From an uncultured Caulobacterales bacterium (lineage in GTDB: Bacteria > Pseudomonadota > Alphaproteobacteria > Caulobacterales > Maricaulaceae), in assembly GCA_938003545.1 (NCBI GenBank), contig CALKXY010000043.1, positions 1 through 36,922 on the forward strand: DNA of 36,922 bases. Reading direction: 5' to 3'. Below the pieces are notes generated by a model. That model did not search any database. It saw only the letters and a list, made by a program, of their open reading frames with translations, and was not told the DNA's origin. Of the stretch, positions 1-36,922 are shown piece after piece (position 1 is the first letter of the stretch; each line of letters opens with the position of its first letter). The position numbers and the translations under genes are program-made.

Positions 1-86
1 ATGCGACACTCCCACGTTGCTGGTGGGAGGTTTCGCTCCGCACCGGTCAAAAAATACTTGTCCAGTGCCAAAGCAAGAAGGGTTAC

Positions 87-290
87 CTAAAAGTCGTAGG
101 CAATTCCTTTGCGTTCCCAATCGCCATAGCGCGTGGGCTCGACACCGCTCGGGCCGCCTTTTTCACGTTCACGGGCATCGGCTGCGTCGCGCAATTTGCG
201 CCGCTCTGCCGCCTCAGCTAGAGCCCGCTTTGCCGCGGGGCTCAAAACCTTCTTTGGGCCTTCAGGAATTTCGTTTTCGGTATCGCTCAT
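87..290 (-). CDS. Succinate dehydrogenase assembly factor 4 family protein (DUF1674)
   Basis: This 67-residue protein has the DUF1674/SDHAF4 signature at its C-terminus: a GGPxGxEPTRYGDWExKGIAYDF-like block at about residues 45–67. The N-terminal half is charged, Ala/Arg/Glu-rich and probably helical. In mitochondria SDHAF4 binds the flavinated SdhA subunit and helps it join SdhB; a similar role in bacteria is inferred from homology. It starts at ATG 290 and is divergent from rsmB across a 216-nt gap, an arrangement common in Alphaproteobacteria. Length and motif are normal for the family. Confidence 0.88.
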   Translation of the reverse strand: MSDTENEIPEGPKKVLSPAAKRALAEAAERRKLRDAADAREREKGGPSGVEPTRYGDWERKGIAYDF

Positions 291-460
291 AGCGCCCCGA
301 CTACTCCTGCTGGTCCCATCCCGTCAAACGCGCAAATTGCCGCTCGATGAACCAGTGTGATACACAAGCAGCGATAAGATTCCGTGAATCCCGCGTTTGC
401 AGATCATTTACCATGATGCGTAACGCTCTCGCGCTGCGAAGCCCAAAAATGCGCTGACGG

Positions 461-480
461 CCCTTTACCCTTTACCCTTT
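461..480. repeat. Short tandem repeat, 7-nt unit CCCTTTA
   Basis: Two full CCCTTTA units and a partial third (CCCTTT) lie about 27 nt upstream of the rsmB start codon, in the divergent promoter region shared with the SDHAF4 gene. It could vary in copy number by slippage and alter promoter spacing, but nothing in the sequence shows that it does. Confidence 0.5.
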
Positions 481-506
481 GGCGGGGTGCGCCTAAGTGG
501 CGGTCC

Positions 507-1871
507 ATGACAAATACTGAACATCCCTCCCGACAAACACGCCAACAGGTGATTGATAAAAACCTCTCTGACTCCGTCAAAGCACGGCGCTGTGCGGCTT
601 TGGCCGTTATGGATGTGACCGCGAATGGGCGGGCGCTGGAACTCGCACTCGCTGAAACTGAAGATTACAGTAAACTTGAGGCGCGCGACCGCGCCTTTGC
701 GCGCGCGATTGCTGCGACTGTCTTTCGACGTTCTGGACAAATTAAGGCCGTGTTGAAACCATTGGTGCGTAAACCGCCAACAGCCCCTGTGAAGGCTGTA
801 CTGCAAACCGCAGTTGCGCAGATCGTCTTTATGGATGTCTCGCCGCATGCTGCCGTCAGCGAAACCGTTGATGTGCTAAAAGCCAGCAAGTCGACTTTGG
901 GTTTTGCGAATTTTGCCAATGCCGTCCTTCGCCGCGTCGTAGAGCAAGGCCGCCATACCGCCGCCGCCACACCGCCCAAAGCGAACATTCCGGGCTGGAT
1001 TCGCGGCGAGTGGGAGCGGAGCTATGGCAAAATCCCAATGACGAAAATCGCGGTGCAACTTATCAAAGACCCTGTTCTAGATATTAGTGTGGCACATGAT
1101 CACGCCGGCATGGGGCGCAAAGACATGGCCGAAGCCACAGGCGGGACGCCGATTGGGCAGCAGACCTTGCGCCTTAGTAGTATTGGCGATGTCACGGCAT
1201 TGCCCGGTTTTGATGAAGGCTCTTGGTGGGCGCAGGATTTAGCCGCAGCGCAACCTGCGCAAATCCTCATGAGCCAGTTTAAAGATGTGAAAGATGTGCG
1301 CGTGCTAGATATGTGTGCGGCGCCGGGCGGGAAGACGCTGCAGCTCGCGAGCGCAGGCATGGACGTCACCGCTGTTGATAAATCATCAGGACGTTTGAAA
1401 CGCCTAGAAGAAAACCTGGAACGGACAAAGCTAAAGGCCACCATTGTGCGTAGTGACGCGCTCGATTTTGACGCTGAGCCGTTTCAAGCTGTTCTGTTGG
1501 ATGCGCCGTGTTCTGCGACGGGGACATTCCGCCGGCATCCAGATGTTCTGCATAACCGAAACCCGAAATCCGTGGCTGACTTAGTTCGATTACAGGACAA
1601 ATTACTGCCGAAAGCCGCTGCGTTAACGGCACCTGGCGGCGTCTTAATATATGCCGTGTGTTCGCTGCAACCGGATGAAGGGATGCCGCGTATCGTTAAG
1701 TTTTTGGAAACTTCGCCTGATTTCCGCCTTATTCCCCTTTCAGCATTGCCAGGTCTGGACCTTCCACAAGAGCGTTTCGAAGGGGGTGTGGTGCGGACAT
1801 TGCCTTGCGACCTCGCCAAATCGGGCGGATTGGACGGCTTTTTCATAGCGGCGTTGCGACGCGAGGGGTGA
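507..1871 (+). CDS. rsmB: 16S rRNA (cytosine(967)-C(5))-methyltransferase RsmB
   Basis: This SAM-dependent enzyme makes m5C967 in 16S rRNA. The 454-residue protein has an N-terminal NusB-like RNA-binding region (about 25–150) and a C-terminal RsmB/NOP2 methyltransferase domain (about 240–450). The SAM-binding motif DMCAAPGGKT is at residues 268–277. The two family cysteines are visible: C335 in DAPCSATG and C385 in YAVCS; by family knowledge the latter is the nucleophile. The start is ATG 507. It is divergent from the SDHAF4 gene and followed by a secreted-protein gene with its own promoter region, so it is probably transcribed alone. Length is slightly above the E. coli enzyme. Confidence 0.93.
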   Translation: MTNTEHPSRQTRQQVIDKNLSDSVKARRCAALAVMDVTANGRALELALAETEDYSKLEARDRAFARAIAATVFRRSGQIKAVLKPLVRKPPTAPVKAVLQTAVAQIVFMDVSPHAAVSETVDVLKASKSTLGFANFANAVLRRVVEQGRHTAAATPPKANIPGWIRGEWERSYGKIPMTKIAVQLIKDPVLDISVAHDHAGMGRKDMAEATGGTPIGQQTLRLSSIGDVTALPGFDEGSWWAQDLAAAQPAQILMSQFKDVKDVRVLDMCAAPGGKTLQLASAGMDVTAVDKSSGRLKRLEENLERTKLKATIVRSDALDFDAEPFQAVLLDAPCSATGTFRRHPDVLHNRNPKSVADLVRLQDKLLPKAAALTAPGGVLIYAVCSLQPDEGMPRIVKFLETSPDFRLIPLSALPGLDLPQERFEGGVVRTLPCDLAKSGGLDGFFIAALRREG

Positions 1872-1883
1872 AACCAGACTTAT

Positions 1884-1910
1884 GGTTAACGTGGTAATCG
1901 CCCGTTAACC
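1884..1910. promoter_or_regulatory. Inverted repeat GGTTAACG-N11-CGTTAACC upstream of a secreted protein gene
   Basis: Perfect 8-nt arms (1884–1891 and 1903–1910) lie between the rsmB stop and the next gene, about 60 nt before its start. The TTAA cores are 15 nt apart, so this is not the TTAA-N7-TTAA CtrA site. It could be an operator for the downstream gene or a hairpin at the 3' end of rsmB; no U-tract follows. Confidence 0.4.
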
Positions 1911-1970
1911 TAGATGTGGTCCACTCTTTGCAAGACCGCTGTCAGATGTTTCAAAATGGGAGGCTCCGCA

Positions 1971-2774
1971 ATGAGCACGACAAAATTTATCCGGGCTGGA
2001 CTTATAGCCACTGTAGGAGTCGCAGGTTTAACCCTGACGGCGAATGCACAAAGCCGCTATGGCAATGTTTATGATTACGAGAGTGGCCGCAACTGTGGCC
2101 AAGCCTGTGTACCTGCACAAGCGGCTCCAATCACTACGCATTCTAATTCACGTTACGGCGCGCCTGTTGTCGCGGCCCCGACGTATAACCAAGCGCCTGT
2201 CTATGTGGACTGTGTCCAAGCTGGCACATGTGCACCGCAGCCAGCTGTTGTTTATACGCATCCTGCACCTGTTTACACACAACCTGCGCCGACATATGCG
2301 CAAACGGCTCAAATGGCGCCTGTAAATTGCCCAGCAGGCACAACGGCACAATCCGATGGCACATGTATGCAAGGTTCGACCTATTCTTCTGGGTCATCTT
2401 ACAGCACGCAGAGCTACTCCGCACCTGTTCAGTCTATGGAGCCTGTAAATTGCCCATCCGGCACAACAGCACAATCTGACGGCACATGTATGCAAACGGG
2501 ATCAAGCTATTCTTCTGGCACAACATATTCCTCAGGAACGACAACGGATTATTCCAGCACAACGTCGGGCTATGCCTCTTCAGCACCTGTGAACTGCCCA
2601 TCTGGCACGACGGCACAATCTGATGGCACATGTATGCAAGGCGGATCGTCAACATACACAGGGTCATCTGTTGAGCTTTACACGGGTGATGCATCAACAT
2701 CTTCCAGCTCCACATATGGTTATGGCAACGACGGATCTTATGGTTCCACAGATTATTTGCCAATTCGCAAGTAA
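1971..2774 (+). CDS. Secreted protein with three Cys-containing CPxGTTAQSDGTC repeats
   Basis: Function not recognised. I chose ATG 1971 (267 aa) over an upstream ATG at 1914 because a GGGAGG ribosome-binding site sits 9 nt before it and a clean signal peptide follows at once (about residues 1–26, cleavage near ANA|Q). The mature part is rich in Ser, Thr, Tyr, Gln and Pro. It carries three near-identical 19-residue repeats at about residues 116–134, 157–175 and 205–223, each with two cysteines 12 residues apart (C120/C132 in the first), separated by Ser/Thr/Tyr-rich linkers. The pattern fits a periplasmic or surface protein with small disulfide-closed loops. The gene is monocistronic: inverted repeat upstream, strong terminator downstream. 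Confidence 0.75.
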   Translation: MSTTKFIRAGLIATVGVAGLTLTANAQSRYGNVYDYESGRNCGQACVPAQAAPITTHSNSRYGAPVVAAPTYNQAPVYVDCVQAGTCAPQPAVVYTHPAPVYTQPAPTYAQTAQMAPVNCPAGTTAQSDGTCMQGSTYSSGSSYSTQSYSAPVQSMEPVNCPSGTTAQSDGTCMQTGSSYSSGTTYSSGTTTDYSSTTSGYASSAPVNCPSGTTAQSDGTCMQGGSSTYTGSSVELYTGDASTSSSSTYGYGNDGSYGSTDYLPIRK

Positions 2775-2800
2775 GTCTCGCGGAATATACTCGAATATAG

Positions 2801-2830
2801 GCCTGCTTCCTTCGGGAAGCGGGCTTTTTT
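2801..2830 (+). terminator. Rho-independent terminator
   Basis: A 10-bp stem (2801–2810 with 2815–2824, one G·U pair) closes a TTCG tetraloop and is followed by six T (2825–2830). It lies 27 nt after the stop of the secreted repeat protein and separates it from rpe. Confidence 0.88.
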
Positions 2831-2920
2831 ATGCCCAAATTTATTCTTAGGGTTTATGTATCAAATAATGAGTGCGGGGCTTGCCTTGCGAGTCTGCCAC
2901 CCTTTCGCTAAGTAGTTATC

Positions 2921-3616
2921 ATGTCTCATAAAGTTCTTATCTCTCCCTCCATTTTATCAGCTGATTTTGCAGCCCTTGGGCAAGCCGTGCGCGACATTGA
3001 CGCCGCTGGTGCTGATATGATCCATATTGATGTCATGGACGGGCATTATGTGCCCAATCTGACCATTGGCCCCGATGTCGTCAAAGCGTTACGTCCGCAT
3101 TCAGACAAACCGTTTGACGTGCATCTGATGATTTCGCCGACAGAGCTTCTTGTCCCGCTTTTTGCTGCGGCGGGCGCAGATTACATTACTGTGCATCCTG
3201 ACGCAGGTCCGCATCTACACCGCACGCTGCAATCTATTCGCGCGGCCGGTATAAAGGCAGGCATTGTTTTGAATCCTGGCGCGCCCGTTGAACAAGTCGA
3301 TCCAGTTATCGACCTCTGTGATCAAATCATGATCATGAGCGTAAACCCTGGATATGGTGGGCAGTCCTTTATTCCGTCGCAATTGGAGAAAATTGCGGCT
3401 GTGCGGGCTAAAATCGACGCGCATGTTGCCAAAGGCGGGCAAGATATTCTGCTGCAAGTTGATGGTGGTGTGAACCCCGTCACCGCGCGTGACTGTATTG
3501 CTGCGGGTGCGACATCGCTCGTCGCAGGGTCTGCAGTCTTCAAGGGCGCAGGCACATATGCCGAAAATATTGCCGCCCTCAGAGGCGATAGCGCCGCTGC
3601 GGTTAAGGCGGCTTAG
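2921..3616 (+). CDS. rpe: Ribulose-phosphate 3-epimerase
   Basis: This enzyme interconverts D-ribulose 5-phosphate and D-xylulose 5-phosphate in the pentose phosphate and Calvin pathways. The 231-residue TIM barrel shows the family motifs in order: ISPSILSADF at the N-terminus, a metal/active-site HIDVMDGHYVPN near residue 35, DVHLM, MSVNPGYGGQSF near 140 and VDGGVN near 180. Length is normal. ATG 2921 opens the gene; only a weak purine-rich ribosome-binding site precedes it. The next gene starts 12 nt after its stop, so it probably leads the rpe–heparinase–epimerase unit. Confidence 0.95.
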   Translation: MSHKVLISPSILSADFAALGQAVRDIDAAGADMIHIDVMDGHYVPNLTIGPDVVKALRPHSDKPFDVHLMISPTELLVPLFAAAGADYITVHPDAGPHLHRTLQSIRAAGIKAGIVLNPGAPVEQVDPVIDLCDQIMIMSVNPGYGGQSFIPSQLEKIAAVRAKIDAHVAKGGQDILLQVDGGVNPVTARDCIAAGATSLVAGSAVFKGAGTYAENIAALRGDSAAAVKAA

Positions 3617-3628
3617 GCCACGCAGAAC

Positions 3629-5440
3629 ATGGCGAATACCAGCCATCCCTCTCAACGGTCGCGTATTTCAACGCCGCGAACTGTGCTGGACCTTGCGGGT
3701 CAGCGCCTGCGGGAACTTTTACCTGCAAAGCCTTCAACGGCTTTGCCAACGCGCACGCCCGGCCCGTTTCATCCTGCGAAGCCCGGTTTAACACTGGGCG
3801 ATGCCGAAAAATCTGCGGCTTTATTAGCAGGGCAGTTTCATTTTGGCGGGCAGCTTCTGGACGTGGGGCCGTGGACAACGCCTGCGCCGTCGCGCCGTTT
3901 CGCAAATTGGTTGCATCGCTTTGATTGGCTGCATGACTTGCTGGCAGTCGATAGTGAGGCGCATCACGCCAAAGCACGTAATTATGTGGATGGCTGGATT
4001 GAAACCTATGGCCGCGGGAATGACTTTGTCTTCGAGCCTGAACGCCTCGCGCGGCGTTTATTTAACTGGCTGGCACTGTGGTCGCCTGCGCTTTCTGCGT
4101 CGGGTTTAGAAGATTCCGATATGGATCTCGGCGGTAGTGGCCCTGTTTTAGACCGCCGCCGTACAAGCGTCTTGCGTCAGTTAACGGCGTTGCGCGGGTC
4201 AATTAAATCTCTGCCGCCTGGGCTGCCGCGTTTGACGGCGGGGTGTGCCTTGGCGATGGGCGGCGCGCGGATGACAGATGGGAAGAACCAGTTTTTAGAG
4301 CGTGGTTTAGACCTATTGGACGAAGAATTACCGCTACAGATTTTACCAGATGGCGGACATATCAGCCGCTCACCTGCAATTGCGGCAATGACATTACGCC
4401 AGCTTCTGACGTTGGATACGCTTTTGGCCGACCGAGGTCTTGAAGGGTCTCGAGAGCTATCACGGGCGATAGATCGTCTTGCGCCTATGGTGGCGTTTTT
4501 CAGGCGATCAGGCGGAGAGCTGGCCCCGTTTAATGGCGGGAACGAGATCGAGAGTGCGGATATCGCAGAACTGCTGCGCGCGGCACCGGGTGAGCCTAAG
4601 CCCTTTGGATATGGTCCACATTCTGGGTATCAGCGTTTAGACGCCAATGGCACGGTTGCATTGCTGGATACGGGCATCGCCCCGCCGCGTCCATTTGATA
4701 CGGCGGCACATTTGGCTCCTCTGGCGCTGGATCTCTCGACAGCAGAAGGGCCAATGATTACAGCCTGCGGATTTAATGATGAGCAGCCCCCGAGTTGGGC
4801 GCGGCCTATTCGTGCGGCGGCTGCGCATTCTACGCTCATTTTAGATAATCGCTCGCCGGGCCGCTTGTTGACGCGTGAGTGGAAACGACGCGCCGTAGGC
4901 GACGCTGTTGAACGCATCGCTGGCCCCGTCAAAGCAACCCGCAAAGAACAAGAAAGCGGGATTTGGCTTGAAAGCCATCATGAAGGTTATTTGGGTGATT
5001 ATGGCCTGTCGCATCGTCGTAGATTATTTATGCCGCGTGATGGTCATGATGTGCGCGGTGAAGACAGCCTCTTTGCGCCGATGGGCTCTGTGCCTGTACG
5101 CCGAGATCAAGTGCCTTTTGCTATCAGATTTCATATGCACCCGAAAGTGCGGGTCAGCCTGTCACAAGATCAATCGTCTGCGCTTCTCGTTGTCGATGGT
5201 AAGGCTGGATGGCGGTTCCGTACAGATGGCGGGCAAGTCTCGCTGGAAGATTCCGTTTACTTGGCCACAGGGGCCGCGCCAATTAAAACGCAACAACTCG
5301 TTATTTACGGTCAAGCCTTTTGCGATGGGGACGGCGAGAGCCGATCAAACCGCGTGCGCTGGTCATTCCGTAAACTCAAATCTGCCGATAAAGGTGGGCG
5401 CAAGTCGTCGACGATGGCGGATAAAGAGGCGGCGCCATGA
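3629..5440 (+). CDS. Heparinase II/III family protein
   Basis: The 603-residue protein has the two-part layout of heparinase II/III-like proteins: a helical N-terminal half (about 60–310) and a beta-rich C-terminal domain (about 320–580). The conserved DGGHISRSP motif lies at about residues 241–249. Known members are polysaccharide lyases acting on uronic-acid glycans; the substrate of this clade, always found between rpe/rsmB and purH in many Alphaproteobacteria, is not known to me. No signal peptide is visible, which is odd for a glycan lyase and may mean a cytoplasmic role or a non-classical N-terminus. It follows rpe by 12 nt and overlaps the next gene by 4 nt (ATGA), which implies translational coupling. 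Confidence 0.85.
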   Translation: MANTSHPSQRSRISTPRTVLDLAGQRLRELLPAKPSTALPTRTPGPFHPAKPGLTLGDAEKSAALLAGQFHFGGQLLDVGPWTTPAPSRRFANWLHRFDWLHDLLAVDSEAHHAKARNYVDGWIETYGRGNDFVFEPERLARRLFNWLALWSPALSASGLEDSDMDLGGSGPVLDRRRTSVLRQLTALRGSIKSLPPGLPRLTAGCALAMGGARMTDGKNQFLERGLDLLDEELPLQILPDGGHISRSPAIAAMTLRQLLTLDTLLADRGLEGSRELSRAIDRLAPMVAFFRRSGGELAPFNGGNEIESADIAELLRAAPGEPKPFGYGPHSGYQRLDANGTVALLDTGIAPPRPFDTAAHLAPLALDLSTAEGPMITACGFNDEQPPSWARPIRAAAAHSTLILDNRSPGRLLTREWKRRAVGDAVERIAGPVKATRKEQESGIWLESHHEGYLGDYGLSHRRRLFMPRDGHDVRGEDSLFAPMGSVPVRRDQVPFAIRFHMHPKVRVSLSQDQSSALLVVDGKAGWRFRTDGGQVSLEDSVYLATGAAPIKTQQLVIYGQAFCDGDGESRSNRVRWSFRKLKSADKGGRKSSTMADKEAAP

Positions 5441-7476
5441 AGCCGTCTGACCCAACGGGGTTTAAAATGCGACGCAGTTTCGGCTTGATCGGAACAGATG
5501 TTGTTTTTGCATTGGCCTCCATGATGATGGTCATTCGCTGGCGTTATGATTTCCTCAACGAGACTATTCGCGGAAATATAGACCATAAAGCCGCTTATAT
5601 TGCGGCGGCAGCGACTCTCATTATTTGGGTCTTATTACGACAAGATCGGTCGATTTGGCGGTTCACAACCCTGCATGATTTTAAGCGTATTAGTTTCGGT
5701 ATTACTGGCGTCGCACTCATTGTGCCGTTGGTTCTGTATTTCTTTTTTGATCGCGGCGCGCATTTTCCGCGCTCTGCGCCGCTTTTGTTTGCAGCCCTTT
5801 TCTTTGGCATGATTATCGTCTCGCGGTTGATTGCGATGTTGATTCAAAATGGTGACTTCCGCGCATTGTTTCGGGCGCGCTCCACATATGGGCAGGATGC
5901 CTTGCTCGTCGGACCTGCACCGCATCTTTATAATTATCTCATGGACCGTGCACGAAAAGGCAGCACAGGGAAAAATCAACATATGGGATTTAACCCCGTC
6001 GGCTTAATTGAAACTTCTGGCCTATATGAAGGACGCACTATTCGCTCTGTGCCTGTTTTGGGCGGGCCGGATAATTTACGCGATATTTATATTAAAACCA
6101 CGGGTCGGCAGGATAAGCCGCTACAGATTATTGCCGTTGACCCCAGCCCCGACCGGCGCGTGACGGCGCAATTGGTGAAGACAGCCGCAGAGCTGGGCGC
6201 GCCTTTGTCTCGTCAGTCCACCGACCCTAGCCAAGGCCTCTCTGCATTTGAAGCGTCGGACCTCATCGGCCGAGATATACGAATTCTCGATCTTGAACCT
6301 GTCCGGAATATGTTTGCGGGTCGCCGTGTTTTAGTGACAGGTGCAGGTGGATCTATTGGTTCGGAACTGTCCAAACAAATCGCGCAACTGAATCCAGCTT
6401 CGCTGATCCTTGTCGATAATTCAGAATTTCATCTTTATAATCTGGAAAAAAAGCTCAACGCCATTGGCGCGGATGAAGACGCAGATGCAGACAGCCGCAC
6501 CCCGTCGTGGAAAACCTTTATTGGTGACGTCCGTAATGCGCCGCGGATGCGCGAAATCTTCTCGGTTGAGAAACCCGAAATCGTCCTCCATGCGGCGGCG
6601 TTGAAACATGTTCCACTCGGCCAAAAAAACCCGCTCGAAGTTCTGCGTACAAATGTTATGGGCACGTCTAATATTCTAGACATGTGCGAAACCAGCGGCG
6701 TGGCGCATTTCATCCTGATCTCAACCGATAAAGCCGTTGGCCCCGTCAATATGATGGGCGCGTCAAAGCGAATTGTGGAAATGCTGACGCTTGCGCGCCA
6801 AGCCGTAACGCCAACGCTGCAAGCGTCATGTGTCCGTTTTGGTAATGTGCTGGCGTCTAATGGATCGGTTGTGAACTTGTTTGAAGAACAGATTGCGATG
6901 GGCGGTCCTGTGACGGTGACTCACCGCGAGGTCGACCGATTTTTCATGATGGTCGAGGAAGCGGCAGCTCTCGTCCTGCAATCTGCGGCTCTTGGATCGA
7001 AACGACGTGCGGCTGCGGATAAGGGACATGACTCTTCGGGCTGTATTTATGTTCTGGAAATGGGCGAACCTGTCAATATTGGCCGCTTGGCGCGGCAACT
7101 TATTCGTCTGCGCGGTAAGGTGCCCGATGTAGATGTTGAGGTCCGTTACACGGGTTTGCGCCCCGGCGAAAAACTGACCGAAGTCTTGTCCTATGATGAT
7201 GAGGATTTGGCCCCGACAGAAATTGAGGGCATCCAGCTTTACAATGGTGCGGTGCTTGACCCTGCCTCTGTTCTGCGCCGTGTGCGTAGTCTTATTCGTG
7301 CGCTAAACTCCCGCGACCGAGAGGCCCTTCGCAAAGTTATTGCGCAGCTCGTGCCGGGCTATGACCCTGCACATGTATTGGATGAACCTGAACTGGCTAT
7401 CCTTCCGAATGTTGCTGACCCCGAAATGGTGGCCAATGATGTGGATGACAGCACAGGGACGGACGGCATGCCATAG
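5437..7476 (+). CDS. Membrane-bound nucleotide-sugar epimerase/dehydratase (FlaA1/WbpM/CapD type)
   Basis: The 679-residue protein is a large inner-membrane short-chain dehydrogenase. Four membrane segments are visible at about residues 14–36, 49–67, 85–105 and 114–137, followed by a CoA-binding-like linker domain and the catalytic Rossmann domain. The nucleotide site is G302xxG305xxG308 in VTGAGGSIGSE. The catalytic stretch S429-T-D-K reads on to M440xxxK444, so the usual SDR tyrosine is methionine, as in WbpM-type UDP-GlcNAc 4,6-dehydratases. It should act on UDP-HexNAc at the inner face of the membrane for O-antigen, capsule or glycan synthesis. Its ATGA overlap with the heparinase-like gene suggests a joint role in a surface polysaccharide. 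Confidence 0.88.
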   Translation: MKPSDPTGFKMRRSFGLIGTDVVFALASMMMVIRWRYDFLNETIRGNIDHKAAYIAAAATLIIWVLLRQDRSIWRFTTLHDFKRISFGITGVALIVPLVLYFFFDRGAHFPRSAPLLFAALFFGMIIVSRLIAMLIQNGDFRALFRARSTYGQDALLVGPAPHLYNYLMDRARKGSTGKNQHMGFNPVGLIETSGLYEGRTIRSVPVLGGPDNLRDIYIKTTGRQDKPLQIIAVDPSPDRRVTAQLVKTAAELGAPLSRQSTDPSQGLSAFEASDLIGRDIRILDLEPVRNMFAGRRVLVTGAGGSIGSELSKQIAQLNPASLILVDNSEFHLYNLEKKLNAIGADEDADADSRTPSWKTFIGDVRNAPRMREIFSVEKPEIVLHAAALKHVPLGQKNPLEVLRTNVMGTSNILDMCETSGVAHFILISTDKAVGPVNMMGASKRIVEMLTLARQAVTPTLQASCVRFGNVLASNGSVVNLFEEQIAMGGPVTVTHREVDRFFMMVEEAAALVLQSAALGSKRRAAADKGHDSSGCIYVLEMGEPVNIGRLARQLIRLRGKVPDVDVEVRYTGLRPGEKLTEVLSYDDEDLAPTEIEGIQLYNGAVLDPASVLRRVRSLIRALNSRDREALRKVIAQLVPGYDPAHVLDEPELAILPNVADPEMVANDVDDSTGTDGMP

Positions 7477-7540
7477 AAACGGGGCTTTGATCGTGATAGG
7501 CGGCGCATAGTTCAACACACGCCATAAATGGAATCCTCCC

Positions 7541-9172
7541 ATGCCTGCACCAAACCCTGATCTTCCGGCTTTTGATCCTGCGCGCCTCGCGCCCGTAAAA
7601 CGGGCTCTAATTTCCGTTTCTGATAAATCTGCGCTGATCCGTCAGGCTCAAGCTCTCCATGCGCGCGGCGTGAAACTTGTCTCGACGGGCGGCACGCATC
7701 GCGCCATCGCTGCGGCAGGTATTCCAGTCAAAGATGTCGCAGAACTGACGAATTTTCCTGAAATGATGGATGGCCGCGTCAAGACGCTTCACCCGATGGT
7801 GCATGGCGGTTTGCTCGGTGATCGTGATCTCGTATCGCATAAAGAGGCGATGCATGAACATGGTATTCTCTCTATCGATCTGCTGATCGTCAATCTCTAC
7901 CCTTTTGAGCAAGCGGTTGCAGGCGGCGGAAGTTACGAAATGTGCGTCGAAAATATAGACATCGGCGGACCTGCGATGATCCGTGCCGCCGCCAAGAACC
8001 ACGCCCATGTTGCCGTTTGCACGGACGCCGATGATGTCGATGCTGTCTTGGCTGATATGGATGAAAATGGCGGCCAAACGACAGGCACACTCCGTCAAAC
8101 CCTCGCCGCAAAAACCTATGCACGCTCTGCTGCATATGATGCAGCGATCTCCAATTGGTTCGCCAGCCAGATTAGCGGCACGCCCGCATATCGCGCGCAA
8201 GGCGGGTCTCTGAAGCAAGAGCTTCGTTATGGCGAAAACCCGCATCAGACAGCGGCGTTTTATACTGACGGATCAAACCGCGCAGGTGTCGCCACGGCAG
8301 AACAGCTCCAAGGCAAAGCCCTATCCTATAATAATATCAACGATACGGATGCGGCCTATGAACTTGTCGCAGAATTTGGATCAACCGCAGCAGGCGCCAA
8401 GCCTGCCGTCGCGATTATCAAACATGCCAACCCATGCGGCTTGGCGGTCGCGGATGATTTTATCACGGCTTATAAAAATGCCTTGGCATGTGATCCTGTT
8501 TCGGCCTTTGGCGGCATTGTCGCGTTGAACGGTAATCTGGATGCGGCAACCGCAAAAGAGATCGTCAAAGTCTTTACCGAAGTTGTCATCGCGCCAAGTG
8601 CAGATGACGACGCGATTGAAGTCTTCCGTAAAAAGAAAAACTTACGCCTCCTCGTTGCGGGCGGCTTGCCGGATGTCACATCGCCGTCTCTCACGCAGCG
8701 CAATGTCGCAGGCGGGATTTTGGTCCAAGACCGCGATAATGGATATGTCGCGGATGCCGATCTGAAAGTCGTTACGAAACGCGCACCAACAGACGCTGAA
8801 ATGGCGGACCTCCGCATGGCGTGGAAAGTCGCCAAACACGTCAAATCTAATGCGATCATCTATGTTAAAGACGGCGCAACCGCAGGCATTGGCGCTGGCC
8901 AAATGAGCCGGATTGACTCCGCACGTATCGCGGCGCGCAAAGCCGAAGATGCGCAAGCTGCTGCGGGATGGGACACGCCAAAGACAAAAGGCTGCGCCTG
9001 TGCCTCAGACGCGTTCTTCCCCTTCGCAGACGGCATGCTCGCCGCTGCTGCTGCTGGCGCAACGGCCATCATCCAACCAGGCGGATCAATCCGCGACGAC
9101 GAAGTGATTGCCGCAGCGGATGAAGCTGGGATTGCGATGGTATTTACGGGAATGCGTCATTTCAGGCATTAA
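7541..9172 (+). CDS. purH: Bifunctional AICAR formyltransferase / IMP cyclohydrolase
   Basis: PurH carries out the last two steps of IMP synthesis: formylation of AICAR with 10-formyl-THF, then ring closure. The 543-residue protein has the N-terminal MGS-like cyclohydrolase domain (about 20–165, with the STGGTHRAI phosphate-binding stretch) and the C-terminal transformylase domain. Transformylase residues K294-H295 sit in the KHANPCG motif. The start is ATG 7541, 64 nt after the preceding dehydratase gene. It is the last gene before a long non-coding stretch. Length and motifs are normal. Confidence 0.96.
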
Positions 9173-9184
9173 TGTAGATTTGTA

Positions 9185-9218
9185 GTGAGGGGGTTCAAGC
9201 TCAAACTTTCCTTCTCAC
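9185..9218 (+). other. Hairpin just after purH
   Basis: A 9-bp stem (9185–9193 with 9210–9218, two G·U pairs) lies 12 nt after the purH stop. No U-tract follows, so it is a weak terminator candidate; it may protect the 3' end of the purH mRNA. Confidence 0.4.
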
Positions 9219-9523
9219 CTCGCACTAAGTGAAACGTAAATGAATCATCAAATAAGTATAAGTTAGGTCGTCTAATTTGTTACTCTAGGCCAATTGCGCC
9301 GAATAGTTTCACTGCCCTTCGGCTCATATACTTAGGATATTTGCTACACTCTTAAAGACATGGACTAAAGGCCCTCGGGATAAAGCTGAGGGTCACGAAT
9401 ATGGCAGAGTAAGTTTAAACTTAATCCTTGTTTTGCCGAAATTATAATCATTTCACTTCAAGCCTTTACTATAAAACTCAAGAGAATGATCCTCGGTGCC
9501 GAAACCTATGTCATGATATACAG
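9219..9523. other. AT-richer non-coding stretch upstream of structured element copy 1
   Basis: I see no supported gene here. A short hairpin is possible around 9371–9394 (CCCTC with GAGGG). A TATAAT hexamer occurs at 9443–9448, but no well-spaced −35 box accompanies it. The promoter of the downstream structured element is expected in this stretch, and the element itself may begin somewhat before 9524. Confidence 0.4.
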
Positions 9524-9894
9524 GTTCTTTCGGACACGGGACAGGTAGAGCTCATCTGCTGGTGCCGGAAGACGGTGGGGTTGAGCATTTTCGGGTGAGA
9601 CCGAGAACTGTGCCGGACCTTTTGCGATGAGAGTTGACCGCTGGGCGTCAACCGGGGCCTTGGGATTTACACCCTGAGTGTCTGACCGGTACGCCCAACT
9701 GCAGGACCCCCAACCCCTTCGCTGTTATGTGTCCCCCAGACACATAACTAACGCTACGACATCAACAACCATCGCCGCGTGATTGATATTCGCGAAAAAC
9801 AAACTTTCTATTTCGGTATCCGTCGTGGATATCGATCACGCGGACAGTCCTATTTAAAGGCTCCGACGTTTAGCCGACCCCAAGATGGGCGGTT
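9524..9894 (+). ncRNA. Unrecognised structured non-coding element, copy 1
   Basis: This stretch without a credible gene matches, in inverted orientation, the window end (36605–36922). The first 25 nt (9524–9548) and last 22 nt (9873–9894) are identical between copies, with patchy similarity between. Visible structure includes a 10-bp perfect hairpin at 9724–9748 (absent from copy 2), a GGGCGT/ACGCCC-closed stem starting near 9636, a GGTATCC/GGATATC hairpin at 9815–9833 that covaries with copy 2, and a weak long-range pairing of 9538–9542 with 9847–9851. A terminator-like stem follows directly at 9887–9943. This fits a transcribed RNA of about 370–420 nt read on +. I compared it from memory with RNase P RNA, tmRNA, 6S, SRP and common riboswitches and found no match. 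Transcription is inferred. Confidence 0.45.
9724..9748 (+). other. Perfect 10-bp hairpin with CCCCA loop
   Basis: GTTATGTGTC (9724–9733) pairs perfectly with GACACATAAC (9739–9748) around a 5-nt loop. It sits in the middle of structured element copy 1 in a segment that copy 2 lacks, so it is a copy-specific insertion or extension. Confidence 0.6.
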
Positions 9895-9943
9895 GCAGCG
9901 TTCCTATGCGTCGCGTTCTTCTAGGCTCCAACCGCCCTTTTTT
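9887..9943 (+). terminator. Terminator-like stem ending structured element copy 1
   Basis: GGGCGGTT (9887–9894) pairs with AACCGCCC (9930–9937), and six T follow (9938–9943). The loop is long (35 nt) and may itself fold. The 3' arm and U-tract lie inside the last codons of the convergent ABA4-like gene, so the two transcripts would overlap tail to tail. Confidence 0.6.
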
Positions 9944-10359
9944 GTGGCGGCGCGCAGACACAAATATAACAATAAACCAAAGGGCCCAGCCATGAATGTC
10001 AAAACTATGCAAGGGATCAGCAGGAGATGATTGATGCCGCGTTTTTGTCCATCGCGTGCTTCCCATGCGCCGATAAACAAATCGAAGATCAGGTAATGCG
10101 CCCAGCCGACGAGGATGCCGATGTCAGCGGAGAATAATGTACGGACTTCAACAATAGAGCGAAACCCGCCGCCTTCCGCGCCCATACCGCCAAAGACAGT
10201 GAGACCAAGTCCGGTCGTGTAAAAGACACCTAAGAGTATCGGATAGAGCATGGAATGGACGAGCGTCTTTGTGACGGACCATCGCGGCGCGAATATCAGC
10301 AAGACCCAAGCGGGCAGGACACTCAAATTGATCAAACTATATAAGGTTTCCATACTCAT
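9904..10359 (-). CDS. ABA4-like family membrane protein (DUF4281)
   Basis: This protein of about 151 residues has four hydrophobic segments and the ABA4/DUF4281 motifs: LPAWVLLIFAPRW near the N-terminus, GWAHYLIFDLFIGAWEARD in the middle, and CIVLTFMAGPFGLLLYLCLR near the C-terminus. The plant member is needed for neoxanthin synthesis; the bacterial function is unknown. I chose ATG 10359 over a TTG at 10377 because an AAGGA ribosome-binding site is placed correctly before it; ATG 10353 is also possible. The gene's 3' end overlaps the terminator of the convergent structured element. No carotenoid gene is seen nearby. Confidence 0.85.
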   Translation of the reverse strand: MSMETLYSLINLSVLPAWVLLIFAPRWSVTKTLVHSMLYPILLGVFYTTGLGLTVFGGMGAEGGGFRSIVEVRTLFSADIGILVGWAHYLIFDLFIGAWEARDGQKRGINHLLLIPCIVLTFMAGPFGLLLYLCLRAATKKGGWSLEERDA

Positions 10360-10558
10360 GATGTGGGTGTCCTTCAAATGGCGCTTTAAGGTTACAGTGA
10401 CATAATCTGCTGGTCATGTGGGAACTTATTCGCGCCATATTTGGTTGCTTGAATCGGTCAAGCCTCACCGAATCTGAGGGGTTTTACAGTATTCGTACAG
10501 GCTCTGGTAATGTTGCTTGTGTGATGTCTGAATTTCACGTGTCGAGAAAGGACATGCT

Positions 10559-10933
10559 ATGACGAAATTTATTAAATTGGCTTCTATGGGTCTCGCCAGC
10601 CTTGCCTTCGCCGCTTGCACGACAACGGGTAACGTTGAACGTAACGCAGCTGGAGGCGCGGCCGCAGGTGCCGCCGTGGGTGCAGGTATCGGCGCGATCT
10701 CGGGTGACGTCAAAACAGGCGAGGGCGCAATTGCCGGCGCTGTTGTTGGCGGTATTGTCGGCGCGCTGCGCGGAAATAAGAAGGATCAGCAAATCAATGG
10801 CGGCACGTTGCAGCGTCCAAACTTGGACAAATCAACACGTTATTATGATGATCAAAGCAATCGTTATTATTACTACGAAAAAGGCACGTCCCGCACGTTT
10901 TATGAAAATTTTGAATTGCGCTCGCAAGGTTAA
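10559..10933 (+). CDS. Glycine-zipper outer-membrane lipoprotein
   Basis: This is a small (124 aa) lipoprotein with an N-terminal signal and lipobox ending at C20 (FAAC). Residues about 32–70 form a Gly/Ala-rich glycine-zipper region with repeated GxxxG spacing (GGAAAGAAVGAGIGAISG and AIAGAVVGGIVGAL), typical of membrane-inserting envelope lipoproteins. The C-terminal tail is Tyr-rich (YYDDQSNRYYYYEKG). A good ribosome-binding site (AAAGGA) precedes ATG 10559. The role is probably envelope integrity or stress, inferred from the family only. A terminator follows 23 nt after the stop, so the gene is single. Confidence 0.85.
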   Translation: MTKFIKLASMGLASLAFAACTTTGNVERNAAGGAAAGAAVGAGIGAISGDVKTGEGAIAGAVVGGIVGALRGNKKDQQINGGTLQRPNLDKSTRYYDDQSNRYYYYEKGTSRTFYENFELRSQG

Positions 10934-10956
10934 ATTGCGCGCCTAATATCTCTATG

Positions 10957-10994
10957 AACGGCTCCCGCGACAAGGTGTTTGCGGGGGCCGTTTT
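10957..10994 (+). terminator. Rho-independent terminator
   Basis: A 12-bp stem (10957–10968 with 10981–10992, one G·U pair) is followed by a short T-rich tail (TTTTGCGTTT). It lies just after the lipoprotein gene and about 33 nt before the LRAT-like gene. Confidence 0.8.
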
Positions 10995-11026
10995 GCGTTT
11001 GCGTGGAAACACCCTATATCTACTCT

Positions 11027-11392
11027 ATGAGCCGATATGATTATGAACGCGTTCCAGTCCTTCACGCCGCAGGGACAATTTTAGAAACTGATGCTTATGG
11101 CGTCATTCGGCATGTCGGACTTGCCACAGGATATGGCACAGTGATTCACGCATCGCGGCGTTATGGGCAAGTGTTGGAAACGTCTGAAAAGCTATTTGCG
11201 CGGGGTAAACCCATTCGCATTATTCCGCATAGTTCATCGCTCTCGGGCACTGAGCTGGTCGTACGGGCGCGCGGAAAGATTGGGCAGCGTTACGGCGTCT
11301 TGACCCGAAATTGCGAGCATTTTGTGCAATGGGTGATTTCTGGACGTCCGCGAAGTGGGCAACTCGGCCCTTTGGATTTGGGCCGATTATAG
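11027..11392 (+). CDS. LRAT (lecithin retinol acyltransferase)-like domain protein
   Basis: This 121-residue protein shows the NlpC/P60-superfamily LRAT signature: H29 in GVIRHVGLATG, a second histidine at H41, and the catalytic-type N95-C96-E97-H98-F-V motif. In known relatives the cysteine forms an acyl- or peptidyl-thioester. Bacterial members include phospholipid acyltransferases and effectors, and the substrate here is unknown. I chose ATG 11027; earlier in-frame sequence (from 10979) runs through the upstream terminator and is unlikely to be translated. No signal peptide is seen, so it is probably cytoplasmic. It ends 7 nt from the convergent CorC gene. Confidence 0.82.
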   Translation: MSRYDYERVPVLHAAGTILETDAYGVIRHVGLATGYGTVIHASRRYGQVLETSEKLFARGKPIRIIPHSSSLSGTELVVRARGKIGQRYGVLTRNCEHFVQWVISGRPRSGQLGPLDLGRL

Positions 11393-11399
11393 CGGCGGG

Positions 11400-12707
11400 C
11401 TAGTCCCGCTCGCTCCGCATATCAGGCTCAAAGGTTTTCTCGACCCGCAGGCTTTTAATTTGGTTGCGTTGCTTGGACAAAATTTCAAAGCGATAACCGT
11501 GATAGGCAAAGGCTTGCCCTGTATTTGGAATCGTCTGACTCTCGTGGATCACAAGACCTGCAATCGTGACGGGACCTTCGTCATCAGGTAATTTCCAATC
11601 CATCGCACGATTCAGATCGCGAATGGCAACATCACCGCGCACGACGGCGCCGCCTTCTTTGAGACGCGTTACGCCGGCTAACTCTTCGTCATATTCATCT
11701 TGAATATCACCGACGATTTCTTCCAGAATGTCTTCCAATGAAATCACGCCCATGAGGGACCCATACTCATCGACCACCAAGGCAAAATGCTCGCGCTTCT
11801 GTTGGAAGGCACGCAGCTGCTTCACCGCGCTTGTTGTCTCTGGGACGAACCAAGGCGCGCGGGCGACCTTTTTGATGTCCAATGTTTCAACCGAACCATT
11901 CGTCTTGGTGACGGCTTTCAGCAGGTCTTTCGTGTGCAAGACGCCGATCACATTATCTTTGTCCTCACGATAAACAGGTATGCGGGAATGACCGCAGGCG
12001 ATGGCCTCTTTCAGGATTTGCTCTGGCGGCGCATCAGCGTCGATCATTGCGATATTCCTGCGATGGGTCATGACTTCCTCAATCGATAATTCGCCGATTT
12101 CCAAGACGCCGTAAATTTGATCACGCGCGCGTTTCGCCACGCCGCCTTCTTGCAGATGCAAATCGACCGCGCCTTTAATTTCATCCGCTGCTGTCCATGC
12201 GCTAGCATTCGTATCTACGCCAAAAGTTCGGAGGACAAAATTGACGATGAGTTGAACAATCAGAACGATCGGGCTTAGGAGTTTTACGATTAAATTCACG
12301 GGCCGCGCGACGATCAAGGCCAATTTATCAGGCTGTGAAATCGCGTAAGTCTTAGGTAGGACTTCAGCGAAAATCAGGATCAAAGCCGTCATCACAGCCG
12401 TCGCAGCCGCGAGAGCCGTCGCGCTCGCGCCAAAGACATTTGTGAACAGCGTTGTCGTCAAAACGGACGCCAAAATATTCACGAGGTTATTACCCAGCAA
12501 AATTCCGCCGAGCAGACGTTCGCGCATATTCATGAGGCGTTGAACGATAATGGCGCGCTTGTCGCCATCCTTCTCCGCGGCATGCATGCGTACACGCGAC
12601 GCAGCTGTTAGGGCTGTTTCGCTGGAGGAGAAAAATCCTGAGAATATGAGGAGCAATAAAATTACGCCTGCGAATATCAAATTTTCGGTTTCTAAAAACG
12701 CGCCCAT
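11400..12707 (-). CDS. HlyC/CorC (CNNM-type) transporter, DUF21–CBS–CorC_HlyC protein
   Basis: This 435-residue inner-membrane protein is of the CNNM/CorC family, implicated in Mg2+ (and Co2+) transport. Domain order is a DUF21 membrane domain with four hydrophobic segments (about 1–190), a paired CBS domain (about 205–325), and a CorC_HlyC domain (about 340–425). The conserved LGNNLVNILAS and FAEVLPKTYA stretches of the membrane domain are visible. Its start codon shares one base with the aroB stop (TAATG), so it is the third gene of an aroK–aroB–corC unit, a common alphaproteobacterial order. Substrate is inferred from the family. Confidence 0.92.
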   Translation of the reverse strand: MGAFLETENLIFAGVILLLLIFSGFFSSSETALTAASRVRMHAAEKDGDKRAIIVQRLMNMRERLLGGILLGNNLVNILASVLTTTLFTNVFGASATALAAATAVMTALILIFAEVLPKTYAISQPDKLALIVARPVNLIVKLLSPIVLIVQLIVNFVLRTFGVDTNASAWTAADEIKGAVDLHLQEGGVAKRARDQIYGVLEIGELSIEEVMTHRRNIAMIDADAPPEQILKEAIACGHSRIPVYREDKDNVIGVLHTKDLLKAVTKTNGSVETLDIKKVARAPWFVPETTSAVKQLRAFQQKREHFALVVDEYGSLMGVISLEDILEEIVGDIQDEYDEELAGVTRLKEGGAVVRGDVAIRDLNRAMDWKLPDDEGPVTIAGLVIHESQTIPNTGQAFAYHGYRFEILSKQRNQIKSLRVEKTFEPDMRSERD

Positions 12708-13825
12708 TAGGCTTCATCCCTCAATTGGGTTAAAAAGCGAAGAACAGACTCACGGTCGGCCCGCTTTTCGATGAATGTCTCGCCAATACGGCGCGGTAGA
12801 ATGAGCGTGAGGTGACCGCCCTCATTTTTCTTATCCTGCCCCATGTGCCGCATAAGCGCGTCAGGGTCCGTCAGCAGGTGAGACATATCTGTAATGCGCG
12901 GCATGTTGGTTGCGGCCAAGTGAGCCGTCACGCGGTCTGCGTCTGCAGAAGGGCAAAGGCCTTGTTCGACGGCAAAGCGAAATGCCATTTCCATGCCGAC
13001 GCTCACGGCTTCGCCGTGTAGTAAGTCACCGTCATATCCAGCTTGTAATTCCAATGCGTGACCGAACGTATGACCAAGGTTCAGCAATGCGCGCAGGCCG
13101 CCTTCGCGCTCATCCTGTGCGACGATTTTGGCTTTTGTTTCGCAGGATATGCGGATGGCTTTGGTCAGGGCAGCTTCATCTAAGGCTAGAATATCAGCGC
13201 CTAATCCGCGTTCTAATTGATCAAAAAATGCGGCGTCGCCCAAAAGGCCATATTTCAGAATTTCGGCATATCCAGCTTTTAATTCGCGGGGCGGTAGCGT
13301 TTTGAGGAGCGTCGTATCCGCGATAACTTGCTTAGGCTGATAAAAAGCCCCGATCAGGTTCTTGCCATATTGAGTATTGATCGCGGTCTTGCCGCCAACA
13401 GAACTATCCACTTGTGCCAGCAGCGTCGTAGGTACCTGAATAAAAGACATGCCGCGTTTGTAGATTGAGGCCGCAAATCCAGACAAGTCCCCGATCACGC
13501 CGCCGCCAAAGGCGATGACTAAATCAGACCGATCAAATCCCGCACGGAATAAATTGTCTAAAATATCTTCCAAATTCGCCATGGATTTCTGAGATTCACC
13601 TGCAGGCCTTACGATCATATGTGTCTCGCAGTTCGATAGAGCCTTTGCGATAGCCGCACCGTGCAAGGCGTGAACGGTCGCGTCCGTGATGACGGCAATA
13701 CGGGCCGTCGGAGATAGGCTTCGCACGCGCTGGCCGAGGCTGGCTAACAAATTAGGGCCTATGACGATGTCATAACTGCGGTCAGCCAAGTCGAGCGTTA
13801 AAGTTTCTATGAGAGTATTTGACAT
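12707..13825 (-). CDS. aroB: 3-dehydroquinate synthase
   Basis: AroB converts DAHP to 3-dehydroquinate, step two of the shikimate pathway, using NAD+ and a divalent metal. The 372-residue protein contains the signature stretches GGGVIGDLSGFAAS, PTTLLAQVDSSVGGKTAIN, the metal-binding NLGHTFGHALE and HGEAVSVGM. Length is normal. It starts 3 nt after the aroK stop and overlaps the downstream CorC gene by one base, so it is tightly coupled on both sides. Confidence 0.96.
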   Translation of the reverse strand: MSNTLIETLTLDLADRSYDIVIGPNLLASLGQRVRSLSPTARIAVITDATVHALHGAAIAKALSNCETHMIVRPAGESQKSMANLEDILDNLFRAGFDRSDLVIAFGGGVIGDLSGFAASIYKRGMSFIQVPTTLLAQVDSSVGGKTAINTQYGKNLIGAFYQPKQVIADTTLLKTLPPRELKAGYAEILKYGLLGDAAFFDQLERGLGADILALDEAALTKAIRISCETKAKIVAQDEREGGLRALLNLGHTFGHALELQAGYDGDLLHGEAVSVGMEMAFRFAVEQGLCPSADADRVTAHLAATNMPRITDMSHLLTDPDALMRHMGQDKKNEGGHLTLILPRRIGETFIEKRADRESVLRFLTQLRDEA

Positions 13826-13828
13826 ATT

Positions 13829-14407
13829 TTAAACGACTGCATCTGGTTTTGAGTCTGATGTTTCAACATCTGACGATTTTGCATCATGTATTTTCAGGGC
13901 GCGTATAACCCGATTAACCGTGCGAAGATGTGGGCCACGCGCGATTTTTATTTTCACATGAGCTTGCGCATAAATGGGGTGACGTATTGCCATTAACTCA
14001 CGCATTTTCGCGTGCTTATCCACCCCGCGTAAAAGCGGGCGCTTGTCATTGCGCGACACACGCTCAACTAAGGTTTCCAGGTCGCCTTTCAACCAGACGA
14101 CAACGGCGTGTTTCATCAGTAGTTCTCGCGTAGGGGGGTGGATAAATGCCCCGCCACCCGTCGCAAGAATCAAGGGAGGGTCAACCTCCAACAACCGTTT
14201 GATCACCCGAAATTCGCCGTCGCGAAAGTCGGCTTCGCCATGATCACGAAAATAGCCCGCGACTGTGCGCCCCGAGGCTTGCTCGATGGCGTCGTCACTA
14301 TCGTCGAACTCGCGGCCCAACCGTTTGGACAGCCGTCGTCCGACAGTTGTCTTACCAACACCCATCAGACCAACGAGGGCAATGGGTTTTTCTATCTGCA
14401 GCGGCAT
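13829..14407 (-). CDS. aroK: Shikimate kinase
   Basis: AroK phosphorylates shikimate at O3 with ATP. The P-loop GLMGVGKTT (about residues 13–21 from ATG 14407), a DSDD shikimate-binding segment near 36 and ATGGGAF further on are all visible. The protein is 192 aa from ATG 14407. In-frame sequence continues upstream with another ATG at 14449 and open to 14536, but the extra residues do not look like the family. No strong ribosome-binding site favours any start, so the start is uncertain. The C-terminal ~20 residues are a polar tail. It heads the aroK–aroB–corC unit. Confidence 0.9.
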   Translation of the reverse strand: MPLQIEKPIALVGLMGVGKTTVGRRLSKRLGREFDDSDDAIEQASGRTVAGYFRDHGEADFRDGEFRVIKRLLEVDPPLILATGGGAFIHPPTRELLMKHAVVVWLKGDLETLVERVSRNDKRPLLRGVDKHAKMRELMAIRHPIYAQAHVKIKIARGPHLRTVNRVIRALKIHDAKSSDVETSDSKPDAVV

Positions 14408-14447
14408 GAGCGCGCTTTCATATTTGTGTGTGCAAATTGAAGCCAAC

Positions 14448-14473
14448 ATTACGGAGATGGAGTTACCGTAATG
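14448..14473. promoter_or_regulatory. Inverted repeat ATTACGG…CCGTAAT at the aroK 5' end
   Basis: Seven-nt arms around a 12-nt centre lie about 40 nt upstream of the preferred aroK start and overlap the alternative ATG at 14449. It could be an operator or a leader hairpin on the aroK message; function is not shown. Confidence 0.35.
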
Positions 14474-14596
14474 ATATTCAGCTTGTTGATTGCGTATCTT
14501 AGACCGCAATATGGTCACAATCGACCGACATCTCAACCGATAACAGGTGTGCGGTGTGCACGCCGTAGTTAACCGAGTGTAAATGCCGCCCCTGCA

Positions 14597-14614
14597 TAAG
14601 GTGTGGACACCTTA
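14597..14614. promoter_or_regulatory. Operator-like palindrome TAAGGTGT-GG-ACACCTTA
   Basis: Two perfect 8-nt arms flank a GG centre, between aroK (−) and the small membrane peptide gene (+), about 53 nt before the latter's ATG. The compact 18-nt dyad is the size of a dimeric repressor or activator site and could serve either divergent unit. The cognate regulator is not in this window as far as I can tell. Confidence 0.45.
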
Positions 14615-14666
14615 GTTTCTGGATCGGCGTTACCGCCAGCGGGAAATAGGCAAAGAGAGAATAGAC

Positions 14667-14801
14667 ATGAAAAAGATCGGATTTATAGGCGCTGTGATTT
14701 TGATGGTCCTCATTGGGCTTTTCATTTGGGCTCTCTCGGGGGCGTCTGATTCCAATGCACCGACAGATGTGCGCGTGATCGATGTGAGCCCAGAGCTATG
14801 A
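14667..14801 (+). CDS. 44-aa single-pass membrane peptide, coupled to downstream secreted protein
   Basis: This short gene encodes a 44-residue peptide with a positively charged start (MKKIG), one hydrophobic membrane helix (about residues 5–23), and a polar, acidic C-terminal tail (DSNAPTDVRVIDVSPEL). Its stop overlaps the next start as ATGA, and the reading frame fills the space between a purine-rich leader (AGAGAGAA) and that overlap. These features make it a credible gene despite its size. Function unknown; its coupling suggests it works with, or sets the translation level of, the downstream 534-aa protein. Confidence 0.65.
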   Translation: MKKIGFIGAVILMVLIGLFIWALSGASDSNAPTDVRVIDVSPEL

Positions 14802-16402
14802 AACCTGTCATTCTTAAATCGAGTACTCTGAAAAAAACATTACTTTCAGTTACCATGCTTTGTTTGCCATTTGCTGCGCAAGCTCAGGATTACGGTCTCT
14901 CTGGCCCTGGTCAGATTGAGACACAGACGTTGGATGAAGCGCAGGATTTTGACGCTGGCGTTCTCAAAGACGGCGCTTTAGATACCGCGCTTTGGCAGGG
15001 CACGAGTGCGGCGCGTGCGGCGAAGCTTTTATCGGCGGCGCCCCTGAAGAATACAGATCCGATTATTCGGGACATTGTGCGCACGGTTATCTTGTCCGGC
15101 GGCGTCCCACCACACGCCAAGAATGCGGCGGGTGCGCAGGCCTATGAAGCCGCGCGGTTGCAAGCTGTGCTGGCGATAGAATCTGGACGCTCTGGTGACA
15201 CAGCGACATTGGATGGCTTCCTTGCGCGAAATCCTGATCTTGCGCGGGCTCCTTTGGCCCAAGTTGATTTGGCTCTGTCAAAAAGAGATTGGCGACGGGC
15301 GTGTGAAATTTCAGATACGGGAACAACGGACCGTGCGAATCCGCAATGGGCACGATTGCGGTCGACATGCCATGCGCTGCGTGGAGAAATGAGCGCCGCA
15401 GATGTAACGCGTGATCTACTGCGGTCTTCAGGGTATGATAATCCTGCCTATCATGCGCAAATGGATGCATTACTCGCGGGACGCGGCCCTGCGCCGCAGC
15501 AAGATCAAGCCGATGCGCTTGTGACGTTCCTTGCGACGCGCGGGCAAAAGCAAGTTGCCGAAAATGATGATAAGGGTCCCGTTGCCGGTCGTGATGCTGA
15601 TTTGGCGGCCGTCTTTAAATCTTTTGCGGATGCAGACTTAGCGGCGCTAGAATCTGCGTTAGGTAATCTCAGTTTTGATACGGTTTTGCCCGATTTAGAT
15701 TTGGAAACCGCTTTATCTGATCCTGGCGCACGCGCGACGGCAAGACTTTTCGTCTTGGGGCGCAGCGGCGATGCGGCGGCTTTAGATGCGTTTCTCACGC
15801 GCGCAATTCGTGCAGGCGTAGACGAAGACGCAGCGTTGAATACACTGTCTCCGATTATCCAAGCGTTACCCGCGGTAGGACGCGTAAATACAAACCTCAC
15901 GCGTTATACGCGGGCTGCTGTGCTCTCGCGCGATATTGGCAGTCTGCAACAGCTGTATTCTGCTTTGCCGGAAGGTCCATTGCAGGCGCGGATCGCTTTG
16001 ATCGCTGACGCGATGGGCGGCGGATTTTCAGGGCAGGCGTTAGGGCGCGACATTGAAGGCCGTTTGGCCGTTCCATTATTACGCGCGCAAGCGGTTACAG
16101 ATGCTCAAATGGCGCTCGCGCTTGGGGCGACATTGTCCGATCCTGCAGCAGAAGTTTTGTCTACGGCACCGCTGCCTGCGTTGACGCTGCCGCAAAACCA
16201 GCTCCTGCTTTTGGATGCGGCTGTTCGAGCAAATTCTCGTGCGGAAACCAGCCTGTTAACGGCGACCTTATTGGCGCGACCAAACCTCAACACAACGGAT
16301 AAGGCACGCATTGTGTCTGCACTGACTCAAGCGGGGCTGCCGCAATTTGGCGGGCAGATCGCCGCAGACGTCTTTTTCGAAGGTTTGACAACAACGCCGT
16401 GA
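14798..16402 (+). CDS. Secreted alpha-helical repeat protein, function unknown
   Basis: The 534-residue protein has a signal peptide (about 1–29, AQA|Q). The mature part is Ala/Leu/Asp-rich and almost wholly helical, with recurring LDGFLARN- and LDAFLTRA-like segments that resemble degenerate TPR or helical solenoid repeats. I recognise no catalytic motif. It should be periplasmic. It overlaps the upstream 44-aa peptide gene by 4 nt (ATGA) and the downstream xerD by 4 nt (GTGA), so all three are translated as one coupled unit. Genes of this kind next to xerD occur in related bacteria, but I know of no assigned role. Confidence 0.75.
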   Translation: MKPVILKSSTLKKTLLSVTMLCLPFAAQAQDYGLSGPGQIETQTLDEAQDFDAGVLKDGALDTALWQGTSAARAAKLLSAAPLKNTDPIIRDIVRTVILSGGVPPHAKNAAGAQAYEAARLQAVLAIESGRSGDTATLDGFLARNPDLARAPLAQVDLALSKRDWRRACEISDTGTTDRANPQWARLRSTCHALRGEMSAADVTRDLLRSSGYDNPAYHAQMDALLAGRGPAPQQDQADALVTFLATRGQKQVAENDDKGPVAGRDADLAAVFKSFADADLAALESALGNLSFDTVLPDLDLETALSDPGARATARLFVLGRSGDAAALDAFLTRAIRAGVDEDAALNTLSPIIQALPAVGRVNTNLTRYTRAAVLSRDIGSLQQLYSALPEGPLQARIALIADAMGGGFSGQALGRDIEGRLAVPLLRAQAVTDAQMALALGATLSDPAAEVLSTAPLPALTLPQNQLLLLDAAVRANSRAETSLLTATLLARPNLNTTDKARIVSALTQAGLPQFGGQIAADVFFEGLTTTP

Positions 16403-17361
16403 AGACAGCCCGACACATCGATGCATTTCTGGAAATGATGGCGGCTGAACGCGGCGCGTCTGAAAACACCCTATCGGCCTATGGTCGTGATTTGGAAGGT
16501 TGGGCAGAGAGTTTATCGAAATCTGGAAAATCCATCCTAACGTGCGGAACGGGGGCGTTAGAAGGTATATTGGCGCGTTGGGCCAAAGATGGACTTGCGC
16601 CATCAACGGCCGCGCGAAAACTGTCGGCACTCAAACAATTTTGCCTATTTTTACAAATGGACGGCCTTCGTAAAGATAACCCAGCACATAGTCTGCGCGG
16701 CCCGAAACAGGGACGCGGCTTGCCGAAAGTCTTATCTCATGATGATATTGATGCCTTATTCGCTGCAGTCGAAGCCAATACATCAGTCAAAGGCATTCGT
16801 CTGCGGACCCAACTGGAAATTCTCTATGCGGGCGGTTTGCGGGTCAGCGAGCTTGTCTCTCTGAAGCTTATTGCGGCGTCTCGTGTGATCCATCCTGATG
16901 CATCACCTCACTTGATCATACGCGGGAAAGGTGATCGCGAACGCCTTGTGCCGCTGACCGGAGCGGCTGTGCGGGCCATTCGGGATTGGTTGGCTGTGCG
17001 GGCAAAAACACTTCCCGCTAGTCTTCAAGCGAAAGATAGAGCCGATGGCTTCCTTTTTCCAAGTTCGGGAAAGTCAGGTCATATGACGCGCGAACGTTTC
17101 GCGCAGCTCCTTAAGGCGCTCGCACGGGATGCTGAACTCGACCCAACACGCATTTCGCCGCATGCGCTGCGGCATGCTTTTGCGACGCATCTTCTGGAAC
17201 GCGGCGCAGATTTACGGGCTGTGCAGACGCTTTTGGGACATGCAGATATTGCAACGACGCAGATTTACACCCATGTGCTGGATGCGCAAATGCAGAGTTT
17301 GGTTGAAAATCACCATCCGCTGTCTGCTCTGAATAAAATTGACGACAAAAAGATTGCATAG
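16399..17361 (+). CDS. xerD: Site-specific tyrosine recombinase XerD
   Basis: XerD works with XerC at dif to resolve chromosome dimers at division. The 320-residue protein has an N-terminal SAM-like core-binding domain (about 1–90) and a C-terminal catalytic domain. All catalytic residues are visible: R148 (GGLRVSE), K177 (IRGKGDRE), H255 and R258 (HALRH), H281 (LLGHADI), and nucleophile Y290 (IYTHV). It starts with GTG 16399, which overlaps the previous stop as GTGA. XerD rather than XerC is inferred from the neighbouring accA, a common alphaproteobacterial pairing. Confidence 0.92.
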   Translation: MKTARHIDAFLEMMAAERGASENTLSAYGRDLEGWAESLSKSGKSILTCGTGALEGILARWAKDGLAPSTAARKLSALKQFCLFLQMDGLRKDNPAHSLRGPKQGRGLPKVLSHDDIDALFAAVEANTSVKGIRLRTQLEILYAGGLRVSELVSLKLIAASRVIHPDASPHLIIRGKGDRERLVPLTGAAVRAIRDWLAVRAKTLPASLQAKDRADGFLFPSSGKSGHMTRERFAQLLKALARDAELDPTRISPHALRHAFATHLLERGADLRAVQTLLGHADIATTQIYTHVLDAQMQSLVENHHPLSALNKIDDKKIA

Positions 17362-17372
17362 GAATTTACGAC

Positions 17373-17645
17373 ATGGCTTTTGAACGCCGTTTTCACCCTG
17401 TTTTAGCAGATGATTTGAATATCTTACTGGATGGTCTGTGTCGCGAATGGGATTTTTGCGCAGGTGTACGCGCGTCTGACTTACTTGTTGGCGCGGCGCC
17501 GCTCACATCGAAAAAATTTACAGATGCAGTCCTCGATGCCGAAGCTGAGTTGCCTGGACCGCGCGCAAGTTGGGAACGCCGCATCAAACGCAAATTCGTC
17601 CAACGTTATGGCCATGAAGTCAGTACAAAGAGCTACTCGATCTAA
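17373..17645 (+). CDS. Small conserved-looking hypothetical protein
   Basis: I do not recognise this 90-residue protein. It begins 11 nt after xerD with an AGGAA ribosome-binding site. It is mixed charged/hydrophobic with a basic C-terminal third ([23 protein letters not shown]) and no signal peptide or membrane segment. The position between xerD and accA on the same strand, with correct translation signals, supports a real gene; it may be cotranscribed with xerD. Confidence 0.65.
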
Positions 17646-17719
17646 AACACGTCTCTTTACCCGCGCCCGCGCATCGCTATGGTGCGACCTCTTATTCACG
17701 GACCGTTACAGGCATATTT

Positions 17720-18658
17720 ATGGCCCGCACTTATCTTGATTTCGAACGCCCAATTGCGGAATTGGACAGCCAGATTGAAGACGCATTGGCCGAAGGCCGA
17801 GATGTTGTCGACCTAGAAGCCAAAGCTGCGATGGAGCTGAAATCGCTTTATGCGAAAATTGGCCCGTGGGAAAAGACGCATGTAGCGCGGCATCCTGCAC
17901 GTCCACATTATTCATGTTATATCAAAGCCCTCGTGTCTGATTATACCCCTCTGGCAGGAGACCGTAAATTTGGCGATGATCATGCGCTTTTGGGCGGCTT
18001 GGCTAAAATACGCGGCAGGTCCGTTGTTGTCATGGGACACGAAAAAGGCACAGATACAGAAACACGGCTCAAACATAATTTTGGCATGGCGAACCCAGAG
18101 GGCTATCGCAAAGCTGTCCGTCTGATGGACCTCGCGGAACGGTTTAATCTGCCTGTTGTCAGTTTTGTTGACACAGCAGGTGCCTTTCCGGGACGCGGCG
18201 CAGAGGAACGCGGCCAAGCTGAAGCTATTGCACGCTCTATTGATCGCGGTCTATCGCTCAGGGTTCCATTTATTTCGGTCATCACTGGCGAAGGTGGGTC
18301 TGGCGGCGCGGTAGCGATCGCAACCGCTGATAAAGTCATGATGCTGGAGCATTCGATTTATTCGGTGATTTCCCCTGAGGGTTGCGCCTCTATTTTGTGG
18401 CGTACACGAGATCGAGCCAAGGACGCGGCGAAGGCCATGAAAATAACCGCGCAAGATTTAAAGGGCCTCGGTGTGATTGACCAAATTGTCAAAGAACCTG
18501 TCGGCGGCGCGCACCGCACGCCTGATACGGCCATGAAGGCCGTCGGTGCAGCGATTGTTGAAAATCTCGAAGCCTTGGACGGGGTCAGCCCCGAAGCGTT
18601 GATCAAAGCCCGCCGAGAGAAGTTTTTGCTGATCGGCAGATCTCTGTTGAGCAAGTAA
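17720..18658 (+). CDS. accA: Acetyl-CoA carboxylase carboxyltransferase subunit alpha
   Basis: AccA forms the carboxyltransferase with AccD and transfers CO2 from carboxybiotin to acetyl-CoA, giving malonyl-CoA for fatty acid synthesis. The 312-residue protein has the family N-terminus ([15 protein letters not shown]) and the crotonase-like core with [28 protein letters not shown] and [13 protein letters not shown] motifs. Length is normal. ATG 17720 lies 74 nt after the small upstream gene, so it may have its own promoter. Confidence 0.95.
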
Positions 18659-18684
18659 AACCGCTATACCGCAATTTATGGCAT

Positions 18685-18715
18685 GAAAAAACCCGACTGC
18701 ATAAAGCAGCCGGGT
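18685..18715 (-). terminator. Rho-independent terminator of the porin gene
   Basis: Read on the minus strand, a 10-bp stem (18715–18706 with 18700–18691, one G·U pair) closes a 5-nt loop and is followed by a run of T opposite the A's at 18686–18691. On the plus strand the same stem has an A·C mismatch and no T-run, so it mainly ends the porin transcript, not accA. Confidence 0.85.
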
Positions 18716-18745
18716 GAATTATTTTCAGACGAATATTTCCCAGCT

Positions 18746-19516
18746 TTAGAAGCCGACGGAGATGCCTGTACCGAACCAGAACAATGTGCTGCTGTCTGCT
18801 GTGGCAAATGGCGTGCTTGTTTCGGGTACGACGTTGCGGTCAAAGCCAAGCGTGTCATCTTCAGAGTTTACGGTGAAGTTCCCGCTGAGATAAAACCCGA
18901 TATCTTCTGTGACGGCTTTGGTGAATGCGACACTGGCAGTGCCCCACTGATAATCGCCGCCGCCATCGGCTTCAACATGACCGACAGTTCCGCCCAGATC
19001 AGCGGACCAGCCGGGTTTGCTCAATGCAATTGAATGACCAACGCTACCTTCGATAGTAAGGGATTCTAAAGTTACGTCGTAATAGGCTGCGACCGCTGGA
19101 GAAAGCGCCACATCTTTAAACCCAACAGCGGCTGAAAACTCATATGATCCTGCGCTTCCGCCTTCTGTTTCCAAAAGAGCGCCTGATTGCGGATAGTGGT
19201 AATAGGTTGCGCCGAGGTCTAGTGAGATCGCGCCGTCCAATGGAACCGAATAGCCTGCGTAGAAATCAACTTCATCTGCTTGCACATCGGATTCTGCGCC
19301 GAATCCTGCTGAGTACCACGCGCCAGCTGTGAAGTTTCCGATGCTGACTTCTGTGTAAGGTTGAATGGAGCTTCCGCCGAGACTGACACCGCGGAAAACA
19401 TATTCAGACACAGAGTCGATGCCTGTTGTGATAGAAATATTGTCGTCTTGAGCAAATGCGGTTGGCGCAATTGCTGTGGCGCAAAGTAAGGCTGCGGCAA
19501 ATGTAAAATGTTTCAT
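18746..19516 (-). CDS. TorF family putative porin
   Basis: The 256-residue outer-membrane protein has a signal peptide (about 1–22, AFA|Q). The TorF/Gcw_chp signature lies near the mature N-terminus (SISVTTG-like start, then SEYVFRGVSLGG). Alternating aromatic/hydrophobic beta-strands such as GNFTAGAWYSAGF and LDLGATYYHYP follow, and the chain ends in phenylalanine, the usual barrel-insertion signal. Substrate is unknown for the family. It is monocistronic, with a clear terminator downstream. Confidence 0.87.
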   Translation of the reverse strand: MKHFTFAAALLCATAIAPTAFAQDDNISITTGIDSVSEYVFRGVSLGGSSIQPYTEVSIGNFTAGAWYSAGFGAESDVQADEVDFYAGYSVPLDGAISLDLGATYYHYPQSGALLETEGGSAGSYEFSAAVGFKDVALSPAVAAYYDVTLESLTIEGSVGHSIALSKPGWSADLGGTVGHVEADGGGDYQWGTASVAFTKAVTEDIGFYLSGNFTVNSEDDTLGFDRNVVPETSTPFATADSSTLFWFGTGISVGF

Positions 19517-19534
19517 GGTTAGTTCCCTTTGAAT

Positions 19535-19546
19535 AAGGCGCGCCTT
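19535..19546. promoter_or_regulatory. 12-nt perfect palindrome AAGGCGCGCCTT in the porin leader
   Basis: It lies 18 nt upstream of the porin ATG on the minus strand, between ribosome-binding site and likely promoter. It could be a repressor site or a small leader hairpin; a chance palindrome is possible in this base composition. Confidence 0.3.
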
Positions 19547-19671
19547 TACTCGACGAGCACTTTAGAATTTGATAATGCTGCTTGCGATAAATCGAAGGGT
19601 GATTGCAAAACTCAGCTGCCTGTATCCAATCGTTTGGGTGAGGGTGACGCATATTGGTGCGCCGCATGCCT

Positions 19672-19696
19672 AAAAATGATGCGCCTTGGGGCGCAT
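19672..19696 (-). terminator. Probable terminator of secA
   Basis: On the minus strand a 7-bp perfect stem (19696–19690 with 19685–19679) with a 4-nt loop is followed after two bases by five T (opposite A's at 19672–19676). It lies about 67 nt after the secA stop. Confidence 0.7.
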
Positions 19697-19763
19697 TACA
19701 AAAATTACGCTATGTTTGAGATTTTTTGGTCGGCGTGACATCTATGCCACACCGATCAAGGCG

Positions 19764-22499
19764 TTAGGCGATTTTCCCGTGGCACTGTTTGACTTTTAGG
19801 CCAGAGCCGCAAGGGCAAGCACTATTGCGGGAAATGCCGTCTAACGCACCATCTGGTAACTCAGACGTTTCGCCACCGCCTTGGCCTTGCGTGACCATTT
19901 CCATGGGAGACCGTGGAGAGGCAGCTTGTGCCTGCATGTTGGCTAATCCCGCGCGAGCTTGGTCGAGTTGGGATTGATTTGGATTTTGGCTTGTACCTTG
20001 CTCTTGTTGCTGTCTGCGGATTTGCACATTCAGCAAAGCGCGCATCATGGCTTTCGTTACGTCTTCACGCAAAGATGTCAGTAGGTTACTGAACAAGGTG
20101 AAAGCCTCAGACTTATATTCATTCAATGGATCACGTTGACCATAGGCCCGCATGCCGATCACAGATTTCAAGGCATCCAATTGCTGCAAATGCTGCTGCC
20201 AATTTTGGTCAATGACCTTCAACAAAATTTGTTTTTCAACTTGAGCAAATGATTCTGGATCCAAGTCTTTCGACAGCTGTTCTTGCGCTTGGTCCGTGGC
20301 TTCGCGAATACGCTTTTCTAGCTCTTCATCGGCAATGCCTTCTTCGGCCGCCCAGTCTTTAAGGGGAAGTTCCATCAAGATTGACTCTTTGACGGCCTTA
20401 TCCAGACCCTCAATGTCCCACTGTTCGGCATAAGCACGTTTTGGAACATGTTTCTCAACGAGGTCTTCAACGAGTTGATGACGGAAATCTTCGATGACGT
20501 CAGAGACGTCTTCATCCGTCATGAATTCCATGCGCTGCTCAAAGATTGTTTTGCGCTGATCATTCATGACATCGTCATATTTCAGCAGGTTTTTACGGAT
20601 ATCGAAGTTGCGCGTCTCAACCCGTTTCTGTGAGGTTTCAATGGACTTCGTCATGAAACGGTTTTCGATTTGTTCGCCCTCTTCCCAACCGAACTTCGTC
20701 ATCATAGATTTTAGTTTTTCACCGCCGAAAATACGCAGCAAGTCGTCTTCCATAGACAAGTAGAATTTCGAACGCCCTGGATCACCTTGACGACCTGTTC
20801 GGCCACGGAGTTGATTATCAATACGCCGCGATTCATGGCGCTCCGTACCCAGCACATAAAGACCACCCGCTGCGAGTGATTTTTCTTTATACGCTGCGAT
20901 CTCTGCTTTGATCGTTTCAGTTTTTTGCTCACGTTCAAAGTCGGATAAATCTGGTGACAGTTCCTGCTCTAGGCGCATGTCCAAATTACCGCCCAATTGA
21001 ATGTCTGTACCGCGGCCCGCCATATTGGTCGCGATGGTCACGGCGCCAGGAACGCCAGCTTGCGCGACGATAGAGGCTTCTTCTTCATGATAGCGCGCGT
21101 TGAGAACGCGATGCTCAATATTGCGTTCTGTCAGATAAACGGAGAGAGCTTCGGATTTCTCGATTGAAACCGTACCAACCAACATGGGTTGGCCTTTTTT
21201 CGCGGCGACTTCGATGTCATCGACAATGGCTTGGAATTTCTCGCGTTCTGTCCGGTAGAGAACATCTTGGTCGTCAATCCGCTGGATTGGACGATTGGTC
21301 GGAATGATAAGCACGTCTAAACCGTAAGTATCACCAAATTCAGAGGCTTCTGTTTCTGCTGTACCCGTCATGCCTGATAATTTGCCGTAGAGGCGGAAAT
21401 AGTTTTGTAGCGTGACCGAGGCCATCGTTTGGTTCTCAGGTTTAATGTCGAGGCCTTCTTTGGCTTCAATCGCCTGATGCAAGCCTTCGGATAAACGCCG
21501 ACCGTCCATCATGCGGCCTGTGAATTCGTCAATCAGCACAACTTCGCCGCCTTTGACGATGTAATCTTTGTCTGCCGTGTAGAGCTTATGGGCTTTTAGG
21601 GCTTGGTTGATGTGATGAACAACTGTGATGTTTTCGACATCATATAGACCTTCACCTTCGAGCAACCCTTTTTCACGCAAGATGTTTTCAATCTGCTCGT
21701 TACCACTTTCATTGAAGGTCGCCGTGCGGGCTTTTTCGTCAACTTCATAGCCTTCGGCATCAATGTCTGGGATCAGAAGATCGACGGTGCGGTATAGGTC
21801 AGATTTGTCATCTGTTGGGCCAGAGATCACGAGCGGCGTTCGCGCTTCGTCAATTAGGATAGAGTCAATTTCATCGATGATCGCATATGCGTGTCCGCGT
21901 TGGGACATTTCCTCGACCGAATATTTCATATTATCGCGCAGATAATCAAAGCCATATTCGTTATTCGTGCCGTAGGTGATGTCGCAATCATAGGCGGCCT
22001 TGCGCGCTGGACCATAGGCGTCGTGGTTATTGATACAGCCAACCGTCATGCCGAGGAAAGTATAGACCTGTCCCATCCATTCGCTATCGCGCGTTGCCAA
22101 ATAGTCATTGACTGTAACCAGATGCACGCCTTCGCCGCCGAGAGCGTTTAGGTAAGCCGCAAGCGTCGAGACAAGTGTTTTGCCTTCACCTGTCCGCATT
22201 TCTGCGATCTCACCACGATGCAGCGTGATGCCGCCGATCAACTGCACATCATAATGACGTTGACCCAAGGTCCGTTTTGCGGCTTCGCGTACAGTAGCAA
22301 AGGCTTCGGGAAGAAGGTCATCCAATGTTTCGCCATTTTTCAGTCGATCACGATAGATAGCCGTCTGTCCGCGCAAGGCGTCATCGGTCATAGCCTCAAA
22401 TTTAGGCTCTAGGCCGTTGATCTTATCGACCAGAGGGCGAAGTTTTTTTAACTTTCGATCATTTTCCGTGCCGAAAATCTTCTTGGCGATACCGAGCAT
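19764..22499 (-). CDS. secA: Protein translocase ATPase SecA
   Basis: SecA is the ATP-driven motor that pushes preproteins through SecYEG. The 911-residue protein has nucleotide-binding fold 1 with Walker A MRTGEGKT at residues 101–108 and a DEID…DEARTP Walker B region near 210, then the preprotein cross-linking domain, fold 2 with [15 protein letters not shown], and helical scaffold and wing domains. After a Gln-rich linker comes the C-terminal zinc/SecB-binding motif, with C895, C897, C906 and H907. It is divergent from the PpiC lipoprotein gene, which also serves the export pathway. Confidence 0.97.
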
Positions 22500-22657
22500 T
22501 GGACGTCCTGATAAGGCGATTGCGGACCGTCTTGTGCAGGGCCCACTATTGTTTCAGTCGACTTAGGTATGGCACCACGCTAAGTCAACGCACAGACGCT
22601 GTTTCGCGTCTTAATCCATCATGATGGGCGATGGGGGCCTAAGGACAAAATAAGACC

Positions 22658-23563
22658 ATGAAACCCTTAATTCTCTTGATTTTTACGGCCCTACTACTCG
22701 CGTCATGCGCCCCGCGCGCAGCTGAGACGCGCCCTGCATTGGAAAGCGTGGCTCGTGCGGGCGGGGATGATGTTGTGGCGCGTGTGGACGGGACAGATAT
22801 TTTTGCCTCTGATGTTGATCTCGCGGCGCAAGAACAAGGCTTGGTCGATGAAGGTATCAGCCTCCTCAAAACGGATGAAAAATATCGAGCTGTTTTGGAC
22901 GAGCTGATTGATCAACGTCTCTTGGCGCTGGATGCTGAAGCCAAAGGTTTGAATGCGGACCGCGAAGCCAAAATTCGCTTGGCCGCAGCCCGAGAACGTA
23001 TTTTGGGCAATATGCGGGTGGAGCGTCACTTGAGGGATGTTGTAAATGAAGCCTCAATCCGCCGTATGTATGAGGAGCAATCCAAGCTCGTTGCGCGCGG
23101 GGACGAAGTGCGCGCGCGGCATATTCTAGTTGAAGAAAAAGCAGATGCCGAGGCTTTACTAAAACAAATCAAGGAGGGGGCTGACTTCGCCGACTTGGCG
23201 ACAGAGCATTCAATAGATGAAGGCAGCGCAGAACGCGGTGGGGACCTTGGCTATTTCACGCAGGACATGCTGAATGGCCGTTTCACACGGCCTATTTTTG
23301 CCTCTGAAAAGGGTGAATTTATTGGGCCTGTCAAATCGGAATTTGGCTGGCATATTGCTGAGGTGTTGGACCGCCGCCCCGCGATGCAACCCAGTTTTGA
23401 AACATTACAGCCCAAGATCGCGAATTTCATGACATTTGATGCGATACAGGATTTACTGACCGAATTACGCGAAGGTGCAGAGGTGAATGTCGCAGATGAA
23501 ATTGCGCCAGCCCCAGCAGAGTCCTCTGAGACGCTTAACCCAGATTTGGAAGAAGATGAGTGA
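22658..23563 (+). CDS. Parvulin-type peptidyl-prolyl isomerase lipoprotein (PpiC/SurA-like)
   Basis: The 301-residue protein is a periplasmic folding factor. It has a lipoprotein signal with lipobox LLAS-C17, an N-terminal SurA-like helical chaperone region (about 40–145), and a single parvulin domain (about 150–245) with RARHILV, FADLATEHSIDEGSAERGGDLGYF and FGWHI motifs. An acidic, proline-containing tail follows. AAGGA precedes ATG 22658. It is divergent from secA and overlaps argJ by 8 nt; this secA/ppiC–argJ–mutT order is common in Alphaproteobacteria. Partner proteins are unknown but should be Sec-exported envelope proteins. Confidence 0.9.
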   Translation: MKPLILLIFTALLLASCAPRAAETRPALESVARAGGDDVVARVDGTDIFASDVDLAAQEQGLVDEGISLLKTDEKYRAVLDELIDQRLLALDAEAKGLNADREAKIRLAAARERILGNMRVERHLRDVVNEASIRRMYEEQSKLVARGDEVRARHILVEEKADAEALLKQIKEGADFADLATEHSIDEGSAERGGDLGYFTQDMLNGRFTRPIFASEKGEFIGPVKSEFGWHIAEVLDRRPAMQPSFETLQPKIANFMTFDAIQDLLTELREGAEVNVADEIAPAPAESSETLNPDLEEDE

Positions 23564-24791
23564 TATGAAAATTAGCCCGTTTGCGCCGGAATATTTTCCG
23601 ACGCTCCCGCCGCTTGCGGGGTTTACAATGGCGACGGCAGAGGCTGGGGTTAAATATAAAGGCCGTACGGATCTCTGGGTTTTACAAGGTCAACCTGGTA
23701 CACAGGTTGCAGGTGTGTTTACGCAAAATATGTGTCCAGGTGCACCAATTGACTGGTCTCGAAAGGCACTACGAATAGCAACGGACGGACCGCGCCTCGT
23801 GATTGTGAATTCAGGTACAGCGAATGTTTTCGCGGGGCAGGCGGGGCGTGATGCCGTGCTTGAGACAGCCGAAGGTGCTGCAACGGTTTTCGAGGCAGAG
23901 GCTACATCTATTCAATTGGCGTCAACGGGCGTAATCGGCGTGGCGTTGGATGCGTCCAAATTAGTTGATCAGTTCTCCAAGATGACCCTTCATGCGGATG
24001 GGTGGGAAGCCGCAGCGCGCGCCATTATGACAACAGACACACACCCCAAAGGGGCCAGCGCGACCGCAAAAATTGGGGGCACGACTGTCACGCTCAACGG
24101 GATTGCGAAAGGTAGCGGTATGATTGCGCCTGATATGGCAACCATGTTGGCCTATGTGGCGACGGATGCGAACCTATCGCAGGCTGTTCTACAAGATCTC
24201 CTTAATGCGCAAGTTGGCCCAACCTTTAATTCCATTACGGTGGATAGCGATACATCGACATCTGACACATTACTCTTGCTCGCCAGTGGTGCAGCGGCGC
24301 ATCAAAATATCTCCCATGCCGATGATCCTGCCTTGGCGGATTTCCGCCGCGCTTTGCATGATGTCCTGTTCGATCTCTCGCAGCAGATCGTCAAAGACGG
24401 TGAGGGTATCTCCAAGTTCGTGACAATAAAGGTGAGCGGCGCAATCTCAGATGCTTCTGCGCATCGCATTGGCATGAGTGTCGCAAATTCCCCGCTCGTC
24501 AAAACCGCCATCGCGGGTGAAGACGCGAATTGGGGCCGCATTGTTATGGCTGTCGGGAAAGCGGGCGAACCTGCGGAACGCGATAAGCTGTCGATTTGGA
24601 TTGGCCCGCACGTCCTAGCGGAAGGTGGCCAGCCCGCCGCGAGCTATAAAGAAACTGACGGTGCGGCCTATATGAAACAGGATGAAATTGTGATCCGTCT
24701 CGACTTAGGTCTCGGTGAAGGCGGAGCTGTTGTTTATACCTGTGATCTGACCCACAGTTATATTGATATAAATGCGGATTACCGTTCCTAA
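23556..24791 (+). CDS. argJ: Bifunctional glutamate N-acetyltransferase / amino-acid N-acetyltransferase ArgJ
   Basis: ArgJ transfers the acetyl group from N-acetylornithine to glutamate (and can use acetyl-CoA), in the cyclic arginine pathway. The protein is about 411 residues. The self-cleavage site is the A195–T196 bond in DMATMLAYV, where the exposed Thr becomes the nucleophile; IAKGSGMIAPD precedes it and ANWGRIVMAVGKAG lies near the C-terminus. I chose ATG 23556, which overlaps the upstream stop by 8 nt; ATG 23565 has equally good Shine-Dalgarno spacing. In-frame sequence back to 23487 lies within the previous gene and does not match the family. Confidence 0.94.
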   Translation: MSDMKISPFAPEYFPTLPPLAGFTMATAEAGVKYKGRTDLWVLQGQPGTQVAGVFTQNMCPGAPIDWSRKALRIATDGPRLVIVNSGTANVFAGQAGRDAVLETAEGAATVFEAEATSIQLASTGVIGVALDASKLVDQFSKMTLHADGWEAAARAIMTTDTHPKGASATAKIGGTTVTLNGIAKGSGMIAPDMATMLAYVATDANLSQAVLQDLLNAQVGPTFNSITVDSDTSTSDTLLLLASGAAAHQNISHADDPALADFRRALHDVLFDLSQQIVKDGEGISKFVTIKVSGAISDASAHRIGMSVANSPLVKTAIAGEDANWGRIVMAVGKAGEPAERDKLSIWIGPHVLAEGGQPAASYKETDGAAYMKQDEIVIRLDLGLGEGGAVVYTCDLTHSYIDINADYRS

Positions 24792-24792
24792 A

Positions 24793-25224
24793 ATGCGAAA
24801 CCCGAAAACCTTACTCGTGGCGGCTTGCGCTTTGATTGATGCCGATGGGCGTATCCTTATGGCGCAACGGCCCGTAGGCAAAGACCATGCGGGGCGCTGG
24901 GAGTTTCCCGGCGGGAAAGTGGAAGCGGGCGAAACGCCAGAACAAGCTCTGCGGAGGGAACTCTATGAGGAGTTAAATGTCGAGCCGTGCGAAACCTGCC
25001 TGCAACCTTTTAGTTTTGCGAGTTTCGCCTATCCTGATTTTCACCTGATGATGCCGCTTTATCTCTGTCGGCAATGGGATGGGTTTTTACGGGCCAAAGA
25101 AGGTCAAGCGACGCGCTGGCTGTGGCCTGACAAATTGCGTGATCTTGATCTCGTGCCTGCGGATGTGGACCTCGCTTCTGAAGTTGCAGACCGTATTCCG
25201 CGCGGGCGGCGCTTTCCGACTTAG
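24793..25224 (+). CDS. mutT: MutT-type Nudix hydrolase (8-oxo-dGTP diphosphatase)
   Basis: MutT removes oxidised dGTP from the nucleotide pool. The 143-residue protein has a full Nudix box from G41 to V63 (GKVEAGETPEQALRRELYEE at 41–60), with Asn in place of the usual Gly at 62, and the MutT-like WEFPGGKVE context. I chose ATG 24793 just after the argJ stop; an in-frame ATG at 24772 would overlap argJ by 20 nt. Its 3' end overlaps the convergent carboxylase gene by a few bases (TTAG), with no room for a terminator between them. Confidence 0.9.
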   Translation: MRNPKTLLVAACALIDADGRILMAQRPVGKDHAGRWEFPGGKVEAGETPEQALRRELYEELNVEPCETCLQPFSFASFAYPDFHLMMPLYLCRQWDGFLRAKEGQATRWLWPDKLRDLDLVPADVDLASEVADRIPRGRRFPT

Positions 25225-27191
25225 CCTGAATCCGCCAGAGGCTTTAGTTTAAATAAAGGCGCATCAGCTTCCACTTGGTCGCCGCCTTCTGCAAATATGG
25301 CCGCAACAGTTCCGCTCACGTCGGCAAGAATATCATGTTGCATTTTCATAGCTTCGATAACAGCTAAACGCGTACCAATCTCAACAGTTTCGCCTTTGGT
25401 TACACATATTTCTGTGAGTGCGCCATGAAGGGGTGCACGAATATCGCCCTTCCCAATAGTGACGGTGCTTTGGCTTGGAACAGCTAGCGTATTTACGAGG
25501 TCAAAGGACCTCGCACCTATTTGTATGTGTAATGTCGCTGGCTCAGGGGTCATCCAAACCAAGGTGACGTGCTGCGCGTTCAACCTGTATCGCGCCGTCG
25601 ACACCCCCCAGTTCTCTAATGTGATATTGTAAGTTTCATCGCCAACATTGACTGAAAATCTATCAGGCCCCTGCGCCGTCACCTCAACCCGCTGACCTTT
25701 ATATTCATATGGATGCGCCAAAGCTTGCGCGCTTGACCAGCCGTAGAGATCGTAAGGCATGGCGGCTTTAGACGCGTCGCGCGCAGCTAAATATTGCGTG
25801 ATCCCTGCAAGCGCCGCGACGTCAGATGTTAGATCAATCGGCGCGAGGCGATCCGCAGTAAATATATCTTCGATGAAAGCTGTGGTCGCTTCTCCTGACG
25901 TAAAAACGTCTATCTCCAGCGCATCAATGAGAAACCGACGATTGGTTTCAACGCCAAATAAGACCGTCTCTTTTAAGGCTTGAACTAATTTACGCCGCGC
26001 CGTGTCCCTATCTTCGCCGTGGGCGATTATTTTTGCGACCATGGGGTCATAAAAGGGAGAGACATCGGACCCTGTTTCAACGCCGCTATCCACTCTAACT
26101 GTGTCGGGGAAAGACAGCTGCGTGATGCGCCCTGTCGCGGGTAGGAAATCATTGCTGGGCTCTTCGGCATAAAGCCGAGCTTCAATGGCGTGACCGCTGA
26201 ATTTAATGTCATCTTGGGACAGGCCAAGGGGCTTTCCTTGCGCCACACGGATTTGTAGGGCGACAAGATCAAGGCCTGTAATCATTTCTGTTACGGGATG
26301 CTCGACTTGCAAACGTGTGTTCATTTCTAGGAAATAGAAGTCTTCAGCTTCATCTAGCAAAAACTCAACTGTCCCTGCACCGACATACTCTACCGTCCGC
26401 GCGGCTTTTACGGCGGCCTCGCCCATACGCTTGCGCAACTCGGGTGTTAGTATCGGGCAGGGCGATTCCTCTAAAACTTTTTGATGTCTGCGTTGGACAG
26501 AGCAATCGCGTTCGCCAAGATGGATAATCGTGCCGTGACTGTCTCCAAAGATTTGAACTTCGACATGGCGCGGTCGGATCACGGCTTTTTCGAGAATGAG
26601 CTTATCCGATCCAAAAGCGGAGAGAGCTTCTGTGCGTGCAGAAGATAAAGCGCGTGTAAGGTTTTCAATGTCCGAAACCAAACGCATGCCGCGCCCACCG
26701 CCGCCCGCAGCAGCTTTCACCATTAAGGGGACTCCAATTTTCTTAGCTTCTTTGAGCAAGACAGCATCACTTTGCGCGTCGCTTTGATATCCCGCCAGAG
26801 TTGGAATAGCTGCGTCCACCATGCGGCGCTTAGCAATGGCTTTATCGCCCATGATCGCGATGGTTTCGGCTGAAGGACCAATAAAGATCAAACCTGCTGC
26901 CACGCAGCGAGCCGCGAAATCTGCAGTCTCAGACAGAAAGCCATATCCGGGGTGAATGGCTTGCGCACCGGAGGCTTTCGCCGCGTCAATAATTTTACCG
27001 GCTTGGAGATAGCTTTCTACCGCAGGAGATGCGCCAATATGGACAGCGTCATCCGCTAGCTTTACATGCGGCGCATCACGATCAGCATCAGAATAGACGG
27101 CAACAGAACGTAAGCCCATTTCGCCTATTGTGCGGATAATGCGGCATGCGATTTCGCCGCGATTGGCAATGAGAACGGTATCGAACATCAT
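25221..27191 (-). CDS. Acyl-CoA carboxylase alpha subunit (biotin carboxylase + biotin carrier), MCC/GCC-like
   Basis: The 656-residue subunit carries biotin carboxylase (N-terminal ATP-grasp, about 1–450, starting FDTVLIANRGEIACRI and including the AAAGGGGRGM glycine loop), a BT/linker region (about 450–580), and a C-terminal biotinyl domain with biotin lysine K616 in EAMKM. It carboxylates its own biotin for the beta subunit encoded just upstream; the two genes overlap as ATGA. Sequence and layout fit methylcrotonyl-CoA or geranyl-CoA carboxylase, and I cannot decide the substrate. Neither isovaleryl-CoA dehydrogenase nor HMG-CoA lyase, the usual leucine-pathway partners, is next to it. Confidence 0.88.
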   Translation of the reverse strand: MMFDTVLIANRGEIACRIIRTIGEMGLRSVAVYSDADRDAPHVKLADDAVHIGASPAVESYLQAGKIIDAAKASGAQAIHPGYGFLSETADFAARCVAAGLIFIGPSAETIAIMGDKAIAKRRMVDAAIPTLAGYQSDAQSDAVLLKEAKKIGVPLMVKAAAGGGGRGMRLVSDIENLTRALSSARTEALSAFGSDKLILEKAVIRPRHVEVQIFGDSHGTIIHLGERDCSVQRRHQKVLEESPCPILTPELRKRMGEAAVKAARTVEYVGAGTVEFLLDEAEDFYFLEMNTRLQVEHPVTEMITGLDLVALQIRVAQGKPLGLSQDDIKFSGHAIEARLYAEEPSNDFLPATGRITQLSFPDTVRVDSGVETGSDVSPFYDPMVAKIIAHGEDRDTARRKLVQALKETVLFGVETNRRFLIDALEIDVFTSGEATTAFIEDIFTADRLAPIDLTSDVAALAGITQYLAARDASKAAMPYDLYGWSSAQALAHPYEYKGQRVEVTAQGPDRFSVNVGDETYNITLENWGVSTARYRLNAQHVTLVWMTPEPATLHIQIGARSFDLVNTLAVPSQSTVTIGKGDIRAPLHGALTEICVTKGETVEIGTRLAVIEAMKMQHDILADVSGTVAAIFAEGGDQVEADAPLFKLKPLADSG

Positions 27192-28813
27192 AATCGCGCC
27201 ACACCAAATGAATTGGGCCGTAAGGCACGGGTTTTCGCCTCCATCACTATGGGCAGTAAAATGCCGAGTAATTTTCGTGTATCGCGGGGATCAATCACGC
27301 CGTCGTCTAGCAGATGCCCAGATGTGTAAAACGCGCTGGATTGGCTGTCGAAAATATCAATCAGTTTCGCGCGCGTTGCGGCTCGTTTTTCAGGGTCGGG
27401 GCTGACGCCCGCGCGCGCAGCTTGTGCGTCTGCGACAATTTCCATGACGGTCGCGGCTTGCTCTCCGCCCATCACGCCGCTGCGTGCATTGGGCCAGCTG
27501 AAGACAAAATCAGGGTCATAGCCGCGTCCGCACATGCCGTAATTGCCCGCACCAAAACTCGCCCCGATCATAAGGGTCAGGCGCGGCACATCGGCATTGG
27601 TGACGGCCTGAATCATCTTGGCGCCATGTTTGATCATGCCAGCCTGCTCATAGGTTTTCCCGACCATGTAACCTGTCGTGTTCTGCAAAAATATTAGCGG
27701 CGTTCCTGCTTGGTCCATGAGCTGAATAAATTGCGCGGCTTTGGTCGCGCCGTTTGGGTCAATTGGGCCGTTATTGGAAATAATGCCCACAGTCTGTCCA
27801 TAAATTGAGGCCTGTAGGCAGAGCGTTGAAACCCCATATTTTGCTTTAAAGTCGGTGAAATCTGAACCATCCACGATGCGGGCAATAACTTCGCGTACAT
27901 CATAGGGTTTACGATAATCCATGGGCACAATGCCTGCGATTTGGTCGATGTCTAATGTGGGTTCAATGACTGAGGGGAATGCAGAATGAGGTGTCCACCC
28001 TAGCCGCGCGACAACGTCTCGCATGATCAATATCGCTTCGCCGTCATCCTCTGCCAGATAGTCAATCAGGCCAGATGTCGTGGCATGCATGTCTGCGCCG
28101 CCTAATTCATCTGCTGTTGCAATCTCGCCCGTTGCGGCTTTCAGTAGGGGTGGACCTGCGAGGAAGGCTTGTCCTCCATGCCCTTTGGGGCCCCTCACGC
28201 CGACAACATAATCCGACAAACCAGGCATATAGGCCCCGCCCGCCGTGCTGGAGCCGTGTAAAATTGCCATAACGGGAATACCCGCTTTAGAGAGGCGCGC
28301 GAGATTGGCGAACAAAGTCCCGCCGTGAATAAAGCCCTCGACGGTGTAATTTAACAAATCACCGCCTGCGCTCTCGACGAGATGGATGAAAGGAAGTTTC
28401 TGGCGCAGCGCGATGTCCTGCATGCGCTCTAGGCGATATCCTCCTGCTGTTGTGAGTGATCCGGCTTTGATGCCGCTATCGTCAACAACAATGGCGCAGC
28501 GCACACCCGATACAAACCCAATGCCGGCGATAATTGTGCTGCCCGGAATAGATTTTTCTTCATCTGGCGTATCCAGCAAATAACCGGCTAAATTTCCGAT
28601 CTCAACGAAGGGGTATCCGGGATCCAACAGCCGCGCCAAACGTTCGCGCGGAAGAAGTTGTCCACGCGTCTCAAATCGCGCTTTTTTTGATGCGGACAAG
28701 GCCGGTGCGCGCGCATTTAAGGCATTTAGCTCTGCGACTTGCAAGAGCATGTCAGCTCTGTTTTGTTTGAACGAGTCCGCTGTTGGAATGGCTTTTGAGA
28801 CAAAGCGTGGAAT
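27188..28813 (-). CDS. Acyl-CoA carboxylase beta subunit (carboxyltransferase), MCC/GCC-like; probable ATT start
   Basis: This crotonase-fold carboxyltransferase moves CO2 from carboxybiotin to an acyl-CoA. Visible motifs are RGQLLPRERLARLLDPG, SSTAGGAYMPG, the FLAGPPLLKAATGE and ELGGADMH stretch, and GASFGAGNYGMCGRGYDP near the C-terminus. The first in-frame ATG is at 28750 (520 aa). The 21 codons before it read as protein (SKAIPTADSFKQNRAD) and resemble the conserved N-terminus of the family. The only start with a good ribosome-binding site is ATT 28813, six nt after AGGAG; the frame has a stop shortly upstream. A start at 28750, or a base error, cannot be excluded. It leads the two-gene carboxylase operon, divergent from acs. 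Confidence 0.82.
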   Translation of the reverse strand: MPRFVSKAIPTADSFKQNRADMLLQVAELNALNARAPALSASKKARFETRGQLLPRERLARLLDPGYPFVEIGNLAGYLLDTPDEEKSIPGSTIIAGIGFVSGVRCAIVVDDSGIKAGSLTTAGGYRLERMQDIALRQKLPFIHLVESAGGDLLNYTVEGFIHGGTLFANLARLSKAGIPVMAILHGSSTAGGAYMPGLSDYVVGVRGPKGHGGQAFLAGPPLLKAATGEIATADELGGADMHATTSGLIDYLAEDDGEAILIMRDVVARLGWTPHSAFPSVIEPTLDIDQIAGIVPMDYRKPYDVREVIARIVDGSDFTDFKAKYGVSTLCLQASIYGQTVGIISNNGPIDPNGATKAAQFIQLMDQAGTPLIFLQNTTGYMVGKTYEQAGMIKHGAKMIQAVTNADVPRLTLMIGASFGAGNYGMCGRGYDPDFVFSWPNARSGVMGGEQAATVMEIVADAQAARAGVSPDPEKRAATRAKLIDIFDSQSSAFYTSGHLLDDGVIDPRDTRKLLGILLPIVMEAKTRALRPNSFGVARL

Positions 28814-28819
28814 AAGTAG

Positions 28820-28824
28820 CTCCT
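28820..28824 (-). promoter_or_regulatory. Shine-Dalgarno AGGAG for an ATT start
   Basis: On the minus strand AGGAG is followed by CTACTT and then ATT (28813–28811), ideal spacing for initiation. The annotated-type ATG at 28750 has no comparable site. This decides my choice of start for the carboxylase beta subunit. Confidence 0.55.
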
Positions 28825-28870
28825 GAAGGGTTATTCAGCTTTTTTGAATAGCGTTCATTTTTATAGTGGG

Positions 28871-28883
28871 TCAAGCGTCTTGA
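28871..28883. promoter_or_regulatory. Interrupted palindrome TCAAG-CGT-CTTGA between carboxylase operon and acs
   Basis: The 13-nt dyad lies in the divergent promoter region, with further single CTTGA and TCAAG half-copies downstream towards acs. It could be a shared regulatory site; no regulator is identified. Confidence 0.3.
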
Positions 28884-28962
28884 AAATTACGACGCCTCTT
28901 GACGCCTGCTGCATATCGCATCATCGAAATACAAAGATTCCTCAAGACTCACCGAGGCCTAC

Positions 28963-30924
28963 ATGTCCGATACTACCTATCCCGTTCCTTCTGAATTTGC
29001 TTCGCTGGCAAATTTGTCACCCGCGCAATACCGCGAGACATATGCGCGCTCTGTTGCCAACCCTGAACATTTTTGGGCGGAGCAAGCCAAACGTTTGGAT
29101 TGGATAACTGCGCCAACGCAAATCAAGGACGTCTCTTGGTCGAAAGATGATCTGCATGTGAAGTGGTATGCGGACGGCATTTTAAATGTGACCGAGAACT
29201 GCATTGACCGTCACCTCGCGGCGCGCGGGGATAAGGTGGCGATCATTTGGGAAGGCGATAGCCCTAACGAGTCTAAGACATTTACCTACCGCGAGCTTCA
29301 TCGCGAAGTCTGCCGTTTTGCCAATGTCATGAAAGCGAATGGCGCAAAGAAGGGTGATCGTATTACGATTTACATGCCGATGATCCCCGAAGCGGCGTTT
29401 GCGATGTTGGCCTGCGCGCGTATTGGCGCGGTGCATTCGGTGGTCTTCGGTGGGTTTTCGCCGGATGCTTTGGCAGGGCGAATTACGGATTGTGACAGCA
29501 GCTTTGTGATCACGGCTGACGAAGGTTTGCGCGGAACAAAGCGTGTGCCTCTCAAGGTCAATTGTGATGCGGCGTGCGAGATTGCGGACAAGGCTGGAAA
29601 GCCCGTGGAGACGGTGCTTTGCGTTCAGCGTACAGGCGCAGATATTAACTGGATGGAAGGCCGTGATATTTGGCTGCACGACGCCGTTAAAGATGTCTCC
29701 GATGATTGCGCGCCAGAGCCTATGAATGCCGAAGACCCGTTATTCATTCTCTACACGTCTGGATCTACAGGAAAACCGAAGGGTGTTTTACATACCACGG
29801 GCGGTTATCTGGTTTGGGCGTCGTTGACGCATGAAGCGGTTTTTGATCTGAAAGAAGAGGATGTCTATTGGTGCTCGGCGGATGTCGGTTGGGTGACAGG
29901 GCACACATATATTGTTTACGGCCCGCTTGCGAATGGCGCCACGACGCTGATGTTCGAAGGCGTTCCAACCTATCCCGATGCATCGCGTTTCTGGCAAGTC
30001 TGTGACAAGCATCAGGTTTCGTTATTTTACACAGCGCCTACAGCCATTCGCGCGTTGATGCGTGAGGGTGATGGTCCGGTGATGGCGACATCTCGTAAGA
30101 GTTTGCGATTGCTTGGTACTGTCGGAGAACCGATCAATCCTGAAGCTTGGGAATGGTATTTCAATGTTGTCGGAGACAAACGCTGCCCCATCGTTGACAC
30201 ATGGTGGCAGACAGAAACAGGCGGCGCGATGATCGTGCCATTACCGGGTACAACAGGCATGAAACCTGGCAGTGCCAGCTTGCCTTTTTTTGGGATTGTA
30301 CCTGCACTTGTTGATGCCGAAGGCACCGAGCTTACGGGCGCAACCGAAGGTAATCTGATCATCAAAGACAGCTGGCCCGGCCAAATGCGGACTGTTTATG
30401 GGGATCATCAGCGGTTTGTTGATACCTATTTTTCGGCCTACCCTGGCAGCTATTTCACGGGTGACGGATGTCGTCGCGATGAAGATGGGTTTTACTGGAT
30501 CACGGGCCGCGTTGATGATGTCATTAACGTATCGGGCCATCGTATGGGCACAGCCGAAGTTGAAGCCGCACTTGGGTCGCACGCCGCCGTCGCAGAAGCC
30601 GCTGTTGTTGGCTATCCGCATGAGATTAAAGGGCAAGGTATTTACGCTTATGTCACGACAATTCCTGGCAGCGCGGATGATGCGGAGTTGCGCGGGGCCC
30701 TCGTCAAACATGTTCGAAAGGAGATTGGGCCGATTGCAACACCTGACCTCATTCAGTTTGCGCCAGGCTTGCCTAAGACCCGCTCTGGCAAAATTATGCG
30801 GCGAATTTTACGCAAGATTGCGGAAGATCAGTTTGAGGCATTGGGTGATACATCCACTTTGTCTGACCCAACTGTTGTGGATGACCTCATATCCAATCGT
30901 ATGAATAAAGCGGGCGCATCATGA
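28963..30924 (+). CDS. acs: Acetyl-CoA synthetase
   Basis: Acs activates acetate to acetyl-CoA through acetyl-AMP. The 653-residue ANL-superfamily enzyme has the P-loop-like [11 protein letters not shown] at 264–274 and the [10 protein letters not shown] stretch with W414/W415 lining the acetate pocket. The C-terminal [10 protein letters not shown] carries K610, the lysine regulated by acetylation in known Acs. Length equals that of E. coli Acs. GAGG precedes ATG 28963. It is divergent from the carboxylase operon and overlaps the next gene by 4 nt (ATGA). Confidence 0.95.
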
Positions 30925-31994
30925 AGAAGGCCCTCCTTGGATTTTCTGCTCTTATTGCCTTGGGTGCGGCCTATCTCAGTTTCGCCCCTGTCCCGATTGA
31001 CCCAGCCAGTTGGGACGCGCCAGACAATGCAGGCTATGTTGACGCTTTTGCGCCGAATACTGACTTGGCGAACCTCGCGCGTATTTCTGTCGGTATCAGT
31101 GTTGGCCCCGAGGATGTAACGGTTCTGGATGGATTGCTCTATGCTACGTCGCAAACGGGCGATATCACGCGCATTGATCCTGCGACTAACTCTGTTGAGA
31201 TCGTTGCAAATACAGGTGGGGTCCCGCTCGGTATCGAGGCGTATGAAGGCGTCATTTATATTGCGGATGCGCATAAAGGCTTGCTTTCGATGACAGCAGA
31301 GGGTGTTCTGAAAACGCTCACAGATACCGTCGACGGCTCGCCTATTAAATATGCCGATGATTTGGATATATCTGACAATGGCGTCATTTATTTTTCGGAC
31401 GCCTCAACTAAATTTGGGGCAAAAGCCAATGGCACAACAATGGCCGCATCTTTGTTGGAGATTATGGAAAGCCGCGGCACGGGCCGTGTGCTGGCCTATA
31501 ATTTGCGCACAACGCAAACCTCTATGATTGCAGACGGATTGGTTTTCCCGAATGGCGTGGCCATGCATCCTGACGGCAGTGTTCTCGTTAATGAGACGGG
31601 TCGATACCGGGTTTTAAAAATTAATCCCGAAAACGGACGTATGTCAGATTGGATTGCAAACCTTCCTGGCTTTCCCGACAATATTAACCCAGCTCCAAAT
31701 GGTACATATTTTCTAGGCTTAATTTCGCCGCGTTCAGCGTGGCTGGATGATAATGCGGCTAAACCAAATGCGCGCAAAACCGCGATGCGACTACCGGCAT
31801 CAATGCGTCCTAAGGCCGAAAATTATGGACATATCGTCCAACTAGATGCGCGCGGGAATGTTCTGCGCACGTTTCAAGACCCAAGCGGGGGCTATCATGA
31901 TGCGACGGGCGCAATTGTTTATGACGGCGTGCTTTATGTGACCAGCCTGCATGAAACCGATCTTGCCTACATGCCTTATCAGGAGATTAAATAA
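30921..31994 (+). CDS. Strictosidine synthase-like / SMP-30-type beta-propeller protein
   Basis: The 357-residue protein has an N-terminal hydrophobic segment (about 1–20, signal or anchor) followed by six-bladed-propeller sequence. The strictosidine-synthase/APMAP signature is clear: [42 protein letters not shown] and [17 protein letters not shown]. Animal and plant members are esterase- or lactonase-like; true strictosidine synthesis is not expected here. It overlaps acs by 4 nt and the next gene by 1 nt, so it is part of the acs transcript. Function is unassigned beyond a probable periplasmic or membrane-anchored hydrolase. Confidence 0.8.
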
Positions 31995-32392
31995 TGCGAA
32001 CAGCTTTTAAAATAGTCTTAGTGCTTCTTTCGTTCATCCCGCTTTATTATGGATGTTTAGGCCTCTTCTTCGGTGCGGAACTCGCCAATGAGGGCCTACC
32101 CGTTTCTGCCGCGATGGATAATCAATACCGCTATGTCTGTGCTTACTATCTGTCTTTGACGGCGTTCACGTGGTGGGTGCTGGCGGATATTGATGACCCT
32201 GCGCGCGTTACGGCGTTTCGCATCGCCATTGGCTTTGTCTTTTTGGGCGGACTGGCGCGGGCCTATAGTTACATGACGGTGGGAACTCCGGCACCGACGG
32301 ATATTTCTGGCATGTATTTGGAGTTAATTGCGCCGATCTTACTCTATTTTCACAATAAAATCGCCAAGTCATCTGGGCCTGCGGTACCATAA
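31994..32392 (+). CDS. DUF4345 family membrane protein (first of tandem pair)
   Basis: The 132-residue protein has four hydrophobic segments and the DUF4345 features: an N-terminal helix followed by DNQYRYVCAYYLSL, an ADIDDP loop, a GGLARAYSYM stretch and a polar C-terminal tail. It starts as TAATG with the previous stop, with AGGAG 8 nt upstream. The function of the family is unknown. It is a paralogue of the gene at 32488. Confidence 0.8.
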   Translation: MRTAFKIVLVLLSFIPLYYGCLGLFFGAELANEGLPVSAAMDNQYRYVCAYYLSLTAFTWWVLADIDDPARVTAFRIAIGFVFLGGLARAYSYMTVGTPAPTDISGMYLELIAPILLYFHNKIAKSSGPAVP

Positions 32393-32487
32393 TTTACGGT
32401 CCATTTTGGAGGCGCCCCTATTTTTTCGTTTAGGCTGCATTCAATCAGGCGGCTTGAAAACTATCTTATTCACAAGGATAAGCGATT

Positions 32488-32880
32488 ATGCGCCTTTCAT
32501 TCAAAATTGTTCTTATGATCCTATCTTTGATACCGCTTTATTTTGCGGTGACAGGCATATTCGGGGGCGCCGCCTCTAATAATGGGGGTGAAATCGTTAA
32601 GGCTGCGCTGGATAATCAATATCGATATCTTAGCGGGTATTATCTCTCACTGTTTTTCCTGATTTGGTATGTTTTGGGTGATATCGATCGGCGCGGTACG
32701 GTTCTGCGCTTACTTGTCCTCGCTATATTTATCGGCGCCGTCGCACGCCTTCTCAGCTATGCTCAGCTCGGGCCGCCGCCTGCGCAAGCGATGGCTGGGA
32801 TGGCACTGGAGCTCGGAGCCCCCGTTCTGGCACTTTGGCACCGCATTATTGAAAAGTCTCCCGGACCTGTTGTTCCGTAA
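32488..32880 (+). CDS. DUF4345 family membrane protein (second of tandem pair)
   Basis: This 130-residue protein is aligned along its whole length with the preceding gene (shared FKIVLxxLSxIPLYF, DNQYRYLSGYYLSL, GDIDRRG, ARLLSYAQLG and KSPGPVVP-like ends), so the two arose by tandem duplication and have since diverged. AAGGA precedes ATG 32488. A 95-nt gap separates the two, long enough for separate regulation. Function unknown. Confidence 0.8.
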   Translation: MRLSFKIVLMILSLIPLYFAVTGIFGGAASNNGGEIVKAALDNQYRYLSGYYLSLFFLIWYVLGDIDRRGTVLRLLVLAIFIGAVARLLSYAQLGPPPAQAMAGMALELGAPVLALWHRIIEKSPGPVVP

Positions 32881-32913
32881 ACAGCTCATACGCCCCTCTT
32901 AGAAAGTAAATTT

Positions 32914-34083
32914 ATGTCTGATCGCGAATTTGATGTTATTATTTATGGTGCCTCTGGTTTTACAGGTCGTCTCGTGGCTGAATATCTTCAGGCTGAATAT
33001 GGCGATATAGATTTAAACTGGGCAATGGCTGGACGAAATGCTGATAAGCTCGCCTCTGTGCGCAGTGAAATGGGTGTCTCCGAAAATGTTGCGCTCATCA
33101 CCGCGAACTCTGATGATCCTGCCAGCTTGGCGGCTATGGCTGCACGCACCAAAGCGATCATCACGACGGTTGGGCCGTATCAGCTTTATGGTGAGCCATT
33201 GCTCAAAGCCTGTGCCGAAGGCGGTACGGATTATGTTGATCTTTGTGGCGAACCTGCGTGGATGAAAGACATGATTGATCGGTATGATGACGTGGCCAAG
33301 AAAAGTGGTGCACGTATCGTATTGTCTTGCGGTTTCGATTCCATTCCATTCGATCTCGGTGTTCTCTTTCATCAAAATCACGCTATCGCTAATCATGGCG
33401 GTGCCTGCGAAAATGTGCGGTGCCGCGTACGCGGAATGAAAGGCACATTCTCAGGCGGAACAGCGGCTAGCTTTATGGAAACGATGAAACGTGCCCAGAC
33501 GCAGCCTGAAATTCTGGATTGGCTCAAAGACCCGTTTTCATTGTCACCTGAATCTGGCGCGCCACAACCGCCTATTCACAAGCCGGTGGAAGAGGTTGAT
33601 TTGGGCAGCTGGGCCACGCCGTTCATCATGGCGAGTATTAATACAAAGAACGTCCATCGCTCTAATGCGCTGCTGAATTATCGTTATGGGCGGGATTTCA
33701 AATATGGCGAAATGGTTCTGACGGGTCCAGGCGAGAAGGGCGAAGCCATTGCCAGAGGCATGGCCAAGACGAATGCCTTTGGTGAAAATCCACCAAAACC
33801 AGGTGAAGGCCCGTCCAAGGAAGAGCGTGAAACTGGTTCCTATGACGTCATGTTCGTTGGTGATGCGCCCAATGGCACACGTATTATTTCCTCTGTAAAA
33901 GGCGATAAGGATCCGGGCTATGGCTCCACGTCTAAAATGATCGCAGAAGCGGCGCTCACATTGGTCAAGGATACCCAAGGTAAAGGCGGCGTCATGACGC
34001 CCGCGCCCGCGATGGGCAAGGCTCTCTTGGATCGCCTTCAAATGCATGCCGGTTTGACATTCTCCATTGAGCAAGGCGCTTAG
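32914..34083 (+). CDS. Saccharopine dehydrogenase-like / trans-acting enoyl reductase family protein
   Basis: The 389-residue protein opens with an NAD(P)-binding Rossmann motif (YGASGFTGRL, glycines near residues 12, 15 and 18) followed by WAMAGRN, typical of the saccharopine-dehydrogenase-like family. Members related to mycobacterial trans-acting enoyl reductases act on polyketide or lipid-type substrates. Conserved TTVGPYQLYGEPLLKAC and YVDLCGEPAWM segments are present. It is probably cytoplasmic. The substrate is unknown; true lysine-pathway saccharopine dehydrogenase is unlikely. The ribosome-binding site is weak. Confidence 0.8.
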   Translation: MSDREFDVIIYGASGFTGRLVAEYLQAEYGDIDLNWAMAGRNADKLASVRSEMGVSENVALITANSDDPASLAAMAARTKAIITTVGPYQLYGEPLLKACAEGGTDYVDLCGEPAWMKDMIDRYDDVAKKSGARIVLSCGFDSIPFDLGVLFHQNHAIANHGGACENVRCRVRGMKGTFSGGTAASFMETMKRAQTQPEILDWLKDPFSLSPESGAPQPPIHKPVEEVDLGSWATPFIMASINTKNVHRSNALLNYRYGRDFKYGEMVLTGPGEKGEAIARGMAKTNAFGENPPKPGEGPSKEERETGSYDVMFVGDAPNGTRIISSVKGDKDPGYGSTSKMIAEAALTLVKDTQGKGGVMTPAPAMGKALLDRLQMHAGLTFSIEQGA

Positions 34084-34169
34084 GCTCTTTTCGTTTACTG
34101 AGATATCGAGATGCCTACTGTGAGCTGTAAACATGGCTCGCAGTCATCTTTAAACAAAATCGAATGAAA

Positions 34170-34206
34170 TTGACATGTAGAGCCGTCTGTATATACGTAA
34201 ACGTAT
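34170..34206 (+). promoter_or_regulatory. Promoter and overlapping palindrome for a leaderless LysR gene
   Basis: TTGACA (34170–34175) and TATACG (34192–34197) are 16 nt apart. Transcription would start near 34204, at or next to the ATG (34205), and no ribosome-binding site lies before it, so the mRNA is probably leaderless. The palindrome ATACGT-AA-ACGTAT (34193–34206) covers the −10 box and start, as an autoregulatory site would. Confidence 0.55.
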
Positions 34207-35209
34207 GAAGAACTGGTCAGACTATCCTATTTTCCTTGCCGTCGCCGAAGCGGGCTCCCTTACGGCTGCGGGTCGGGCCTTGGGTATGAGCCAACCGACA
34301 GTTGGTCGCCGCATTCGGGCGTTGGAAGATCATTTCGGGACGCCGCTCCTTAAGCGCGAGAACGGCCAACTTATTCCGACGAGCTTTGGTCAATCCATGT
34401 TGGACCATATTCGCCGCATGCAAGACGAAGCCTCGGCGATTGATCGCTCCTCGGCGACATTAGAAGACTCCCTTTCGGGTGTTGTGCGCCTGTCTGCGAC
34501 GGAGGGGATCGGTACAAGCTGGCTGCCCGGCGTCATGCAGAATTTCCGCACAGAGCACCCTGATGTTTTGGTTGATATTGGTATTGGCTTTCAGAGTTTC
34601 AATTTGGCTCAGCGCGAGGCTGACATCGCCCTTCGTTGGCGCAGCCCTGGTGAACAAAATTCATTGATTGGCCGAAAAGTGGCTGAAGTTGGCTTCGGCC
34701 TTTTTGCGTCGCCTGATTATCTCTCACGGAGAGGTGCGCCCGCTACGGCTGAAGATTTAGTCGAACATGACGGTGTAATTGCACAGATTATGGATGGTAA
34801 ATCTCTCTGGTTAATGGATGGCGATGGCAAAATGTTGCACAAGCCAAAGCGAATTACATTCAATACGAATTCGATTTGGGCCTTCGATCAGGCGCTTGTT
34901 CATGGCTATGGTATTGGCGCATTGCCTATGTGCGGTGTGGATGCCAAGGAATTGGGCTTGGTGCGGGTCTTGCCCGAAATCGTGCAAATGGAACCTCTCT
35001 ATCTTGTGGCGCATCAAGATTTAAAACGCTCCATGCGTATTCGGGCTGTCTTTGATTATTTAGTTGGTGCGTTCCGCGAGGATGATGCCTTTTTCAAAGG
35101 CCTTAGCCCCTCTAATTATGACTGCCTCACATGTACGGGATCAACAGGATACAAGATGTTGTCTCCGCAGCGGCATCAGCATAAAGGTCTGCAAGTCGTC
35201 GCCGAATAA
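34205..35209 (+). CDS. LysR-family transcriptional regulator
   Basis: The 334-residue protein has an N-terminal winged helix-turn-helix (about 5–62; LAVAEAGSLTAAGRALGMSQPTVGRRIRALE) and a periplasmic-binding-like effector domain (about 85–300). It is longer than the usual ~300 residues: about 30 residues after LVGAFREDDAFFKG do not resemble the family, and a stop in the −1 frame lies near the expected end, so a small indel may have extended it. The stop codon lies in the loop of a 7-bp hairpin. It is preceded by a near-leaderless promoter with a palindrome. Targets are unknown; the reductase gene upstream runs in the same direction, not divergently. Confidence 0.88.
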   Translation: MKNWSDYPIFLAVAEAGSLTAAGRALGMSQPTVGRRIRALEDHFGTPLLKRENGQLIPTSFGQSMLDHIRRMQDEASAIDRSSATLEDSLSGVVRLSATEGIGTSWLPGVMQNFRTEHPDVLVDIGIGFQSFNLAQREADIALRWRSPGEQNSLIGRKVAEVGFGLFASPDYLSRRGAPATAEDLVEHDGVIAQIMDGKSLWLMDGDGKMLHKPKRITFNTNSIWAFDQALVHGYGIGALPMCGVDAKELGLVRVLPEIVQMEPLYLVAHQDLKRSMRIRAVFDYLVGAFREDDAFFKGLSPSNYDCLTCTGSTGYKMLSPQRHQHKGLQVVAE

Positions 35210-35216
35210 GGCGACG
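35197..35216 (+). other. Hairpin enclosing the LysR stop codon
   Basis: CGTCGCC (35197–35203) pairs perfectly with GGCGACG (35210–35216) around a GAATAA loop that contains the TAA stop. No T-run follows, so it is at best a weak terminator. Confidence 0.45.
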
Positions 35217-35301
35217 TCTGTATAGTTTGGGCTGAACATGTTTGGCTCATATTTGAATATTGGCCCATGCCGAAAATATCTGAATAGAGAATGGCTGAAA
35301 A

Positions 35302-36069
35302 ATGACGGCTGAAAAAACAATCGACTTCGGATTTGAGACAATTCCTGAAGCTGAAAAAATTGGCCGCGTTAAAGGCGTGTTCGACTCTGTTGCCTCCAAT
35401 TATGACCTGATGAATGACGCGATGAGCGTCGGTATTCATCGCGTGTGGAAAAACATGACAATCACACGCTTGAACCCGCAGCCCGGCGAACGCTTGCTGG
35501 ATGTGGCGGGCGGCACAGGCGATATTGCGCGGCGTTTTATAAAAGCTGCAGACGAAGTCCGTATGCGACGCGGCGGCGCGGCGGCATCGGCGGTTGTCTG
35601 CGATATTAATGATCAAATGTTGCTCGCGGGGATCGATCCAGAGAAAGACCGTGGCCTCGATATGACGCGTATTTGCGGTAATGCGGAATGTTTACCGTTT
35701 GAAGATGCACAGTTTGACGCGGTGACGATTTCTTTTGGTATTCGCAATGTAACGGACCGTATGGCGGCGCTGCGTGAATTTCGCCGCGTGTTGAAACCTG
35801 GTGGACGTTTAGGCATTCTCGAATTTTCGACGCCGCCTGCCAAAGCCATCAAAGCCTTTTACGACGCCTATAGTTTTGCCGTCATTCCGCGCCTTGGCCA
35901 AGTCTTGGCAGGCGATAAGGATAGCTACCAATATTTAGTCGAATCCATTCGCAAATTTCCACGCCAAGAAGTCTTTGCGGAGATGATACGCGAAGCTGGC
36001 TTTGCGCAGGTCAGCTATCAGGATTACAGCACTGGCATCGCGGCCTTGCACACAGGCTGGAAATTATAG
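35302..36069 (+). CDS. ubiE: Ubiquinone/menaquinone C-methyltransferase UbiE
   Basis: UbiE methylates the benzoquinol ring in ubiquinone synthesis (2-polyprenyl-6-methoxy-1,4-benzoquinol step) with SAM. The 255-residue protein has the signature VFDSVASNYDLMNDAMSVG near residues 26–44 and SAM motif I LDVAGGTGD at 66–74. Later come FEDAQFDAVTISFGIRNVTD, FRRVLKPGGRL and a C-terminal FAQVSYQDYSTGIAALHTGWK. A short Arg/Gly/Ala-rich insert after motif I (about 88–97) is not unusual. It starts at ATG 35302 and converges on the DUF6481 gene. Confidence 0.95.
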   Translation: MTAEKTIDFGFETIPEAEKIGRVKGVFDSVASNYDLMNDAMSVGIHRVWKNMTITRLNPQPGERLLDVAGGTGDIARRFIKAADEVRMRRGGAAASAVVCDINDQMLLAGIDPEKDRGLDMTRICGNAECLPFEDAQFDAVTISFGIRNVTDRMAALREFRRVLKPGGRLGILEFSTPPAKAIKAFYDAYSFAVIPRLGQVLAGDKDSYQYLVESIRKFPRQEVFAEMIREAGFAQVSYQDYSTGIAALHTGWKL

Positions 36070-36092
36070 GCCTGCTCTAAACGGCGCGCATG

Positions 36093-36125
36093 AAAAAGGC
36101 CGCTCTCAATAAATGAGGTCGGCCT
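36093..36125 (-). terminator. Terminator of the DUF6481 gene
   Basis: On the minus strand an imperfect stem (AGGCCG at 36125–36120 with CGGCCT at 36102–36097, extended inwards by TCA/TGA pairs) is followed by TTTTT (opposite 36097–36093). It lies 31 nt after the stop of the minus-strand gene and just past the convergent ubiE stop. Confidence 0.75.
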
Positions 36126-36155
36126 GAATCAAATAAATTTAGGAACTGCGCCCGT

Positions 36156-36494
36156 TTAGCGGCGCTTATTTTTCCGTGCAGCATATTTCGCATCACGGCG
36201 GGCTTTTTGTGCGCGCACCAATTCTTCTTGTGCTTTCTTCTGCGCTTCGATCGCCAGCAGCTTTTTACGCTCTTCTTCTGCTTTTGCAGCCGCCGCTTCG
36301 GCTTCCTGACGTTTACGTTCTTCACGGCGTTCGGCTTCGCGGGCTTCGCGGGCGACATTACGTTTCGCACGCTCTTCCATGATGCGGGCCTTTTCGGCCG
36401 GGTCCAGCTGTTTTTCTTTGGCGCGCTTAAGCATGGCGAGTTTCGCCTCTTTTTGCTCTTTCAAGCGGTCGTTAAAATTCTGGCCGGGAATCAT
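36156..36494 (-). CDS. DUF6481 family highly charged helical protein
   Basis: This 112-residue protein is almost entirely Lys/Arg/Glu/Ala, with a long uninterrupted helix or coiled coil (about 10–110) and a very basic C-terminus (AKYAARKNKRR). It begins MIPGQNFNDRLKEQKEAK, the start seen in DUF6481 proteins. Function is unknown; the charge suggests nucleic-acid or ribosome contact. It lies downstream, on the same strand, of structured element copy 2, with 110 nt between. Confidence 0.75.
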   Translation of the reverse strand: MIPGQNFNDRLKEQKEAKLAMLKRAKEKQLDPAEKARIMEERAKRNVAREAREAERREERKRQEAEAAAAKAEEERKKLLAIEAQKKAQEELVRAQKARRDAKYAARKNKRR

Positions 36495-36604
36495 GGAAAA
36501 CCTTAAATTGGGATCGTGTGTATTTCAGGGCGCTATATCGCGATTGTTAACGTAAAAATCAAGGCCTGCTAGCGGCAGTGCACATATAGCCATAAGGGTG
36601 CGTT
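36495..36604 (-). promoter_or_regulatory. Leader region of the DUF6481 gene
   Basis: This stretch between copy 2 and the DUF6481 ATG must hold that gene's promoter or be the shared downstream part of the copy 2 transcript. A small CTGC/GCAG hairpin followed by a T-rich stretch near 36555–36575 (minus strand) is a weak terminator candidate. No confident promoter is seen. Confidence 0.3.
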
Positions 36605-36922
36605 AACCGCCCATCTTGGGGTCGGCAAATTAAGAAAAGCGGGACAGTCCGCGTGGTCGATATTCGCGACGGAATACCGAAAGTAGAAAAGTTGTTTTAC
36701 GCAAATATCAAGGATCGGGGTGTCAGACCAATCCATAACCACGCAGCAGCAGTTTTTGATGCAGCGGCCTGTTTGTCCCCACAAGTCATGCCATTAGACA
36801 AGGCGGTCGGCTCTCACTCCAAAAGTCCCGGCACCTCTTTGGCTCTCACACCAAAACGCTCAGACCCACCGTCTCTCGGTACTAGAAGGTGAGGCGCCTA
36901 CCTGTCCCGTGTCCGAAAGAAC
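36605..36922 (-). ncRNA. Unrecognised structured non-coding element, copy 2 (runs to window end)
   Basis: Read on the minus strand this matches copy 1 at 9524–9894: the first 25 nt (36922–36898) and last 22 nt (36626–36605) are identical, with diverged sequence between. CGGGACAG near the 5' end (36909–36902) pairs perfectly with CTGTCCCG (minus strand, 36647–36640), a long-range 8-bp closing stem. The GGTATTC/GAATATC hairpin (36678–36659) keeps its pairing by a T–A for C–G swap relative to copy 1. A CCAAAG/CTTTTGG hairpin enclosing GTGCCGG is also possible. It is about 53 nt shorter than copy 1 in the middle. It may extend past the window. It is read towards the DUF6481 gene. No known RNA family recognised; transcription is inferred. 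Confidence 0.45.

Follow-up and report, generated by a model that had tools for sequence, protein, structure and literature searches.

The inverted pair at positions 9524-9894 and 36605-36922 of the window, by which we mean the whole stretch of 36,922 nt analysed here, belongs to a family of elements that, in some marine alphaproteobacteria, are dispersed at tens of copies per genome and in both orientations. The sequence-only reading, which had noticed the two copies as a diverged inverted pair, described something real and understated it: the pair are members of this dispersed family. The family probably represents a set of stand-alone genes for a structured, pseudoknotted non-coding RNA, with modules exchanged between the copies and a likely action in trans. 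The fold of the RNA and the mosaic composition of the copies are the best-supported parts of this reading.

The 5' ends of the two copies (9524-9548 and 36898-36922) are 100% reverse-complementary over 25 nt, and the 3' ends (9870-9894 and 36605-36629) are 96% reverse-complementary over 25 nt. Alignment of copy 1 with copy 2 displays a 5' region and a 3' block common to both and a divergent middle, as had been described. The likeness is not a matter of chance, since a BLAST search of copy 1 against its own genome recovers copy 2 with E values of 1.9e-18 and 4.4e-17. That genome (G000; 2.31 Mb, 52 contigs, 75.9% complete) contains 51 matches to copy 1 and 49 to copy 2, and merging the BLAST matches of both copies with hits of the 3'-domain model yields 48 family places. 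Since two places at contig ends may belong to a single copy cut in half, we put the minimum at about 35 copies. The suspicion that further copies had broken the assembly is borne out, as at least 26 of the 104 contig ends of this genome lie within 350 nt of a copy, the window end at 36922 included, in a count that used the lengths of all but two contigs. Comparison of flanks with G013, a genome that is probably Litorimonas cladophorae KCTC 23968 (NZ_BMYV01), shows that the start of contig C3 and the end of C51 correspond to the left and right flanks of a single G013 copy (L121), and the ends of C13 and C46 to those of another (L143); each of these contig-end pairs resembles one copy split by the assembly. 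The features of the window are the following:

7541-9172: open reading frame upstream of copy 1, identified as purH (Pfam PurH)
9414..9523, + strand: conserved upstream (promoter-like) region of copy 1, from -110 to -1, drawn from conservation over own-genome copies
9524..9850, + strand: structured RNA core of copy 1 with a type A middle domain, from R1 and R2 model hits and folding
9527..9571, + strand: helix H1 of copy 1, strands 9527-9534 and about 9563-9571, from alignment A2
9538-9542, + strand: 5' strand of the long-range helix of copy 1, inside the H1 loop
9775..9843, + strand: long 3' helix of copy 1, strands 9775-9794 and 9824-9843, from covariation in alignment A3
9847..9851, + strand: 3' strand of the long-range (pseudoknot) helix of copy 1, pairing with 9538-9542, from 115 cores
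9873..9894, + strand: conserved 3' hairpin of copy 1, from 25 nt that agree with copy 2 at 96%
36156..36494, - strand: DUF6481 gene (Pfam PF20089), downstream of copy 2 in the same direction and outside the element
36605..36629, - strand: conserved 3' hairpin of copy 2, from the match to 9870-9894
36642..36922, - strand: structured RNA core of copy 2, type A, with its 5' end at 36922 and its upstream region beyond the contig end

Copy 1 sits between purH and an ABA4-like gene (Pfam). The 5' model (R1) scores 122.8 bits at 9524-9638 and 121.6 bits at 36806-36922, and the 3' model (R2) 85.2 bits at 9771-9850 and 56.3 bits at 36642-36724. Elsewhere in the window, a 60-nt direct repeat occurs three times at 2313-2639 within the open reading frame 1914-2774, the later units being 83-90% identical to the first.

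A unit of the family opens with conserved upstream DNA of about 110 bp, continues with a core that measures 233-423 nt (its median over 91 parsed copies being 289 nt) and closes with a 3' hairpin; as judged by eye, the core is followed by a variable spacer and then, in many copies, by a comparable hairpin. When copies are anchored at the first base of GTTC (34 from G000, 30 from G013 and 23 from G008), upstream conservation begins at about -110 to -100 in all three genomes, and the last 50 nt before the core carry 1.2-1.5 bits per position in the 34 own-genome copies. The upstream region of copy 1 contains the word ATCC at -100 (9424) and at -35 (9489), and a -10-like TATGTC at -17 (9507). Of 109 copies, 67 have ATCC exactly at -35 and 30 have it at -100, and 14 matches fall elsewhere than in these two zones; a -10-like word, from a list chosen after viewing the copies, has its first base at -17 in 64 copies and at -12 in 13 copies. 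A sigma-70 scan of copy 1 was negative on the + strand, a T-run terminator was likewise not found there, and both results count against our reading. The two fixed positions of ATCC, 65 bp apart and without a sigma-70 consensus at copy 1, suggest that the upstream region would be read by a dedicated activator or an alternative sigma factor.

The elements do not encode a protein. The earlier remark that neither copy holds a consistent frame extends to the family, where the longest stop-free stretch falls in any of the six frames (91 copies). It is antisense in 76 of the 91, divided 32, 25 and 19 over the three frames, and its median length is 81 codons vs 70 in mononucleotide shuffles (90th percentile 93). 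Antisense stop triplets number 7.3 per copy vs 11.5 in shuffles, yet no single frame is conserved. A protein-coding repeat is ruled out, as no open frame is maintained across the 91 copies. Nor do the elements match a known RNA: a scan of the window against Rfam 15 at gathering scores gave no hits, and scans with E allowed up to 5 (five loci of type A) or up to 2 (six loci that are of type B, of type C or from another genus) gave no credible hit within an element. With nothing credible inside the scanned elements, the Rfam check proposed with the sequence-only reading does not refute it, and a known Rfam RNA is ruled out. A tRNA or tmRNA in the window was looked for and rejected. Outside the scanned elements Rfam reported one tRNA and one sub-threshold 6S RNA, the latter at L050:1882-2040 (own contig C15), downstream of an element copy, with 43.9 bits vs a cut-off of 46.4. 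Among the titles and abstract openings listed from an open-access library no account of the family was found, and nothing pairing Litorimonas with non-coding RNA. The family looks undescribed, and its members look like folded non-coding RNA genes.

The suggestion of a structured RNA gains support from covariation, from a G-U pair that is kept and from a long-range helix. In the 5' domain (26 sequences) 98.7% of cells are paired, both partners vary in 13 of 21 pairs, and covariation scores 0.608 vs at most 0.151 with the partner strand slid. Helix H1, taken from alignment A2, has 99.0% of cells paired and both-side changes in 4 of 8 pairs. The 3' helix (alignment A3, 23 sequences) has both-side changes in 12 of 20 pairs and a score of 0.447 vs 0.057-0.127 when slid. 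The structures of both domains come from the very sequences they are scored on, which gives them an advantage over the slid controls. None of 500 shuffles reached the covariation score, either for the 5' domain or for the 3' helix. The number of further pair types in A3 does not exceed that in shuffles (75 of 500 match it), which counts against our reading. Overall, compensatory changes exceed the controls, as is the mark of a structured non-coding RNA. One position of the 5' domain holds a G-U pair in 26 of 26 sequences, and such constancy points to an RNA rather than a DNA hairpin.

The long-range helix joins GGGAC in the H1 loop to GTCCC at the 3' end of the core, and each of its five pairs is present in 93-100% of 115 distinct core sequences. 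The outermost pair, which varies, is found in 93.0% of the cores vs 80.3% after shuffling (the highest value among 2000 shuffles being 87.0%), with A opposite T in 16 of 16 cases; the pair beyond the helix is at chance (53.9% vs 51.1%). As this helix crosses H1, the fold is a pseudoknot. Against this stands the result of RNAalifold, which by itself favours an extension of H1 that competes with the long-range helix. Folded singly, copy 1 (9524-9935) is strongly stable, with a z of -4.9 and 0 of 100 shuffles equally stable, and copy 2 (36605-36922) only weakly so, with a z of -1.5 and 5 of 100 equally stable. The long 3' hairpin of the constant frame bears a UAAAACA-type loop. The architecture is kept despite sequence change in copies from ten genomes of the genus, the own genome included, and from one genome of another genus; copies from further genera likewise retain it.

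The constant frame, made up of H1, the long-range helix and the long 3' hairpin, carries interchangeable middle domains and helix variants. At least three types of middle domain (A, B and C) occur in G013 and also in the own genome, type C there being recognised by eye. The 20 type A copies parsed from the own genome, out of 41 entries, display 19 combinations of segment variants, with 5, 7, 7, 7 and 2 variant classes for the five consecutive segments. The copies taken from G013 (11 of 30 entries) and from G008 (11 of 23) form 11 combinations each; the entries left out of this and of the identity comparison below were cut by contig ends or failed the text patterns. Pairwise identities of neighbouring segments correlate in the own genome (0.40, 0.25, 0.14 and 0.53), while most of the distant segments are uncorrelated (S1-S3 -0.09, S1-S5 0.09, S2-S5 0.02), as assessed with 1000 relabelings. 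There are exceptions that count against this pattern, namely S2-S4 in the own genome (0.28, p 0.035), S2-S5 and S3-S5 in G013 (0.42 and 0.41), and S1-S4 and S3-tail in G008 (0.58 and 0.49). Short-tract recombination between copies would give just such a shuffling of variants.

A separate observation concerns a palindromic stem-loop of the form GTGCA-WWW..WWW-TGCA, which is inserted in four different helices (19 cases in the 91 copies, from six genomes; examples are L050, L068 and L084). Its density, for a pattern chosen after viewing the copies, is 0.72 per kb in the elements vs 0.004 per kb in the flanks. It looks like a plug-in hairpin module.

Conservation in relatives, on which the first description of the pair had made its standing depend, is strong in model searches of family and genus genomes. 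The 5' model finds the element in at least 26 of 137 genomes of the bacterial family, and the 3' model in at least 33 of the 137, in 6 of 19 genera. At least 12 of 299 genomes in a sample of the order carry it, all within the same bacterial family, and at least 1 of 385 in a sample of the class, the own genome; no genome outside the bacterial family appeared among the scored candidates of these two samples. With 12-33 candidates scored per genome, searches over more than 40 genomes give lower bounds and may miss distant members, and the E-values of the covariance models, which had a short calibration, are rough. Within the genus G013 has the highest count, with 43 matches; at the other extreme, neither model has a hit in the whole genomes of G001, G006, G011, G014 and G017, an absence that counts against our reading. 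The 43 matches of G013 (20 on the + strand, 23 on the - strand) are spaced more evenly than random, with a gap CV of 0.73 vs 0.96 (p 0.026) and 5% of gaps under 15 kb vs 20% (p 0.006).

How did the copies come to occupy their sites? Using ORFs in flanks of up to 2 kb, we compared the 41 own entries with 30 sampled of the 43 G013 copies. For 21 of the 41 own entries a G013 copy has a flank gene in common, with side and strand both kept, and none shares a gene only in another arrangement. Counted from the G013 side the figure is 16 of 30, fewer because a copy cut in half sometimes makes up two own entries. The shared arrangement was found 13 times in 41 against G008, with 2 other (23 copies sampled), 2 times against G010, with 3 other (13 sampled), 3 times against G005 (8 sampled) and 2 times against G002 (7 sampled), with no other arrangement in the last two. 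The distance to the 3'-side gene agrees within 20 nt in 13 of 35 cross-species pairs, and both flanks match in only 6 of 53, a comparison limited by short flanks and by the many copies at contig ends; given these two figures, some shared sites might reflect separate insertions beside the same gene. The internal own copies C33 and C22 each have one flank in common with the same G013 copy, a split that suggests a rearrangement.

At shared sites the RNAs resemble each other no more closely than random between-species pairs do. Identities at shared sites and in random pairs are 0.771 and 0.764, 0.795 and 0.791, and 0.739 and 0.744 for the RNA (11, 5 and 10 pairs), and 0.629 and 0.635, 0.650 and 0.625, and 0.640 and 0.636 for the upstream region, from 22 of 41 (G000), 28 of 30 (G013) and 19 of 23 (G008) entries. 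Types of middle domain agree at 5 of 11, 5 of 5 and 5 of 10 shared sites, where chance predicts 0.63, 0.77 and 0.59. Sites that are shared while their RNAs have not stayed alike point to ectopic gene conversion; that the shared sites were inherited and not re-invaded is the weaker part of the argument. At the DUF6481 site of copy 2, a type B copy lies upstream of the gene in G013 and a copy is also present in G008; in the remaining 11 genomes that carry this gene, the fetched 1.5 kb on each side contains no copy. G005 shares the outer flanks there and lacks the element, although comparison of the filled and the empty site yields no clean boundary. The gene purH is present in all 18 genomes of the genus; in the fetched purH stretches, some of them shortened, the only copy besides that of the own genome is in G010, further off, and beyond it lies a gene matching the one after copy 1. 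No copy was seen within 1.5 kb after purH in G013, G008 and G005.

We hypothesize that each copy would be transcribed from its own upstream region, and that tracts the size of a stem-loop may be exchanged between copies by ectopic gene conversion. In trans, the RNAs would most likely serve as the RNA component of a ribonucleoprotein or as part of an RNA complex, and a pool of related isoforms may be at work together. A more specific version is possible, which we put forward tentatively: some 40 separately promoted genes might furnish a combinatorial repertoire of isoforms through swaps of stem-loop cassettes, the GTGCA..TGCA hairpin included, with the specificity of the trans-acting RNA or ribonucleoprotein residing in the swapped domains. 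It would be an RNA counterpart of cassette-based antigenic variation.

The chief rival to a gene family acting in trans is a mobile element, selfish and non-autonomous, that would need its RNA or DNA fold only to be spread by an enzyme encoded elsewhere. Such an element would account for copy numbers between none found and 43 in one genus, for polymorphic sites (that of copy 2 is filled in 3 of the 14 genomes with the gene), for the missing copies near purH, for shared-site identities no higher than random, and for patchy presence and dispensability. We nevertheless consider it rather unlikely, as the sites shared with G013 all keep side and strand and some keep the gene distance, and the unit brings with it 110 bp of conserved upstream sequence. 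By eye, the flanks showed neither terminal inverted repeats nor target-site duplications. A linked partner gene was rejected, since within-genome blastp of the flanks (six genomes, up to 2 kb on each side) brought out no gene family recurring within a genome, only two related pairs. The domain RVT_1 occurs in 6 of 18 genus genomes, copy-rich and copy-poor alike, including G001 and G007, which have no or one copy; it is absent from G013, with 43 matches at an estimated completeness of 100%, and from G000, at a completeness of 76%. As G013 has no RVT_1 hit, we reject a retroelement, or a derivative of a group II intron, that would depend on such an enzyme in the same genome. A type A query found no match in plasmid and phage collections, and 14 viral contigs matching an 18-base pattern gave no R1 hit; with this one query, a plasmid- or phage-borne element is ruled out.

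The copies could instead be leaders or terminators regulating neighbouring genes in cis, which we find improbable. The largest downstream ORF runs in the same direction in 55 of 91 copies and in the opposite direction in 30, and is lacking in 6, and the element is therefore not merely a leader; a riboswitch is rejected on the same ground, the downstream genes being neither always co-directional nor related. The excess of co-directional ORFs (55 of the 85 copies having one) agrees with a role in cis, as do some convergent sites at which, in two or three species, the gene ends at a steady distance of about 80-115 nt from the core, but 30 of the 85 ORFs face the element, flank genes within a genome are unrelated save for the two pairs, 11 of the 14 genomes with the neighbour gene of copy 2 lack the element there, and the fold is much bigger than a terminator. 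Least probable are orphan guide RNAs of an RNA-guided nuclease of the OMEGA type. Here the large pseudoknotted scaffold and the many dispersed copies, as in orphan omega RNAs, are set against the finding of PF07282 (TnpB/Cas12f-like) in 0 of 18 genus genomes, with control hits in 6 of 14. Both edges of the core are moreover conserved, and a hypervariable guide-like end was not seen by eye. A TnpB guide RNA is rejected with the absence of PF07282 from the genus.

Bacterial structured RNAs of such size are usually encoded by one or few genes per genome. GOLLD, ROOL and OLE span hundreds of nucleotides and have an elaborate conserved fold and an unclear function, while HEARO and omega RNAs, the partners of IscB and TnpB, are structured, occur in many copies and are tied to mobile elements. 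REP/RAYT, MITEs and the Rickettsia palindromic elements are dispersed, intergenic short palindromes in tens of copies, and rRNA genes are dispersed and homogenised within a genome by concerted evolution. The present family is like GOLLD, ROOL and OLE in its length of hundreds of nucleotides and its elaborate conserved fold, and differs from them in its smaller core (median 289 nt), its dozens of dispersed copies, its swapped modules, its confinement to one bacterial family in the samples searched and its lack of an Rfam match. It shares with HEARO and omega RNAs a structured RNA in many copies, but not a recurrent adjacent gene, PF07282 in the genus or an Rfam match. Like REP/RAYT and other small repeats it is dispersed, intergenic and present in tens of copies; unlike them it conserves an RNA-level fold and a regulatory-looking upstream region. 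The outcome of exchange also differs from the concerted evolution of rRNA, being a set of different mosaics and not uniformity. A cryo-EM paper deals with GOLLD, ROOL and OLE (PMC12286853), and a further paper with REP elements (PMC8266576).

The family copies account for the break-up of assemblies of such genomes. They also provide a natural set of well over 100 variants for working out fold and function, and the cultured strain with 43 matches, probably Litorimonas cladophorae KCTC 23968, makes direct tests of transcription and partner feasible. A genus with a cultured member would possess dozens of dispersed genes for one elaborate RNA, which have a common upstream region and swapped domains, bear a record of inter-locus exchange and may present a case of RNA-module recombination in bacteria.
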